A stretch of DNA of 64,000 bases, taken from contig CP054675.1 of NCBI GenBank assembly GCA_013348845.1, positions 2,055,501 through 2,119,500 of the forward strand, written 5' to 3'. Source of the stretch: Candidatus Tepidiaquacella proteinivora (GTDB lineage: Bacteria; Bacteroidota; Ignavibacteria; Tepidaquicellales; Tepidaquicellaceae). Positions 1-64,000 of this stretch are shown here, one piece after another. The notes below the pieces were generated by a model, which searched no databases, had not been told where the DNA came from, and saw only the letters and a list, made by a program, of their open reading frames with translations. Within the stretch, counting starts at the first letter, position 1, and each line of letters begins with the position of its first letter. Position numbers and translations under genes: made by a program.

Positions 1-1
1 T

Positions 2-286
2 AGCATAATAAGTTTCCTTAGATTTTCTGAAGATAAAAAAGAAATTTTACTGTTTACTTTTAATTTTACACCGGTGCCAAGATACAACTATCAATTTGGC
101 ATTCCGTTTAAAGGATTTTATAGAGAAATATTAAACAGTGATGCTGTTGAGTATGGTGGTAGTGGAATTGGAAATATGGGAGGAATTCATTCTGTATCTA
201 AACCAAGATTTCTTTGTAGTGAATCAATTTTTGTTACTCTGCCACCTCTTGCTGTAAATATATTTAGATTTGAACCAGATATATAA
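2..286 (+). CDS. glgB: 1,4-alpha-glucan branching enzyme, C-terminal end (partial)
   Basis: Only the last 94 residues are in the window; the frame is open from base 2, so the start lies to the left. The visible part is the C-terminal beta domain of GH13 glycogen branching enzymes, with the conserved stretches NFTPVPR, EILNSDA, YGGSGIGN and the closing LPPLA. The enzyme cuts alpha-1,4 glucan chains and re-attaches them as alpha-1,6 branches during glycogen synthesis. A GTG codon at 74 could be mistaken for a start, but the homologous sequence continues upstream of it. Fifteen bases separate it from the GH57 gene, so the three glucan genes probably form one operon. Confidence 0.9.
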   Translation, partial: SIISFLRFSEDKKEILLFTFNFTPVPRYNYQFGIPFKGFYREILNSDAVEYGGSGIGNMGGIHSVSKPRFLCSESIFVTLPPLAVNIFRFEPDI

Positions 287-301
287 TAATTTTTAAAATA
301 T

Positions 302-1816
302 ATGGCTAAAATTTATTTTTGTTTGCATGGTCATTTTTATCAACCGCCAAGAGAAAATCCATGGACGAATCAAATTGAAAGAGAAGAATCTGCTTCTCCA
401 TTTCCCAATTGGAATGAAAGAATTTATCAGGAATGTTATAAACCTAATACTGAAGCCGTAATTATAAATGAAAAAGGGGAAGTAGTCAGAACTATAAACA
501 ATTTTGAATATATAAGCTTTAATTTTGGTCCAACATTATTTGAATGGATTAGAAAAGAACATCCGGAAACTTTTGAAAAAATTTTAAATGCGGATAAAAT
601 AAGTTGTGAAAAATTTAATGGTAAAGGAAATGCTATTGCTCAGGTATATAACCATATAATTATGCCTTTGGCAACCGATAGGGATAAATTAACCCAAATC
701 AGATGGGGAAAAGAATATTTTAAATATTTTTTTAAAAGAGATTCCGAGGGTATATGGTTGTCAGAAACCGCAGTTAACTATAGTACAATTGATATTTTAA
801 TTAAGGAGAACATAAAATTTATAATACTTGACCCTTTACAGGCACTACGATACAGAAAAGCCGGTGATTCTCAATGGATTGATGTTTCAGACGGCAGTAT
901 AAATACAAAAGTGTGTTACAGATATTATTCGAAAAGTTTTCCGGAGAAATATATTAGTATCTTTTTTTATGATAGTAATATTTCTAAAAACATTTCCTTT
1001 GGTGATTTAGCTTATAGTTCGGAAAGAATTCTTGGAGCAATAAAATCCGCTTCAGATCAAATTGCAGATGAAATACAACTTATAAATGTTTCTGTTGATG
1101 GGGAAACCTTTGGCCATCATAAAAAATTTACAGAAAGAGCACTTGCATATTTATTAACGGAATTATTATCTCAAAATGATATAAATATTATAAATTACAG
1201 TAAATATCTTGAATTATATCCTCCTGTTTATGAGGTTGAATTAAAAGCTGGAACAAATGATGAAGGAACTTCATGGAGTTGTGCACATGGGGTTGAGAGG
1301 TGGAAAAATGATTGTGGTTGTGTTACCGGAGGTATGCCGGGCTGGAATCAAAAATGGCGTTCTCCACTTAGAGATGCATTAAATTCATTAAGAGATAAAT
1401 TAACAGTTATATTTGAATTAGAGGGAAGGAAGTTTCTAAAAAATGTTTGGAATGCAAGGGATGATTATATCAAACTTATGATTGATAATTCGAAAGAAAA
1501 TATTGAAAGTTTTTTTGCTATTCATGGATTGAGAAAATTAGATGAAAGCGAAATTCAGAAATGTTCGCAACTATTGGAAATGGAGAAATATTCACAATTT
1601 ATGTTTACAAGTTGTGGTTGGTTTTTTGCTGATATCGGAGGACTTGAAGCAAGAAAAATTCTTGAGTATTCAAAACGTGCATTAGAATTTGCAGAAAATA
1701 TTTCAGATATTGATTTGCACTCTGAATTTCTGGAAAAGCTTGAAATGGCTAAAAGTAATTTAGAAGAATTCAGGAATGCAAAAGAAATTTTCTTAAATTT
1801 AAAACGGGAAAGATGA
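302..1816 (+). CDS. Glycoside hydrolase family 57 protein with short DUF3536 region
   Basis: 504 residues. The GH57 catalytic domain opens with HGHFYQPPRENPW (from residue 9) and carries DGETFGHH at 266-273, the region of the family's catalytic glutamate (E268 by position). A DUF3536 signature follows at about 324-355 (WSCAHG, CGC, a WNQKWRSPL stretch) and an FTSCGWFF motif lies near 440. From memory, GH57-DUF3536 proteins usually run to about 800 residues, so this one seems to lack the final part. Family members act on alpha-glucans; the exact reaction is not known to me. It overlaps the next gene by 4 bases (ATGA) and follows glgB, which supports a role in glycogen turnover. No Shine-Dalgarno site is visible. 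Confidence 0.85.
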   Translation: MAKIYFCLHGHFYQPPRENPWTNQIEREESASPFPNWNERIYQECYKPNTEAVIINEKGEVVRTINNFEYISFNFGPTLFEWIRKEHPETFEKILNADKISCEKFNGKGNAIAQVYNHIIMPLATDRDKLTQIRWGKEYFKYFFKRDSEGIWLSETAVNYSTIDILIKENIKFIILDPLQALRYRKAGDSQWIDVSDGSINTKVCYRYYSKSFPEKYISIFFYDSNISKNISFGDLAYSSERILGAIKSASDQIADEIQLINVSVDGETFGHHKKFTERALAYLLTELLSQNDINIINYSKYLELYPPVYEVELKAGTNDEGTSWSCAHGVERWKNDCGCVTGGMPGWNQKWRSPLRDALNSLRDKLTVIFELEGRKFLKNVWNARDDYIKLMIDNSKENIESFFAIHGLRKLDESEIQKCSQLLEMEKYSQFMFTSCGWFFADIGGLEARKILEYSKRALEFAENISDIDLHSEFLEKLEMAKSNLEEFRNAKEIFLNLKRER

Positions 1817-3642
1817 AAAACTATTACGAATATTTTAAAAATACTCATACTTTTAATAAATGGGAACAAATTGGTTTTAAAAGAAGAGCGGGAGTAATAA
1901 TACCATTGTTTTCAATTTATTCAGATAAGAGTATAGGCATTGGAGACTTTTATGATTTAAGGTTTATTATTCAATGGTGTAAACAGTGTGGCTTGTCATT
2001 AATACAATTATTACCTTTAAATGACTGTGGAGATGATTTTTCCCCCTATAATTGCATTAGTTCATTTGCATTAGACCCAATGTATTTATGTTTAAAAGAA
2101 CTTAAAGAAGTTAATATAAGCAGATATAATAAAAAATTGAAAGAGCTGAAGAAAAGATATAAAGCTGGTCTTTCTCTTGTAGATTATGGTATTAAAGAGG
2201 CAAAGATTGAATTATTGTTTGAGTTGTTCAATAACTCTTATGTGGGAGGTATAAATAAATTCGAAAAATTCAAGCTGGAAAACCAATTTTGGCTTGAGGA
2301 TTATGCGGTTTATTCTACTATTAGTGAAATAACAAAAACTAAAAACTGGTCTGAATGGGAAAATGATTTAAGAGATAGAAAACCGGAAGCAATACTTAAC
2401 ATAATAAACGATTATCAGGAGAAAGTAGAATTTTATAAATGGGTTCAATGGCAACTATTTGAACAATTAAGAAGTCTTAAGAAATTTGCAAATGATAATG
2501 GGATTTTATTAGTCGGGGATATGCCTTTTCTTATCAGTCGTAATAGTTCTGATGTTTGGAGTAATAGAAATTATTTTAATCTTGAGTATTCAGTTGGAGC
2601 GCCACCGGATATGTATTTTGCACTAGGACAAAGATGGGGAATGCCCCCTTATAACTGGAAAGAGATAGAAGCAAATTCATACATTTACATAAAAGAAAAG
2701 TTGAAATATGCAGAAAATTTTTATAACTTATATCGCATAGACCATTTTATAGGGATTTTCAGATTATGGATAATTCATAATTCTATTCCTGAAGAAAAAT
2801 GTGGATTGGATGGTAAATTTTTTCCAGAAGATGAAAATACCTGGAAAGATAATGGTAAAAAGATTCTTGAAGTATTTATTAATTCAACTTCTATGTTACC
2901 AATTGCTGAAGATTTAGGAAGTGTTCCCTTTTGCTCTAATGAAGTGCTAAAGGAATTCGGAGTGCCTGGAATGGAAATTCAAAGATGGAGTAAAGAACGA
3001 AATATAACTTATGATTTTCTAAAGCCAGAAGAAATCCGCCTTAATTCGGTTTCTTCCCTTTCAACTCATGACTCCAGTTCTTTTATAATCTGGTGGTTGG
3101 AGGAAGCAGGTACTGTTGATGCTGAGTTATTCAGAAGATTATGTGCATATAGAAACATAACAGGTGATGAATATCAAAAAACAGTAGAAAAATTGTTTGA
3201 TGCTGAACATATAAATGAGAATAGATTATTATGGAAATCCGATATTAATAACATAGATTTGTTATGTAAAATTTTAAATAAAGAACCTTTTGAAATTCAG
3301 GATATTATTATGCAATATCTTGATACGTATAATGAACGGGAAAAATTCAGAAACTATATAAATGAAAGCAGTACAGAACTTAATGCTAATTTTTTAAAGA
3401 AAGCACTGATTAAGTCGATGGAAGCAAATTCAATTTTCTCTATACATCTATTAAATGAGTGGTTATCTTTACACAAAGACTATTTAGAATATTTCAAAAA
3501 TAAAAGATTCAGAATTAATTATCCCTCAATACAAAATGAAACAAATTGGCTGGTTACTGTTCCGATAAGTGTTAATCTTTTACCTTATTTAGCAATTAAT
3601 AAAGAAATAAAAGAAATTCTAACATTAACAGAAAGATTATAA
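1813..3642 (+). CDS. malQ: 4-alpha-glucanotransferase (GH77 amylomaltase)
   Basis: 609 residues. It transfers alpha-1,4-glucan segments between chains (disproportionation) in glycogen and maltodextrin metabolism in the cytoplasm. GH77 landmarks occur in order: FSPYNCISSFALDP near residue 80, GDMPFLISRNSSDVW near 235-250, YRIDH with the likely nucleophile D310, AEDLG with the likely acid/base E366, and STHDSSSF near 420, where the third catalytic aspartate is expected. It is longer than the compact amylomaltases of about 500 residues. The ATG overlaps the stop of the GH57 gene, so translation is probably coupled. It ends 2 bases before a convergent DUF2851 gene. Confidence 0.92.
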   Translation: MKNYYEYFKNTHTFNKWEQIGFKRRAGVIIPLFSIYSDKSIGIGDFYDLRFIIQWCKQCGLSLIQLLPLNDCGDDFSPYNCISSFALDPMYLCLKELKEVNISRYNKKLKELKKRYKAGLSLVDYGIKEAKIELLFELFNNSYVGGINKFEKFKLENQFWLEDYAVYSTISEITKTKNWSEWENDLRDRKPEAILNIINDYQEKVEFYKWVQWQLFEQLRSLKKFANDNGILLVGDMPFLISRNSSDVWSNRNYFNLEYSVGAPPDMYFALGQRWGMPPYNWKEIEANSYIYIKEKLKYAENFYNLYRIDHFIGIFRLWIIHNSIPEEKCGLDGKFFPEDENTWKDNGKKILEVFINSTSMLPIAEDLGSVPFCSNEVLKEFGVPGMEIQRWSKERNITYDFLKPEEIRLNSVSSLSTHDSSSFIIWWLEEAGTVDAELFRRLCAYRNITGDEYQKTVEKLFDAEHINENRLLWKSDINNIDLLCKILNKEPFEIQDIIMQYLDTYNEREKFRNYINESSTELNANFLKKALIKSMEANSIFSIHLLNEWLSLHKDYLEYFKNKRFRINYPSIQNETNWLVTVPISVNLLPYLAINKEIKEILTLTERL

Positions 3643-3664
3643 CTTAATATAATATTATATTAAG
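3643..3664. terminator. 22-base perfect AT palindrome between convergent genes
   Basis: The bases from 3643 to 3664 form a perfect inverted repeat (CTTAATATAAT and its complement) with no loop bases. It sits exactly where malQ and the DUF2851 gene converge and overlaps the last codons of the latter. It may act as a weak two-way terminator, but it has only two G/C pairs and no clear U tract, so chance in AT-rich DNA is possible. Confidence 0.25.
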
Positions 3665-5041
3665 ATATTCCATTTGTTTTTCCTTAACGAATACATTTTT
3701 CCCTATATTACAGAAATCACACTTCCCTTTAATACAGTAAAAGTTGTGAAGATGAATAGCCCCTTGACTTTCAATTGCTTTTTTGATTTGAATATTAAGT
3801 TGTTTTTCCATTGCTTTTGTAATTTCATTCTTTGAGTAATCTTTCAATAGAGAAAAGAAATTTAATATTTGAGTACAAAGTTTTTCATTAGATTGATATA
3901 AAGCATACTGAAAGATAAAAGGAAGTACTACATTTACTATAATTTCATAAATTCTTTGTTCACCTATTGGTTGTATACTTATTTTAGAAGGTTTTCCAAA
4001 ATTATAGTTTTTATTCCAGTAACTGTTAATTTTTATATTGTAAAAGATTGTAAATAAATTTTTATATATATTTTCCTGTTCATTAAATGAATTAAGAATT
4101 TCATTAAATAAAGAATTATTCAATAAAGAAAAAAGAAATCCTGAAGCATAAGCGATTCTTTTAGTGGGAAAATTTTGAGGACGCAAACGGAAGAAATTCC
4201 ATTCTGAATTGTCCATTACTCCTTTAGAAAAATTCTTCATTTCATTTTCCCATAATGATTTTATCTTTACTGTATAATTATCATTAGCAGTATTGCTTAA
4301 TTGAAAACCTGCTGCACCAAATAATAAAGCATCGATTTGATATAACGAGAAATTTTTTCCGTAAATTTTCTCAAAGAAAATGAGTTTACTTAATTTTAAA
4401 AACTGATTTTTATTTTTTGAAAACCCTAATGCTTCGAAGACATATTCAGAAAAAGTTTGCAACCAAATAATATTTTCTTCAATTTTGTTATTCTTTAAAT
4501 TTTCTATTCTATCACTAATCCTTTTAGAACGATAGTGAAATCTCTTTAGTCCCATATTTTCAAGGTATGTAATCTTTTTAGCTATTTCTATTTCTTGATT
4601 TAATTCAAAACATGGTATCCTGAACTTGCTTGAAGGGGATTCTATTATTTCACGCCATATTAAGTGTATCGATTTTGTTAAAAATTTTGAAAGTATAACT
4701 GTAGGTATTTTCTCAGAATGTTTATATTCAGGAATAGCTTCTTCGGAACTATCATTTTGCCACATAACTACCTGTAAAATTACTTTGTTGTATTTCCCTT
4801 TATTTTTGTGATTGTGCAAAGACCAATCTTTAAGAGTTTTATGTATTTCAACATCACCTGTATGCACATAACCATCAATTCTGATTGTCGCTTTTGAATA
4901 GTCGGGTCCTTCATCTTTATTTCTAATTCCCGGTGAGATTACTGTAATTTTTTTTCCGTCAATGGTTTCGAGATTTGAATAATAAGACTTGTTTTCCCAA
5001 ATGCGGGAAATAAAATTTTCATTCAAGTTTAATTTTATCAT
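3644..5041 (-). CDS. DUF2851 family protein
   Basis: 465 residues, no signal peptide or membrane segment. The DUF2851 hallmarks are clear: GDVEIH at 62-67, DW at 72-73, HNH at 76-78 and NKVILQVV at 85-92 near the N terminus. A C-terminal cysteine cluster C435-x4-C440-x2-C443 is followed by NIGK and could bind a metal or sit near a nucleic acid. The family is widespread in Bacteroidota and relatives. Its function is not established to my knowledge; the GDVEIH block has been noted as nuclease-like only by appearance, so I assign no activity. It is convergent with malQ and divergent from the lipoprotein gene at 5103. Confidence 0.85.
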   Translation of the reverse strand: MIKLNLNENFISRIWENKSYYSNLETIDGKKITVISPGIRNKDEGPDYSKATIRIDGYVHTGDVEIHKTLKDWSLHNHKNKGKYNKVILQVVMWQNDSSEEAIPEYKHSEKIPTVILSKFLTKSIHLIWREIIESPSSKFRIPCFELNQEIEIAKKITYLENMGLKRFHYRSKRISDRIENLKNNKIEENIIWLQTFSEYVFEALGFSKNKNQFLKLSKLIFFEKIYGKNFSLYQIDALLFGAAGFQLSNTANDNYTVKIKSLWENEMKNFSKGVMDNSEWNFFRLRPQNFPTKRIAYASGFLFSLLNNSLFNEILNSFNEQENIYKNLFTIFYNIKINSYWNKNYNFGKPSKISIQPIGEQRIYEIIVNVVLPFIFQYALYQSNEKLCTQILNFFSLLKDYSKNEITKAMEKQLNIQIKKAIESQGAIHLHNFYCIKGKCDFCNIGKNVFVKEKQMEYLNIILY

Positions 5042-5102
5042 TAATTTTTATTTGATTTTTCTATAAATTAATATAAATTAAAATTTAATTTAAGATAAAA
5101 TT

Positions 5103-5744
5103 ATGAGATATCTAAAACTTATTATTTTATTTTTACCCGTAATGTTTTATCTAAGTTGTGGTGATAAAAGTGGTCAAGAACCTGAAGATTTATTAATGTC
5201 AGCAAAAAAAATGCTCGATAGCGCCCAGGTCCTCAACAGTAATGAATTGAAACTGGAAGCAGTTGAACTTTATAATAATTTTATTAAAAAATATCCAGAT
5301 TCAGCAAAGGTTATTGATGCATACTATGAAATTGCTCGGATATATTCAGATATCAATGATTACAAAGAAGTTATTAAGGTATATGAAAAAATAGCAGATA
5401 AATACCCCAATACTAAACATGAACGGAATGCTTTATTTATGATTGGTTTCACTTATGATTCTAACCTAAGGGATACAGTTAATGCTATAACAGCATATAA
5501 AAAGTTTTTAGAAAAATATCCAACTGACACTGAGGGAGATAGACTATCAGAATCTGCAAGTTTAATGTTGAAGAGTTTAGAAGGGAAAATTAATATTGAT
5601 GAGTACCTTAAAGAAAGTGAAACACAAAAAACTGCCGGTAGTAGCGAAGAAAAAAATAAAGATAAATCAAAAGACACAACTGATAAGAAGAAAAATAAAG
5701 ATGATAAAGAAAAGAAGAAAACCCCACCTCCGGTAAATCAATAA
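5103..5744 (+). CDS. TPR-containing outer-membrane lipoprotein
   Basis: 213 residues. A short signal peptide ends in lipobox YLSC with C19 as the lipidation site. Residues about 45-145 form tetratricopeptide-like helices with the recurring pattern of a tyrosine-rich helix followed by KYPD/KYPN/KYPT, as in BamD/YbgF-type proteins. The last 50 residues are a low-complexity lysine- and glutamate-rich tail ending in prolines. The protein is much shorter than BamD, so I do not assign it to the outer-membrane assembly machinery. The DUF58 gene starts 4 bases after its stop, so the two are probably co-transcribed. Confidence 0.75.
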   Translation: MRYLKLIILFLPVMFYLSCGDKSGQEPEDLLMSAKKMLDSAQVLNSNELKLEAVELYNNFIKKYPDSAKVIDAYYEIARIYSDINDYKEVIKVYEKIADKYPNTKHERNALFMIGFTYDSNLRDTVNAITAYKKFLEKYPTDTEGDRLSESASLMLKSLEGKINIDEYLKESETQKTAGSSEEKNKDKSKDTTDKKKNKDDKEKKKTPPPVNQ

Positions 5745-5748
5745 AATA

Positions 5749-6714
5749 ATGGAATCATCTGATTTTAGAAGATTTTTAATTCCTTCGGTAGTCGCAAGAT
5801 TAGCGAATATTGAATTAAAGGCGAAGTTTGTTGTACAGGGATTTATTGCTGGTTTACACAAATCTCCATATCATGGATTTAGTGTAGAATTCACAGAGCA
5901 CAGGCAGTACACCCCGGGTGATGATTTAAGATACCTTGATTGGAAATTATTAGCACGAACTGATAGATACTATATTAAACAATATGAAGAAGAAACAAAC
6001 CTAAAGGCATATATCTTACTTGATATAAGTCGTTCAATGAGCTTTCACTCTGAAAATTATTTTTCCCGTAGAAAAAAGAAATTTTTCAAAGAGGGGAGCT
6101 CTGAAATTTCTCCTTCCAGTAATATTTCTAAACTTGAATATGCTTCATATTTGGCTGCTTCGCTTGCTTATCTTATGATGTTGCAAAGGGATGCTGTTTC
6201 ACTTATAACTTATGATGAAAAAATTAATACTTATATTCCTCCTCACTCAACAAAAATAAATTTAAGATTAATTCTGAAAGAATTGCAGAAAATAAAACCT
6301 AATTCAAAAACAAGTACATCTCATTGTCTTAATTCAATAGTTGAAAAAATAAAAAAGCGTGGTTTAGTTATTATAATCAGTGATTTTTTTGATAATCAGG
6401 AAGAAGTAATTAGTTCTTTTAAACATTTCCGATACAATAAAAACGAAGTTATTGTATTTCAAATAATGGATCCGGCTGAGAGAAAATTTCTTTACGATGA
6501 TATTGCATATTTCAAAGATATGGAAACAGGGGAAGAAATATATATTCAATCATCTAAGATTAAAGAATCATATAATAAAGCCGTTGATAATTTTGTAAAA
6601 GAGTATAAGAATCAATGTGTTAGGAATAATATCGATTATGAATTATTAACAACATCTACCCCATTTGATGTTAGTCTTTTAAGATACTTGAATAAAAGAA
6701 TGCGATTACATTAA
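5749..6714 (+). CDS. DUF58 domain protein with von Willebrand A-like fold
   Basis: 321 residues, soluble. The DUF58 signature RQYTPGDDLRYLDW lies at 52-65, followed by a vWA-like domain starting at D92-x-S94-x-S96, a MIDAS-type metal site. DUF58 proteins commonly occur with MoxR-type AAA ATPases and are thought to help chaperone-like assembly at the envelope; no MoxR gene is visible here, so the partner must be elsewhere. It lies 4 bases after the TPR lipoprotein gene. Its stop overlaps the stop of the convergent GWxTD gene. Confidence 0.85.
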   Translation: MESSDFRRFLIPSVVARLANIELKAKFVVQGFIAGLHKSPYHGFSVEFTEHRQYTPGDDLRYLDWKLLARTDRYYIKQYEEETNLKAYILLDISRSMSFHSENYFSRRKKKFFKEGSSEISPSSNISKLEYASYLAASLAYLMMLQRDAVSLITYDEKINTYIPPHSTKINLRLILKELQKIKPNSKTSTSHCLNSIVEKIKKRGLVIIISDFFDNQEEVISSFKHFRYNKNEVIVFQIMDPAERKFLYDDIAYFKDMETGEEIYIQSSKIKESYNKAVDNFVKEYKNQCVRNNIDYELLTTSTPFDVSLLRYLNKRMRLH

Positions 6715-8000
6715 CGCATCTTGAATCGCTTATCCCAAATTGGTGTAATTAAACGATAATCTCCAAACCCTGTATAGTCAACAAAAATAAATTGTTTATT
6801 GATATCATAATATTCCCATATTTCATAGGGTCTTGAATAATCATCAAACGGGTGCCGCTCAATATTAGAAGGGTTTCCGTAAATTATATAAACCATACCC
6901 ATATCAGTTCTATATCCCTCAACAGAGTAATTAGAAAATTTTTCATTTGCAATTTTCACCCGGTTATAATACTCATTCATAACTTCATTTTTGGCAGTTT
7001 TTAGAGTTGGGTCTTTCGATTTCCAGAACTCAAGAAATCTTCTCTCTTTTTCTGCCTGTGATGGAGCATTTTTTATATACGATAATTCATCATTAGTTGC
7101 TATATAAATCATTTCGCTAATTGCTTTATCAAGATTTTCTATTGTCATAGGAAGTTCTGTCCACCTGTACGAGAAATCTTTTTCACTTGAAAGGTTTGAA
7201 TAAACATTACTGAATAATTGAAGTTTATAGTTTCCGATTGTATAATCATACGGATTGAGTTTATCTATTTTCTGGTTTATTCCCGGTGTAATAATGTAGC
7301 TAAAACTACCTGTTTTTACAGAAAAGTCTTTCTCATTAACTATTTTATAGTTTATTGAAATAGGAAAGGTATTATTTGAATTATTATAAATTTCAAAAAA
7401 GATATATATATCCTTTAAATCACCAACATTGTTTGTAACAAGTGGGTATATAATTTTTCTGCCCATTGAATCAGTGACAAAATCAGAAAGAAGCATTATT
7501 GAACTTATTGATAATTCAGTAGCATTAAAATCAGGAACATTAATATCTTTTTCAATTTTATATTCTTTGTAATTATTTTTATCTTTTAATGTTGTTGATA
7601 GTTTATAATTCCCGGGAATTAAATAAAATGTTTTAATTCTGTATTCTGATTCATCCTCTATTGATTTTTGCTCTTCCGGAGTTCTCGAAATTGTTTCCGG
7701 CACTATGTTGTTTATTACTAATTCATTTTCAGAATTAATAATAGATACAAGAAATTCAAAATTAGCATCGAATTTCTGCGTGTTTTGATTTTTCTTAAAC
7801 TGTAAAGTTGTTAAAGGGATTTCTACATATATATCAATTCGAGCCTTTGCACTATCTTTTGCATAAAATACTAAAGGATCTATAAAATAAGACTGCTCTT
7901 GATATAAACCTGATTGGCTATCATTATATTGAGAAAGTAAAAGATTGTTCAGTATGAATAATATTATAAATGTTAAAATACTTTTTCTTTTTTTATCCAT
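6711..8000 (-). CDS. GWxTD domain-containing secreted protein
   Basis: 429 residues. An N-terminal hydrophobic segment (about residues 7-24) looks like a signal peptide. The C-terminal third carries the GWxTD domain: the eponymous motif appears as GYRTD, followed by MGMVYIIYGNP, then PYEIWEYY and FVDYTGFGDYRL. An upstream helix with FWKSKDPT is typical of the same domain. The middle part looks like beta-sandwich sequence. The family is found in Bacteroidota, Acidobacteriota and relatives and its function is unknown. It lies 55 bases downstream of rimO on the same strand and may share its transcript. Confidence 0.8.
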   Translation of the reverse strand: MDKKRKSILTFIILFILNNLLLSQYNDSQSGLYQEQSYFIDPLVFYAKDSAKARIDIYVEIPLTTLQFKKNQNTQKFDANFEFLVSIINSENELVINNIVPETISRTPEEQKSIEDESEYRIKTFYLIPGNYKLSTTLKDKNNYKEYKIEKDINVPDFNATELSISSIMLLSDFVTDSMGRKIIYPLVTNNVGDLKDIYIFFEIYNNSNNTFPISINYKIVNEKDFSVKTGSFSYIITPGINQKIDKLNPYDYTIGNYKLQLFSNVYSNLSSEKDFSYRWTELPMTIENLDKAISEMIYIATNDELSYIKNAPSQAEKERRFLEFWKSKDPTLKTAKNEVMNEYYNRVKIANEKFSNYSVEGYRTDMGMVYIIYGNPSNIERHPFDDYSRPYEIWEYYDINKQFIFVDYTGFGDYRLITPIWDKRFKMR

Positions 8001-8055
8001 TGTGGTATTATTATTTCATTAATAAAATAAATTTTATTTAAAATTAACAATTCAA

Positions 8056-9360
8056 TTAGATTTCTCCAAATAAATCATATTCCTGAGCATCATTAATTAA
8101 AACTTTATAAAATTCGCCGGGGTTTAATTTATGAACACTTGATATGTATACTTCTTGATCAATTTCCGGAGCATCCATATATGTTCTTCCTATATATAAA
8201 TCAGATTCTTTTCTATCTACTAAAACTTCCACTTGTTTACCTATTAGTTTTTTATTATTAGCTAAAGATATATCTTTTTGTATTGAATAGATAATCTCTT
8301 GCCTTAATAGTTTTTCTTTTTGTGGAATGGAATCTTTAAGCTTGTATGCTTCTGTGTTTTCTTCATGAGAATAACAAAATACTCCCAATCTTTCAAATTT
8401 AAACTCCTTAACAAATTCGCATAATTCATTAAATTCTTTTTCAGTTTCAAGGGGATACCCTACTATAATTGTGGTTCTTAAGTATAAATTGGGAATTTTG
8501 TTTCTAAGTATTTCCAATAATTTGATTGTATTTTTCCTGGTTATTCCTCTTCTCATAGACTTTAAAATTTTATCGGAAATATGCTGAATTGGAATATCTA
8601 TGTAATTACATATATTGGTATTATTTCTGATTACATCTATCACATCACGGGGAAAATGGGCTGGATATGTATACATTAAACGTATCCATTCAATACCATT
8701 TACTTTTGAAAGGGAATCCAATACTAAAGATAATTTTCTCTTTCCGTATATGTCTTTACCCCAGTATGTAGTATCCTGTGCTATCAAGATTAATTCCTTT
8801 ACCCCTCTGTCTGCAAGTAATTTAGCTTCATAAATTATTTTCTTTAGAGGTTTTGAATGATAATTTCCTTTTATCAATGGAATTGAACAAAAAGAACATG
8901 GATTATTACAACCGTCAGATATTTTTAAGTATGCAAAATGATTTGAGGGGGAAGGTTTCCTTTCTCCTATTAAATTTTTTTTATACTCTAAGTTTAGTGA
9001 TTTTATAATATCTCTTAAATTTTTTTCTTTACTTGTCACACCAAAATATTTATCAACTTCCGGAATCTCCTTCTTTAATTCCAACATATATCTTTCTGAC
9101 AAACATCCTGCCACAAATATTTTTTTTATCTTTCCTTTTTTCTTATATTCAACAGCATTAAGAATTTGCTCTATTGATTCCTTTTTTGCGTCCTCTATAA
9201 ACCCACAGGTGTTAATTATTACGATGTCTGTATTGTCCTGATAATTATTTATTATTTTAATTTTTTCATTTTCAATTAATGTCATCAATTGTTCAGAATC
9301 AACAACATTTTTGGGGCATCCTAAAGTAATAATCGATATTGTTTCCTTCTTAACTCTCAT
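8056..9360 (-). CDS. rimO: Ribosomal protein S12 methylthiotransferase RimO
   Basis: 434 residues. It adds a methylthio group to the conserved aspartate of ribosomal protein S12, using two iron-sulfur clusters and S-adenosylmethionine. The N-terminal methylthiotransferase domain begins with TLGCPKNVVDSE, with cluster ligands C15, C52 and C86. The radical SAM motif C151-x3-C155-x2-C158 follows. The C-terminal TRAM domain contains YMDAPEIDQEVYI, which marks RimO rather than MiaB. Length is normal for the family. The 176 bases upstream separate it from the divergent sigma factor gene. Confidence 0.95.
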   Translation of the reverse strand: MRVKKETISIITLGCPKNVVDSEQLMTLIENEKIKIINNYQDNTDIVIINTCGFIEDAKKESIEQILNAVEYKKKGKIKKIFVAGCLSERYMLELKKEIPEVDKYFGVTSKEKNLRDIIKSLNLEYKKNLIGERKPSPSNHFAYLKISDGCNNPCSFCSIPLIKGNYHSKPLKKIIYEAKLLADRGVKELILIAQDTTYWGKDIYGKRKLSLVLDSLSKVNGIEWIRLMYTYPAHFPRDVIDVIRNNTNICNYIDIPIQHISDKILKSMRRGITRKNTIKLLEILRNKIPNLYLRTTIIVGYPLETEKEFNELCEFVKEFKFERLGVFCYSHEENTEAYKLKDSIPQKEKLLRQEIIYSIQKDISLANNKKLIGKQVEVLVDRKESDLYIGRTYMDAPEIDQEVYISSVHKLNPGEFYKVLINDAQEYDLFGEI

Positions 9361-9491
9361 AGATACAATTTAGTTAATATAAAGGAAAATTTAAAGTTTA
9401 GTTAATAAGAAATTTATCCTTTAGAATTGTCATATATTTTTTTAATTTACATAATATTATAATTATTCAAAATCTTAAATTTTATTAAAGT

Positions 9492-9500
9492 TGTGGATAA
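9492..9500 (-). other. Single DnaA-box-like site
   Basis: TGTGGATAA, the complement of the consensus DnaA box TTATCCACA, lies in the rimO/sigma intergenic region just upstream of the putative sigma promoter. It is a lone site with no cluster, so it is not an origin. By my rough estimate about one such 9-mer is expected by chance in 64 kb at this base composition. Confidence 0.25.
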
Positions 9501-9531
9501 TTAACAATTTAACAATCAGTATATATATTTG
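9501..9531 (+). promoter_or_regulatory. Putative promoter of the sigma factor/mutS operon
   Basis: A -35-like TTAACA at 9501-9506 is followed after 17 bases by TATATTTG (9524-9531), which matches the Bacteroidetes -7 box TAnnTTTG exactly. The box ends only 5 bases before the ATG at 9537, so the transcript would start at or next to the start codon. The -33 element is imperfect. Confidence 0.4.
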
Positions 9532-9536
9532 TAATA

Positions 9537-10148
9537 ATGTTGAATAAGGAAAGAAAAAAAAGATTAGTAAATTCAAAAATTGAAGACAACGATTTAATTG
9601 ATGGAGCTCTAAAAGGTAAAAAGGAATGTTATGAGAAATTAATGAAAAAATACTACAACCTGATTAGTCACCTTATAAGAAAGATGGTTTTTGAAAAAGA
9701 TGAAGTTGATGATCTTACGCAAGAGACATTTATCAAAGCATTTAATTCGTTACATAAATTTGACAAAGAATTCGCATTTTCTACATGGCTTTATAAAATT
9801 GCAACAAATAATTGTATAGATTATATTAGAAAGAAAAAATTATCGACCTTTTCAATTGATAAAGATATAAAGTTAGATGATGATGAAGTTAGATATGAGA
9901 TAGCTGATGATAATTATGTTCCGGATAAGAGAATTATTAAAAATCAAAAAAATAATGTTATTGAAAAAGCGATAGAAAAACTACCCAAAAAATATAGAGA
10001 TATAATTATTTTGAGACATAAATATGAAATGAATTATTATGAAATTTCAAAAGAGTTGAAAATTCCGATAGGAACCGTAAAAGCACATTTGTTCAGAGCA
10101 AGAGAGATGTTAAATAAATATTTAAGAAATAAGATAAAAGATTATTAA
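9537..10148 (+). CDS. ECF-type RNA polymerase sigma factor
   Basis: 203 residues. Sigma region 2 spans about residues 20-95 with DDLTQETFIKAF and the FSTWLYKIATNNCIDYIRKK helix that contacts the -10 element. Sigma region 4 spans about 140-195 with LPKKYRDIIILRH and the helix-turn-helix EISKELKIPIGTVKAHLFRAR. Regions 1 and 3 are absent, as expected for the ECF class. The stop codon overlaps the mutS ATG in the sequence TAATG, so the sigma factor and the mismatch-repair protein should be translated from one message. No anti-sigma gene lies next to it. Confidence 0.9.
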   Translation: MLNKERKKRLVNSKIEDNDLIDGALKGKKECYEKLMKKYYNLISHLIRKMVFEKDEVDDLTQETFIKAFNSLHKFDKEFAFSTWLYKIATNNCIDYIRKKKLSTFSIDKDIKLDDDEVRYEIADDNYVPDKRIIKNQKNNVIEKAIEKLPKKYRDIIILRHKYEMNYYEISKELKIPIGTVKAHLFRAREMLNKYLRNKIKDY

Positions 10149-12757
10149 TGGCTGAGCAAGAAACCCCATTGATGCGACAATATAGAAAAATTAAGGAAAA
10201 ATATCCCGAGATGATTTTACTTTTCCGAATGGGGGATTTTTTTGAAACTTTTGAAGAAGATGCTATAATAACTTCTAAAGTTCTCGGCATAACTTTAACA
10301 AAAAGAGCAAGTGGCTCTGCCGCAGATGTTCCTTTGGCTGGTTTTCCACATCACGCTTTGGAAACCTATCTTCCTAAATTGATTAAAGCAGGGTATAGAG
10401 TGGCTGTTTGTGAACAACTGGAAGATCCTAAATTGGCAAAGGGAATTGTCAAGAGGGATGTTATAGAAGTTGTTACACCTGGCGCTACTTTTTCTGAAAA
10501 ATTGCTCAATCATAAATCAAATAATTATCTTTTAGCGTTATATTTAAAAGAAGATATTTGTGGATTTTCTTTTTGTGATATTACAACAGGGGAGTTTGCT
10601 GTTGCTGAAATAAAATCTTCACAGTTAAAAGAACAAATCGAAGTAATAACACCGGGAGAAATACTCATTCCAAAGAGAGAAAAAGATAGAATATTTAAAC
10701 TTTTAAAAATTGATGAAACAGAATTAAAAAAAGAAAGTGTCCCTAAATATATATTTACAAAAGTTGATGATTGGGTCTTTAATCTCGACTATGCAAGGGA
10801 ATTATTAACAAATAAATTCAGTACCCATTCTCTAAAAGGATTTGGTATTGAAAATATGGAATGCGGTATTATTGCTGCGGGTTGTATTGTAAATTATTTA
10901 AATGAAACACAGAAGAATAATTTATCACACATAAATAAAATATATAAGTATGATTTTACTGATTATATAATATTAGATCCAGCAACAAAAAGAAATCTTG
11001 AAATTACAACATCAATATTTGAAGGGGGAAGAGAAGGTACTCTGATATCTATTATAGATAAAACTCTGACAGCTATGGGCGGTAGATTGTTAAAAAAATG
11101 GATATCCCGTCCTCTAAAAGTAAGGGAGAATATAAATAAGAGATTAGAAGCGGTTGAAGATTTTTACAATAATAAAATCTCCAGAAAAAAAATTCGGGAT
11201 ACTTTAAAATCTATTGCTGATCTTGAAAGACTGATTTCTAAAGTCGCTACCGGAAAAGCAGTTTCGAGGGATATACTGTTATTAAAATCATCAATTAAGA
11301 AAGTTTCAGAATTGAAGCTTTTATTGATGAATCTCGAATCAGAGTCAGTTAAATCATTAAGGGATAAATTAGTTGAATTACCAGAATTAATTAAAGAAAT
11401 TGAACTTGTATTAAATGAAAATTATTTGGAAGGTGCTGATTCTTATGGGATTATTAATAAAGGTTATAATAAAGAGTTAGATGATTTAAAAGATATTCAT
11501 TTAAACGGTAAAGTATGGGTTGATAATTTTCAGAGTAAGGAGAGAAAAAGAACAGGGATTAATTCATTAAAAGTAGATTATAACAAGGTTTTCGGTTATT
11601 ATATTGAAGTTACAAAAGCAAATTTAGATAAAGTTCCGCCTGATTATATCAGAAAACAAACTCTTGTAAATGCAGAGAGATTTATTACTGAAGAATTAAA
11701 AATTTATGAGGATAAGATTTTTAATGCTGAGGAAAGAATTTCTTTACTTGAAAATAAAATCTTGAATGATTTAAGACAGTTTATTCTTCAATATACTGAA
11801 CATATACAGAGAAATGCATCAGTTATAGCTTCAATTGATGTGCTTTCCGGTTTTGCAGAGGTTGCTGAAAGCTATAGATATATTAAACCCGAAATTAATG
11901 AGAGTGATACTATTCATATCATTAACGGCAGGCATCCTGTAATAGAACAATTATTACCCGCAGGAGAAAAATATATTGCAAACGATACTTTATTGGATAC
12001 AAATGATAATCAAATTATTATCCTTACTGGTCCCAATATGAGTGGTAAGTCAAGTTATTTAAGACAAACCGGTCTTATAGTTCTTTTGGCACAAATTGGT
12101 AGTTTTGTTCCCGCTGAATCTGCTAAAATAGGTATTGTAGATAAGATTTTTACAAGGGTTGGAGCTTCCGATAATATAGCTAAAGGAGAAAGTACCTTTT
12201 TAGTTGAAATGAACGAAGCGGCGAATATATTAAATAATGCAACACCAAAGTCGTTAATTTTACTTGATGAAATTGGAAGAGGTACAAGTACCTATGATGG
12301 TATTTCTATTGCATGGGCTATTACTGAATATTTACACGAAAATCCTACCGTTAGAGCGAAAACCTTATTTGCGACCCATTATCATGAATTAAACGTCCTG
12401 GCAAGTATGTATCCAAGAATAAAAAATTATCGTGTTGAAGTAAAAGAGTACAAAGATAAGGTTATCTTTCTCAGAAAGATTACACCTGGACATGCAGATC
12501 ATAGTTATGGAATAGAAGTTGCAAAAATGGCAGGTTTGCCAGAGTTTGTTACAAAAAGAGCAAAGGATATATTGCGCTCATTAGAAGAGAAAGAAGCAAA
12601 AAAAATGAAAAACAATGAACTGCAAATAAGTTTATTTGAATTAACACTTGATGAGAAAATTAGAGAACGTATTAAAAATATTGATATAAATAATATAACT
12701 CCATTAGAAGCAATCAATATTTTGAAAATTCTGAAAGATTATATTGAAAACTCATAA
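10148..12757 (+). CDS. mutS: DNA mismatch repair protein MutS
   Basis: 869 residues, normal for MutS1. It recognises mispaired bases and starts post-replicative repair. The N-terminal mismatch-binding domain has GDFFETFEEDA, containing the Phe-x-Glu motif that stacks on the mismatch. The ATPase domain has Walker A GPNMSGKSS at 628-636, then LLDEIGRGTSTYDG and FATHYHEL. A C-terminal ISLFEL peptide resembles the beta-clamp or dimerisation region of other MutS proteins. The start overlaps the sigma factor stop by one base. No mutL is in the window. Confidence 0.97.
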   Translation: MAEQETPLMRQYRKIKEKYPEMILLFRMGDFFETFEEDAIITSKVLGITLTKRASGSAADVPLAGFPHHALETYLPKLIKAGYRVAVCEQLEDPKLAKGIVKRDVIEVVTPGATFSEKLLNHKSNNYLLALYLKEDICGFSFCDITTGEFAVAEIKSSQLKEQIEVITPGEILIPKREKDRIFKLLKIDETELKKESVPKYIFTKVDDWVFNLDYARELLTNKFSTHSLKGFGIENMECGIIAAGCIVNYLNETQKNNLSHINKIYKYDFTDYIILDPATKRNLEITTSIFEGGREGTLISIIDKTLTAMGGRLLKKWISRPLKVRENINKRLEAVEDFYNNKISRKKIRDTLKSIADLERLISKVATGKAVSRDILLLKSSIKKVSELKLLLMNLESESVKSLRDKLVELPELIKEIELVLNENYLEGADSYGIINKGYNKELDDLKDIHLNGKVWVDNFQSKERKRTGINSLKVDYNKVFGYYIEVTKANLDKVPPDYIRKQTLVNAERFITEELKIYEDKIFNAEERISLLENKILNDLRQFILQYTEHIQRNASVIASIDVLSGFAEVAESYRYIKPEINESDTIHIINGRHPVIEQLLPAGEKYIANDTLLDTNDNQIIILTGPNMSGKSSYLRQTGLIVLLAQIGSFVPAESAKIGIVDKIFTRVGASDNIAKGESTFLVEMNEAANILNNATPKSLILLDEIGRGTSTYDGISIAWAITEYLHENPTVRAKTLFATHYHELNVLASMYPRIKNYRVEVKEYKDKVIFLRKITPGHADHSYGIEVAKMAGLPEFVTKRAKDILRSLEEKEAKKMKNNELQISLFELTLDEKIRERIKNIDINNITPLEAINILKILKDYIENS

Positions 12758-12855
12758 ATGATTTTATTACTTTTTAAATAATTCATGCTAAATATTTATC
12801 CTTTCTGATTTTTCTGAATTTTATCAATCAATATTTGAATATTTAATAATTATTG

Positions 12856-12888
12856 TTTTGTAATTTAGATTTTATAGCATTCATTTTG
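12856..12888 (+). promoter_or_regulatory. Weak candidate promoter in the mutS-flippase gap
   Basis: The 280 bases between mutS and the flippase gene hold no gene that I can see. The best promoter-like pair is TTTTG at 12856-12860 and, 20 bases on, TCATTTTG at 12881-12888 (one mismatch to TAnnTTTG). It would leave a leader of roughly 140 bases. The rest is featureless AT-rich DNA. Confidence 0.22.
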
Positions 12889-13037
12889 AATTATGGATTC
12901 AACTAATCTTGTAAGAATATTACTAATTGCAGGCTGAAAACTTGAAATTACATTTTTTATTATTTTTTCTTTTCAAATAAATGAATATTATTATTAAAAA
13001 TGAATAATTATTTTACTCAATTAAAGAGATATTATTA

Positions 13038-14534
13038 TTGGGAATTGTAGAAAAACAAGGTGTTAGAAATACGATACTTTCGTATCTGGGAGTTATTATT
13101 GGGTATGTAAATGTAGTTTTATTATTCCCTGCTTTTTTTACAACTGAACAATTCGGATTAATTCAACTTTTAATAAGTTCTTCTGTAATTTATGCTCAAT
13201 TATCGCAGATAGGAATTGTAAATGCAATAACAAGGTTTTTCCCATTTTTTAGGACAGAAGATAAAAAACATAATGGTTTTATAACTCTTATTATTTTTAT
13301 TTCTTTATTTGGATTCTTAATTTGTACAGTTTTATTCATCATTTTTAAACCTTTAATTGTTGATGCTTATAAAGAAAATTCAAGTCTGTTTCTGGATTAT
13401 TTTTATATACTGATACCTTTATCATTTATAACTATACTATTTAATATTTTAGAAGCTCTTGCTCGTGCTATATACCGAACTGTATTTTCTACTCTGTTAA
13501 GAGAGGTAGGTATCAGAATTTTAACTACATTTTTTATAATTATTTATATTTTTAAGATAATCAATTTTGATGCTTTTGTTTATTCTTATTTATTATCATA
13601 CTTCTTATGTGCTCTTTTAATATTAGTACAATTAATAATTTCTAAAGAATATTCTTTAATAGTTAACACTAAGTATATTCAAAAAGAACAATTAGCAGAT
13701 ATTTTAAAGTATGGAGGTTTTACCTTATTATCAAGTGCTTCACTTTTAATTGGGACAAGGGTTGATGGTTTAATCCTCGGTTCGATGGTTAATTTATCAA
13801 TCGTTGGTGTATATTTCACTTTTTTATATATTGCAACTGTGATAAATATACCTAACAGAAGTCTCGCAAAAATTACTGTTCCGATTATTGCAAATTTATG
13901 GAAAGAAAATAATGTCAAAGAAATTAATTCTTTATATAAGAAAACATCCTTAATTCTCTTATCACTCGGAATGTTAATTTATATAAGTATAGTTGTGAAT
14001 GAAAGAAATTTGCTATTTATGCTTAGAAATAAACCTGAATTTGTTAACAATTTTATTATTTTTTATATTATAGGATTTACCTATGTATTTGACGCATCTT
14101 TTAGTTTAAGTTCTGATATTATTTCTAATTCTCCAAGATATAAATATGAAAGTTTATTTAATGTAATTTTACTTTTATCAAGTATAATATTCAATATCAT
14201 ATTTATATCGCTTTACGGAAGTATTGGAGCAGCAATTAGTATTTTTGTTTCCTATTCATTATTTAATATAATAAAACTTGTTTTTGTAAAAAGAAAATTT
14301 GGAATTAATATTCTGACATTTAAACATCTCTATGTGATTTTTATTGGGAGTATTGTTTATGTAGTAGGAATTATAATCCCTTTTTTATTTAATTTGATTG
14401 TTGATTTAGTTTTAAGAAGTGCTATTGTGTTAATTTTGTACCTGTTCTTAATCTATATATTTAAAGTATCTGAAGATGTAAATAATAAAATTGAAGGATA
14501 CCTCAAAATAATTTTTAAAATTAAGAAAGATTAA
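13038..14534 (+). CDS. Wzx-like oligosaccharide flippase
   Basis: 498 residues with about 12-14 predicted membrane segments. It belongs to the MOP superfamily and should flip lipid-linked oligosaccharide across the inner membrane. The N terminus GIVEKQGVRNTILSYLGVVI-like pattern and the following EQFGLIQLL match the Bacteroidota branch of polysaccharide flippases. The start is the TTG at 13038: the frame has a stop at 13005 and no ATG in between, and the TTG sits where related proteins begin. It opens the first glycan locus and precedes a methyltransferase gene by 22 bases. Confidence 0.8.
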   Translation: MGIVEKQGVRNTILSYLGVIIGYVNVVLLFPAFFTTEQFGLIQLLISSSVIYAQLSQIGIVNAITRFFPFFRTEDKKHNGFITLIIFISLFGFLICTVLFIIFKPLIVDAYKENSSLFLDYFYILIPLSFITILFNILEALARAIYRTVFSTLLREVGIRILTTFFIIIYIFKIINFDAFVYSYLLSYFLCALLILVQLIISKEYSLIVNTKYIQKEQLADILKYGGFTLLSSASLLIGTRVDGLILGSMVNLSIVGVYFTFLYIATVINIPNRSLAKITVPIIANLWKENNVKEINSLYKKTSLILLSLGMLIYISIVVNERNLLFMLRNKPEFVNNFIIFYIIGFTYVFDASFSLSSDIISNSPRYKYESLFNVILLLSSIIFNIIFISLYGSIGAAISIFVSYSLFNIIKLVFVKRKFGINILTFKHLYVIFIGSIVYVVGIIIPFLFNLIVDLVLRSAIVLILYLFLIYIFKVSEDVNNKIEGYLKIIFKIKKD

Positions 14535-14556
14535 TGACTTATTTAATATCTCAAAT

Positions 14557-15381
14557 ATGAAAATAAATTTTATTCATAAACTTAAGCTGTTATTTAGAAT
14601 ATACATTGCACTTTTTAAGATGAATTCTAAAACAGCATTTAAAGTATTATTTAAGCCGGCAGAAACTACAAGATATGTTGAATTTGCGTATTTGTTGGAG
14701 TTTTTAAAAAGAAATAATATTAATATTGACAATAAAAGTAAAATTCTTGATATCTCCTCGCCGTTCGTTTTATCTTATGTGCTATCCCGAAAATCTAAAG
14801 TAATAAAAACAGATATTAATGAAGATGAAAAATTGTCAATAAAGGAAAATGAAAATTTGAAATTTAAAATAGAAGACGCTACTAATCTTACTTTTGAAAA
14901 TAATACTTTTGATTTAGTTTATTCTATTAGTGTTATTGAACATATTTATAAGAATTATTTAATCGCAGTTAAAGAAATGATAAGAGTTACAAAGCATGGT
15001 GGTATTATATATTTAACTTTTCCTGTATCTAATAGTTTTAAAGAAGAATGGATTGAATTTGATATATATTCTCATCAGTATAAAAACGGTAGAAAGACAT
15101 TTTTTCAATATAGATTTGATGAAGAAAAAACTAACGAAATATTAAATAATATTTGTGGCGTTGAAATCCTTCGCAAAGATATTTTTTGGGAGAGAAAAAA
15201 TGGTTTATATGATAAAATTATTGGAAAACTTCGGAAATACCCTGGTAATAATTTAAAAAATTATTTTATAAACTCGTTAATAAATTTTTATGCAGGGTTC
15301 AGATTACTCGACTCGAAACCTAAGGATTTTAATTCTGACAATTCATTTGGTAATATTTCTATTATAATGAAAAAAATATGA
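14557..15381 (+). CDS. SAM-dependent methyltransferase (class I)
   Basis: 274 residues. The Rossmann-like core shows ILDISSP near residue 63, TDIN near 87 and the NNTFDLVYSISVIEHI block near 115-130, typical of Methyltransf_11-type enzymes. The usual glycine-rich motif I is degenerate (no GxGxG after LDIS), which is seen in some glycan-locus methyltransferases. The position between a flippase and a glycosyltransferase suggests it modifies a sugar of the surface glycan; the substrate cannot be read from sequence. Its stop overlaps the next start in ATGA. Confidence 0.7.
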   Translation: MKINFIHKLKLLFRIYIALFKMNSKTAFKVLFKPAETTRYVEFAYLLEFLKRNNINIDNKSKILDISSPFVLSYVLSRKSKVIKTDINEDEKLSIKENENLKFKIEDATNLTFENNTFDLVYSISVIEHIYKNYLIAVKEMIRVTKHGGIIYLTFPVSNSFKEEWIEFDIYSHQYKNGRKTFFQYRFDEEKTNEILNNICGVEILRKDIFWERKNGLYDKIIGKLRKYPGNNLKNYFINSLINFYAGFRLLDSKPKDFNSDNSFGNISIIMKKI

Positions 15382-16487
15382 TTAAGGTTCTTTACGATTT
15401 CGAGGCTTTCTCGATGCAAAGATATGGCGGGATAACGAGATATTTCTCAGAATTAATTATGAGAATATCAGGATATTGTGATATTTCTGTTTTATTATAT
15501 ATGGGCTTAAATATTAATGAATATGGGCTTGATAAAAAAATAAAAACTGTTGGTCTAAGTAAAAAAATTCCGTTTATACCGAAAACAAAATTCATTATTA
15601 CAAAATTACAGAAGCCGATTTTTGAAAAATTTAGAAAAAAAACAGATTATAACATATTGCATCAGACATACTATAATAATTACATTACACTACCCAATAA
15701 AAAGAAAATTATCACAGTTCATGATTTTACTCATGAGCATTATCCAAAATATTTTTCCAGGCTTGATAAAACTATAGTAAATAAAAAGAAGGCAGTTTTT
15801 GAAGCAGATGCCGTTATATGTATATCTAATTCTACAAAAAATGATTTATTAAATTTTTATGGCAATGAACTTGAAAAAAAAATAAAAGTTATCTATCATG
15901 GAAATTCATTTGAAGAATATTTAAAAACTAATCAAATAAGCAAAGAGGCAAAGAAGGAAAACTTTATTTTATTTGTTGGCGAAAGATATTTTTATAAGAA
16001 TTTTCAGGTTTTATTGGATGCTTTTTGTAAATCAGAATTTTTAAGAAATAACTTTTATATAAAATGTTTTGGTGGTAAACCTTTTTCCCGAAAAGAGATG
16101 AAGAACTTCTCTAACCTTGGAATATTATCAAAAGTTAAATACACATTGGGAAATTATTTATCTTTGGGTGAAGAATATAAAAGAGCATCAGTGTTAGTAT
16201 ATCCTTCTTATTATGAAGGCTTCGGAATACCTTTAGTGGAAGCGATGAGCTTAGGAACTCCTGTCATTGCAAGTAATAGAAGTTCTTTACCTGAAGTTGG
16301 TGAAGATGCTGTATTATATTTTTCTCCTCAAAATTCTGAAGAGTTAAAAGATAGGCTGGAGACTCTATTGCAGGATAATAGTTTGCAGGAAAAAATGATA
16401 AACAAAGGATTTGAGAGAGCAAAATATTTTAGTTGGGATAAATGTGCAAATGAAACCTATAAATTATATAAAGAAGTAAATGGATAA
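15378..16487 (+). CDS. Glycosyltransferase family 4 protein
   Basis: 369 residues, GT-B fold, retaining. The N terminus has the acceptor-side glycine motif QRYGGITRYF, and the nucleotide-sugar site shows YEGFGIPLVEAMSLGTPV with the E-x7-E pair E280 and E288. ILFVGERYFYKNF near residue 195 is the usual start of the C-terminal domain. It probably adds a hexose to the lipid-linked glycan. The start overlaps the methyltransferase stop by 4 bases, and its end overlaps the next glycosyltransferase by 8 bases, so the cluster is one operon. Confidence 0.85.
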   Translation: MIKVLYDFEAFSMQRYGGITRYFSELIMRISGYCDISVLLYMGLNINEYGLDKKIKTVGLSKKIPFIPKTKFIITKLQKPIFEKFRKKTDYNILHQTYYNNYITLPNKKKIITVHDFTHEHYPKYFSRLDKTIVNKKKAVFEADAVICISNSTKNDLLNFYGNELEKKIKVIYHGNSFEEYLKTNQISKEAKKENFILFVGERYFYKNFQVLLDAFCKSEFLRNNFYIKCFGGKPFSRKEMKNFSNLGILSKVKYTLGNYLSLGEEYKRASVLVYPSYYEGFGIPLVEAMSLGTPVIASNRSSLPEVGEDAVLYFSPQNSEELKDRLETLLQDNSLQEKMINKGFERAKYFSWDKCANETYKLYKEVNG

Positions 16488-17241
16488 TTTACCTAAAGTA
16501 AGTATAATTACTGTTGTTTATAATAGCAGGGAAAACCTGAAAAAAACTATAAATAGTATCCGGAACTTAAATTATCCGAAGTTAGAATATATTATTATCG
16601 ATGGTGGTTCTGATGATGGATCAGTTGAAATAATAAAAAATAATTTAGATATCATAGATAAATGGATTAGTGAATCTGATAAGGGAATTTATGATGCGAT
16701 GAATAAAGGAATTAATTTAGCGACAGGAGAATATTTATGGTTTATTAACGCTGGTGATGAAGTATCTGATAGTAATATATTGAATGAGATTTTCATTAAG
16801 AACAATTTTAGCAATGCAGATGTTATATACGGTGATACTGAATTGGTTGATTCTAAAGGAAGAAGTTATGGTAAGAGAAAATTAAAACGTCCTCCAAAGA
16901 ACTTAAGCTGGAAAAATATGATTGATGGAATGATAATTACTCATCAGGCACTTATTGTAAAGAAACAGGTATCAGTATATTATGATTTAAATTATATTTA
17001 TTGCTCGGATATTGATTGGATTATAAGAGTACTTAAAAACAGTAGGAAGATTATTAATACAAATATGTTTCTATGTAGATTCCAATTAGGAGGATATTCA
17101 CGGAAAAATACTTTGAATTCGCTTGTTGAAAGATATAAAATTTTGATAAAGTATTTTAATCCCCTTTATGTTATTTTAAATCATATTAAATTGGGGTTTA
17201 AATTTCTATTGCATATTATTAGATATAGGAGAATATTATAA
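16480..17241 (+). CDS. Glycosyltransferase family 2 protein
   Basis: 253 residues, GT-A fold, inverting. The N-terminal domain has SIITVVYNSRENL, IIIDGGSDDGS and SDKGIYDAMNKGI, typical of the WcaA-like GT2 group. The metal-site region is less canonical. A short hydrophobic stretch near the C terminus may give peripheral membrane attachment. It is the last gene of the plus-strand half of the first glycan locus and its end overlaps the end of the convergent methyltransferase gene by 6 bases. Confidence 0.85.
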   Translation: MDNLPKVSIITVVYNSRENLKKTINSIRNLNYPKLEYIIIDGGSDDGSVEIIKNNLDIIDKWISESDKGIYDAMNKGINLATGEYLWFINAGDEVSDSNILNEIFIKNNFSNADVIYGDTELVDSKGRSYGKRKLKRPPKNLSWKNMIDGMIITHQALIVKKQVSVYYDLNYIYCSDIDWIIRVLKNSRKIINTNMFLCRFQLGGYSRKNTLNSLVERYKILIKYFNPLYVILNHIKLGFKFLLHIIRYRRIL

Positions 17242-18042
17242 TTTTTTTGCAATTATTATTATTCCGGAACCTGATTTATTATCTGACAAATAATCGGAAA
17301 TCATTAATATTAATATTGGCACAATTGTAATCAGGTAATATATTGGTAATAGTATTAAAAATATTTTATTAAAACCAACAAGGGAAATAGGATATTTCAT
17401 CCCTAATAACCAATATAGCCTGCCAAACTTTCCGTATGAATATTTAAGTTTATTTATTTCAAATCCTGACAAACTTAATTTATTCTTTAATTCATTCATT
17501 GAATATCCATCTCTTGCATGTTCTTCAATGAAGCTCTTGTCTGTTTCTGTATGAACATCACTACCACCTATATCCGAAGGTGTATTAACAAGTAAATAAC
17601 CACCTTTTTTGATTGATTTATATAAGTTATTAAAAACTATTTGATCTTCTTCAATATGTTCCATTACATCTACAGATATTACTAAGTCAAACTCACTGTC
17701 GTATTTAATTTCCCTTAAATCTGCATACTCAATTGATACATTTAAACAACCTGATTTGTTAAAAAAATATTGACAATCTTTAATTTGGTCTTCTTTTATG
17801 TCTATGGCTTTTATCTTTGAATTTTTGAAATATTTAGATAAAAAATATGTATATTGACCAAATCCCATTCCAGCGTCAAGAATTGATATTTCGCTTTCTT
17901 TATTAAATAATTTTTTTATTTCTCTTTTAACGTACCATGTTCTTAAAAAGATTAAGTCAAGCAAATGATAAAATATTTTTCTTAATAAAATATTCTTTGC
18001 AACTATCCTACCTAAAATATTTTTAATTGGGTCATATTGCAT
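17236..18042 (-). CDS. SAM-dependent methyltransferase with C-terminal membrane segment
   Basis: 268 residues. The class I core is well preserved: ILDAGMGFGQYTYFL (motif I) near 55-68, AIDIKEDQI near 80 and DLVISVDVMEHIEED near 118-132. Residues about 215-250 are strongly hydrophobic and could form one or two membrane segments, so the enzyme may act at the membrane on a lipid-linked glycan. It overlaps the upstream glycosyltransferase gene by 11 bases on the same strand. Confidence 0.8.
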   Translation of the reverse strand: MQYDPIKNILGRIVAKNILLRKIFYHLLDLIFLRTWYVKREIKKLFNKESEISILDAGMGFGQYTYFLSKYFKNSKIKAIDIKEDQIKDCQYFFNKSGCLNVSIEYADLREIKYDSEFDLVISVDVMEHIEEDQIVFNNLYKSIKKGGYLLVNTPSDIGGSDVHTETDKSFIEEHARDGYSMNELKNKLSLSGFEINKLKYSYGKFGRLYWLLGMKYPISLVGFNKIFLILLPIYYLITIVPILILMISDYLSDNKSGSGIIIIAKKL

Positions 18043-19198
18043 GTTTGTTATTATTAAGGATTAGATTATATAAATTTTTAATAAAATATTCCCAGGAATA
18101 TTTTTCTTTCTCTGCCTCTATATTTTTAGAAAATGATACCTCTAAATTTTCTTCATAGAATTTTTTTATAGCTTCAGCTATTGCCTTTGGATTATTTGGT
18201 TCTATAATTAGCCCGGTTTTTCCATCTATTACAACTTCCCGTAAACCCCCAACATCAGTAACTATTACAGGTTTATCGTAGTAATAAGCTATCTGTACTA
18301 TACCACTTTGTGTAGCATCAGAATAAGGCAATACTATGCAATCACATGCAGAGAAAATATATTTTACCTTGTCATCGGGGATGAAATCACTTATAAATTT
18401 AACATTATCTTCTAAATTATGACTACTCACTTTTTCTTTATATGGCGTTTGCTCTTCATAAAACTCACCGGCAACAAGTAAATTTATATCAGAGTAACTT
18501 TTTAAATCGTTCATTGCTTCCAGTAAGTATAATAATCCTTTGTATTTTCTTATATAACCAAAAAAAAGTAATAATTTTTTTCTTCTGAAATCAAATTTAT
18601 ATTCTTTTAGTATAAAATCTTTTGCTTCACTTTTTGATACTTTCTCTCCGAAATGATTATAAATCGGGTGTGGAGTAAGAATATAAGGCTTTTTAATTTT
18701 TAACTTTTTGAAATCTTCAACTACCGCTTTTGAGAGAAATATAAAATAATCTGTGTTGAAAAAGGCAACTCTTGTTAGAAGTTTATCACCAATTCTTTTT
18801 TCGTGAGGAATAACATTATCACAGATATACAATACTTTAGTCTTCCGAAAAATTTTAGCAATAAAACACAAGGTGAAATAACATGGGGCAAAAAAAGGTA
18901 TCCAGTATTTGAATATTAATAAATCTGGTTTTTCATTTCTTATCTTGAATCCATATTTTATCCAATTAAAAGGATTTATAGAATCAATTGAAATAATATT
19001 TCTTTCGTCAGGTATTTTCAAGGTAGGAGTTCCTGTTTCGTATTGTGTCTTTCCGGGGAATAAAAAATTTGGATATTGTCTTTTAAAGGAGTATATTTTT
19101 ATGTTATTCTCTTTTGATAAATAATTAAACAGAATTGTATTAAAATGTGAAATTCCTCCCCTCATAGGATAAGCTGTACCTATGTAAATTATTTTCAT
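18032..19198 (-). CDS. Glycosyltransferase family 4 protein
   Basis: 388 residues, GT-B fold. The N terminus IGTAYPMRGGISHFN is the acceptor-side motif. The C-terminal domain has LLFFGYIRKYKGLLYLLEAM near 210 and VLPYSDATQSGIVQIAYYYDKPVIVTDVGGL near 300-330 in sections; the usual E-x7-E is replaced by a DATQSG type, as in a recognised subgroup. It probably transfers a sugar in surface-glycan synthesis. It starts 4 bases inside the upstream GT9 gene and overlaps the methyltransferase downstream. Confidence 0.85.
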   Translation of the reverse strand: MKIIYIGTAYPMRGGISHFNTILFNYLSKENNIKIYSFKRQYPNFLFPGKTQYETGTPTLKIPDERNIISIDSINPFNWIKYGFKIRNEKPDLLIFKYWIPFFAPCYFTLCFIAKIFRKTKVLYICDNVIPHEKRIGDKLLTRVAFFNTDYFIFLSKAVVEDFKKLKIKKPYILTPHPIYNHFGEKVSKSEAKDFILKEYKFDFRRKKLLLFFGYIRKYKGLLYLLEAMNDLKSYSDINLLVAGEFYEEQTPYKEKVSSHNLEDNVKFISDFIPDDKVKYIFSACDCIVLPYSDATQSGIVQIAYYYDKPVIVTDVGGLREVVIDGKTGLIIEPNNPKAIAEAIKKFYEENLEVSFSKNIEAEKEKYSWEYFIKNLYNLILNNNKHAI

Positions 19199-20322
19199 TT
19201 TTTCCTATTTTTCCTGTATTCTTTTATTGCATTATATATTTTCTGAGGGGGTAAATAATCCATGCAATTATATTCTTTATTTATACATTTAGGGCTATAA
19301 TAACATTTACAATCTTTATCAGGCATTATAATAACCCCGTTATTATATAACTCAAATTCGTTGGGATTAAAAATATTATTCATTAGAATAACATATTTAT
19401 TCAGTGCAATAGCAATATGCAAAGTCATTGTAACCGGTGTAACAATAATATCACAACAATTTACTAAATTAATAAACTTTTTTAATTCGAAGTTCCCGAA
19501 ATATTTAACCTTGGTTTTATCGCTTATTTTTAAATTTCTTTCGTGTTCCTGACTACCGCCAAGAAGTACTATCTCTATATCATTTTCATCTTTTAAAAGT
19601 TTTATTAATTCAACCCAGTATTCCTCTTTCCATTGTCTTGATACCCATCTGTTTCCACAACCAGTATTTAAACCGATTATTAATTTAGATTTATCTAAGT
19701 TCCAATCTACAGATAAATCAGTTTCTATATTTAAAATATATTTTTCATTCTGAAATTTAAAACCGCATATTTCAAATATTTCTTCCTGATAACTTTTTTT
19801 ATTTTCTTTTGATAAAATATCAAAAATTCCTGTCAAATATTTATGTTGTGAAAACTGATCAGCCGGATAACAAAATCTATCTTTAAGAATAAAACCGAAT
19901 TTTTTATTTGCATTAATTGATTTTGTTAATGCTATTGCTTCATTATCTTTATCTAAATTAATTAATATATCAAAATTTATTTCTTTAAGATATATTATAT
20001 TGTTAAGATTAAATTCTTTTATTAAATCAACACCGACTGAAACACATTTGAATTCTTCATTGAATTTTTTTAGAGGCACTAATTCAGGATAGTTTGTTAA
20101 CCAAACTATGAAAGAATTTGTATATTCCCTATAGAGTGGATATAGTAAGGGAGTTGTTCTGATAACATCACCTGCAGCGCCTAATTTAATTATTAATATT
20201 TTTTCTTTTATCTTATTATAATAATTACAATTGTTGCAAATTACATTATAAATTTTCGATGGCCTGCATGGTATATCACCTTTGAAAAACCTGCAATCCT
20301 CTTTTACTTCTGATATTTTCAA
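19195..20322 (-). CDS. Glycosyltransferase family 9 (heptosyltransferase-like) with cysteine-rich ends
   Basis: 375 residues. The GT9 core begins with ILIIKLGAAGDVIRTTPLL near residue 43 and has a donor-site region GLNTGCGNRW near 220 and CCDIIVTPVTMTLHIAIAL near 290. The N-terminal 35 residues carry C10, C19, C29 and C32 (with CRFFKGDIPC and CNNC), and the C terminus has another group of cysteines (CKC, C and C within about 25 residues), perhaps a structural metal site. GT9 enzymes add heptose or other sugars to lipopolysaccharide. It is first in the minus-strand half of the glycan locus. Confidence 0.85.
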   Translation of the reverse strand: MKISEVKEDCRFFKGDIPCRPSKIYNVICNNCNYYNKIKEKILIIKLGAAGDVIRTTPLLYPLYREYTNSFIVWLTNYPELVPLKKFNEEFKCVSVGVDLIKEFNLNNIIYLKEINFDILINLDKDNEAIALTKSINANKKFGFILKDRFCYPADQFSQHKYLTGIFDILSKENKKSYQEEIFEICGFKFQNEKYILNIETDLSVDWNLDKSKLIIGLNTGCGNRWVSRQWKEEYWVELIKLLKDENDIEIVLLGGSQEHERNLKISDKTKVKYFGNFELKKFINLVNCCDIIVTPVTMTLHIAIALNKYVILMNNIFNPNEFELYNNGVIIMPDKDCKCYYSPKCINKEYNCMDYLPPQKIYNAIKEYRKNRKK

Positions 20323-20343
20323 AATATAATATTATTTTAATAA

Positions 20344-20351
20344 CAAATATA
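20344..20351 (-). promoter_or_regulatory. Candidate -7 box for the minus-strand glycan operon
   Basis: On the minus strand these bases read TATATTTG, an exact TAnnTTTG box, about 20 bases upstream of the GT9 start codon. No good -33 TTG is placed correctly, so support is weak. Confidence 0.25.
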
Positions 20352-20512
20352 AGTTTAATAAAAATTTTTTGTAATACATAAATTTCTGTTGCAAAATAAA
20401 ATATTTTAAAATTATTAGAAGAATAAATGATTTTCTTTATTCATTTGAAAAAGATTTCACTCAAAAAAATTATTACTAAAATATTTTTATTCTTATATAA
20501 TAAGAGACCATA

Positions 20513-20542
20513 TTGACATTTATATTTTAAATGTTATATTTG
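20513..20542 (+). promoter_or_regulatory. Bacteroidetes-type promoter of the ligase/aminomutase operon
   Basis: TTGACA at 20513-20518 and TATATTTG at 20535-20542. The distance from TTG to TA is 19 bases, which is the spacing described for the primary sigma factor of Bacteroidetes (-33 TTTG/TTG, -7 TAnnTTTG). Transcription would begin near 20549, leaving a leader of about 24 bases to the ATG at 20573. Confidence 0.6.
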
Positions 20543-20572
20543 TGAAAAAATTTTATACGAAATTTTTGAAGT

Positions 20573-21640
20573 ATGATAGTTGGATTAACATATAATATTA
20601 AAAAGGAACAAATTGTAAAGGAAAATTTTAATAATAATATCTCAAAATATATTAATCAAAAAATTTTAGAGAATTATCCGGAAAGAATTGATGATACTTA
20701 TGCTGAATGGGATAGTATAGAAACAATAGAAACAATTAAAAACGCATTAGAAGAATATGGGAATAATGTTTTATTGATTGAAGCAGACGCAGATGCATAT
20801 TTGAAAATTATAAATAATAAACCGGAAATTGTTTTTAATGTTGCTGAAGGGTTTTACGGAGCATCAAGAGAATCTCAAATTCCTTCTTTGCTTGAAATGC
20901 TTAATATTCCTTTTACAGGGAGTGATTCAATAACTATTGGTATTTGTCATGATAAATCAAGATGTAAAGAAATATTATCTTATTATAAAATTCCAAACCC
21001 TAATTTTTTTATTGCTAATGGAAAATGTAGTTTTAAAATTAATAATTTTCCAAAATTTGTAAAACCTTTACATGAAGGATCTTCGAAAGGAATTTATAAT
21101 TCTTCTGTAGTATTTAATGAAAAAGAATTATTGAATGAAATAGAAAGAATTAAAGAACTTTATAATCAACCAGCGCTTATAGAAGATTTTATAGAGGGAA
21201 AAGAATTTACAGTGGCAATGTTAGGAAATGGTAAAAATTTAAGAGTGCTTCCAATAGTAGAAATAAATTTAAATGAGATTCCCGAAGATTTTAATAAGAT
21301 TTATTCTTATGAAGTAAAATGGTTTTTCGATACCAGAGAAAATAAACTTGATATATTTAAATGTCCTGCCGATATTAATGAACTAACTTACAAAGAAATA
21401 GAAAAAATAGCAAAAGAAACTTTCTTAAAATTAAGATTAAGAGACTGGGCAAGAATTGATATACGATTAGATAAAAACAATATTCCCAATATTATAGAAG
21501 TAAATCCACTGCCGGGTATTCTACCGAATCCGGAAGACAACTCTTGTTTTCCAAAAGCTGCGAGAGAAGCTGGAATGGATTATAATCAAATGATTAATGC
21601 AATTTTGGATGAAGCAAAAAAGAGGTACAATTTAGTTTAA
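20573..21640 (+). CDS. ATP-grasp ligase, D-Ala-D-Ala ligase-like (ligase 1)
   Basis: 355 residues, cytoplasmic. It has the fold-level landmarks of the D-alanine-D-alanine ligase family: an N-terminal domain, FVKPLHEGSSKGI at 162-174, LIEDFIEGKEF at 202-212, and metal ligands D296, E309 and N311 within EVNPLPGILPN. The family's HGxxGEDG substrate motif is missing; its place holds AEGFYGASRESQ (91-102). It therefore probably joins other amino acids through an acyl-phosphate rather than making D-Ala-D-Ala. It is first of four closely spaced genes (5 bases to the next). Automated annotation would call it ddl; I think that is doubtful. Confidence 0.8.
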   Translation: MIVGLTYNIKKEQIVKENFNNNISKYINQKILENYPERIDDTYAEWDSIETIETIKNALEEYGNNVLLIEADADAYLKIINNKPEIVFNVAEGFYGASRESQIPSLLEMLNIPFTGSDSITIGICHDKSRCKEILSYYKIPNPNFFIANGKCSFKINNFPKFVKPLHEGSSKGIYNSSVVFNEKELLNEIERIKELYNQPALIEDFIEGKEFTVAMLGNGKNLRVLPIVEINLNEIPEDFNKIYSYEVKWFFDTRENKLDIFKCPADINELTYKEIEKIAKETFLKLRLRDWARIDIRLDKNNIPNIIEVNPLPGILPNPEDNSCFPKAAREAGMDYNQMINAILDEAKKRYNLV

Positions 21641-21645
21641 AAAAT

Positions 21646-22749
21646 ATGAAAGTACATATTTTATATAATGACCCAATTCAATATGCAAAAGGGAAAATAT
21701 ATGATGATGGTGTAACTGATATTGATGTTATATCAGAACCTATTGATATGAGTGAATATGGAGTACTTGATGAAATGAAAGCAGTACAAAGAGCTTTACG
21801 AAACTCTCAACATCAAACTAAAATCGTTCCTGTAGCATTAAATATATTTAATCTTATTGATGAACTTAAAAATGATAAGCCAGATATAATTTTTAATCTT
21901 TGCGAATCACTTGATGGAGATCCAACTCAAGAGATGAATATTGCTTCGTTATTTGAATTATTAAAAATACCTTATACTGGTTCCAGGGCATTAACTTTGG
22001 GATTAGCTTTAAATAAACCAAGAGTTAAGGAGATTCTTTATTATTACAAAATTCCAACTGCTTTACATTATATATGTTCTAATCCAAGTAAATACAGAGA
22101 AAACGGATTTGAAAGAATTAAAGATAAGTTTCCACTGATTGTTAAACCCTCAAGAGAAGATGCCAGCATAGGTATTACAAATGAATCTGTTGTGTATGAT
22201 GAATTTTATTTGAAAAAAAGAATTGAATATATTGTTGAAGAATATAAACAGTCTGCCTTAATCGAAGAATACATTGATGGTAGGGAAGTGAATGTTAGTG
22301 TTGTTGGAAATGTAATTAACGATGAGAATGACCTTATTGTGTTTCCACTTTCAGAGATTGATTTTTCAGAATTACCAGAAGATTATCCCAAAATAGTCAG
22401 CTATAACAGTAAATGGATGTATAAGACAATAGAATTTTCTGGAACAAAAGCAGTATGCCCTGCAAAAAATATTTCAAAAGAACTTGAAGAAAAAATATCA
22501 TACTTAGCAAAAAGAGTTTATACTATTTTAGGGGCTTCTGATTATGCGAGAGTAGATTTTAGAGTGAAAGATGATAAACCCTATGTTTTAGAATTAAATC
22601 CAAATCCTGATATTGCTTCAGATGTAGATGAAGACACAGGTTTTACCCGAAGTGGAAAAGCTTACGGTTGGTCTTATGAAGAATTAATACAGAAAATAAT
22701 TTCATTTGCCTGGGACCGTTGGCAGAGGGAATTTAATAAAATTAAATGA
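21646..22749 (+). CDS. ATP-grasp ligase, D-Ala-D-Ala ligase-like (ligase 2)
   Basis: 367 residues, a diverged paralogue of the preceding ligase. The ATP-grasp core has LIVKPSREDASIGI (164-177), LIEEYIDGREV (205-215) and metal ligands D304, E316 and N318 in ELNPNPDIA. The substrate motif region reads CESLDGDPTQE (86-96), different both from true D-Ala-D-Ala ligases and from ligase 1. The two enzymes probably use different substrates in successive steps, as in peptide-forming ATP-grasp pairs. It lies 5 bases after ligase 1 and 17 bases before a GNAT gene. Confidence 0.8.
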   Translation: MKVHILYNDPIQYAKGKIYDDGVTDIDVISEPIDMSEYGVLDEMKAVQRALRNSQHQTKIVPVALNIFNLIDELKNDKPDIIFNLCESLDGDPTQEMNIASLFELLKIPYTGSRALTLGLALNKPRVKEILYYYKIPTALHYICSNPSKYRENGFERIKDKFPLIVKPSREDASIGITNESVVYDEFYLKKRIEYIVEEYKQSALIEEYIDGREVNVSVVGNVINDENDLIVFPLSEIDFSELPEDYPKIVSYNSKWMYKTIEFSGTKAVCPAKNISKELEEKISYLAKRVYTILGASDYARVDFRVKDDKPYVLELNPNPDIASDVDEDTGFTRSGKAYGWSYEELIQKIISFAWDRWQREFNKIK

Positions 22750-22766
22750 CAAATGGTTTTTAATTT

Positions 22767-23246
22767 ATGATAAGAAAATTAAAAATAGAAGACAGACAAA
22801 AAATTGAAGACATTTTAAGAGATACTAATAATTTTAATGATGTTGAGATATCTGTCGCAATGGAACTTATTGATGTCTATTTAAAGGATAATAATCAAAA
22901 AGATTATGAAATATTTGTTGATGAAGAACCTTATGGATTTATCAATGGATATGTTTGTATAGGACCAAGACCATTAACAAAATCAACTTACGATTTATAC
23001 TGGATAGCTGTTAACCCTTCAGTTCAATCTAAAGGAATAGGTTCAAAATTAGTTAAATATATAGAAGATTATATAAGAAATAAAGATGGTAACTTAATAT
23101 TAATCGAAACAAGTGGGAAACCTTCTTATGAAAAAGAAAGAAAATTTTATGAAAAAAATAATTATAAAAGAGTTACTGAAATAAAAGACTTTTATGATAA
23201 GGGAGATGACCTTATCATTTATTGCAAATATTTAAAAGTCGATTAA
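22767..23246 (+). CDS. GNAT family N-acetyltransferase
   Basis: 159 residues, a single GNAT domain. The acetyl-CoA pyrophosphate-binding loop is QSKGIG at 87-92 after the beta strand YDLYWIAVNP, followed by KLVKYIEDYI and, near the C terminus, FYEKNNYKR. It should acetylate an amine. It is much shorter than the beta-lysine acetyltransferase AblB (about 270 residues), so it is not a standard member of that family. Its place between two ligases and an aminomutase suggests that it caps their product. The aminomutase gene starts 26 bases downstream. Confidence 0.8.
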   Translation: MIRKLKIEDRQKIEDILRDTNNFNDVEISVAMELIDVYLKDNNQKDYEIFVDEEPYGFINGYVCIGPRPLTKSTYDLYWIAVNPSVQSKGIGSKLVKYIEDYIRNKDGNLILIETSGKPSYEKERKFYEKNNYKRVTEIKDFYDKGDDLIIYCKYLKVD

Positions 23247-23256
23247 AAATTAAAAA

Positions 23257-23261
23257 AGGAG
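23257..23261 (+). promoter_or_regulatory. Shine-Dalgarno site setting the aminomutase start
   Basis: AGGAG 11 bases upstream of the ATG at 23273. Such sites are rare in this window, where most starts have none. It favours 23273 over an upstream in-frame TTG at 23222 that would overlap the acetyltransferase gene. Confidence 0.55.
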
Positions 23262-23272
23262 AAATCCATTTT

Positions 23273-24427
23273 ATGGAACAATGGAAAGAAATGATTCGAA
23301 ACAGCATACATACTGTTGACCAGTTAGTGGAGAAGTTTGGATTAAATCGTGAAGTAGCAGAACGGTTGGATAAATTTTTTCAAGCAAGAATAAATCCTTA
23401 TTATTTATCATTAATAAAATATAAAGGGGATCCTATCTGGTTACAATGTGTCCCAGATGAAAAAGAATTAGAAGATATTAATGCTAAGGAAGACCCGCTT
23501 GATGAAGATAATATGAGCCCTGTGCCAAATATTGTTCATAGATATCCGGATAGAGTTTTATTTCTTGTAAATTCACAGTGTGGTTTATATTGCAGATTTT
23601 GTACTCGGAAAAGAAAAGTAGGAAATCCCGAGAAAATATCAATGAAAACCCTAGAATCTGCTTTTGAGTATATAAATAAGAGAACCGAAATCTCGGATGT
23701 TATTCTTTCGGGTGGTGATCCACTAATGCTTACAGATACAATGTTAGAGCGAATTTTGAGTAGACTAAGAGAAATAAAGCATATACAAATTATTAGGATA
23801 GGTACACGTATGCCATGTGTATTGCCCCAAAGAATTACTCAAAAATTATGTAGTATATTAAAAAAGTATCATCCAATTTATATAAATACTCATTTTAATC
23901 ACCCATCAGAAATCACAGAAGAAAGTTCTAAAGCATGTAATATGCTTGCAGATGTAGGTATTCCTCTTGGCAATCAAGCTGTTTTAATGAAAGGGATTAA
24001 TGATGATGCTGAAATTATAAAAGAACTTTTTAAAAAATTATTAACTATTAGAGTAAAACCTTATTACCTTTATCAAGCTGATATAACAAAAGGAACAAAT
24101 CATTTCAGAACACAATTAAGTAAAGGTTTAGAAATAATGGATAAGCTAAGGGGGCATATTTCTGGATTGGCTGTTCCTTATTTTGTTATTGATTCTCCTG
24201 GTGGTGGTGGTAAAATTCCATTACTACCTGAATATGTCGTAGCAAAGATGGAAGATAGAATCATTCTAAGAAATTATAAATATGATATTTTTGAATATCC
24301 TGATGTTCAAGTCCGAAGTAGTAAAAGCGAAAAAGCGAAAACTTTTTCAAAAGAACCCAGATATAAAAATTTAAACAAGAAAAAGCAAACTTGTAAAGAA
24401 AATAAAATTTCAATAACGGTGGAATAA
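23273..24427 (+). CDS. kamA: KamA-family radical SAM aminomutase, probably lysine 2,3-aminomutase
   Basis: 384 residues from the chosen ATG. It should shift the alpha-amino group of an amino acid to the beta carbon, using an iron-sulfur cluster, S-adenosylmethionine and PLP. Ligands C103-x3-C107-x2-C110 form the radical SAM site and the PLP lysine is K314 in PGGGGK. The two aspartates that hold the lysine side chain in clostridial lysine 2,3-aminomutase are kept (D270 in QADITKG, D307 in VIDSPGG). Glutamate 2,3-aminomutases carry Lys and Asn there. L-beta-lysine is thus the likely product. No EpmA is nearby, so a role in EF-P modification is less likely. The last 35 residues are a basic tail. 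Confidence 0.87.
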   Translation: MEQWKEMIRNSIHTVDQLVEKFGLNREVAERLDKFFQARINPYYLSLIKYKGDPIWLQCVPDEKELEDINAKEDPLDEDNMSPVPNIVHRYPDRVLFLVNSQCGLYCRFCTRKRKVGNPEKISMKTLESAFEYINKRTEISDVILSGGDPLMLTDTMLERILSRLREIKHIQIIRIGTRMPCVLPQRITQKLCSILKKYHPIYINTHFNHPSEITEESSKACNMLADVGIPLGNQAVLMKGINDDAEIIKELFKKLLTIRVKPYYLYQADITKGTNHFRTQLSKGLEIMDKLRGHISGLAVPYFVIDSPGGGGKIPLLPEYVVAKMEDRIILRNYKYDIFEYPDVQVRSSKSEKAKTFSKEPRYKNLNKKKQTCKENKISITVE

Positions 24428-24524
24428 TCTTTAATAAGATAGGTTAGATAAACTTTTTAAAATTACCTCTCTTTAATAAAATAAAATCTCATTCAAAACT
24501 TATATAGTTTATTTATTTTTATGG

Positions 24525-24553
24525 TGAAACTATATCATTTTAATTTCGTCTAA
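24525..24553 (+). promoter_or_regulatory. ECF sigma-type promoter
   Basis: TGAAAC at 24525-24530 and CGTCTAA at 24547-24553 with a 16-base spacer. This is the classic ECF promoter form (compare Bacillus SigM/SigW: TGAAAC-N16-CGTC/CGTA). The operon that follows encodes an ECF sigma factor as its third gene, so self-activation is likely. It is the only such promoter I noticed in the window. Confidence 0.65.
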
Positions 24554-24573
24554 TATATATGAAAAGTTAAAAT

Positions 24574-24587
24574 CCGGACATGTCCGG
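24574..24587. promoter_or_regulatory. 14-base perfect GC-rich palindrome in the ECF operon leader
   Basis: CCGGACATGTCCGG is a perfect inverted repeat in otherwise very AT-rich DNA. It lies about 15-28 bases after the predicted transcription start and just ahead of a Shine-Dalgarno site. It could be an operator for a dimeric repressor, or an RNA hairpin that influences ribosome loading. No U tract follows, so it is not a simple terminator. Confidence 0.55.
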
Positions 24588-24590
24588 GAA

Positions 24591-24595
24591 AGGAG
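24591..24595 (+). promoter_or_regulatory. Strong Shine-Dalgarno site
   Basis: AGGAG inside GAAAGGAG, 6 bases before the ATG at 24602. It is the clearest ribosome-binding site in the window and sits 3 bases after the palindrome. Confidence 0.65.
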
Positions 24596-24601
24596 AAAAA
24601 A

Positions 24602-24973
24602 ATGGATACTTCAGAATTAATTATATCATTAGGCGGTATGATATTTATCTTTGGTTTACCTGCTTTAATTATTTTCTGGAGCATTTCTACCAAACATAGA
24701 GAAAGGATGAGGTTAATTGAAAAAGGTATAACCCCAGAAGAAATAAAAAATTTTTCCAAACAAGAAAAAAACTATAATCCGTATAAAGGATTAAAATATG
24801 GTCTTATTTTTACTTTTTTAGGGGTAGGAATTATAATAGCTAATTTGTTGTATGAGATATTTGAGTTAGAAGATGGATATACATTCGGTTTTGTTATACT
24901 TTTTTTAGGTTTAGCATTTCTTACATATTATTTAATTATTAAAAACAAACTGAAAAATAATAAAGAATTTTAA
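24602..24973 (+). CDS. Small membrane protein, DUF6249-like
   Basis: 123 residues. There is one N-terminal membrane segment (about 7-27), a basic cytoplasmic loop with HRERMRLIEKGITPEEI, and two more membrane segments (about 62-82 and 93-111). The KHRERMRLIEKGI pattern resembles DUF6249 proteins, which often accompany ECF sigma factors. No catalytic residues are evident. It is the first gene of the ECF operon and lies 11 bases before the lipoprotein gene. It could help sense or regulate the membrane state; that is inference. Confidence 0.7.
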   Translation: MDTSELIISLGGMIFIFGLPALIIFWSISTKHRERMRLIEKGITPEEIKNFSKQEKNYNPYKGLKYGLIFTFLGVGIIIANLLYEIFELEDGYTFGFVILFLGLAFLTYYLIIKNKLKNNKEF

Positions 24974-24984
24974 ATTGAAGATCA

Positions 24985-25779
24985 ATGAGAAGATATAAAG
25001 TTTTATCAATCATTATTTTTTTTCTGATTGTTTTCCCTGCCTGCAGTTTAATAAATAAAAAATATCAGAAAACTGTAACTTATGAATATTATATAGATTC
25101 TCATGGGAAAAGATTACTTTGTATAAATAATATAGATGGGAAGTTTAAATTTGTTCAAACTGAGGATTCAATAATAAGAATTAATTATAGAACATCGATC
25201 CGATTTAAAAAGCAGGAATTAAACAAAGAAATAACCCCTCTAAAACTAGGGGTTGATACAGTTGAGGATAAGATAATTTTGAAAGTTGAGGAAAAAATTT
25301 CTGAATATAGTTTTCTAAATTTTGGAAAAGAACCTAAGGATGAATATGATATATTTGTACCGATAAATTTGGCTATTGAAATTAACTCAAATTTTTCCAA
25401 TGTTTATATTGATAATACAGCAAATGATTTCAAAATAAGTTTAATCAATGGGGATGTTATTGCTAATAAACCAAAAGGTAATTATTCTGTTAATATAATT
25501 AATGGAAAATTTAAGATTGATGCTGATTCAGTAAAAAATATAAATGTTAATATAACAAACGGTAAATTTTATTTGCAGAAAGCGTCATTATATTTTGGTG
25601 ATTTTGATTTAAATATTGAGAATGGGAAGATATTAAATTCAGGAATTAGTTTTGATAGTACTATTAAATCTAATAAAGAAACTCTTGTTGCAAAAAGGGG
25701 AAAGTCAGAAAATAAATTGGTAGTAAATATAGTAAATGGTAGAATATATTTAAAAGATAATGTCAAAGTGGAGGATTAA
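24985..25779 (+). CDS. Envelope lipoprotein with beta-strand repeats (DUF4097-like)
   Basis: 264 residues. The signal peptide ends in lipobox FPAC with C20 as the modified cysteine. Residues about 110-255 hold five or six strand-turn repeats built around NG(K/D/R), such as LINGDV, IINGKF, ITNGKF, IENGKI and IVNGRI. This fits a right-handed beta-helix like the DUF4097 putative adhesin domain. It probably sits in the periplasm or outer membrane. Its last 20 bases overlap the sigma factor gene, so the two are translated together. Confidence 0.7.
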   Translation: MRRYKVLSIIIFFLIVFPACSLINKKYQKTVTYEYYIDSHGKRLLCINNIDGKFKFVQTEDSIIRINYRTSIRFKKQELNKEITPLKLGVDTVEDKIILKVEEKISEYSFLNFGKEPKDEYDIFVPINLAIEINSNFSNVYIDNTANDFKISLINGDVIANKPKGNYSVNIINGKFKIDADSVKNINVNITNGKFYLQKASLYFGDFDLNIENGKILNSGISFDSTIKSNKETLVAKRGKSENKLVVNIVNGRIYLKDNVKVED

Positions 25780-26422
25780 ATCAAAAGACAAAAAAACTTC
25801 GTTAAATAATGAAACGAATAATGAATTAATTTCAGAATTTAAAAATTTCGTTTCTCAAAACAAAGATAAATCTTATTCGTTATGTTATAGAATATTGAAA
25901 AGCAGAGAAGATGCTGAAGATGCACTTCAAGAATCATTTTTGAGGTTTTACAAAGCTTTAAAAGAAAAAAAATATAATGGTTCTTCAAAACTTACTACAT
26001 ATTTTTATTCAATTGTCTATAATACAACCGTTGAATATTATAGAAAGAAGAAATTGAAGACTTTTAATATCAAATCTATCGAAATTATGGACGATTATTA
26101 TAAAGAAGGTGATGAATTTAAAAATATTGATGAATATAAAAATAGTATAAATATTTTTAAGAATTGCCCTGATAGAAATATGACTAAAAATGAAATATCG
26201 GAAATCATAAACCAATTTTTGAATTTAATACCTGAACATTATTCTACGATTTTAATTATGAATTATATTAATGAATTAAAAATAAATGAGATATCAAATA
26301 TATTAAATATACGAGTTGGGACTGTGAAAAATAGAATATTTAGAGCAAAGGAAAAATTAAAAAGCATACTATTGAGTATCTTTACTAAAGAAGAACTTAC
26401 TGAATATTTAAATATGAATTAA
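25760..26422 (+). CDS. ECF-type RNA polymerase sigma factor
   Basis: 220 residues. Region 2 is at about 25-100 (SREDAEDALQESFLRFY, LTTYFYSIVYNTTVEYYRKKK) and region 4 at about 145-205 (LIPEHYSTILIMNYINELKINEISNILNIRVGTVKNRIFRAKEKL). The two are joined by an unusually long, charged linker. It starts inside the lipoprotein gene, with a 20-base overlap, and is followed after 9 bases by a small membrane protein. An ECF-type promoter precedes the operon at 24525, so autoregulation is the simplest reading. Confidence 0.88.
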   Translation: MSKWRIKSKDKKTSLNNETNNELISEFKNFVSQNKDKSYSLCYRILKSREDAEDALQESFLRFYKALKEKKYNGSSKLTTYFYSIVYNTTVEYYRKKKLKTFNIKSIEIMDDYYKEGDEFKNIDEYKNSINIFKNCPDRNMTKNEISEIINQFLNLIPEHYSTILIMNYINELKINEISNILNIRVGTVKNRIFRAKEKLKSILLSIFTKEELTEYLNMN

Positions 26423-26431
26423 ATTCAAAAT

Positions 26432-26857
26432 ATGAATGAACAAAATCAAAAGTTGGAAAAAATTATTAAAGAAGGTATAATTAACACTTATAAATTAAAT
26501 GTTAATAAAAATTTTGAGGATGTCTTATTACAGAATATTTATTTACAGGAAAAGTTTATGGCAGAAGATATAAAATCTTTTAAGATTGTAAAAATAATCT
26601 CATTGATATTGTTAGGGGCAATTGTTTTTTCTATAATACTTATATTTGGAGTGAGTATTTCAGCTGAAAATATATATAACAATTCAACAATCGGTGAAAT
26701 TTTGTTTTATGTTTTTAACATAATCGAGTATTTATTTTCCTGGGTTGGTATAAAATCTGTATCAAATCTTATTTTTATCGCGGTTGTTAGTTTTATATTA
26801 ATTTTTTGGATATTCTATTTTGATAAAATTATCTCAAAGAAAAACCACAACTTATAA
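26432..26857 (+). CDS. Two-segment membrane protein, possible anti-sigma factor
   Basis: 141 residues. A cytoplasmic, mainly helical N terminus of about 48 residues is followed by membrane segments at about 50-72 and 111-130. The position directly after an ECF sigma gene and the layout (cytoplasmic helices, then membrane) fit a membrane-bound anti-sigma factor. No ZAS (HxxxCxxC) motif is present and I recognise no family. It ends 24 bases before the end of the convergent rhomboid gene. Confidence 0.55.
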   Translation: MNEQNQKLEKIIKEGIINTYKLNVNKNFEDVLLQNIYLQEKFMAEDIKSFKIVKIISLILLGAIVFSIILIFGVSISAENIYNNSTIGEILFYVFNIIEYLFSWVGIKSVSNLIFIAVVSFILIFWIFYFDKIISKKNHNL

Positions 26858-26881
26858 TTTTTTTTGATTTGTCTTGATCTT

Positions 26882-27505
26882 TTATTTAAAATGATTTAAA
26901 AATAACTTAAAAGACCCATCAATAATTAAAAAAGTGGAAACTATACCCCCGAGTGCGCCTCCTAAATGTGCCTCGTGTCCAATATTTCCTAAATTACGCT
27001 TCATTCCGTAAAGTGAGATACCAACATATAAAAAAGCGAAAATATATGCAGGCATTGGTATAAAAAAGAATCCTAACATTGCTTTAGGATAAAATATTAT
27101 GAAAGAAAAAATTATTCCAGATACTGCACCGGATGCTCCTATAGCAACATATTGAGGATTTTTGAAATTAAACATTACAGTCAAAATTGAACCTGAAATT
27201 AAACTTATTAAATATATTGCAGCAAAATATAAACTACCATTGATTTCTCCAAACTTATTTATGAAATTATTTTCAAGTATGTTACCAAATGTATATAGTG
27301 CAAACATATTAAAGAACAAGTGAAAGAAATCAGCGTGTAAAAAAGCAGAAGTAACAATTTGATGGATTCTTCTTTCATACACTATTCGGTAGGGCCATTC
27401 TGCAAACTCGTAGAAATATTTATCCTTATTTCTGAGCGCTATTAAGGATATGACTATATTAACGATTATCAAAACGATAGTTACAGGAGCTTTTACTTCA
27501 ATCAT
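26882..27505 (-). CDS. Rhomboid family intramembrane serine protease
   Basis: 207 residues with six predicted membrane segments. The catalytic pair is S125 in GASG and H180 in HEAHLGG. The oxyanion/HxxxN region is HADFFHLFFN with H57, H62 and N66. Rhomboids cut membrane proteins within or next to the bilayer, for example single-pass type I segments. It is the last gene of a minus-strand run and starts 3 bases after the dnaG stop. Its length fits a bacterial rhomboid without extra domains. Confidence 0.93.
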   Translation of the reverse strand: MIEVKAPVTIVLIIVNIVISLIALRNKDKYFYEFAEWPYRIVYERRIHQIVTSAFLHADFFHLFFNMFALYTFGNILENNFINKFGEINGSLYFAAIYLISLISGSILTVMFNFKNPQYVAIGASGAVSGIIFSFIIFYPKAMLGFFFIPMPAYIFAFLYVGISLYGMKRNLGNIGHEAHLGGALGGIVSTFLIIDGSFKLFLNHFK

Positions 27506-27508
27506 ATT

Positions 27509-29350
27509 TCAATCCTCTGACTTTTGTATTTCTTTTATTTCAATTTGTTTTTGACGAATTTTTTCGTATTTTCCTTCTTTTTTTAGTTCTTCAATTTCCT
27601 TTCTTAACCTATCTATTTTAAATTTTTTTATTATATCTTTTGCAGCTTTAAGATAATCTACATTCTTCTTTGTTACAGAATATATTAATGTATGATTATC
27701 TGTTTCTTCATTTTCGCTGAAAAAATATCGAGGTATCGACTTTTCAGATATTATTTGTTTCGCAATTTCATCATCGAGTTCGTTGGAGATTTTCGCAATA
27801 TCTATATTACCCTCATTTATGAACTCGTCAAGAAATTTACTTATTATATTATATACAATTTCATTTTCAATGAAATCAAGTTCAACATTATATACAAGAT
27901 ATTCTATTGCTTCTGGGCTACCGTTAATAAATAATTCTATTAAATCAGATTCGATTTTTTGTATTTGTGATCCTTTTTTAGTGTTTTTGCTTGAAACAGA
28001 TAAATTATCAGAAGAAGAGTATTTTATTGATATTTCTCTTCTATGAGTTTTTGTTGACTGCTCCAATTCATCTCGTAAATCAGATTCATATAAACCATAT
28101 TTGTTTGATATTTCTTTTATATAAAATGCTCTTTTAATTTTATCAGGAATTCTTACAATAAAGGATATGATTTCTTTTATAAATTCTGCTTTTTCTTCTG
28201 GTGTATTTAGTTTGTTTTCTTTTTTATAAATATTTGTGACAAAGTCAATAAAAGAAACCTTTTTATTAATTAAGTTCTCAAATTCTTCTTTACCATATAT
28301 ATTTATATAGGAATCCGGGTCTTGACCCTCTGGAAGTGTTATCACATTGAGATTCATCCCTAATTCAAGTATTAATTGTATGCCTGATTTTGATGCTTTT
28401 ATTCCCGCTAAATCAGCATCAAAAGTTAAAATAATGTTTTGTGTATATCTGGATAACAGTTTTAATTGATCAATAGTTAAAGCAGTTCCGCTTGTTGCTA
28501 CAACATTTGTTATACCTGCTTGTGATAATGATATTAAATCAAAATATCCTTCAACTATTAGTACATAATCGTTTGCTCTAATGCTATCTTTTGCAAAATT
28601 TAAACCATACAAGATTTGACGTTTTTGATATATCCTTGTTTCTTGAGTATTAATATATTTCCCTTCTATTTCATCATCTTCGAAAAGTTTTCTTGCACCA
28701 AAACCTACTATTTTATCATATTCATTAAATATTGGAAATATAAGTCTTCCACGAAATGTATCATAAAAATTGCCTTTTTCTTTAACCTTAACTAACCCGG
28801 CAAGTTTCAAATCTTCTATAGTGAAGTCTGTATTTTCTAAAAAATATGAAGATAAATTGTTCCAGCCCCTTGATGCATATCCAATTCCAAATTTAACAAT
28901 AGTATTTTTCTTGATTTTTCTAACTTTAAAATATTCATTTAAAAAGTCCTTCTCACTTCCCTTAGAATTTAATAAGTTATTATAATAATATTTCGCTGCA
29001 ATTTTGTTTATTTCATATAGTTTGCTAAACTCGTTGCTAACATCTATCTCTCCTTTTCTAAAATTAATTTTTATCCCTACTCTTTCTGCTAATTTAAAAA
29101 CCGCTTCATTGAAAGATAATTTTTCATATTCTTGAACAAATTTGAAAACATTTCCTCCTATTTTGCAGCCAAAACAAAAAAATACTTGTTTCTCCTGAGA
29201 AATATAAAGAGATGGATTTTTATCTGGATGAAATGGACATAAAGCAACGAAGGTTTTACCCTTTTTCTTGACAGGTATATATTGAGATATTATATCAACT
29301 ATATCGTTTGCTTTTGTAATCTCATTTAATTTTTCTGTGGTTATTCTCAT
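27509..29350 (-). CDS. dnaG: DNA primase
   Basis: 613 residues, normal for bacterial DnaG. It makes RNA primers at the replication fork. The N-terminal CHC2 zinc ribbon uses C38, H41, C59 and C62. The TOPRIM core has LIVEGYFDLI, TSGTALT and TFDADLAGIKA near residues 265-325. The C-terminal third would bind the DnaB helicase. The ATG overlaps the stop of the upstream T9SS gene (ATGA), an unusual setting: the common partners rpsU and rpoD are absent. Confidence 0.95.
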   Translation of the reverse strand: MRITTEKLNEITKANDIVDIISQYIPVKKKGKTFVALCPFHPDKNPSLYISQEKQVFFCFGCKIGGNVFKFVQEYEKLSFNEAVFKLAERVGIKINFRKGEIDVSNEFSKLYEINKIAAKYYYNNLLNSKGSEKDFLNEYFKVRKIKKNTIVKFGIGYASRGWNNLSSYFLENTDFTIEDLKLAGLVKVKEKGNFYDTFRGRLIFPIFNEYDKIVGFGARKLFEDDEIEGKYINTQETRIYQKRQILYGLNFAKDSIRANDYVLIVEGYFDLISLSQAGITNVVATSGTALTIDQLKLLSRYTQNIILTFDADLAGIKASKSGIQLILELGMNLNVITLPEGQDPDSYINIYGKEEFENLINKKVSFIDFVTNIYKKENKLNTPEEKAEFIKEIISFIVRIPDKIKRAFYIKEISNKYGLYESDLRDELEQSTKTHRREISIKYSSSDNLSVSSKNTKKGSQIQKIESDLIELFINGSPEAIEYLVYNVELDFIENEIVYNIISKFLDEFINEGNIDIAKISNELDDEIAKQIISEKSIPRYFFSENEETDNHTLIYSVTKKNVDYLKAAKDIIKKFKIDRLRKEIEELKKEGKYEKIRQKQIEIKEIQKSED

Positions 29351-30285
29351 CTTAAAATGACCATACGTTTCGTTTCAGAATAATTATTGATAGTAAGGTT
29401 ATATAAATATACACCACTTGGTAAATTGAACATATTCGTAGAAAATCTAAGTTGATAATGACCTGCTTGCTGATACTCTTCTATTAGAGTTAATACTTGC
29501 CTACCTAATATATCATATAGAACGAGTTTAACTAATCCACTTTCTTTAATTTTGTATTCAATAATTGTGTTTGGATTAAAAGGATTTGGATAATTTTGTA
29601 ATAGTTCATAATTATCCGGAATGTTTTGAGTTATTTTATATATCCCTGTTGTTCTCACTCTAAAATTCCACACCTCTGACCACGGTCCAGTTCCTTTAAT
29701 ATTGTATCCTCGTACACGCCAATAATATTTATGTCCGAGTTCTAATATTCCCATTCTAATTTGAACTGGTGGTTGTGAGCAGGTAGTATCAAAGACAACT
29801 GATGTAAATAATGAATCAATAGCAATTTGAAGTTTGAAAGAGTCAACAGTCTTGTTACTATCCCATATCATTATTGGATTTTGATTAATATTCTGAGAGT
29901 TATTGAGTGGGTAAAGTAGATTTGGCTTTGCAGGAAACCAGATAAAAACTCTAAATCCTTGAGGAATTGAATCATAATTTAGAAATGCATCTCCAAGTAT
30001 TACAGTTTTATATCCTGTATCAGCATTAGCATTTATAAATATATGGGCTAAAATTACCGTATCATTGATAGCTCTAACACTATCAGCAAATACTCCACCT
30101 CCCCAAAAATAAATTTCAAAATATGGAGAAATTGTCCATTCAGTACCAGTTCCATTTAATTGGAAAGGATAATCAAAACTTTGTGAACCAGTATCAGGAA
30201 TACAATTAACAAGTTGACTTTGTGAAAACAGTTTACCGGATAATAATATTATGATTATTAGATATTTAATTATTTTTAGCTTCAT
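29347..30285 (-). CDS. Secreted protein with T9SS type A sorting domain
   Basis: 312 residues. An N-terminal signal peptide (about 1-21) is followed by a region with IPDTGSQS, then a fibronectin-III-like part with LLYPLNNSQN, DSFKLQIAIDSLF and GHKYYWRVRGYN. The last 90 residues are a type A T9SS sorting domain with YPNPFNPNTIIEY, YDILGRQV and LPSGVYLYNL. It should be exported by Sec and then across the outer membrane by T9SS. It overlaps the upstream O-antigen ligase gene by 20 bases and dnaG by 4. Confidence 0.85.
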   Translation of the reverse strand: MKLKIIKYLIIIILLSGKLFSQSQLVNCIPDTGSQSFDYPFQLNGTGTEWTISPYFEIYFWGGGVFADSVRAINDTVILAHIFINANADTGYKTVILGDAFLNYDSIPQGFRVFIWFPAKPNLLYPLNNSQNINQNPIMIWDSNKTVDSFKLQIAIDSLFTSVVFDTTCSQPPVQIRMGILELGHKYYWRVRGYNIKGTGPWSEVWNFRVRTTGIYKITQNIPDNYELLQNYPNPFNPNTIIEYKIKESGLVKLVLYDILGRQVLTLIEEYQQAGHYQLRFSTNMFNLPSGVYLYNLTINNYSETKRMVILR

Positions 30286-32104
30286 TTAATTCTTTCTTAA
30301 TCCTCAAAAAGATATTAAAATTCTTAGCAAATCTGTATTTTTCACCTTCTTCCTTATTTTCAATCTCATATAAAAGATTTTCTGCTTCAATAAATCTTTT
30401 TTCCTTAATATAAAGAACTAATAAATTTATTTGTGATTCATAATAATAAGGAAATTTTCTCTTTAATTCAAGCAATAGATTTTCCGATTTTTCCTTTTCT
30501 CCTATTGAATATAATGTCGTAGCTTTGTTACTAATAATATGTGGAAAATAAGGCATTAATTTTATCGCATTATCAAAACAATTCAAAGCCATTGTATAGT
30601 TTCCTTTTATATAATGTCCTATTCCAAGGTAGTAATTAATTGGAATCTTATTTGGATCTATTGAGTAGATATATCTATTTATTTTTTCAAGGCTATAAAT
30701 CATTTCGGAATATTTATTTTCACCTTTATATCTCATTGCGTTTATATATTCTCTTTCACTATATACTCTTAAAAAATTGAATACCAAAACTATGGATGAT
30801 ACTACAATTAATAAGTACTTTTTAAAATTATTAATTCTTGCTGGGTTTTCATTTAATCCAAAGGAAATTACTATACATATAATAACAATAAACATAAGAT
30901 TAATGTTCTCTTTTGGAAATGAGATTAAGCAGATGATAAAAAAGCCTACTAAACTTAATAAAAAAGGAAAATAATTAATTTCCCTTTTTATTCTTTTCAT
31001 TAGTATTAAAATTGGATAAAGAAATATAGTAAGAAAAACAATAAATCCTAAAAATCCTGTTTCTCCTAAATATTCAAGAAAATCATTATGAGCGAATATT
31101 GCTGAATTATTATAGGTAGTAATATCATTAAACTCATCACCTTGATATTTACCGAAATATCCAGCCCACGCTCCCGAACCAATTCCAAATATGGGATTTT
31201 CAATAAACATTTTAACGCAAGCATCATAATAAAATAATCTTGATATATTAGGTGGGTATTTATAATCAGAAAACGACTTTAAAATTGTTTGCATCGACTT
31301 TCTTTCGGGGTCGGAAAAGGGTAATTCAAATTTTGAAAGGAAAAATGATGTTATAACTATTATCAAAAAGATAAAGATTTTAAGTGTATAATTTTTATTA
31401 ATGAAATGTTTTGAAACAAACCTAATGATTATTAGTGATATTAAGTAAAATGTAATAATGAGGAAAGCTGTCCTTGATCTTAATGAAAACATATAAAAGT
31501 TAATAATCAATATGATTACTCCGTAAAGAAGTAGTTCTAACCTTTTTTGGGAAATTATGAACAGAAATAATATAAAAGGAATAATAATGAGTAAATAATC
31601 ACACACAAAATTTCTTGTATTCATCAAAGATCCAGGCCTTGAAGATGTTAATTCACCTAATATATTTAATCCAACTAATTGTAATATACCCAAAATACTT
31701 ATTATTATAGCAGGTATGATAATAATTTTGGAAATAATGATTAAAAAATTTTCATTGGATTCTTGATAAAGAGAATATATGATTAGTGATATATTTATGA
31801 TGTTAATCCAATAAAATATTTGTTTTAGTATCAAATCATTTTTTTCATTAACAATATTACTAATTATTATTATTAACAACAATATTGTTATACTTATAAC
31901 CCAAAAGCGAAAATTTTTATTGGGCTTAATAAATTTAAAATTGTAAAATATGAGTAATAGATATGACAGGAATATAAAAAACGATAAAATTAATTTTTGA
32001 AATTCGAAAATATCAATAGTAATTTTTAAATAAATTAAAGGGGATGATACTAATAAGCTTATTATTCCATAGATTAAAATATTTGTCCTTCTGTTTTTTT
32101 CCAT
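30266..32104 (-). CDS. O-antigen ligase/polymerase (Wzy/WaaL family) with C-terminal TPRs
   Basis: 612 residues. About ten to twelve membrane segments occupy residues 12-440. The large periplasmic loop carries NPIFGIGSGAW and, after it, FAHNDFLEYLGETG, the typical O-antigen ligase block. Residues about 490-600 form TPR-like repeats (YYLGIGHYIKGNYTMALNCF and following). It either polymerises glycan repeats or ligates them to the lipid core. It is divergent from the flippase at 32161, separated by 56 bases that must hold both promoters, so it belongs with the second glycan locus. Confidence 0.85.
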   Translation of the reverse strand: MEKNRRTNILIYGIISLLVSSPLIYLKITIDIFEFQKLILSFFIFLSYLLLIFYNFKFIKPNKNFRFWVISITILLLIIIISNIVNEKNDLILKQIFYWINIINISLIIYSLYQESNENFLIIISKIIIIPAIIISILGILQLVGLNILGELTSSRPGSLMNTRNFVCDYLLIIIPFILFLFIISQKRLELLLYGVIILIINFYMFSLRSRTAFLIITFYLISLIIIRFVSKHFINKNYTLKIFIFLIIVITSFFLSKFELPFSDPERKSMQTILKSFSDYKYPPNISRLFYYDACVKMFIENPIFGIGSGAWAGYFGKYQGDEFNDITTYNNSAIFAHNDFLEYLGETGFLGFIVFLTIFLYPILILMKRIKREINYFPFLLSLVGFFIICLISFPKENINLMFIVIICIVISFGLNENPARINNFKKYLLIVVSSIVLVFNFLRVYSEREYINAMRYKGENKYSEMIYSLEKINRYIYSIDPNKIPINYYLGIGHYIKGNYTMALNCFDNAIKLMPYFPHIISNKATTLYSIGEKEKSENLLLELKRKFPYYYESQINLLVLYIKEKRFIEAENLLYEIENKEEGEKYRFAKNFNIFLRIKKELNEAKNN

Positions 32105-32160
32105 AGATTATTAACTTTATAATATAAAAAAAATTTCATTTATTTAATAATTATAATTTT

Positions 32161-33411
32161 ATGATTAGAGAATATATTAGAAGGAAATTCAGAAGAGCTT
32201 TTGCGACAAGGTATATCTTTTTTAGTGTATTTGCAGATAAAATTTTCTTTTTTATTTATTTTCTTTTACTGGCAAGATTATTTGATAAACTTGTCTATGG
32301 GGAAATAATTACAGTATTTACATTTTGTAATATTGCTGCTTTTTTTGTTAGTTTAGGTATTCCTGTATATATTCAAAGAACTGTTGCTATAAATAAATTT
32401 AATAGTACTAAAGAAATAAATATAACTTTATTTATTTTAACGCTGCTAATATTTATTTATTTCCCTTTAATATTATTTATTACGATATCAATCTATCCCT
32501 CAATAGAATTAATAGTTATTTTGCTTATTGGCATAATTGTCTATTTATTCAATTATATTTCATTGATAAATTCTATATACAATGGCCTTGAAGAATACAA
32601 AAAATTTTTTCAACTTCTTTTCACTGTAAAGTTCATTGGGTTATTTATAATAATACTATTGTATTATTATAAAATAACTAATGTTAATTTTTTTCTATTT
32701 GCTTTATTAATAACTGTATTATCTCAATTTTTATTGCAAATTATTTTTGTCAGAGTTAGATACTTTAAGTTTTCATTTAAAGGGATAAGATTAATTTATG
32801 TTAAAGAGTTGCTTTTGGTTTTGTTACCGCTTTATTTAGCTTCTGTTTTTAATTTTATGTATGATAAAATAGATGTATTATTAATTTCAAAATTTATTGG
32901 TTTCCAGGAGGTAGCGAATTATTCTATTGCTTATGGAATTTATAAATCCACTGCAATTTTTTTTATGCCATTATTAGTTAGCGGGTATACAAAGATATCT
33001 TATTTAAGTAACAGGAATTTTGCTGTTATTATTTTTATTAGGAAATATGTTACCTTAATATCAATTATTTGTTTTATTATAATAATTTTTATTCTAATTT
33101 TTAGTCAATATATAATTGTTTTTTTATACAGCAGTAAATTTATTGAATCTACCTCGGTTTTGAGAATACTTTCTATAGCAGTAATATTTATGGGTTTAAA
33201 TAATCTGTTAGGAAGTGTTTTAAATGGATTAGGTAAGTTTAAAGAAAATAGAAATGTTACTTTAATATGTTTATTGATTAATGTATTATTGAATATAATT
33301 TTTATTCCAGTATATGGAATAATCGCAGCTGCTATAATAACTGTATTAACCGAATTTTTAGTAATGATTGGAGATGCTTATTACTTACGAAAATTTATAT
33401 TCATGAAATAA
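32161..33411 (+). CDS. Polysaccharide flippase (MOP superfamily)
   Basis: 416 residues with about 12 membrane segments, smaller than the first flippase. Landmarks are the N-terminal RLFDKLVYGEI and, mid-protein, FMYDKIDVLLISKFIGFQEVANYSIAYGIYKS, which is typical of Wzx/RfbX proteins. It should flip a lipid-linked glycan to the periplasmic face, where the ligase/polymerase encoded on the opposite strand would act. It starts the plus-strand run of the second glycan locus and precedes a GT2 gene by 27 bases. Confidence 0.85.
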   Translation: MIREYIRRKFRRAFATRYIFFSVFADKIFFFIYFLLLARLFDKLVYGEIITVFTFCNIAAFFVSLGIPVYIQRTVAINKFNSTKEINITLFILTLLIFIYFPLILFITISIYPSIELIVILLIGIIVYLFNYISLINSIYNGLEEYKKFFQLLFTVKFIGLFIIILLYYYKITNVNFFLFALLITVLSQFLLQIIFVRVRYFKFSFKGIRLIYVKELLLVLLPLYLASVFNFMYDKIDVLLISKFIGFQEVANYSIAYGIYKSTAIFFMPLLVSGYTKISYLSNRNFAVIIFIRKYVTLISIICFIIIIFILIFSQYIIVFLYSSKFIESTSVLRILSIAVIFMGLNNLLGSVLNGLGKFKENRNVTLICLLINVLLNIIFIPVYGIIAAAIITVLTEFLVMIGDAYYLRKFIFMK

Positions 33412-33438
33412 TATTAAAATTTAGGTCTTTATACTGAG

Positions 33439-34386
33439 ATGTCACAGGAAAAACCATTAATATCCGTTTTGATGCCGGTTTGTAATTCGGAAAAATACAT
33501 ATCAAAAGCAATGGATAGTATTTTAAACCAAACTTATGAAAATTTTGAATTGCTAATTGCAGATTCATCTCAGGATTATACAAGTGAAATAATAAGATCA
33601 TTCAGAGATTCAAGAATTATTTATTATAATGTTAAAAACTACTCTATACCGAAAGCTTTAAATTTTCTCCTTGAGAAGTCAAAAGGAGAATTTATAGCAA
33701 GAATGGATGCAGATGATATATGTGATGTTAAAAAATTACAAACTCAATTAGATTTTTTAATTGATTATAATGAGATGGTTATATTGGGAACAAATTTTTA
33801 TTATATTTCTGAATCTGGGAAAGTTCTCTTTGAGAAAAAAATGCCAGAACAGCACAAAGATATTGAGTTTACTATGCCTATTTATTCCTCTATTTTACAT
33901 CCGACGATTATGTGTAAAAAAAGCGTTTTCAATAAAGTTGGAAATTTTAATACAAAATACTTAATTGAAGATGTCGAATTTTTTCTAAGATGTATGGAAA
34001 AAGGCATAAAATTCATAAACATACAATTCCCATTATATTACTATAGAGTAAAAGAAAAAAATAAAATTGTATTATTAACACAAAAAAAAGAACAGTATAA
34101 ATTAGGTTATGAATATATCACAAAACATAAAAATGAAAATTATTATCTTAGATTAGCTTTGCTTGAGTATTATAATGGGCAGATGAAAAATGCAAGAAAA
34201 TTTTTTTTAAAATTTTCCAGAATCAACCCCAAGAAATATTTTTTCATATTAAGATATTTACCTCTAACATTTTTAGGAAGTAAGATAACAAATTTTTTTA
34301 GAGATAATCTCTTATTATTAAAAATTAATTTTTTTCTTAATAGATTTTTCAGGTTAGATATGAGAAAGATTTACTATAACCAATAA
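33439..34386 (+). CDS. Glycosyltransferase family 2 protein
   Basis: 315 residues. The GT-A domain has ISVLMPVCNSEKYISKAMDSIL, LLIADSSQDYTSEII and the metal-binding RMDADDICD (DAD near residue 94), with an ED base at about 177 in LIEDVEFFLR. The C-terminal 70 residues are basic and may lie along the membrane. It should add one sugar to the lipid-linked glycan. It lies 10 bases before a GT9 gene. Confidence 0.88.
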   Translation: MSQEKPLISVLMPVCNSEKYISKAMDSILNQTYENFELLIADSSQDYTSEIIRSFRDSRIIYYNVKNYSIPKALNFLLEKSKGEFIARMDADDICDVKKLQTQLDFLIDYNEMVILGTNFYYISESGKVLFEKKMPEQHKDIEFTMPIYSSILHPTIMCKKSVFNKVGNFNTKYLIEDVEFFLRCMEKGIKFINIQFPLYYYRVKEKNKIVLLTQKKEQYKLGYEYITKHKNENYYLRLALLEYYNGQMKNARKFFLKFSRINPKKYFFILRYLPLTFLGSKITNFFRDNLLLLKINFFLNRFFRLDMRKIYYNQ

Positions 34387-34396
34387 ATTACTGGTA

Positions 34397-35551
34397 ATGA
34401 TAAAATTCGCTTTGAAATTATTTCATAATATTTATGTTTACTTTACTTTTAAAATATTGAGTTTATTATTTCATAAAAATAACAGTAAACATAGAAATAG
34501 TTTCTTGATAATTAATACTGGATTTCTTGGGGATGTTATAATTACCTCACTATTTATGGAGAACGAAGAGAAATTTGAGCATTACTCTAAGATATATTAT
34601 TTATTTATAAACCAGCATAAAGAATTATTTAAAGAATATAGTGGAAAGGGGTGTATATTATATCTTAACTTGAAAAGATATAGATATGATATTTTTTATA
34701 AGATAATAATGATTATTAAGCTCAGAAAGTTATCACTTAAATATGCAATTAATGTTTCTGCTGCTCGGGGATTTACAAATGATTCCTTAACTTTATTCTC
34801 AGGTGCTTTAGAAAAATATTATATAAACGATATAAATTTTTATCTTTCTGAAAAAACAAACAAATATATTGTCGATTATTATACTAATAGGTTATTTACT
34901 GATATTGAAAATGAATATGAAAAACATAAATTGTTGATAAATTGGCTTACGAATAGTGATAAGGAAATCCAATTTTTTAATAAGGGTGTATTTAACACAT
35001 ACGGAATTTCAATAGATAAAACTAATGAGAAAAAAATTATTTCAATTGCACCTTTAACAAGGAATTGTGATAAAAATTGGTGTATGCGCAATTTTAAAGA
35101 ATTAATTAAAATTTTATCAGAGAATTTCTTTATTTACCTTATTGGGAGTAGAAAACAGAAAAATCAATTAGATTTCTTGAAAGATAATAATGCTAACGTT
35201 ATAAACCTGGCGGGAAAATTTAAATTATATCAGTTACCTTCGATTTTAAAGAAATCAAGTTTATTTATTGGAAATGATTCTGGTTTAACTCATTTGGCTG
35301 CAAAACTCAACATACCAGCAATAGCAATTATCGGTGGAGGTTCGTACGGAAGGTTTTTCCCAATCCCTTTTAATGATTTAGACATTAAATATACATTTTA
35401 TTTTATGGATTGTTTTGGGTGTGATTGGAAATGTAAATATAAGGAGAAATATTGTTTGACTAAAATCTCAGTTGAAGATATCTTAAAAAATGTTGATTTT
35501 TTAATAGGTAATATTTATAATTATAAAAATATTAACTCTAAAGATGAGTAA
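34397..35551 (+). CDS. Glycosyltransferase family 9 (heptosyltransferase-like)
   Basis: 384 residues. The N-terminal part has NTGFLGDVIITSLF near residue 40. The donor site has SIAPLTRNCDKNW near 215 and LFIGNDSGLTHLAAKLNIPAIAIIGG near 290-315, the standard ADP-heptose-site pattern. A cysteine group (CFGCDWKC and KYC) lies near 335-352, echoing the GT9 protein at 19195. It should act in lipopolysaccharide or related glycan assembly. The next gene start is 130 bases away, the largest gap in this locus. Confidence 0.85.
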   Translation: MIKFALKLFHNIYVYFTFKILSLLFHKNNSKHRNSFLIINTGFLGDVIITSLFMENEEKFEHYSKIYYLFINQHKELFKEYSGKGCILYLNLKRYRYDIFYKIIMIIKLRKLSLKYAINVSAARGFTNDSLTLFSGALEKYYINDINFYLSEKTNKYIVDYYTNRLFTDIENEYEKHKLLINWLTNSDKEIQFFNKGVFNTYGISIDKTNEKKIISIAPLTRNCDKNWCMRNFKELIKILSENFFIYLIGSRKQKNQLDFLKDNNANVINLAGKFKLYQLPSILKKSSLFIGNDSGLTHLAAKLNIPAIAIIGGGSYGRFFPIPFNDLDIKYTFYFMDCFGCDWKCKYKEKYCLTKISVEDILKNVDFLIGNIYNYKNINSKDE

Positions 35552-35681
35552 ATAATTTGTGTGATAAAAGCAAAGATTAATATATCTTCTATAGTAAAAA
35601 ATTTTTCTGTATTTTCTGAGAGAAAAAAGAATTTAATCTTTATATTATTAATAATATTTATTTCTTCAAAATAGTTTAATA

Positions 35682-35966
35682 ATGTGCTTATTTCTTGCCT
35701 GTTCGTTTATTAGTATAATGAAATTAGTCAAGACCAATAAATTACAAGAAATATCTTATGGTTCTAAACTGAATGATACATTATACTTCAAATCCATACA
35801 CGAAATTGCTTATTTAACTTTTTCACCTGAAGAGAACATTACTGAATTTGATAATAATAAATATTTATCTAAATACACAAGAAATTTTAAGATTGTAATT
35901 CCTGAAGAATATCGGAATAAAAAATTGTTGTATTTTAATGGAATAAAATGGAAAGAAATACCATAA
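35682..35966 (+). CDS. Small protein of unknown function
   Basis: 94 residues, not recognised. The first 14 residues are hydrophobic and include LACS, which resembles a lipobox but lacks the usual basic N terminus. The rest is polar with a predicted beta character (TLYFKSI, KIVIPEEY, LLYFNGIKW). No in-frame start exists upstream before a stop at 35652. The preceding 114 bases (35561-35674) can encode in another frame a GTG-started peptide with a positively charged and then hydrophobic end, so the gene may be the broken or frameshifted end of a longer membrane or lipoprotein gene. It is 16 bases upstream of the GT39-like gene. Confidence 0.45.
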   Translation: MCLFLACSFISIMKLVKTNKLQEISYGSKLNDTLYFKSIHEIAYLTFSPEENITEFDNNKYLSKYTRNFKIVIPEEYRNKKLLYFNGIKWKEIP

Positions 35967-35982
35967 TTATTTTAAAATATTA

Positions 35983-37560
35983 ATGAATAACGATAATAGT
36001 AAAATTGTTAGCATTAGATTTCTGAAGTCGTTCTTTATTATAATATCTATTCTGTTTATTACTTTCGTAATTTTCACAATTGATATTACAAGTCTTATTA
36101 ACTTTGCGCATGATGATTCGTTTTATTATTTAAAAACCGCATTTAATTTTTCCACTGGTAATGGTTCCAGTTTTGATACTATAAATCCAACAAATGGATA
36201 CCATCCCTTATATTTCTGGATATTATCTTTATATTTTTTTATAATAAATCTTTTTGTAAATACTTCCCCGGAATTATTGTTTCGTTTTGTATGTGTTCTT
36301 CATTTGATTATTGTTATAATAATTATTTATTTGATTTCTGAAATAATTAGAATTTGCTATGATAAAAATTTTTCAAAGAATAACAAATATTCTAATATTA
36401 TTACTTATTCAGTTTTATTCGGAACGATATTAATAAGGGATATAGGAACAGAATCTCAATTAACAGTATTACTCCTCCTGATTCTTTACTTTTTAGTATT
36501 AAAGAAAAATAATTTTAATTTCAGCTATAAATTAATCTTAGGGTTTGTTATATCTTTGCTATTATTATCAAGAACAGATTTGCTATATGTTTTTTTTATT
36601 CCTTTGATGATATTTTACACTTATAGGAAAGGAGTGACAGATTTATTTAAGAAATATTTTATTATATTCATTTTTGTATTGGTTGCTGTTATAATCAATA
36701 TATCGTATAACTATTTAGTTGATGGGTCAATATTTTCAGTTTCTCATTTAATAGTAAATTCTTTCCCCCAAATATTATTATTAGAAAATATTAAATCTTT
36801 ATATACAGAAACGGGTAGTTACATATCTTTTTTAAAATTATTGATGTTGTTATTTTTATTTATTGTTTCCCTATTCATATACAGTAAACAGAAATCAACA
36901 ATAAGATTTGATAGATGTTTTTTGTTTTCCACATTACTTGCGATAGGGAGTTTGCTTTTTTGTTTTCAACATTTAGCATTCAATAAGTTTGGATTGAGGT
37001 CATGGTATATGGCTATACCATCAATTTGTATTGTTTTACTGATTATTAATATTTTTCAAAAAGTAAGAATTAAAAAAACTTATTTGAAGTATTTAATGTT
37101 TGTTACAGTTGTTATTATTTCAATTTATTTTCTAATAATCCGGGTTTTCAATAATAAATTTATGTATGTTTACTTATATTCTAAAGAGATCGAGAAAATA
37201 ACTGATGTGAACGATAGAATATTTCAAATTGATTTTTCCGGAATAGCCGGCTTTTTTTCATCAAGAAAAATTATTAATGGTGATGGTTTAATTAACAGTA
37301 TGGAATATTACAGATATCTAAAAGGAAATGATGTTTCTAAATTTCTTAAGGAAAAAAACGTTAAATATTATTCGTTTTATGTATATAAAAATTATCAGGA
37401 AGATGATGAATACATTTATGATTATTCTTTTAAGGATTTCAGTAATGGAATATTCTTTAAAATTAGGAAAAAAGATATAATACTAAAATTTATATACCAC
37501 TATGAATACTTATTGGAAAATAATATAGGTAATTGGTATTTAGTTAAGTTAAATTTATGA
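35983..37560 (+). CDS. Polytopic membrane glycosyltransferase, GT39/ArnT-like
   Basis: 525 residues with about 11 membrane segments. After the first segment it has FAHDDSFYYLKTAFNF, with D44-D45 at the place of the catalytic aspartate loop of GT-C enzymes, and NGYHPLYFWILS. The C-terminal 120 residues form a soluble, probably periplasmic, domain. Such enzymes transfer sugars from polyprenyl-phosphate carriers on the outer face of the inner membrane. The acceptor is unknown; the neighbours point to a surface glycan. The stop overlaps the next start by 4 bases (ATGA). Confidence 0.7.
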   Translation: MNNDNSKIVSIRFLKSFFIIISILFITFVIFTIDITSLINFAHDDSFYYLKTAFNFSTGNGSSFDTINPTNGYHPLYFWILSLYFFIINLFVNTSPELLFRFVCVLHLIIVIIIIYLISEIIRICYDKNFSKNNKYSNIITYSVLFGTILIRDIGTESQLTVLLLLILYFLVLKKNNFNFSYKLILGFVISLLLLSRTDLLYVFFIPLMIFYTYRKGVTDLFKKYFIIFIFVLVAVIINISYNYLVDGSIFSVSHLIVNSFPQILLLENIKSLYTETGSYISFLKLLMLLFLFIVSLFIYSKQKSTIRFDRCFLFSTLLAIGSLLFCFQHLAFNKFGLRSWYMAIPSICIVLLIINIFQKVRIKKTYLKYLMFVTVVIISIYFLIIRVFNNKFMYVYLYSKEIEKITDVNDRIFQIDFSGIAGFFSSRKIINGDGLINSMEYYRYLKGNDVSKFLKEKNVKYYSFYVYKNYQEDDEYIYDYSFKDFSNGIFFKIRKKDIILKFIYHYEYLLENNIGNWYLVKLNL

Positions 37561-38513
37561 TGAGAGAATTTTATAACCAAAGAATATTAATTATTTCCTT
37601 AAATGCAATTGGAGATTCATACTTAAGTAGTTCTGTGCTTAACCTTTGTGGTATATCTCATTTGAATAACGATTATAATATAGTAACATTGTCAGATGCA
37701 AAATTTATTATAGAAAATATTGATTATAAAAATAGAATATATGTAAATAAAAAAAACATATTTTCTATTTTATATAATATTTTTAGAGTATTATTTCACA
37801 AATATGATTTGGCTTTTAATTTTTTTGAAGGGAGAGTAAATACACTGTTTTTTTTAGTATGCAGGGCTAAAATAAAGATCGGTTATATTAATTTTAAAAA
37901 AGTCAAAGACTGGAGTTTTAAAAAAAGTAAGGTATATATTTCAGGAATTAAATCAGATAATAATTTAGTCTGGAATCCGGAGATGAATTTTATGGATAAA
38001 ATAAAATTAGCACTAAAGCCATTAAATATTGATACTAAAGATTTAAATAAATTAAAATTTAGTAATTTGATACAAAGAGAAGATGAAATAGCACAGGAAA
38101 ATATTTTAATAAACTACGATTCTAGAATTCCAGGTAAAAGAATAAATATTAAAGTTGTATCTCAATTAATACAGTATTTACTTAATAGTGGAATGCATAA
38201 TATTCATTTGATTGATTATTACAAAAGGATAAAGGAAGAAAGAATTACAATTCACAAGGAATTAGATTTAAATACTATTATAAATCTTTTTAGTAAATGT
38301 AAATTATTTATAACCAGTGATTCTTTTCTTATTCATTTAGCTGATGCATATAATATTAAAACTTTGGGAATTTTCTTTGATACAAATCCTGAATCGGTTT
38401 TTTATAATTATAAAGACAAATTCTGGCTAAAATTAAAACAAAATTCTGATGATAATGCCGAGATTATTTTTAATAAAGTAAAAGAGTTATTAATAATTAA
38501 TGAGAATAATTAA
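37557..38513 (+). CDS. Glycosyltransferase family 9-like protein
   Basis: 318 residues, shorter and more diverged than the other two GT9 proteins here. The N terminus has ILIISLNAIGDSYLSSSVL, the GT9 acceptor-side pattern, and the C-terminal domain has LFITSDSFLIHLADAYNIKTLGIFF, the equivalent of the donor-site DSGxxHLA block. It probably acts in the same glycan as its neighbours. It starts within the stop of the GT39-like gene and its end overlaps the WecG-like gene by 14 bases. Confidence 0.7.
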   Translation: MMREFYNQRILIISLNAIGDSYLSSSVLNLCGISHLNNDYNIVTLSDAKFIIENIDYKNRIYVNKKNIFSILYNIFRVLFHKYDLAFNFFEGRVNTLFFLVCRAKIKIGYINFKKVKDWSFKKSKVYISGIKSDNNLVWNPEMNFMDKIKLALKPLNIDTKDLNKLKFSNLIQREDEIAQENILINYDSRIPGKRINIKVVSQLIQYLLNSGMHNIHLIDYYKRIKEERITIHKELDLNTIINLFSKCKLFITSDSFLIHLADAYNIKTLGIFFDTNPESVFYNYKDKFWLKLKQNSDDNAEIIFNKVKELLIINENN

Positions 38514-39228
38514 TTCTGAATTAAATATAAGATGTTATGATGAAATATTAAAAATAATATTTGATTCTGTATTATTAAAAAATAAAACTACTTTTACTTA
38601 TATTAATTCCTATGTTTGTTTATATGCAAATAAGAAAAAAGAATTTCAAAAAATACTAAATGAAATTACTTATAGGTATCCTGATGGAATAGGTATTTAT
38701 TGGGCATCCAGATTTTTGTATAAAACAGCTGGAATAAAGGAATATATGACTGGTACAGACTTGTATTTCAGAATTTTTAACGAATTCAATAAAAAGGGAG
38801 GTAAGTTTTTTATTTATGGCGGGGATAAAAATTCTAAACCTCTGTTATTAAAAAAAATACAGAAAGAATTTCCGAATTTATCTTTGGGAGGATATTTTGA
38901 TAGAGATACCGTGTTCAATGAAGATATATTAAATCAAATGAATAACTCTGGGTCGGATATTTTATTTATTGGTTTGGGTACTCCTTTTCAGGAAGAATTC
39001 TTATATAAATTTTGTAATAATATTAATATACCTGTTATAATATGTGTTGGGAGCGGGATTGATTTCCTTGCAGGATATTTAAAAAGAGCTCCGGTATTTT
39101 TAAGAAATCTAAGATTAGAATGGCTTTACAGGTTTATTAACGAACCAAGAAGGTTATTTAAAAGATATTTTTTTGGTATTCCACTTTTTATATTTAAAGT
39201 TATAGTTCAAAAATTTAAATTATTATAA
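38500..39228 (+). CDS. WecG/TagA/CpsF family glycosyltransferase
   Basis: 242 residues. The family signature is clear: TYINSYVCLYA near 35, RYPDGIGIYWASRF near 64-77, MTGTDL near 88, FFIYGGD near 105, then FIGLGTPFQEEF near 150 and GSGIDFLAGYLKRAP near 180-195, ending in LEWLYRFINEPRRLFKRY. Members transfer N-acetylmannosamine or its uronic acid, or another sugar, to an undecaprenyl-linked primer, usually as an early step. It closes the second glycan locus. The giant protease gene starts 13 bases later. Confidence 0.92.
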   Translation: MRIINSELNIRCYDEILKIIFDSVLLKNKTTFTYINSYVCLYANKKKEFQKILNEITYRYPDGIGIYWASRFLYKTAGIKEYMTGTDLYFRIFNEFNKKGGKFFIYGGDKNSKPLLLKKIQKEFPNLSLGGYFDRDTVFNEDILNQMNNSGSDILFIGLGTPFQEEFLYKFCNNINIPVIICVGSGIDFLAGYLKRAPVFLRNLRLEWLYRFINEPRRLFKRYFFGIPLFIFKVIVQKFKLL

Positions 39229-39241
39229 AAGACATTATTTT

Positions 39242-42200
39242 ATGAAGAGAATTTTATTTATATCTCTTCTACATTTATTTATATCGGGAATTGTTTCTGC
39301 ACAAAACTATAATTGGATTACACCTAATAAGGATTATCTGAAATTATATGTTATTTCTGATGGTATGCATCGGATTAATAAAGAAGATTTTATAAATGCC
39401 GGGATTAATCCCAACAATATTGATCCACGAACTGTGAAAGTATTATTTAAAGGGTCACAAATTCCAATTTATTTTTTTGGTGAAGAAGATGGGGTATTTA
39501 ATGATAGTGACTATTTTGATTTTTATGGAGAAAGAAATTATGGTGGTCATTCCAATGTTTTTGTGGAAGTTGGTGGAAATATGATTGTCCATTATGTTGT
39601 CAACGAGTTTTATAACTTATATTCTGATACTAATATATATTGGATTGATTGGGGAGGGGATTTCGGATTGAGATATATTGATTATTCATATTCAACGAAT
39701 ATTTCCTATCCTAATGAATATTTTCTTCAGGAATTACATTTTGAAAGGGATTTAATTTATAGTTTGGGAGAAAAAAGAAATCCATCTGATTTTAGAAATT
39801 TTAATAATGAAAGGGTATCAGGAGAAGGTTGGTTCTGGCGTGATTTAACAAGGGGAAATATTATATCAGATACATTCAGAACTCCATTTTTAAATCAGAT
39901 TGATTCATTAAGTTATATCAAATTATTCGCTTACCCGAATTCATATAATGATACTATATTTAATGAACACAGATTAATTTTTCGCGTAAATTCTTCTATT
40001 GTTGATACTATTAAAAGAGATAATTATAACAGGTTTGATACAATAATTGCTTTTCCCACTTCGCTATTATCTTCTACAAATCTTAATCAGATTAGTTTTA
40101 CATATACAAACCCCTCTACATATATAGGAAGATTATTATTTGATATGTTTCATTTATATTATCCAAGGAAAATGGTGTTAGAGAATCGTTATTTAAAAAT
40201 GAATTTATCCGGTGATGATACAACAACAAAAAAGTTTAGGATAAGTGGTGCAAGTAGCAATTTTCCGATTTATATTTATGATGTTAGAAATAATTTGAGA
40301 ATTACAAATTTCAGCTTTTCTAATGATACAATTTATTTTTCAGGTAAGAGTAATGGTAAGTTTGAAATTGAAAACCAGATTATTAGCAGAAAGCCTTTTA
40401 GAATCAAGATTAAAAGGGTGCCGGATTTTATTTCTCAAATGAATGGGGTAGATTATTTAATAATTTACAATAAAATTTTTGAAAACCAGGCAGAACAATT
40501 AAGACTGCATAGAAATTCTTACAATCAATTCAGAACTTATAAAGCAGAAATTGAAGATGTATATGATGTGTTTAATTTTGGTTTAGAAAATCCGATAGCG
40601 ATTAGAAATTTTATCAAGTATATCTATACTAATTGGCAACCTCCGAAGATAAGGTATTTATGCTTATTCGGAAGGGGTTCATTAGATCCAAAACATAATA
40701 TTCAAAGTAGTGAATTTTATAAAAATTTTGTTCCTGTCTATGGCAATCCCCCGACCGATGGTTACTTTGTAAATTTCAATGATGGTTCCTATATGTATTA
40801 TCATCAAGTTGCAGTAGGAAGACTTCCTGTATATACAATTCAGGAAGCTCAGAGTGTTGTTAATAAAATCATTGATTATGATAATACTTTACCATCAAAA
40901 TGGGTTAAAAATTTTATTTTTATTACCGGAGGTCAAAATATTAGTGAACAGATTCAGTTTGCTAATCAATCAAATTCTTTTATAAATACTTACATTACAC
41001 CATGTCCAATTGCTGGTATAAATACCAAAATATATAGAAATGATTCTGCAGGTTATATAACATTTAATTATCAGGATTCGATTAAAAATTCAATTAATTC
41101 TGGTGGATTAATTGTAAACTATATTGGGCATGCGGGCTCCAATGTTTGGGATAATGGTCTATCAGACCCATCTGAATTAAGTAATTCAGAAAAACTTCCC
41201 TATATTTTTAGTATGACTTGTTTTACAGGTAAGAATGCAGAAACAGAATTAAGAAGTTTCGGGGAAAAATTTATTACTATTCAAGGGAAGGGTGCTATTG
41301 GCTTTCTTGGCTCTACGGGGTGGAGTTTCTCTGGCTCTGGTAATACTTTTAATGGGTATTTATTTGAAGCATTAAGTTTAGATACATTAAGAAGTTTAGG
41401 AGAATTACTTAAATATGCTACTATAAAAATGAAAATTGATTCTTCAAGTTTCCCGGCTCGAAATACACTGAACTGCTACAGTTTATTAGGAGACCCGGCT
41501 ACTGAATTGAAACTGATGAAGTATCCGGAATTTGATATACAAATAACTGACTTTTGGGCTTCAAATATTTATCCTTCTATAAAGGAACTAATTACATATA
41601 AAGTCTATCCTAAAAATTTAGGAGTATGTGCAGACTCTTGTAAAGTAAGATTTCAGATGTTTAAGAATAATGTAATAACTTATCAAAGGGATACAATAAT
41701 TAGAAACTTTAAATATATTGATACATTATCTTATTTCTATTCATTTGATTCAGTAGGTAATTATATGGTAAAGGTTATACTTGACCCGGATAACTGGTAT
41801 CCGAAAGATGGAAAAACAAATAATGTTATATCTATACCGATATATTTAAAAAACATATCATTCGTACCCCTGAAACCTGTTAACAATCAGGTTATATCTG
41901 GTGATTCAATAGAAATTGTTGGTTTAAATCCGAATGTCAAGTTTAATAGTAATCAGGTTAAGGTTATTCTCTCAATAGATACCTCAGGGTTATTTTCTTC
42001 ACCTTTACATAGAATTTATTTCAAAAATGTAACTTCTGGCGTAACATCAAAAATTAAAATTGATATTCCGATAAAAGATACAAATATAGTTTACTATTGG
42101 CGGTTGAATTCTGTTATTAATAATATTGATAGCGCGGGATGGTCTGAAATTCAAAAATTTATTTGGGCAGGGGATAGAACAGTAAGTTTCTTAAGAAATT

Positions 42201-44080
42201 CAGATACAAATATTAAAATATCTAAATATAAAAAAGGGCAATTTGAAGAACACGATTTTAACAATATTAGGTTTATAAATGGAAATTTAGAGTTATCACA
42301 GTTTGTTGGGAATTTAGCGGCTCAATCCTGGGGAGGGAATTTTTATGATGCAACTTACTTTACGATAAATGAGTCACAAATTTTCCTGATTGACTCGATT
42401 TTCTGGGGTGGATTGAATCTTGCGAAGGTTAGAAAACTTGATGGTAAACTTTCCGACCTAAAACACTTTGCATTTTCATCTGCTTTATCGAATGATTCTT
42501 TGTTTAATTATTTAAATAATTTTGATACAAATTACATCTTAATGGTTGTAAAATCTATTCCAACGGGGGAAACCCAAAATATGAATTCAGCTGTCAGGAA
42601 CAAATTTAAACAATTCGGAAGTTATTATATTGATTCAGTTAATCTTACTCAATTTTCCAGATGGAGTTTTATATCTTACAGAGGATTGCCGCAACCTTTA
42701 GTATCAGAAGGTTTTTCAAATATTGGATGGGCTCCGGTAAATGTTAGTATGAATCCACTGTTTTACTTTACTAATGGTGAGATATTTAATACTTTCGGTC
42801 CTTCTGATGGTTGGAAATATTTTGATTTGAATTATTTCTTATTCCCCTCGACTTTTATTAAGTATGATTTAATTGGAATTAAAAATAATGGCCAAGAACA
42901 ATATTTAAAACAAAATCAAATTATCTCTAACTTTATAAATATTGATAGTATAAATCCAATTTTATACCCAAATTTAAAATTCATTTTAAAATTAGAGATA
43001 GATACAAATCATCCTGAGGTTAATACTTCTCCAAAATTTTCAAGGCTAAATCTGTATTATACTCCTCCGGCAGAATTAGTCCCCGATTTTAATTCTTTTG
43101 TAAAAAGTGATTCAATAGTTCAGGAAGGGGATTCGGTTAATTTTTCATTGTATATTACCAATACAGGATATGGTTCTATTAATGGTATAATTAATCAGTG
43201 GTCTGCAACTTCACCACAAGGAATAATTAGACTTAAAGTTGATACAATCTTTACAACTCTCAATATTGACAGTAGCATTTTAGTGAGTTCAAGGGTTCCA
43301 ACTAAAGGATTGAGAAAACCGTCTTTACTAAAAGATACCGTTTATATATTTTTTGAAACAAGAGTTTTAAATAAAAATGAGTTCTATACATATAATAATA
43401 CGTTAGTCGAAAGTATTATTGTTACTGGTGATACAATAAAACCCGATGTAGAAGTTACTTTTGATGGTATCAAAGTTTCTAATGGTGACTTCATACAGAG
43501 AAAGCCAAGAATAATTTTAAAGTTTTTTGATAATAGTAAAATTTTTATTAATGACACCACAAATGTTAAAATAAAACTTGATTATCAGTATATACCCTAT
43601 TATATAAATGGTATAAAAAATCCGGATTTAGATATTCAATTTATGAGGGACAAATATCTTCAGGCAATCGTAAATTATACACCTACATTAACTGATGGAG
43701 AACATTTTTTTGAATTTATCACTACAGATGCGACTGGAAATAGAGGTGATACAGTTAAATATTTCTTGAATGTGAATCCGGAATTCAGAATAACTGACCT
43801 GAATAATTTCCCGAATCCAATGAAAAATAATACAAGTTTCTTATTTAACCTATCCGGAGAATATCCTCCAACTTTGTGTAAGATTAAAATATTTAGTGTT
43901 TCTGGTCGTTTGATTAAAACAATTATACATTTTGCTAATATTGGTTTTAACAAAGTAGATTGGGATGGTAGAGATGAGGATGGCGATTTTGTTGCTAATG
44001 GTGTGTATTTTTATAAATTAATTGTTGAAGGTGTTAATAAACTTGAAACAAAAATTGAAAAACTTGTTGTTTTGAAATAA
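39242..44080 (+). CDS. PorU-like C25 family cysteine protease with T9SS sorting domain (copy 1)
   Basis: 1612 residues. A signal peptide (1-20) is followed by a PorU-type N-terminal domain (LKLYVISDGMHRI, DPRTVKVLFKG). The gingipain-type C25 domain spans about 395-760 with catalytic H630 (NYIGHAG) and C660 (SMTCFTGK). Long beta-sandwich regions follow, and the last 95 residues form a T9SS sorting domain (NFPNPMKN, then DGRDEDGDFVANGVYFYKL). PorU is the T9SS sortase that cuts sorting domains and attaches cargo; it is about 1150 residues in Porphyromonas, so this protein is longer. It may be the sortase or a secreted protease. A paralogue follows after 33 bases. Confidence 0.85.
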   Translation: MKRILFISLLHLFISGIVSAQNYNWITPNKDYLKLYVISDGMHRINKEDFINAGINPNNIDPRTVKVLFKGSQIPIYFFGEEDGVFNDSDYFDFYGERNYGGHSNVFVEVGGNMIVHYVVNEFYNLYSDTNIYWIDWGGDFGLRYIDYSYSTNISYPNEYFLQELHFERDLIYSLGEKRNPSDFRNFNNERVSGEGWFWRDLTRGNIISDTFRTPFLNQIDSLSYIKLFAYPNSYNDTIFNEHRLIFRVNSSIVDTIKRDNYNRFDTIIAFPTSLLSSTNLNQISFTYTNPSTYIGRLLFDMFHLYYPRKMVLENRYLKMNLSGDDTTTKKFRISGASSNFPIYIYDVRNNLRITNFSFSNDTIYFSGKSNGKFEIENQIISRKPFRIKIKRVPDFISQMNGVDYLIIYNKIFENQAEQLRLHRNSYNQFRTYKAEIEDVYDVFNFGLENPIAIRNFIKYIYTNWQPPKIRYLCLFGRGSLDPKHNIQSSEFYKNFVPVYGNPPTDGYFVNFNDGSYMYYHQVAVGRLPVYTIQEAQSVVNKIIDYDNTLPSKWVKNFIFITGGQNISEQIQFANQSNSFINTYITPCPIAGINTKIYRNDSAGYITFNYQDSIKNSINSGGLIVNYIGHAGSNVWDNGLSDPSELSNSEKLPYIFSMTCFTGKNAETELRSFGEKFITIQGKGAIGFLGSTGWSFSGSGNTFNGYLFEALSLDTLRSLGELLKYATIKMKIDSSSFPARNTLNCYSLLGDPATELKLMKYPEFDIQITDFWASNIYPSIKELITYKVYPKNLGVCADSCKVRFQMFKNNVITYQRDTIIRNFKYIDTLSYFYSFDSVGNYMVKVILDPDNWYPKDGKTNNVISIPIYLKNISFVPLKPVNNQVISGDSIEIVGLNPNVKFNSNQVKVILSIDTSGLFSSPLHRIYFKNVTSGVTSKIKIDIPIKDTNIVYYWRLNSVINNIDSAGWSEIQKFIWAGDRTVSFLRNSDTNIKISKYKKGQFEEHDFNNIRFINGNLELSQFVGNLAAQSWGGNFYDATYFTINESQIFLIDSIFWGGLNLAKVRKLDGKLSDLKHFAFSSALSNDSLFNYLNNFDTNYILMVVKSIPTGETQNMNSAVRNKFKQFGSYYIDSVNLTQFSRWSFISYRGLPQPLVSEGFSNIGWAPVNVSMNPLFYFTNGEIFNTFGPSDGWKYFDLNYFLFPSTFIKYDLIGIKNNGQEQYLKQNQIISNFINIDSINPILYPNLKFILKLEIDTNHPEVNTSPKFSRLNLYYTPPAELVPDFNSFVKSDSIVQEGDSVNFSLYITNTGYGSINGIINQWSATSPQGIIRLKVDTIFTTLNIDSSILVSSRVPTKGLRKPSLLKDTVYIFFETRVLNKNEFYTYNNTLVESIIVTGDTIKPDVEVTFDGIKVSNGDFIQRKPRIILKFFDNSKIFINDTTNVKIKLDYQYIPYYINGIKNPDLDIQFMRDKYLQAIVNYTPTLTDGEHFFEFITTDATGNRGDTVKYFLNVNPEFRITDLNNFPNPMKNNTSFLFNLSGEYPPTLCKIKIFSVSGRLIKTIIHFANIGFNKVDWDGRDEDGDFVANGVYFYKLIVEGVNKLETKIEKLVVLK

Positions 44081-44113
44081 AATTTTGTTTATTATTGTAT
44101 ATATACATGTAAA

Positions 44114-47100
44114 ATGAAGAATCTATCAGTTTATACTATTATATTTTTACTTTTCAATTGTATTGGTTATTCCCAGAATTATAATTGGATTACACCCAAC
44201 ACACCATACCTGAAAATGTACATAATAGAAGATGGTATGTATAGGATTGATAAATCAGATTTCATTAACGCAGGAATTAGTACCTCTTCAATTGACCCGC
44301 GTACAGTTAAAGTGTTTTACAAAGGTAATCAGATTCCAATTTACTTTCATGGAGAAGCGGATGGTATTTTTAATGATACTGATTATTTTGATTTCTATGG
44401 GCAAAGAAATTATGGTGGATTGACAAATACTTATAATGTCTATAATCAGGTTTCTTATGTTACAAATGAATACTATAATGTTTATTCAGATACAAATATT
44501 TATTGGGTAGGGTGGGGTGGAAGTTATGGTTTAAGATATATTGATTATAACTATAGTGTGAATACTCCATACCCTTTTAATTATTTTAAGGAAAAGGTGC
44601 ATTTTGAAATAGATTTAGTGTATTCGTTAGGGGTATCTACAGGTGATGGTGATTACCGTAATTTTATGAACGATAAATTTGAGGGTGAAGGGTGGTATTG
44701 GAAGCAAATGCTTAATAATAATACTCACACACAAACTTTTCTTCCTATCAATTTGCAACCAACTTCAGACCAATTTGAATTTAAAATATTTGCTTATCCG
44801 ATTAATTATAGTTCTTCTGTCTCGCTTGAACATAGAATAATGATTAGGCTTAATAATAATCTCATAGATACCGTAAAGTCAGAGGATTTAAACAGGATAG
44901 ATACAATACGATATTTCCCAGGTAATTTCTTTACTGCAGGTTCAAACAATACAATAACTTTAAAATATACTCCCCCTTCTTCTTTTTCAAGCGGTAAGAT
45001 ATATCTTGATATGTTTGAAATAACTTACCCACGAGGATTTCAATTTGATAGTAATAAATTAGCTTTTAAGGATTCAACAACGGATTCTACTTCAAAACAA
45101 TTTAAAATCAAAGGCTATGTCCCTTCCAATATAATTCATATCTATGATAACAGGAATGGTTTAAGGATTACTAATTTTTCTTATAATTTTGATACTTTGA
45201 TTTTTACAGGAAAAGGAAATGGAAGTTTTGAAATTTATAATAAACCTATAACCAAAAAGCCTCTAAGAGTTAAACAAAGGCAAGTACCTAACCTTGTTTC
45301 TACATCTAATGGAGTAGATTATTTAATAGTATATAATAAGTTATTTGAAACACAAGCAGAGCAATTAAGGCAATACCGGACATCTCACAATGCTTTCCGT
45401 GCTTATAAAGCGGAAATTGAGGATATCTATGATATCTTCAATTTTGGTATTGAAAATCCTGTTGCTGTAAAAAACTTTGTAAAGTATGTATATCAATATT
45501 GGCAACAACCTCCTGTTAAATATCTCTGCTTATTTGGAAGAGGTTCTGTTGATCCCAAAAGAATAAATTCATCTGCTCCTTATTACAAAAATCTTATACC
45601 AGTTTATGGAGTACCCGTGACTGATGGATATTTTGCTAATTTGAATGAAGGTTCTTTTACATATGTTCAACATATAGCAACCGGTAGAATTCCTGTCTAT
45701 ACAGTTCAGGAAGCTTCTGATGTTGTAAATAAGATAATTGAATACGAAAGTTTTCAATTAGATGATTGGGTAAAAACAGGTATCTTAGTAACGGGTGGAT
45801 ATTCATATAATGATCAACAAAATTGCATAATTCAATCGGAATATCTGAATAACACCTATCTTTCTGTTCCTCCTTTGTCAATAAAACCTGAGAGAATTTA
45901 TTTAACCGATACAACAGGTTTTGTTTCCTTTAATTATTATGATTCTGTTATTCATGTGATAAACAGGAATAGTATATTTGTGAATTATATTGGCCACGCA
46001 GGGAATGGCTGGTGGGATTTTACTTTTGAAGACCCAAATGAGTTAAACAACAGTAGATATCCTTTAGTGTTTAGTATGACCTGCTTTACTGGTAAACATT
46101 CTGAACCAGATTTAAGGTCTTATGGAGAAAAATTCCTTTATTTACCAAATAAAGGTTCAATCGGGGTTATATCAACCACTGGCTGGAGTTTCTCAACTTC
46201 GGGAAATATTTTTAATGAAAAATGTTTAGATGGTTTAGCAACTAATTCTTTAAGAGTAACGGGGGATATTATTAAATATGCTTCACTTGCTATGGCTTCT
46301 GATTCGGGAAGTTTCCCCGTTAGAAATACAATTAATTGTTATAATTTGATTGGTGATCCTGCGACAACCTTAAAACTCCCTAAATTTCCTGAGTTTGTTA
46401 TTTTAAATAATCATTATACTATATCTCCTGCTTATCCTAAAATTGGTGATAATGTAAACTTAAAATTTTACCCAAGAAATTTGGGTACTTTTGCAGACTC
46501 ATGTAAAATAAGATTTCAGATTTTTAAAAATAATTATTTAGTTTTAACCAATGATACAATAATTAGAAATTTTAAGTTCATTGATTCATTGAACAAATAT
46601 TTTAGAATAGATTCATTAGGAAATTATGTAATTAAGTTGATTCTTGATTCTGAGAATTGGTATCAGAATGAAAATGAAAATAATAATATCCTGACTTTAA
46701 CTTTGCAAACACAGAATTATTCTTCTTATCCTTTGAAACCAATAAATAATCAGGTAATATACAACGATACAGTAGAATTTGTTGGGATTATTCCAAATAT
46801 TAAATCAAACTTTAATAATAAATATCTACTTCAGATAGATACTACTATTTCCTTTAACTCTCCATTATTAGCAAGTTATATGACTACAACTTCTCAAGGA
46901 ACTGTGGCAAAGTTCAAAGTGGGATTACCTTTGTTAGATTCTAATGTAACATATTTCTGGAGATTAAATGCTGTTATTAATAATCAAGACACTTTGCAAT
47001 GGTCAATGCCGAATAAATTTTATGTTAGAGTAAATAAATTTACCGAGAATGAAAATTTAGATTCTTCAGTTACTATTAGTAAATTCAAACCAGTTCATTA

Positions 47101-49009
47101 TCAGGAAGATGAGCTCTTCAATTTAATGTTTACATCAAATGGTATAGAGTTAAATAAATATGTAGGAAATTTAGTAGCAAGCTCATTTGGAGGTTCTCCT
47201 TGGGATAATTCTTATATGTTAATTAATAATTTGTATCTGTATTTTGTAGGGGATCCTTATGTGAGCGGATTGATTATGTGTAAAGTAAGAAAAACAGATG
47301 GTGTTCTGTTGGAATACAACCACACTTTTTATTCTTCTGCGACTTCTAATGATTCTGTCTTAAATTTTCTAAATTCTTTTGATACTAATCATATTTTAAT
47401 GGTTGTGAAAACTATGCCTATTTATGCTACGAATGAACTTAATGAAGCCGTCAGAAATAGATTTAGACAATTTGGAAGTTACTACATTGATTCTGTAAAT
47501 GTTAAAGCATGGACAAGATGGAGTTTCATAAGTTTTAGTGGTATGCCTAATCCTGTGGTGTCTGAAAAGTTTAGTGCGAGTGGGTGGTTTGCTGCTAAAA
47601 GTGTAATGAAACCCGACTTCGTGAATATTAATGGAAATCTTTCTTTAATATTTGGGCCAGCTGGGAACTGGAAAAATTTCAATTGGTCACAACTCTTATA
47701 CCCAAAAACTGGTATTAAGTTTGATGTATATGGCATTACTAAGAATAATCAACAAATACTTTTGTATCAGAATTTAACCAATAATAATTTTGTTAACCTT
47801 GATACTGTAAACGCTTACATTTTTCCCAAACTTAAACTCGTTTCAAAACTAATAATAGATACCAATAACTCTTTTGGACAACAAGGTATATATGGTGGAA
47901 TTCCATCTCCTGTATTTAAATCTTTATCATTTAATTATATCCCCCCAGCTGAGCTTTCTATTGATTATGCTTCATTAATTCAATCGGATTCTATAATAAA
48001 TGAAAATGATAGTATCGGAATCAGCGTTAGATACTTTAATATAGGATATAAAAGCTGTTATGGTTCTATTCGACAGGTTTACTTTTTCAGGGGTAATGAA
48101 AAGATTTTATTAAATATTGATACAAGTTATAAAGTTATAAATGTTGATAGCTCTGATTTTTATAAAAAATATGTAAAATTTTCAGGGTTAATTCCTCCTT
48201 TTAGAAAGAGCAATGAAAAAATTGTAGTATATTTCGAAGTATTACCCCTTAATAATCAAAATGAAATCTATACCTATAACAATGTTATTAATACAGATGT
48301 GTTTGTCAAAAGTAACATAGCGAGTGTTCAATTAGAATTATATGCTGATGGAGTTAAATTACAGGGGGGTGAATATGTGAGAAAGAATTCTGAATTTTCG
48401 ATAAAATTTACAAAAAAAGACGCAATTCCATTTACACTTCTTGATACTTCGTTATTCAAAATATATGTTAATGAGAAACTGCATAGTTTTGGGGATAAGA
48501 AAAATAACAAAAAGAATGTATCTGAAACTGAAAGAATCAGTGGAAAAGGAAATGAAAACGAATCCGACAGAGAAAAATCAGGATTTGAACAGGTTTATTC
48601 ACTTAACTTTTATCCGGATTTGGTTGAAGGGGAAAACAACATTAAATTATTGTCTCGCAGAACGACAGAAACTCCTTTTGATACAGTAAAATATTCAGTT
48701 CTTGTTTCCAATGAACTTTTTGTAAAGGATTTGTATAATTATCCTAATCCAATGAAAAATGAAACTGTGTTTATGTTTACTTTAGCAGGGGATATGGTAT
48801 ATGACTGTAAAATAAAGATTTATACTGTATCAGGGAAATTAATAAAAACCCTTTATTCTCCGGTAAATATAGGGTATAATCAAATTTTCTGGGATGGACG
48901 CGATGATGATGGAGATGAAGTTGCAAATGGAGTATATTTTTATAAATTAGTTGTAGAAGGTATGGGTAAGAAAGAAACCCCAATTCAAAAATTAGTAATT
49001 TTGAAATAA
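44114..49009 (+). CDS. PorU-like C25 family cysteine protease with T9SS sorting domain (copy 2)
   Basis: 1631 residues, a full-length paralogue of the preceding gene with the same domain order. It has a signal peptide (1-20), the N-terminal block LKMYIIEDGMYRI, a C25 domain with H628 (NYIGHAG) and C657 (SMTCFTGK), long beta regions, and a sorting domain (NYPNPMKN, DGRDDDGDEVANGVYFYKL). Both copies look catalytically intact. Near residues 1459-1490 this copy has a strongly charged, low-complexity insert (many K, N, E, S) that replaces a structured stretch in copy 1. The 33-base gap holds no obvious promoter, so the two are probably co-transcribed. Confidence 0.85.
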   Translation: MKNLSVYTIIFLLFNCIGYSQNYNWITPNTPYLKMYIIEDGMYRIDKSDFINAGISTSSIDPRTVKVFYKGNQIPIYFHGEADGIFNDTDYFDFYGQRNYGGLTNTYNVYNQVSYVTNEYYNVYSDTNIYWVGWGGSYGLRYIDYNYSVNTPYPFNYFKEKVHFEIDLVYSLGVSTGDGDYRNFMNDKFEGEGWYWKQMLNNNTHTQTFLPINLQPTSDQFEFKIFAYPINYSSSVSLEHRIMIRLNNNLIDTVKSEDLNRIDTIRYFPGNFFTAGSNNTITLKYTPPSSFSSGKIYLDMFEITYPRGFQFDSNKLAFKDSTTDSTSKQFKIKGYVPSNIIHIYDNRNGLRITNFSYNFDTLIFTGKGNGSFEIYNKPITKKPLRVKQRQVPNLVSTSNGVDYLIVYNKLFETQAEQLRQYRTSHNAFRAYKAEIEDIYDIFNFGIENPVAVKNFVKYVYQYWQQPPVKYLCLFGRGSVDPKRINSSAPYYKNLIPVYGVPVTDGYFANLNEGSFTYVQHIATGRIPVYTVQEASDVVNKIIEYESFQLDDWVKTGILVTGGYSYNDQQNCIIQSEYLNNTYLSVPPLSIKPERIYLTDTTGFVSFNYYDSVIHVINRNSIFVNYIGHAGNGWWDFTFEDPNELNNSRYPLVFSMTCFTGKHSEPDLRSYGEKFLYLPNKGSIGVISTTGWSFSTSGNIFNEKCLDGLATNSLRVTGDIIKYASLAMASDSGSFPVRNTINCYNLIGDPATTLKLPKFPEFVILNNHYTISPAYPKIGDNVNLKFYPRNLGTFADSCKIRFQIFKNNYLVLTNDTIIRNFKFIDSLNKYFRIDSLGNYVIKLILDSENWYQNENENNNILTLTLQTQNYSSYPLKPINNQVIYNDTVEFVGIIPNIKSNFNNKYLLQIDTTISFNSPLLASYMTTTSQGTVAKFKVGLPLLDSNVTYFWRLNAVINNQDTLQWSMPNKFYVRVNKFTENENLDSSVTISKFKPVHYQEDELFNLMFTSNGIELNKYVGNLVASSFGGSPWDNSYMLINNLYLYFVGDPYVSGLIMCKVRKTDGVLLEYNHTFYSSATSNDSVLNFLNSFDTNHILMVVKTMPIYATNELNEAVRNRFRQFGSYYIDSVNVKAWTRWSFISFSGMPNPVVSEKFSASGWFAAKSVMKPDFVNINGNLSLIFGPAGNWKNFNWSQLLYPKTGIKFDVYGITKNNQQILLYQNLTNNNFVNLDTVNAYIFPKLKLVSKLIIDTNNSFGQQGIYGGIPSPVFKSLSFNYIPPAELSIDYASLIQSDSIINENDSIGISVRYFNIGYKSCYGSIRQVYFFRGNEKILLNIDTSYKVINVDSSDFYKKYVKFSGLIPPFRKSNEKIVVYFEVLPLNNQNEIYTYNNVINTDVFVKSNIASVQLELYADGVKLQGGEYVRKNSEFSIKFTKKDAIPFTLLDTSLFKIYVNEKLHSFGDKKNNKKNVSETERISGKGNENESDREKSGFEQVYSLNFYPDLVEGENNIKLLSRRTTETPFDTVKYSVLVSNELFVKDLYNYPNPMKNETVFMFTLAGDMVYDCKIKIYTVSGKLIKTLYSPVNIGYNQIFWDGRDDDGDEVANGVYFYKLVVEGMGKKETPIQKLVILK

Positions 49010-49014
49010 TGGGA

Positions 49015-49045
49015 TTGAAATTAATATAATTTCTTGATATTTTTA
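49015..49045 (+). promoter_or_regulatory. Candidate promoter ahead of secG
   Basis: TTG at 49015-49017 and, 20 bases later, TATTTTAG at 49038-49045 (one mismatch to TAnnTTTG). The box ends 5 bases before the secG ATG at 49051, as in the promoter at 9501, which would give a leaderless or nearly leaderless message. Confidence 0.35.
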
Positions 49046-49050
49046 GAATT

Positions 49051-49425
49051 ATGCTAACAATTATTTTAATATTCTTAACAATAGTTTGTGTTTTGTTGAT
49101 GGCTGTGGTTTTAATGCAATCATCGAAAGGTGGTGGTCTTGCAGCAACTTTTGGTGGCTCACAAGTTACTACAATGTTCGGAGCAAGAAGAGCCTCTGAT
49201 TTTTTATCGAAATCTACAATAGTACTTGCTGTTATTTTTATGTTGTTTTCTTTACTTGTTAATTTATATATAAGTAAAAGAACAGAAACTGTAAGAAGTG
49301 TTTTACAGGAAACTGAGCAACCTATTCAGCAGCAGCAAATACCACAGACCATTCCTCAGGGTGAACTTCCTACACAGGAAAATCCCTCTGGAGAGCAACA
49401 GCAAAATCAACCTGAACAAAAATAG
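49051..49425 (+). CDS. secG: Preprotein translocase subunit SecG
   Basis: 124 residues. Two membrane segments (about 3-24 and 53-73) flank the conserved loop LMQSSKGGGLAATFGGSQVT, followed by FGARRASDFLSKST, the SecG signature. It forms the SecYEG channel and supports SecA-driven export. The C-terminal 45 residues are a glutamine- and proline-rich tail, common in Bacteroidota and relatives. A strong hairpin with a T-rich tail lies 73 bases downstream. Confidence 0.92.
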   Translation: MLTIILIFLTIVCVLLMAVVLMQSSKGGGLAATFGGSQVTTMFGARRASDFLSKSTIVLAVIFMLFSLLVNLYISKRTETVRSVLQETEQPIQQQQIPQTIPQGELPTQENPSGEQQQNQPEQK

Positions 49426-49470
49426 ATAATATTAGTTTATATAGGTAAATACTTTGCAATAAGGAAAAAA

Positions 49471-50082
49471 TTGTTTAAAAAGTTATTAAATAAATTTAGC
49501 ACTCTTTTTTTAAAGAGTGCTTTTATTTTACTCTTAATTTTTATATCTGTTGAGACAGCAAATTCACAATATCTTTTAAAGGAATCAAGAGAAGATTTAT
49601 CCAAGGAGTATTTTAATCTCTCTCCTTTAATTAAAGATTCATTAAGAATACCGAAAAAAGATAGCGTAATTAATTTTCAAATGAAAAAATCACCGTGGAA
49701 ATCTGTATTATATTCTGCTGTATTACCAGGGCTTGGACAGTTTTATAACGAATCATATTGGAAAGTACCTGTAATTTTAACCATAGGTGGATATCTTGGT
49801 TATGTTATTGTAAAAAATCACAATAAATTTTTGGACTACAGAGATGAATATGCTGCTTCTCAAACAGCTGCCAATCCGGAAGGAGACCTAAGATTAAAAA
49901 GTTATAGAGAGTTTTATCGTGACCAGAGAGACCAGTTTCTGCTATATTTTGCATTCTATTATTTAATTACTCTTGTTGATTCTTATGTTGATGCCCACCT
50001 TTATGATTTTGATGTTAGTGAGAAAGTTAGATTTTCTGTTTCACCACAGAATAGTTTTGTAAAGTTTTCAATTTCTTTTTAA
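49471..50082 (+). CDS. DUF5683 domain membrane protein
   Basis: 203 residues. The start is the TTG at 49471, with AAGGA 5 bases upstream; it gives a proper signal peptide (basic start, hydrophobic 17-29, ANSQ). The next ATG would begin at residue 71 and lose it. The DUF5683 core has SVLYSAVLPGLGQFYNESYWKVPVI and two or three membrane segments, with EFYRDQRDQFLL between them. The family is typical of Bacteroidota; its function is unknown. A perfect hairpin lies within codons 10-17. Confidence 0.75.
   Translation: MFKKLLNKFSTLFLKSAFILLLIFISVETANSQYLLKESREDLSKEYFNLSPLIKDSLRIPKKDSVINFQMKKSPWKSVLYSAVLPGLGQFYNESYWKVPVILTIGGYLGYVIVKNHNKFLDYRDEYAASQTAANPEGDLRLKSYREFYRDQRDQFLLYFAFYYLITLVDSYVDAHLYDFDVSEKVRFSVSPQNSFVKFSISF
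49498..49529 (+). terminator. Intrinsic terminator-like hairpin inside the start of the DUF5683 gene
   Basis: AGCACTCTTT (49498-49507), a 4-base T loop, AAAGAGTGCT (49512-49521), then TTTATTTT. The stem is 10 perfect base pairs. It looks like a terminator for secG but lies within the coding sequence of the next gene (codons 10-17), so it may act as an attenuator that translating ribosomes melt. Confidence 0.6.
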
Positions 50083-50196
50083 TTATATTAAAAATAAACC
50101 TCTTTATTATAAGAATTTAAATAAATTAACAAGAGTAATCTAAATCTGTTTTAATTAATTGTTATAATTTTTAAATTATTAATAAAATAAAATAAT

Positions 50197-51531
50197 ATGT
50201 GGATTTATACTGATAAAATATCCGAATATGAAAATAAAGAAGTAATTATTAAAGGATGGTTGTACAACATTCGAGCCTCAGGTAAATTGCTGTTTCCCGA
50301 AATTAGGGATGGATATGGAATTGTACAAGGTGTCGTTTCAAAAAGTGATGTTTCAGAAAGGGTTTGGGACGACTTTTTGAAATTAACACAAGAATCTTCT
50401 GTTATTGTTAAAGGTATTGTGAAAAAGCATCCTAAAAAAACTGATGTGTACGAATTACAGATTAATGATATTACCATCGTTAATATTGCGGAGCCTTATC
50501 CCATTACTTTAAAAGAGCATGGGGTAGAATTCTTAATGGATAGAAGACATCTTTGGTTAAGGTCTCCAAGGCAAGTTGCGATTATGAGGGTAAGACACGA
50601 AATAATACAATCTATAAGAGATTATATGTATCAAAACGATTTTGTCCTTTTTGATGCACCAATATTTACACCTAATGCGTGTGAAGGAACATCCACTTTA
50701 TTTTCAACAGATTATTTTGATTTAGGAAAAGCGTACTTATCACAATCGGGACAATTATATGCTGAAGCTGGTGCTATGGCACTCGGGAAAGTATATACGT
50801 TGGGTCCTACTTTTAGAGCTGAGTATTCCATGACAAGACGCCATATGACCGAATTCTGGATGATGGAGCCTGAAATGGCATATTATGATTTAAATGATAA
50901 TATGGATTTGATTGAAGATTTTCTTGAGTATGTTGTTCAAAGAGTTATTAAAAATAGAAAAAAAGAACTTGAAATACTTAAGCGCGATACTACAAAACTT
51001 GAGAAAGTACATAAACCTTTTCCTCGTATAACTTATACAGAAGCTGTAGAAATTTTGAGGAAAAAAGATATTCCTTTATATCGAAAAACACAAAATGGTG
51101 AAGAGGAAATTAGACCATTTCCATGGGGAGAGGATTTTGGAGCACCACATGAAGAAGCACTTGTTGAAGATTTTGAAAAGCCGGTTATAATTCATCGCTG
51201 GCCCTCTGCTGCTAAAGCCTTTTATATGAAACGCGATCCAGAAAATCCGGATTTGGTTTTAGGTGTTGATGTCCTTGCTCCGGAAGGGTTTGGTGAGATA
51301 ATTGGAGGGTCTCAGCGTGAAGATAATATTAATTTATTAATTGAAAGAATTAAAGAGCATAATCTTCCTATGGAAGAGTTTCAATGGTATATTGACTTAA
51401 GGAGATACGGTAGTGTTCCTCATTCAGGGTTTGGTTTAGGTATTGAAAGGATGGTTTGTTGGATTTGTAATCTTGAACATATAAGAGAAGCGATACCATT
51501 CCCACGAAGACCAAACAGAATTAGACCATAA
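50197..51531 (+). CDS. asnS: Asparagine-tRNA ligase
   Basis: 444 residues, class IIb. The N-terminal OB-fold anticodon-binding domain (about 1-105) has [18 protein letters not shown]. The catalytic domain has [10 protein letters not shown] (motif 1 side), [21 protein letters not shown] (motif 2, in the ASN/ASP class) and [13 protein letters not shown] (motif 3). The asparagine type is supported by overall length and the ACEGTSTLF segment; an aspartyl enzyme would be much longer with a GAD insert. The 114 bases upstream show no clear promoter. An ABC transporter gene follows after 10 bases. Confidence 0.92.
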
Positions 51532-51541
51532 GGTTTCATCT

Positions 51542-52477
51542 ATGCCATTAATTGAAACAGATAATTTAACTAAAATATTTAAATCAAGTACCTTTTCAAA
51601 AACTGGTATTACTGCTTTAAGAAATCTATCTCTGAAAATTGAGCAAGGGATAATTTTCGGTCTGTTAGGTCCTAATGGAGCGGGAAAAACTACATTGGTG
51701 AAAATTTTATTAGGTATGGTTCATCCTACTTCTGGAATTGTGAAAGTTTTTAATGAGAATGTTACTAATTATAGGATTAGAAAAAAAATCGGGTATTTAC
51801 CGGAAGATCACAGATTTCCTGATTATATGAACGCAAATGAAATAATGAGTTTCTTTGCTTTATTAAGTGGTCTAAAGAAAAACGACTTTGATAAGGTCAT
51901 CAGAAAAAATCTTGAACTTGTGGATATGTATAACTATAGAGATATGAAAGTTAAAAAATATTCAAAGGGAATGTTACAAAGATTAGCTTTTGCTCAATCT
52001 TTTATTAATAATCCAGAGTTAATAATTTTAGATGAACCAACAGAAGGGGTTGACCCAATTGGAAGGAAAGCAATTAGAGATATTATTTTAGAACTTAAAA
52101 AAAATGGAGCTACAATTCTTTTAAATTCACACCTTTTAAGTGAAGTAGAACTTGTTTGCGATAAGGTTGCAATATTGAATAAAGGTGAATTAATAAAAGA
52201 AGGGGTTGTTGAGGATTTATTGACATCAGCTGATACTTTTAATATAATTTGTTCTGATATGAATGATGAAGTAATCAATCATTTACTTCTTCAGAACAAA
52301 GCCACTATTAAAAATAAAAATGAATTTTCAATAAAAATAAAAGATTATTCAGAATTAAATAATATAATAGATTTTCTCAGGAAAAACCGAATATTAATTC
52401 ATTCAGTTTCGAAAGATAAGATTAGCCTTGAGAATATTTTTATAAACCTGTTAGAGAATTCTAATGTTAAAAACTAA
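51542..52477 (+). CDS. ABC transporter ATP-binding protein
   Basis: 311 residues. Walker A is GPNGAGKTT near residue 45, the Q loop region YLPEDHRFP near 88, the signature KYSKGMLQRL near 140 and Walker B LIILDEPTEG near 160, followed by an H-loop histidine in NSHLL. The C-terminal 90 residues resemble the regulatory extension of drug- or lipid-exporting ABC-2 transporters. It should power the permease encoded next, with which it overlaps. Substrate not predictable. Confidence 0.92.
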   Translation: MPLIETDNLTKIFKSSTFSKTGITALRNLSLKIEQGIIFGLLGPNGAGKTTLVKILLGMVHPTSGIVKVFNENVTNYRIRKKIGYLPEDHRFPDYMNANEIMSFFALLSGLKKNDFDKVIRKNLELVDMYNYRDMKVKKYSKGMLQRLAFAQSFINNPELIILDEPTEGVDPIGRKAIRDIILELKKNGATILLNSHLLSEVELVCDKVAILNKGELIKEGVVEDLLTSADTFNIICSDMNDEVINHLLLQNKATIKNKNEFSIKIKDYSELNNIIDFLRKNRILIHSVSKDKISLENIFINLLENSNVKN

Positions 52478-53315
52478 AATGGAAACCCCTTTTTTCGCTT
52501 TAGTGTTTAATACTTTTAAAGAAGCATTTTCCAAAAAAGTTTTATTGATAATTTTTATATTTTTCTCACTAATTATTATATTAATCCCGATTATTATTAA
52601 TCTCGATGCTGTTGAAGTTATTCCTTACATGCTGCAATCAGACCCATCATTCGATTATAACAAGTTTATAATGACGGTAGAATTAGCTTTTATATCTCAG
52701 ATTCCATTGCTTATTGTTATGACAATCTTTATTGTTATGTCGTCTTCTTTCATTCCATCAATGTTACAGAAGGGTTATGTAGAATTTATATTAGCCAGGC
52801 CAGTTTCGAGAGCTACAATAATTTTAAGTAAGTTTGTTGCGGGAGTTTTAATTATTTTTTTCGCTATGTGCTATATTATTATTCCTGTCTGGCTGATTAT
52901 ATCTATAAAAACGGGGGTATGGCATTTTCAATTTTTATATTCAATACTTTGGTACACATTCATTTTTGCTTCGCTCTATCCTTTAATTATTCTTACCGGA
53001 TTAATCACAAGAAGTAATACATTAACTTTAATTCTTAATTTAATAATATTTTTCCCATTCTCAGCAGTAATTTCGATTAAGGATACAATTTATAAATTTA
53101 TATCAAATAAGATAATAATATTTATTATTGATTTTTTTTATTATTTATTTCCCAAACCATGGGATTTAAGGACTATGTGTGAAGCGACAATAAACGGAAC
53201 ATTTAATACAAGTAGCGGCATATTTTATTCTTATCAACCAATAATTACATCTGTTATTTTTATTATTACAATGTTATCAATTTCAATTTATTATTTTAGT
53301 AATAAAGATTTTTAA
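52464..53315 (+). CDS. ABC-2 type transporter permease
   Basis: 283 residues with six predicted membrane segments. The N-terminal FKEAFSKKVLL and the central SSSFIPSMLQKGYVEFILARPVSRATII are typical of ABC-2 permeases, which usually pair with the ATPase type upstream. The listed ATG overlaps the ATPase gene by 14 bases; a second ATG at 52479, one base after the ATPase stop, is equally possible and gives a protein five residues shorter. It lies 1 base before the lipoprotein gene. Confidence 0.85.
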   Translation: MLKTKMETPFFALVFNTFKEAFSKKVLLIIFIFFSLIIILIPIIINLDAVEVIPYMLQSDPSFDYNKFIMTVELAFISQIPLLIVMTIFIVMSSSFIPSMLQKGYVEFILARPVSRATIILSKFVAGVLIIFFAMCYIIIPVWLIISIKTGVWHFQFLYSILWYTFIFASLYPLIILTGLITRSNTLTLILNLIIFFPFSAVISIKDTIYKFISNKIIIFIIDFFYYLFPKPWDLRTMCEATINGTFNTSSGIFYSYQPIITSVIFIITMLSISIYYFSNKDF

Positions 53316-53316
53316 T

Positions 53317-54372
53317 ATGAAGTATTTAAAATTTCTTATTTATTTTTTGATAATATTTTTTATTTCTTGTAGTAAAACTCCATCTCCGGAAAGGTTACCG
53401 ATAAGTATGAAGGATAATTTAAAGCTTCTGCAAAAAGATCCTCAATTCTTGATATATATGAATTTTAACAATATGCGTGTAACTGATTTCTGGAAAAGTT
53501 TTATCGGGGATTCAATTTTGAAAGCAGAAAGTGATTTTCAGAGCGCATTAAAAATTTTTAAAGATGTAACAGGAACTTCTATTTCTGATGGATTAAATGA
53601 ATTCTATCTTGCTAATTCCTGGGAAGGGGAAAATACAATCGTTATTGTAGGAGCATTTGATAAGGAAAAAATAAATAATTATGTAAAAAACGATACTTCT
53701 TACACAATAATTTATTCCTCAAATAATATTCCGGTTTTTGTTAATAAAAATAACAATCTCTATTTCTTTTTACGGGATAACTCTACTATATGTGCAAGTA
53801 ATTATATGAAAAGAATTGAATCTATTATGAGTTTGACTGATACATCAAAGAACACATTACTGGAGAATTCTGATTTTATGAGCGCTATAGAAAAAACGAT
53901 CTATAAAAGTCAGTTAATGATGATTTCTAATCAAAAGACTTTTATACGTGGAATATTTCTTAATTTATTTAAACCAAAACTTTCAAGTGGATTGGAAGAA
54001 TTAAAAACAGATTCAACAGGTAAATATTATATTGATTCGAATATTAAATATGAAGAAAATTATTTTGACAAACTTTATGAGAACATTAGTTCTTTTTCAT
54101 TTTCTTCTAAGATGGAAACTGACCTGAAGGTTATTATTCAATTTGAATTTTTAAATGAAAATCAATCAGAAAACTTTACAAAAGTGCTGAACGGAATTAT
54201 TACTATTTCAAAAGCACAGGCAGCTTCACAAAAAGAAGGAATGCAGGTGAACTCAATACTTGATAATATTGAAGTAATACAAAACAAAAATCAAAGTTTG
54301 ATAATGATTTTGATTACCAAAAATAATATTAATGAATTCAGAAAAATTCAATTAATGGGTAAACCTGAATAA
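53317..54372 (+). CDS. Predicted lipoprotein of unknown function
   Basis: 351 residues. The signal peptide ends in FISC (C18), a lipobox. The mature part alternates strands and helices (QFLIYMNFNNM, NTIVIVGAFDKEKI, TIIYSSNNIPVFV, STICASNYMKRIESIM) and resembles DUF3352-type proteins only in its general pattern, so I assign no family. It is the last gene of the asnS/ABC run and may be the periplasmic partner of the exporter. It converges with the MFS gene. Confidence 0.65.
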   Translation: MKYLKFLIYFLIIFFISCSKTPSPERLPISMKDNLKLLQKDPQFLIYMNFNNMRVTDFWKSFIGDSILKAESDFQSALKIFKDVTGTSISDGLNEFYLANSWEGENTIVIVGAFDKEKINNYVKNDTSYTIIYSSNNIPVFVNKNNNLYFFLRDNSTICASNYMKRIESIMSLTDTSKNTLLENSDFMSAIEKTIYKSQLMMISNQKTFIRGIFLNLFKPKLSSGLEELKTDSTGKYYIDSNIKYEENYFDKLYENISSFSFSSKMETDLKVIIQFEFLNENQSENFTKVLNGIITISKAQAASQKEGMQVNSILDNIEVIQNKNQSLIMILITKNNINEFRKIQLMGKPE

Positions 54373-54395
54373 ATTTATAATTTTAAAATATAATC

Positions 54396-55784
54396 TTAAC
54401 CTAAAAATTCTTTCTTCCTATTGCTTTTTAAAGTAAGTGTTATAACTACCCCGACTAAAGATATTATTGCTGCTGCTAAGAATATATAGTTATAATTGTT
54501 TGTATTTCCTTCGTAATTCCGGAAATTACTCTCTATAAAAACAGAATAGAGAATTCCAAATAAGCATATACCAAGAGCGGAACCAGTTCTGATGATAGTT
54601 ATCATAAAACCCGATACACTTCCCTTCGAGAATTGAGGGGCGAACCTCATAACTTCTTTCGTATTAACGGGGATTGAAAGACCAACTGATATTCCATATA
54701 ATCCTAATAGTATTATAATTGTATTGATATTTGAATTTGAATTTAACAATGAGAATGAAATAAATGTAATAAAAGTTAGAATAATACCTGAAAATAATAT
54801 ATACCTGGAATTGATTTTGTCTGCTAAGTATCCGGAAATATAACCTGAAAATACCTGAGCAATTGAAGTTATTGTCATAAGAAAACCTACTGTGATTACT
54901 GAATAATTAAATATATTTTGTAAATAAAATGGAGAAATAAATATTATTCCGTTTGTATAAATATATATAATAAGAAAAATTAATAAATGTTTTGAAAGAG
55001 TAAAGTTTCTTAATAATCTTAGGTTTAAAAGCGGAAATGATATTTTTAATTCTCTATATATGAATAGTGGAAAGAATATTAAAAATAATAAAAGTGAAAA
55101 TATTATTTTATATGAATGGAAGCCAGTTGTATTTACAATATTTAAAAAATATAATAACCCAAAGAGACCTAAAAATATTAGAAAAGAACCAAGTAAATCG
55201 AATTTATTTTCTCCTTGATTTTTAACTTCTTCGCGGGGAATAAAGAAAATTCCCAATATAAAAGTAGTAATGAATATTGGAATATTAACTAAAAAAATGG
55301 CTTTCCAGGAGAAGTTTTCAATCAGTAAACCACTTGTAAATCTACCGATTACTCCTCCTAAAGCAACAAAGGAATAATTAATTCCAAATATTTTTCCTGT
55401 AATTTCATCTTTAAAATATTTAGAGATTATCGCTGGAGTAAGGCCAAAAAGAATTGCACCCCCTATTGCTTGCAGAACTCTAAATAAGGTTAACTCAAAA
55501 AAACTTTGGGATAAACCACATAAAATAGAAGAAATTGAAAATATTAATATACCTAAGATATAAATATTTTTATAACCTTTTATATCTCCTATTCTTCCGA
55601 AAATCTGCAGAAAGCAGGTTACTATTAAAAAGTATAACCATACAATTCTTGATGTAATTTCTGGTGAAATGTTAAAGTATTGTGATATTGATGATAAAGA
55701 AATACTCGTTATATTAATATCGAAACCTAAAAAAAAGTGAACAAGACATACAACTGCAAGAATGCCGAAAATTTTTTTAATCAT
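54396..55784 (-). CDS. MFS transporter, DHA2-like
   Basis: 462 residues with about 14 membrane segments, which fits the DHA2 drug:proton antiporter branch. Landmarks are the loop 2-3 motif FGRIGDIKGYKNIYILGI, the motif C-like GGVIGRFTSGLLI and FLVNIPIFI after segment 6, which is characteristic of DHA2. It may export drugs or metabolites; the substrate is unknown. It lies 9 bases after fbp on the same strand, and its end faces the lipoprotein gene. Confidence 0.85.
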   Translation of the reverse strand: MIKKIFGILAVVCLVHFFLGFDINITSISLSSISQYFNISPEITSRIVWLYFLIVTCFLQIFGRIGDIKGYKNIYILGILIFSISSILCGLSQSFFELTLFRVLQAIGGAILFGLTPAIISKYFKDEITGKIFGINYSFVALGGVIGRFTSGLLIENFSWKAIFLVNIPIFITTFILGIFFIPREEVKNQGENKFDLLGSFLIFLGLFGLLYFLNIVNTTGFHSYKIIFSLLLFLIFFPLFIYRELKISFPLLNLRLLRNFTLSKHLLIFLIIYIYTNGIIFISPFYLQNIFNYSVITVGFLMTITSIAQVFSGYISGYLADKINSRYILFSGIILTFITFISFSLLNSNSNINTIIILLGLYGISVGLSIPVNTKEVMRFAPQFSKGSVSGFMITIIRTGSALGICLFGILYSVFIESNFRNYEGNTNNYNYIFLAAAIISLVGVVITLTLKSNRKKEFLG

Positions 55785-55793
55785 TCAATAATT

Positions 55794-56816
55794 TTATTTG
55801 TAATCATATTTTTTTAAAAACTTTTCAGCTAAAGTAACATCATCAAAACTTCCGATAAATAGGGGGGTTCTTTGATGTAGTGTATCGGGGATTATTTCAA
55901 GAATACGGTTCTTCCCATCTGATGCTTTTCCACCCGCTTGTTCAATTATAAAGCTTAAGGGATTCGCTTCGTATAATAAGCGTAATTTTCCTTTTTGATT
56001 TTTTATATCAGCTGGATAAATAAATATTCCACCATAGAGAAGGTTTCTATGAAAGTCAGCAACAAGAGAGCCTACATATCTTGATGTATAGGGTCTTCCT
56101 GTTTTCGGGTCATTTTGTTTTAGATAATCAATAAATTTTTGTGTTCCCTTTGACCATTTTTTATAATTCCCTTCATTAACAGAATATGTGGAAGATTTTC
56201 TTGGTATGCGCATATTTTCATAAGAGAGTAAAAACTCTCCTGCTGCCGGGTCTAATGTAAATCCGTGAACCCCTTTCCCTGCAGTATAAACTAAAATTGT
56301 ACTTGAACCATAAACCACATATCCGGCTGCAACTTGATTTATTCCTGCTTGAATACAGTCTTTAAGTGTACCCGGCCCTTTTATCGATTTCCTTTTATAA
56401 ATTGAGAATATTGTACCTATTGCAATATTTGCATCTATATTTGATGAACCATCAAGCGGGTCAAAATGACAAATGTATTTATTTTCTAAAACCTTAGCTT
56501 CATAAAGTGGTTCAACGGGAATAAAAAATTCTTCTTCTTCGGAACAAACAGCACAGGTATGTCCGCTGGTTTTCATTACATGAGTTAAAATTTCATTTGC
56601 ATATTTATCAAGTTTCTTTACTTTTTCACCCTGTATATTTGTTTGACCTGTAAACCCGAGTATATCTATTAAACCAGCTCTGTTAACTTCGAGTGATATT
56701 ACTTTACATGCAAGTGCTATATCGGAAAGTAAATCTGAAAGTTGTCCTGTTGCTTGTGGTATTTTTCGTTCTTCTTCAATTATATGTCTGTAAAGTGTTT
56801 TAAATTTATTTACCAT
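55794..56816 (-). CDS. fbp: Class 1 fructose-1,6-bisphosphatase
   Basis: 340 residues, normal for class 1. It hydrolyses fructose 1,6-bisphosphate to fructose 6-phosphate, the committed step of gluconeogenesis. The metal site is seen in CSEEEEFF (91-98) and FDPLDGSSNID (118-128), and the substrate part in SRYVGSLVADFHRNLLYGGIF and LLYEANPLSFIIEQAGG. It lies 10 bases after radA and 9 before the MFS gene, so the three are probably co-transcribed, though they have no evident shared function. Confidence 0.96.
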   Translation of the reverse strand: MVNKFKTLYRHIIEEERKIPQATGQLSDLLSDIALACKVISLEVNRAGLIDILGFTGQTNIQGEKVKKLDKYANEILTHVMKTSGHTCAVCSEEEEFFIPVEPLYEAKVLENKYICHFDPLDGSSNIDANIAIGTIFSIYKRKSIKGPGTLKDCIQAGINQVAAGYVVYGSSTILVYTAGKGVHGFTLDPAAGEFLLSYENMRIPRKSSTYSVNEGNYKKWSKGTQKFIDYLKQNDPKTGRPYTSRYVGSLVADFHRNLLYGGIFIYPADIKNQKGKLRLLYEANPLSFIIEQAGGKASDGKNRILEIIPDTLHQRTPLFIGSFDDVTLAEKFLKKYDYK

Positions 56817-56826
56817 ATTTTCATTT

Positions 56827-58194
56827 TTAAATTAAAAAGGAAATTGTTTCTCTGAGATTTTCTACTCCAATTAATTCAATTTTTCTTTTTTTATTCTGAA
56901 TATTCTTTAAGTTATTTTTTGGAATAATAATTTTTTTGAATCCAAGCTTCTCTGCTTCATTAATTCTTCTTTCTATGTTTGATATTGTTCTTACTTCGCC
57001 TGCTAATCCTAATTCTCCAAGTATAACTGTTTCTGAATCTATTGGTATATCTCTGAATGATGAAAATATACTTAACGCTATTGCAAGGTCTATTGCAGGC
57101 TCTATAATTTTTACACCACCTGCAATATTGAGAAAAATATCATGCTTGTTCAGGAATAAACCCATTTTCTTTTCTAAAACCGCTATAATTATATTTAATT
57201 TTTTAGTATCGATACCCATTGTTGTTCTTTGAGGGAAACCATAACTTGTTTCAGTTACTAATGCTTGAACCTCAATTAAAATTGGTCTTGTACCTTCTAT
57301 TGAAGAAGAAATTACACAGCCGGATGCTCCGTAATTTCTTTGCGATAAAAATACTTCACTTGGGTTTTTAACTTCTCTTAGACCATTTTCTGTCATTTCG
57401 AAAATGCCAATTTCATTTGTGGAACCAAATCTGTTTTTAATGCTCCTTAAAATTCTGTAGTTATGTGTTCTTTCGCCTTCAAAGTGTAAAACAACATCGA
57501 CCATATGTTCAAGTACTTTTGGACCTGCAATCGTTCCGTCTTTTGTTATATGACCAACTATTAAGATGGGGATTCCGGTTGATTTTGCAATGTTAATAAG
57601 TAACGAAGTGGATTCTCTTAATTGTGAAATTGTTCCGGGTGGTGATTCTAACTGCGGTATATATGTTGTTTGTATTGAATCAATAACTACGATATCCGGG
57701 GCATTTTTAGAAATGACTGCTTGTACAATATCGAGGTCTGTTTCAGGTAAAATGTAGAAATTTTCTTTATTAAAATTTAATCTATCTGCCCGCATTTTTA
57801 TTTGTATAGGGGATTCCTCTCCGGTCACATAAAGAAATTTTTTACCTGTTAAATTTTCAGCGATTTGTAACATAAGAGTAGATTTTCCTATCCCCGGATC
57901 TCCACCGATAAGGATTACAGAACCACTAACAAGACCACCTCCTAATACTCTGTCAAATTCATCGATTTTTGTTTGAATTCTTAATTCCCTTTTTGATTCT
58001 ATTGTTTTAATCGTATGAACTTCAACAGAAGAAGCTTTTAAATCATTATCTTTTGTTCTTTTCTTTTTTTCAACGGAAATTATTTCCTCAATGAAAGTAT
58101 TCCAATTTTCACAATCTGGACATTTCCCAAGCCACTTTGGAGAAACATATCCGCAGGATTGACATATAAACTGAGATTTTGTTTTGGTTGACAT
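56827..58194 (-). CDS. radA: DNA repair protein RadA
   Basis: 455 residues, full length. RadA is a hexameric helicase-like protein that promotes branch migration in recombination. The N-terminal zinc finger uses C11, C14, C25 and C28. Walker A is GGDPGIGKST (97-106). The RadA-specific KNRFG motif is at 253-257, and the C-terminal Lon-like domain contains AGGVKIIEPAIDLAIAL and LGELGLAGEVR. The gene is divergent from acpS, with 71 bases of AT-rich DNA between them for both promoters. Confidence 0.96.
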   Translation of the reverse strand: MSTKTKSQFICQSCGYVSPKWLGKCPDCENWNTFIEEIISVEKKKRTKDNDLKASSVEVHTIKTIESKRELRIQTKIDEFDRVLGGGLVSGSVILIGGDPGIGKSTLMLQIAENLTGKKFLYVTGEESPIQIKMRADRLNFNKENFYILPETDLDIVQAVISKNAPDIVVIDSIQTTYIPQLESPPGTISQLRESTSLLINIAKSTGIPILIVGHITKDGTIAGPKVLEHMVDVVLHFEGERTHNYRILRSIKNRFGSTNEIGIFEMTENGLREVKNPSEVFLSQRNYGASGCVISSSIEGTRPILIEVQALVTETSYGFPQRTTMGIDTKKLNIIIAVLEKKMGLFLNKHDIFLNIAGGVKIIEPAIDLAIALSIFSSFRDIPIDSETVILGELGLAGEVRTISNIERRINEAEKLGFKKIIIPKNNLKNIQNKKRKIELIGVENLRETISFLI

Positions 58195-58265
58195 TTTATA
58201 ATTTCATTTTTAATAATTCTTAATAACATTAAATTAACAATTAACTTTAAATTTTCAATATAATA

Positions 58266-58628
58266 ATGATTAAAGGTATTGGAATTGATATAATAGAAAT
58301 TGAAAGAATTAAAAAAACAATCGAAAAATTTGGAGATAAATTCTTTCAAAGAATATTAACCGAAAATGAAATAAAATATTGTAAATCTTACTCAAAACCT
58401 GATTTACATTTTGCTGGTAGGTTTTGCGCTAAAGAAGCATATTCGAAAGCAATTGGAACTGGTATATCGAAAGATTTTACATGGAAAGATATTGAAATTT
58501 TAAATGATGACAGGGGAAAACCTTATTTGAATCATATTAAAGAAACACCTTTCTCAAAATATAATTTCCATGTAAGTATCTCACATACCGATAAATATGC
58601 ATGCGCAGTTGTTGTTTGGGAAGAATGA
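58266..58628 (+). CDS. acpS: Holo-[acyl-carrier-protein] synthase
   Basis: 120 residues. It moves the 4'-phosphopantetheine arm of CoA onto the serine of acyl carrier protein. Magnesium ligands D8 (GIGIDIIEIERI) and E57 (RFCAKEAYSKA) are present, and VSISHTDKYACAVV closes the protein as in the family. It stands alone between divergent radA and the convergent M28 peptidase gene. Confidence 0.95.
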   Translation: MIKGIGIDIIEIERIKKTIEKFGDKFFQRILTENEIKYCKSYSKPDLHFAGRFCAKEAYSKAIGTGISKDFTWKDIEILNDDRGKPYLNHIKETPFSKYNFHVSISHTDKYACAVVVWEE

Positions 58629-58634
58629 TTGTTT

Positions 58635-60518
58635 TTATTTTGAACCAAGAGTTGCTTTGACTTTGTATTCATTACCTTCTCTTAAAAATACTATTTCGAC
58701 TTCATCTCCGGGTTTATATTTAGAAAGAGCTTTAGTAAAATCGTAAATATCATTTATTTCATCACTGCCAAATTTAATTATTATATCACCTGCAATTAAC
58801 CCGGCTTTTTCCGATGGGCTATCATTTTTAACGCCTGAGATTTTATATCCCTTAGCATCATAAGAGAAATCAGGAATTGTACCGAAATATACCTCAACTT
58901 TTACTTTTTCCTCATTTTTCTCTTCTTTTTTATTGGAGTAATCAGCATAAGTAATACTATTTGCTGTATTAGAAATGGTGGAAACTACATCATATACAAA
59001 ATTGAGAACTTTTTCTTCTTCTGTTGTATTTATCTTCCAATAATCATCTGATGGTTGATGATAATCGTCGTGAATACCAGTAAAGAAAAATAATGTCGGA
59101 ATCTTTTTTAATGTAAAAGACGTATGGTCAGAACCACCGTATCCTTCCGGGATATAAGTTGTTTTAAATTTATAATTGTTATTTATAGAATCTAATATTT
59201 GAACCCATAAATTTGAAGTTTTAGTTCCATTAATAATCAGGCTGTTATTATCTAATCTCCCTATCATATCAAGATTTATCATTGCAACTATGTTGTAATT
59301 ATTAAATAATTTTGAGTTTGTAAAATAAGAAGAACCTAAAAGCCCCATTTCCTCTGCACCGAAACATATAAAAAGGAAACTTCTCTTGAAATTGTTTCTG
59401 TTAAAGGAAATTTTTTGAGCTAATTCGAGCACACCTGCAGTTCCGGAAGCATTATCATCTGCTCCATTATGGATTTCACTACCTGAATCATCATAATTCC
59501 AGAAACTGAATCCATAACCTACATGATCATAATGTGCACCTATAACAATTACCTCTTTATTTAAGACTGGGTCTGAACCTTTTACATATCCAATAATATT
59601 GGATGAGATTATATCGTCTTTGACTATTTCAGTTTCTATTTTTACTTTTAAATTATTTATATAAAAAGAATTAGGATTCTGAGATTCTATTATTTTGTTT
59701 TGAATGTTTTTTAAATCAATGTCGATTTGTTTTAGAATATTATATATTGATTCTTGTTTAGCATAGACGACGGGTATAGGGTATTTTGGCTCATTATTTT
59801 CGGAAGGTGTTAAATTTGGAAAATTCAGGTTGCTCTTTTCATCTGATAAGTCATAAATAATTATTATACCAGATGCACCTGATGATATAGCGGAATTTAT
59901 TTTTCTTTTAATGCTTGAGTATTTATAATCTCCTTTAAAAGAGACATTTTTAGATTCAGGGACATCATCGTAGAAAAGTAATATTTTACCTTTTACATCT
60001 ATCATTTTACCATTTTTATCTAAGTAGTCGTTATATTTGGAAGAATTAATTCCATATCCAAGGAATACTAATTCACCCTCCGCTTTGGTATTATCAGAAA
60101 GAGAGTAAGGATAAAAATCTTCATTTAAAACAAAGTCTGTATTTATGGAATTATATTCGAAGCTTAATCGATTATTTTTCCCTGCTTTTAGTTTTGCTTT
60201 TATCGGGAAAAATTGAAGATATGAACTATCTCCAGCAGGTTCTAAACCGTATTTATAAAATTCTGAACTAATGTAATTTCTTGCCAGTACATCTCCTTCC
60301 GTCCCTGCTTTTCTCCCTTCAAGTTCATCAGAAGCAAGATATTTTATATGGTAATAAATTTCTTCTTTTGTTATTTCATAATTTCTGTATAATTCAAGTG
60401 AATCATAAGTTGATGTTAAAGAATTTACATCATTATTTTTAGTTGTAAATCCGAAAAATAATAAATGTAAAAGTGCTATTAATATAATAGACTTAATGTT
60501 AAAATAATTTTTTTTCAT
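58635..60518 (-). CDS. M28 family zinc aminopeptidase with PA and PDZ domains
   Basis: 627 residues. A signal peptide (about 1-25) is followed by a protease-associated insert (about 120-270). The M28 domain carries the expected zinc ligands in order: GAHYDHVG (His), HNGADDNASG (Asp), FGAEEMGLLGSS (catalytic and zinc Glu), NLDMIGRLD (Asp) and DDYHQPSDD (His). A C-terminal PDZ domain (about 530-627) has KAGLIAGDIIIKFG. It is exported to the periplasm or cell surface and should remove N-terminal residues from peptides. It has no T9SS sorting domain. It lies 19 bases downstream of the membrane protein gene at 60538. Confidence 0.93.
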   Translation of the reverse strand: MKKNYFNIKSIILIALLHLLFFGFTTKNNDVNSLTSTYDSLELYRNYEITKEEIYYHIKYLASDELEGRKAGTEGDVLARNYISSEFYKYGLEPAGDSSYLQFFPIKAKLKAGKNNRLSFEYNSINTDFVLNEDFYPYSLSDNTKAEGELVFLGYGINSSKYNDYLDKNGKMIDVKGKILLFYDDVPESKNVSFKGDYKYSSIKRKINSAISSGASGIIIIYDLSDEKSNLNFPNLTPSENNEPKYPIPVVYAKQESIYNILKQIDIDLKNIQNKIIESQNPNSFYINNLKVKIETEIVKDDIISSNIIGYVKGSDPVLNKEVIVIGAHYDHVGYGFSFWNYDDSGSEIHNGADDNASGTAGVLELAQKISFNRNNFKRSFLFICFGAEEMGLLGSSYFTNSKLFNNYNIVAMINLDMIGRLDNNSLIINGTKTSNLWVQILDSINNNYKFKTTYIPEGYGGSDHTSFTLKKIPTLFFFTGIHDDYHQPSDDYWKINTTEEEKVLNFVYDVVSTISNTANSITYADYSNKKEEKNEEKVKVEVYFGTIPDFSYDAKGYKISGVKNDSPSEKAGLIAGDIIIKFGSDEINDIYDFTKALSKYKPGDEVEIVFLREGNEYKVKATLGSK

Positions 60519-60537
60519 ATATTTATATTTTAAATTA

Positions 60538-61389
60538 TCAACTATTTTTACTCCAATCGAGTTCCGAGCCTAAAAGGCTATGAGGTATTATAAATACAAT
60601 TATCATTAGTATAACAGCTGCAATAATCCATTTATAAGGCTTCTTTGAACGATATAAAGAAATCAAAGCTAAAACCCAACCAATAAATGATATAAGAATT
60701 TTGTTATCAGTTAAGTCAAATCCGAATGGAAATCCAGTCCAGTATTGACCAAATGCAAACTTCTGAATTATAGGTCCTAATACCATTCCCCCAAGAAATA
60801 ACAAACCTGTTGTCCATAGAACATATTTTTTGTAGTCAGGTTCTTTATTAAAATATTCTAATCCGGTTCTTATACCAACTATGAGTGAAGCAAATATTAC
60901 TATTATATGTAGAATTAGATAAAATGTTGGTACATCTCCCTTATATCTTATAATAACGGGTTCTTTTTCTGGTATATGAATCTCGGAATGATTTGCTTCT
61001 AATCTTATATAATATTCTAATTTACCCGCTGGTGGTTGTTTTGGTAATTTTGCATAAAAGAAATAATTTCCACTTTTTTGAATACTTCCAGATAAATCTT
61101 TATCTACTATTGTATCCTTATGAAGTGTCATCTCTATTCTTTCACGTTCATCTTTTGTCTTATGTCTTTTCCAGAGTAATGTTGCTTTAAAAGTTGAATC
61201 TGGAACAACTAATATTACCGGACAATCTGAATTTGTAGAATGACTTCTCGAAAATTTATATGATATTTGTTTCCCCTGAAAAATAGTAGTACCACTAACT
61301 GGATATGTAGGCCCAGTGATAAATTGTATATAAGATATTATTAATGAGATTATGAGTGCTATTATCCAGAAAAATATATTTCGTTTCAT
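60538..61389 (-). CDS. Membrane protein of unknown function
   Basis: 283 residues, no family recognised with certainty. One N-terminal membrane segment (about 5-25) is followed by an extracytoplasmic domain of about 125 residues that looks all-beta (GTTIFQGKQISYKFSRS, SGNYFFYAKLP, GKLEYYIRLE). Four C-terminal segments follow (about 158-178, 192-215, 230-248 and 254-272). The best-conserved-looking stretch is GPIIQKFAFGQYWTGFP with DLTDNKILI. It lies 19 bases upstream of the M28 peptidase gene and probably shares its transcript. Confidence 0.6.
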   Translation of the reverse strand: MKRNIFFWIIALIISLIISYIQFITGPTYPVSGTTIFQGKQISYKFSRSHSTNSDCPVILVVPDSTFKATLLWKRHKTKDERERIEMTLHKDTIVDKDLSGSIQKSGNYFFYAKLPKQPPAGKLEYYIRLEANHSEIHIPEKEPVIIRYKGDVPTFYLILHIIVIFASLIVGIRTGLEYFNKEPDYKKYVLWTTGLLFLGGMVLGPIIQKFAFGQYWTGFPFGFDLTDNKILISFIGWVLALISLYRSKKPYKWIIAAVILMIIVFIIPHSLLGSELDWSKNS

Positions 61390-61452
61390 TATGTTTATTT
61401 TTAATTTTCAATTTAATAATTTATTATTAAAAGAAATATTACGAATTAAACT

Positions 61453-62340
61453 TTGAAAGTATTAATTACAGGCGGTAGTGGATTGCTTGGGCAGTATTTG
61501 AATATTTTTCTATCAAAAAAATTTGAGATTCTTTCTCTTTATTTAAATAATTCAGGTAATTGCATTGAGTATAATTCTAAAAAAGTAGATATATGTAATT
61601 ACAGAAAAATTTTTGATGTTATATCTTCATTCAAACCACAAATTATTGTTCATACTGCAGCATATTCAAAACCTGAAATTGTGGAGAAGTTATCTTTCTA
61701 TGATGTTTATAAAATAAATGTAGAAGCGACAAAATATCTCGCGGAATTATCAGAGTTAAATAATGCAAAAATTATTTTCACATCCACGGATTTAGTTTAT
61801 GATGGGGTGCAAGGCTCTATGATACCAGAAAGTGGAAAAATTAATCCAATATCAGTTTATGCAAAAACAAAATTTTTAGCTGAACAAATAATTAGAAAAA
61901 CTACCGATAATTATATTATATTAAGAACATCGCTTCTTTATGGATTAGCGTTGAATAATACATCAAATTATTTCACATATATTTTTAATAATTTGCAATC
62001 TGGTAAACCTGTACGCTTATTTTATGACCAATATCGTACTCCGCTTTCATTAATTAATGCATCTATTTTAATTGAAGATTTAATACTTAAAGATGTAAAA
62101 TCAGAAACTATTAATTTCGGCGGTTTGCAAAGAGTATCCCGTTTAGAATTAGCTCAAATTCTATGCAATGTTGGGGGCTTTGATAAGTCTTTATTGGAAA
62201 AAATATCGATGGATGATGTACCTGAAGTAATAAAAGTTCCTGATGTATCCCTTGATACAAAAAAATTACAAGCTTATACCTCTTTACAAAAAACTATCGA
62301 AGAATCAATAGAAGAAATTATAAAATATGGCAAAAATTAA
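61453..62340 (+). CDS. NAD-dependent sugar epimerase/reductase, RmlD-like SDR
   Basis: 295 residues. The Rossmann motif GGSGLLGQYL starts at residue 7, and the active site has T in STDLVYDGVQG and the YAKTK pair (Tyr and Lys) near 136. This fits the RmlD/RfbD group of dTDP-4-dehydrorhamnose reductases and related reductases. The start is the TTG at 61453, because KVLITGG must follow directly and no ATG lies upstream in frame near it. It may serve the glycan loci. Its end overlaps a 67-residue gene by 14 bases. Confidence 0.8.
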   Translation: MKVLITGGSGLLGQYLNIFLSKKFEILSLYLNNSGNCIEYNSKKVDICNYRKIFDVISSFKPQIIVHTAAYSKPEIVEKLSFYDVYKINVEATKYLAELSELNNAKIIFTSTDLVYDGVQGSMIPESGKINPISVYAKTKFLAEQIIRKTTDNYIILRTSLLYGLALNNTSNYFTYIFNNLQSGKPVRLFYDQYRTPLSLINASILIEDLILKDVKSETINFGGLQRVSRLELAQILCNVGGFDKSLLEKISMDDVPEVIKVPDVSLDTKKLQAYTSLQKTIEESIEEIIKYGKN

Positions 62341-62530
62341 AATTGAAGGCATATTCAAGCACCTTGAATATGAAATTAAAAGAGCGTTAATAAAAACGGT
62401 AAAAAAGCATTTTCCCGAAAAGGAATTTGATGAAAGGGTTTTTTACAAAGATTTTGCAGAAGCTGTTACATCTGAATGTAAAAGATGGGAATCAATCCCG
62501 GATGATTTAGTTGAAAGAGAACCTTATTAA
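62327..62530 (+). CDS. Small protein of unknown function
   Basis: 67 residues, mostly helical and charged (KIKIEGIFKHLEYEIKRAL, then KKHFPEKEFDERVFYKDF, ending CKRWESIPDDLVEREPY). It has no membrane segment. The codon pattern is like the neighbours and it overlaps the SDR gene by 14 bases, so it is probably a real coupled gene. I do not recognise the family. Confidence 0.55.
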   Translation: MAKIKIEGIFKHLEYEIKRALIKTVKKHFPEKEFDERVFYKDFAEAVTSECKRWESIPDDLVEREPY

Positions 62531-62532
62531 GT

Positions 62533-62946
62533 TTATTGAGCTTTTGAAACTATGTAAATGTATATTAAGGGTCCGGTACCTGTATTAAATACATTATGAG
62601 TTGAATTTGGCGGTATATAAATAACCTGACCCTCTTTTATTTTAAATCTTTCCTTATTTGAATTTTCAATCTCTCCGTATCCTTTAAAAATTATTATTAA
62701 TTCCTCATAATTTTCAGAAGAATGTTCACCAACATTTTCGCCTTCTTTTAGATATACTCTCCCGGAATGCATAGTAACAGATTTCCCTTTTTCTATTACT
62801 CTAAAATAACTCGTGTCTTCTATAGAAGGTAGATTAATAATTCTTAATTTTAAAGTATCGTCAGGATACAATTTCTTATAACTTTCACCATATAGTAATT
62901 GGAAACTCATTATATATAGTAAAATACAGATAATATTTTTTAGCAT
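62533..62946 (-). CDS. Secreted cupin-domain protein
   Basis: 137 residues. A signal peptide (about 1-20) is followed by a small beta-barrel cupin domain with EGENVGEHSSENYEELIII (motif 1) and GQVIYIPPNSTHNVFNTG (motif 2). The metal ligands would be H and E residues in these two motifs. Such one-domain cupins may bind small molecules or carry out simple oxidations; no reaction can be inferred. It lies 17 bases after the T9SS cargo gene on the same strand. Confidence 0.75.
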   Translation of the reverse strand: MLKNIICILLYIMSFQLLYGESYKKLYPDDTLKLRIINLPSIEDTSYFRVIEKGKSVTMHSGRVYLKEGENVGEHSSENYEELIIIFKGYGEIENSNKERFKIKEGQVIYIPPNSTHNVFNTGTGPLIYIYIVSKAQ

Positions 62947-62963
62947 AGTTAAAATATAATTGG

Positions 62964-64000
62964 TTATTTTATTAATATCATTTTTTTTACTTCAACAAAA
63001 TCATCTGAAAATAAGCGATAAAAGTAGATACCACTTGGAAAGTTATTAGCGTCAAAATTCAATTCATAAGTTCCTGGACTTAGTTCATTATTAAGTAAAG
63101 TAACAACTTCTTTACCTGTAATATCATAAATTTTTAGAACAACCCCGAAATTTAATTTTTTCTTTTCTCTAAAGGGTATATCAAATTTAATTTTTGTCGT
63201 TGAATTGAAAGGATTAGGAAAATTTTGGTAAAGTTTAAAAGACTTTATATCTTCTTTATTATTTTTACTTTCTGATAATTGTGATATAGTGAATTTTTTA
63301 AAATATATTTCCCAATTGTTTGATTTATAATCCTGCCAAATAAGATAAACTGTATCACTCTCTATAACGAAATCTGGCATTGAACTCAGATTTCCATTGG
63401 TAGTGATTTTGAAGGGTGTAAGCCAGTTTTTCCCATTATTTAATGAGTATGTTCCCCAAATACTATATTGATTTTGAAAATAATCTGCCCATACACAAAA
63501 AGCTATACCTGTTGATGAATATTTAATTTCTGGATAAAACCCGATATGATTACTACTTAAATTATATGAATTAGACCAGTCATTTCCTTTATTAGTACTA
63601 TATTTATAATTTATACTCCAATTATTTCCAGAGACGGAATTAAGCAAATTGGAATATACACAGTGAATCTTTTTTGAAAAGTCTGAGGTGATTGAAGGGT
63701 CATAAGAATAACTTGTATTGTTGTTATAAGTTATAATTTTAGGATAGTTATTCCAGGGTTCGCGATGGAACCATATATTCATATAATTGAAGAAGATAAA
63801 ATTAATTAAATTCTGCCACACTAAATAACAATTTGTATCAACAATTGTACCTGATGGCGATTGTGGATAACCAGTTCCGAATGTTAGAATTTTTTCTTCT
63901 GAAAATGTTTTCCCAAAATCGTAACTTGTATTACTGGCTAACGAATAAAATTTTTGAGAAAATACATTAAGTTTATTTCCATAGTTTATAACAGTTGGTT
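62964..64000 (-). CDS. Secreted BNR-repeat protein with T9SS type A sorting domain (partial)
   Basis: At least 345 residues are visible; the frame stays open to the right edge, so the start lies outside. A GTG at 63821 would be a false start, because the reading frame and repeats continue beyond it. Repeats of the BNR/Asp-box type appear as TSYDFGKTFS, YSTNKGNDWS and YSLNNGKNWL, which build sialidase-like beta-propellers. The last 90 residues are a T9SS sorting domain with NFPNPFNST, YDITGKEV and FPSGIYFYRL. It should be exported through T9SS to the cell surface or medium. Confidence 0.85.
   Translation of the reverse strand, partial: PTVINYGNKLNVFSQKFYSLASNTSYDFGKTFSEEKILTFGTGYPQSPSGTIVDTNCYLVWQNLINFIFFNYMNIWFHREPWNNYPKIITYNNNTSYSYDPSITSDFSKKIHCVYSNLLNSVSGNNWSINYKYSTNKGNDWSNSYNLSSNHIGFYPEIKYSSTGIAFCVWADYFQNQYSIWGTYSLNNGKNWLTPFKITTNGNLSSMPDFVIESDTVYLIWQDYKSNNWEIYFKKFTISQLSESKNNKEDIKSFKLYQNFPNPFNSTTKIKFDIPFREKKKLNFGVVLKIYDITGKEVVTLLNNELSPGTYELNFDANNFPSGIYFYRLFSDDFVEVKKMILIK

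Follow-up and report, generated by a model that had tools for sequence, protein, structure and literature searches.

A putative self-regulated ECF sigma factor operon of envelope genes in Candidatus Tepidiaquacella proteinivora

In the genome of Candidatus Tepidiaquacella proteinivora, the gene for an ECF sigma factor stands third in a group of four genes, behind two genes for envelope proteins, and a promoter of the ECF type lies upstream of the first. This layout raises the question of whether the operon's own sigma factor reads the promoter and, if it does, what would hold such a loop in check. The window, meaning the whole stretch of DNA that was analyzed, comprises 64 kb (bases 2055501–2119500) of the host genome, which is a single contig of 2.40 Mb. 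Positions given below are those of the window unless stated otherwise.

Layout and conservation of the operon

The promoter string and the four-gene arrangement of the original prediction were all found in place. The features are as follows:

24525–24553 (+): ECF promoter, with a −35 element TGAAAC (24525–24530), a 16-base spacer, and a −10 element CGTC (24547–24550) followed by TAA
24574–24587 (+): GC-rich palindrome CCGGACATGTCCGG in the leader, 5′ of the Shine-Dalgarno sequence, where a small hairpin is possible
24590–24595 (+): Shine-Dalgarno sequence AAGGAG of gene 1
24602–24973 (+): gene 1, DUF6249 small membrane protein, 123 aa (PF19762, E = 2e-19)
24985–25779 (+): gene 2, lipoprotein with a predicted Toastrack (DUF4097-type) β-solenoid, 264 aa, lipobox cysteine at residue 20
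25760–26422 (+): gene 3, SigW-like ECF sigma factor, 220 aa (Sigma70_r2 and Sigma70_r4_2)
26432–26857 (+): gene 4, probable membrane anti-sigma factor without a zinc finger, 141 aa (based on hhalign and the predicted structure)

The promoter is located 72 bases downstream of a lysine-2,3-aminomutase-like gene (Pfam LAM_C, radical SAM), and the ORF coordinates of genes 2 and 3 overlap by 20 bases. A rhomboid protease gene lies downstream at 26882–27505 (−), convergent to the operon. Since a rhomboid gene is found close to the operon in only 12 of the 37 loci described below and is absent in the second family, and given its convergent orientation, it is not an essential part of the operon. The rhomboid had been considered as the protease acting on gene 4, and it may have a link to anti-sigma cleavage. 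The window contains a further ECF-like sigma gene at 9537–10148 (+), which is directly followed by a mutS-like gene and has no adjacent anti-sigma gene (locus L158). Elsewhere in the same genome, locus L003 carries tandem 88-aa ORFs (454–720 and 781–1047) that are GIY-YIG nuclease-like and identical in their first 70 residues.

To place the operon among its relatives, we used a comparison set of 37 operons, one from the host genome and 36 from other genomes, covering two families of one order. Almost every genome of the window's family and of the second family carries the sigma and DUF6249 genes together, and the gene order (DUF6249, lipoprotein, sigma factor, small membrane protein) is identical in all complete loci. 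The operon has other neighbors in the second family, and its retention there indicates that the four genes form a unit.

The position of the sigma gene had been regarded as unusual on two counts. Its third place is a fixed trait across the taxonomic order, whereas a start within the preceding lipoprotein gene is largely particular to the genus: in three genomes of the genus, the sigma gene starts at −20, −32, and −11 bases relative to the end of the lipoprotein gene, while in the other genomes the two genes are mostly separated by 0 to about 117 bases and overlap in one case, by 4 bases. A leader hairpin occurs at a similar position in approximately 15 relatives, with different stem sequences, and is absent in others. 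The idea that it acts as an RNA switch was set aside on these grounds, the hairpin being limited to some relatives and its stems being unrelated.

Envelope proteins and the probable anti-sigma factor

Gene 1 is the sole DUF6249 copy in the genome and scores 69.9 bits against a Pfam cut-off of 33 bits. The pairing of an ECF gene with a neighboring DUF6249 gene recurs in other families of the class, where an anti-sigma gene with the zinc motif H-x3-C-x2-C follows the ECF gene. The DUF6249 gene is divergent from the pair formed by the ECF sigma and zinc-finger anti-sigma genes at L107, L109, L110, L153, and L154, and lies upstream of such a pair, in the same direction, at L155; no adjacent Toastrack gene was seen at any of these loci. 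The divergent arrangements show that the association of DUF6249 with ECF genes extends well past the present operon.

A Pfam search gave no convincing match for the protein encoded by gene 2 in the window. Among its 35 orthologues, nine match PF13349 (Toastrack, DUF4097; best E = 4.5e-15). The structural model is a β-solenoid (pLDDT 87.6), and its best match in the PDB is 4qrk (E = 1e-10), one of two structures that a survey of PSP systems gives for the Toastrack fold (PMC11237479). The model, together with the orthologue matches, indicates that gene 2 has the Toastrack (DUF4097) fold. The protein has a lipobox, FPAC, and the cysteine that follows the signal peptide, Cys20, is invariant in 35 aligned orthologues, as expected for a bacterial lipoprotein. 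In the survey, Toastrack proteins were predicted to be intracellular (PMC11237479); the lipobox with its invariant cysteine argues for an extracytoplasmic Toastrack domain in the present case. Of the earlier description of gene 2 as a β-repeat lipoprotein, the lipoprotein assignment holds, and the Toastrack fold had been missed.

Gene 4 has no Pfam family match and no Pfam anti-sigma match, and Foldseek as well as sequence and profile searches of the PDB gave no anti-sigma match. The structural model comprises a helix at residues 2–20, a helix that starts at residue 28 and continues into the membrane, and a second long, hydrophobic helix at residues 110–139, which corresponds to a topology of two cytoplasmic helices, a transmembrane (TM) segment, a loop, and another TM segment. 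When the profile of gene 4 was aligned with a profile of six zinc-finger anti-sigma factors using hhalign, the probability was 89.5% (E = 2e-6) over 127 columns, whereas control alignments with DUF6249 gave 0.3% and 2.4%. None of 100 column shuffles within short segments, which preserve hydropathy, reached the observed score (maximum 27.2 vs 43.7). The alignment begins after the zinc finger, and the membrane half contributes most of the signal; taken by itself, the cytoplasmic part aligns weakly (16.0 vs a shuffle maximum of 12.7, probability 2.8%). Because of this weak alignment, the identity of the sigma-binding half is deduced from the homology of the membrane half, the position of the gene, and its length.

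These data connect gene 4 with both major descriptions of anti-sigma factors. It is homologous to class I proteins (ASDI/zf-HC2), and neither gene 4 nor its 35 relatives contain the H-x3-C-x2-C motif, which many but not all class I anti-sigma factors carry. The zf-HC2/ZAS anti-sigma factors at L107, L109, L110, L153, L154, and L155 occupy the same gene slot and share the membrane half (TM, loop, TM, and basic tail) with gene 4 but, unlike gene 4, keep the motif. According to the model, gene 4 also has a cytoplasmic domain with two helices, as is typical of class II anti-sigma factors, where this domain spans about 50 aa; class II proteins wrap the sigma factor, helix 1 lying on σ4 and helix 2 on σ2. 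In CnrY, a class II example, a short cytoplasmic part consists of two helices (PMC7406223). One further genome (L108) carries a DUF6249 gene, a sigma gene, and a gene for a gene-4-like protein, the last two overlapping by four bases. This protein aligns to zinc-finger anti-sigma factors, with the finger missing, and is not significant when searched with the gene 4 profile alone.

We conclude that gene 4 most likely encodes an anti-sigma factor that has lost its zinc-binding bundle and that, judged by homology, the operon has the co-encoded anti-sigma factor expected of an ECF system. The original prediction had described the last gene as encoding a membrane protein; this is correct as far as it goes, and the anti-sigma role suggested by homology to zinc-finger anti-sigma factors had been overlooked. 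A different reading is that gene 4 encodes an accessory membrane protein, an effector like DUF6249, and that the sigma factor is controlled only by its own level or by another protein. While the missing zinc finger, the lack of Pfam anti-sigma and PDB fold matches, and the weak cytoplasmic alignment would fit this reading, we consider it rather unlikely in view of the homology of gene 4 to bona fide zinc-finger anti-sigma factors in the same gene slot, its CnrY-like two-helix cytoplasmic part, and its frequent translational coupling to the sigma gene, with ATGA-type overlaps of the two genes in nine relatives. If gene 4 is an anti-sigma factor, as we think most likely, the loop has a brake.

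The promoter and its likely reader

The promoter has the AAC in the −35 element (TGAAAC) and the CGT in the −10 element (CGTC) that are expected of ECF promoters, the latter being replaced by AGTC in some relatives. TGAAAC-N14..18-CGTC has a single match in the 64-kb window, where 0.12 matches are expected from shuffled sequences. Pattern scans of the complete host genome, with the reversed pattern as control, revealed no excess: the short motif had 8 matches versus 10 for the control, a version with one mismatch had 19 versus 24, and a tight version had 3 versus 2. Given these genome-wide counts without enrichment, the string by itself proves little, and the regulon that such a scan had been proposed to define was not visible with this motif in the host genome. 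Apart from the operon, all near-matches in this genome lie within open frames of at least 50 aa. One of them, L152, ends 156 bases 5′ of a gene for a secreted protein and overlaps only a 98-aa ORF; we regard it as a weak candidate for a further target.

Comparison with relatives gave a different picture. All 37 orthologous operons carry TG[AC]AAC-N16/17-[AC]GTC[AT] at most 300 bases from the DUF6249 start, whereas dinucleotide shuffles predict approximately 0.0005 matches per locus, or 0.02 loci in total. It is thus through position and conservation that the promoter rises above chance, and the observation of an ECF-type promoter sequence ahead of the operon is confirmed. The consensus is TG[AC]AACCTT-N13/14-[AC]GTC[AT]TAA; in the window's genus, the CTT that follows TGAAAC in most relatives is missing and both core boxes are kept. 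Where additional micropeptide genes precede gene 1, the promoter is located upstream of these as well.

The motif is largely specific for the operon. Across 28 genomes from the window's family, searches with a strict version yielded 22 matches, of which 18 correspond to the operon (1 control match); for eight second-family genomes, there were 11 matches, seven of them at the operon (no control matches). Other strict matches lie ahead of genes for a secreted β-lactamase-like protein (L130) and a TolC-like protein (L142). In a pair of genomes that belong to one genus (L150 and L151), such a match precedes an outer-membrane protein gene and is accompanied by a second, tandem site. These functional names were assigned by reading the sequences. 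Tandem pairs of ECF promoters ahead of one gene were observed at L088, L150, and L151. The sole other strict match in four second-family genomes (L162, L163, L171, and L172) precedes a small ORF, which encodes a peptide of approximately 36 aa (e.g., MMTFIKIKTLEKLTTGMIILNMAVLAVLCYNYYFKF) with one hydrophobic or TM stretch and lies shortly past base 1500 when read in the orientation of the match. In addition, ten genomes of the window's family have one or two unannotated genes between the promoter and DUF6249, so that a micropeptide gene comes first in the operon (L073, L074 with two, L081, L082, L084, L085, L091, L093, L094, and L095). The predicted products are single-TM peptides of 19–27 aa that end in K-S-[KR] plus a few residues (e.g., METAIIIAVTFLITFLLALAKSKY). 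In the host genome itself, we saw none of these unlinked targets or micropeptides. The unlinked targets in relatives are few; as predicted from their sequences, they are envelope genes or tiny membrane peptides, and all point to the envelope.

The sigma factor consists of σ2 and σ4 domains only (Sigma70_r2, residues 31–98, E = 5e-13; Sigma70_r4_2, residues 149–200, E = 4e-12; Pfam), as is characteristic of ECF sigma factors. The closest solved sigma structure is that of SigW (5wuq, E = 4e-23); the score for the SigW equivalog NF007223 stays far below its cut-off (118.8 vs 209 bits). In the crystal structure of SigW with its −35 element, residues T168, K170, T171, R172, and R175 contact the element TGAAACCTTT, and the −35 consensus of SigW is TGAAAC(C)TTT (PMC6713349). 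The recognition helix of the window's sigma factor, GTVKNRIFRA, keeps four of these five contact residues (T168, K170, R172, and R175), with N in place of T171. The pattern G-T-[VI]-K-N-R-[IL]-F-R-A is present in 36 of the 37 sigma factors, the remaining one having S instead of N.

Sigma factor, promoter, and operon are inherited together. Taken together, the conserved promoter, the operon-specific motif, and the conserved recognition helix support the positive loop that had been postulated for this locus. On this comparative evidence, positive autoregulation, with the operon's own sigma factor reading the promoter, appears strongly supported, and this sigma factor very probably switches the operon promoter on. 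One could also envisage a genuine promoter that another sigma factor of the cell reads, while the sigma factor of the operon serves other genes. The genome does contain two more ECF-like sigma genes (contig positions 1599269 and 2065172), and one-off likeness among ECF promoters is common; still, we judge this quite unlikely, because in each genome the motif is found at the operon and almost nowhere else, because it tracks the operon through two families with different neighbors, and because the sigma factor keeps SigW-type contact residues for exactly a TGAAAC −35 element. That TGAAAC/CGTC is a chance string and a housekeeping promoter drives the operon is extremely improbable, since this idea, which draws on the shortness of the motif and on a host-genome total no higher than the reversed-pattern control, is refuted by the same-place footprint in 37 of 37 loci. 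An additional housekeeping promoter for the operon is possible.

Proposed mechanism and relation to known systems

We propose, with good though not full confidence, that the operon is a self-contained, positively autoregulated envelope-response module gated by an anti-sigma factor. In this model, the ECF sigma factor encoded by gene 3 would, with RNA polymerase, recognize TGAAAC-N16-CGTC ahead of the whole operon. In unstressed cells, gene 4, a predicted inner-membrane protein with two TM segments and a short, two-helix cytoplasmic N-terminus, would keep the sigma factor inactive. Disturbance of the envelope would inactivate the anti-sigma factor and free the sigma factor, which would then transcribe the operon and so generate more sigma factor, more anti-sigma factor (acting as brake and reset), and more of the DUF6249 protein and the Toastrack lipoprotein. 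The latter two would be the output and probable modulators of the signal. Use of the promoter by this sigma factor in the cell, binding by gene 4, the nature of the signal, and the roles of the DUF6249 protein and the lipoprotein are all inferred.

The σE factor of Escherichia coli is an envelope-linked ECF sigma factor that is positively autoregulated and has its anti-sigma factor encoded in the same operon. As proposed here, the present operon would resemble rpoE-rseA-rseB-rseC in these three respects (PMC8103513); it differs in that the E. coli operon has the sigma gene first, other accessory proteins, and a broad regulon, of which nearly nothing is visible here. With Bacillus subtilis SigW/RsiW, it shares an ECF sigma factor that is nearest to SigW among solved structures, an identical −35 consensus with the contact residues T168, K170, R172, and R175 (PMC6713349), and a (here probable) membrane anti-sigma factor downstream. 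Unlike in SigW/RsiW, T171 is replaced by N, the −10 element is CGTC, the sigma gene comes third behind two envelope genes, gene 4 lacks the zinc-finger bundle, and no large regulon is visible. The modeled cytoplasmic part of gene 4, with its two helices before the TM segment, is reminiscent of CnrH/CnrY; however, a PDB profile search detected no sequence relation to CnrY, the detectable relation being to zinc-finger class I proteins. Finally, gene 2 connects the operon through its predicted fold to the Toastrack and PSP/Lia neighborhoods, where Toastrack has been mentioned alongside a sigma factor of the same operon (PMC11237479), with the difference that gene 2 places the domain behind a lipobox. 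DUF6249 is not mentioned in that survey.

Promoters of the AAC/CGT type, co-transcribed anti-sigma factors, and positive autoregulation are usual features of ECF systems (PMC8103513); hence, the kind of system is known. Its variant features are the sigma gene behind its targets, the zinc-less anti-sigma factor, the combination of a Toastrack lipoprotein with DUF6249, and a regulon with almost no other targets. In the papers searched for DUF6249, for DUF4097 with ECF, and for the promoter motif, neither the operon nor the pairing of DUF6249 with a sigma factor is described, although a name for the ECF group may exist. Going further, we tentatively suggest, at somewhat less than even chances, that this is a private sigma module, whose regulon would hardly exceed its own operon and one or two tiny membrane peptides, with a zinc-finger-less anti-sigma factor, with the Toastrack lipoprotein at the surface and DUF6249 both dedicated to feedback, and with the sigma gene behind its targets as a fixed trait.

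The findings give two uncharacterized families, DUF6249 and the lipoprotein-type Toastrack proteins, a defined regulator and a testable setting. They also provide a case of an anti-sigma factor that seems to have shed its zinc-binding bundle while its place was kept, and they draw attention to membrane micropeptides that lack annotation and are preceded by a promoter of this type. With hardly any targets outside its own operon, such a sigma factor would be a simple natural switch for the study of feedback.
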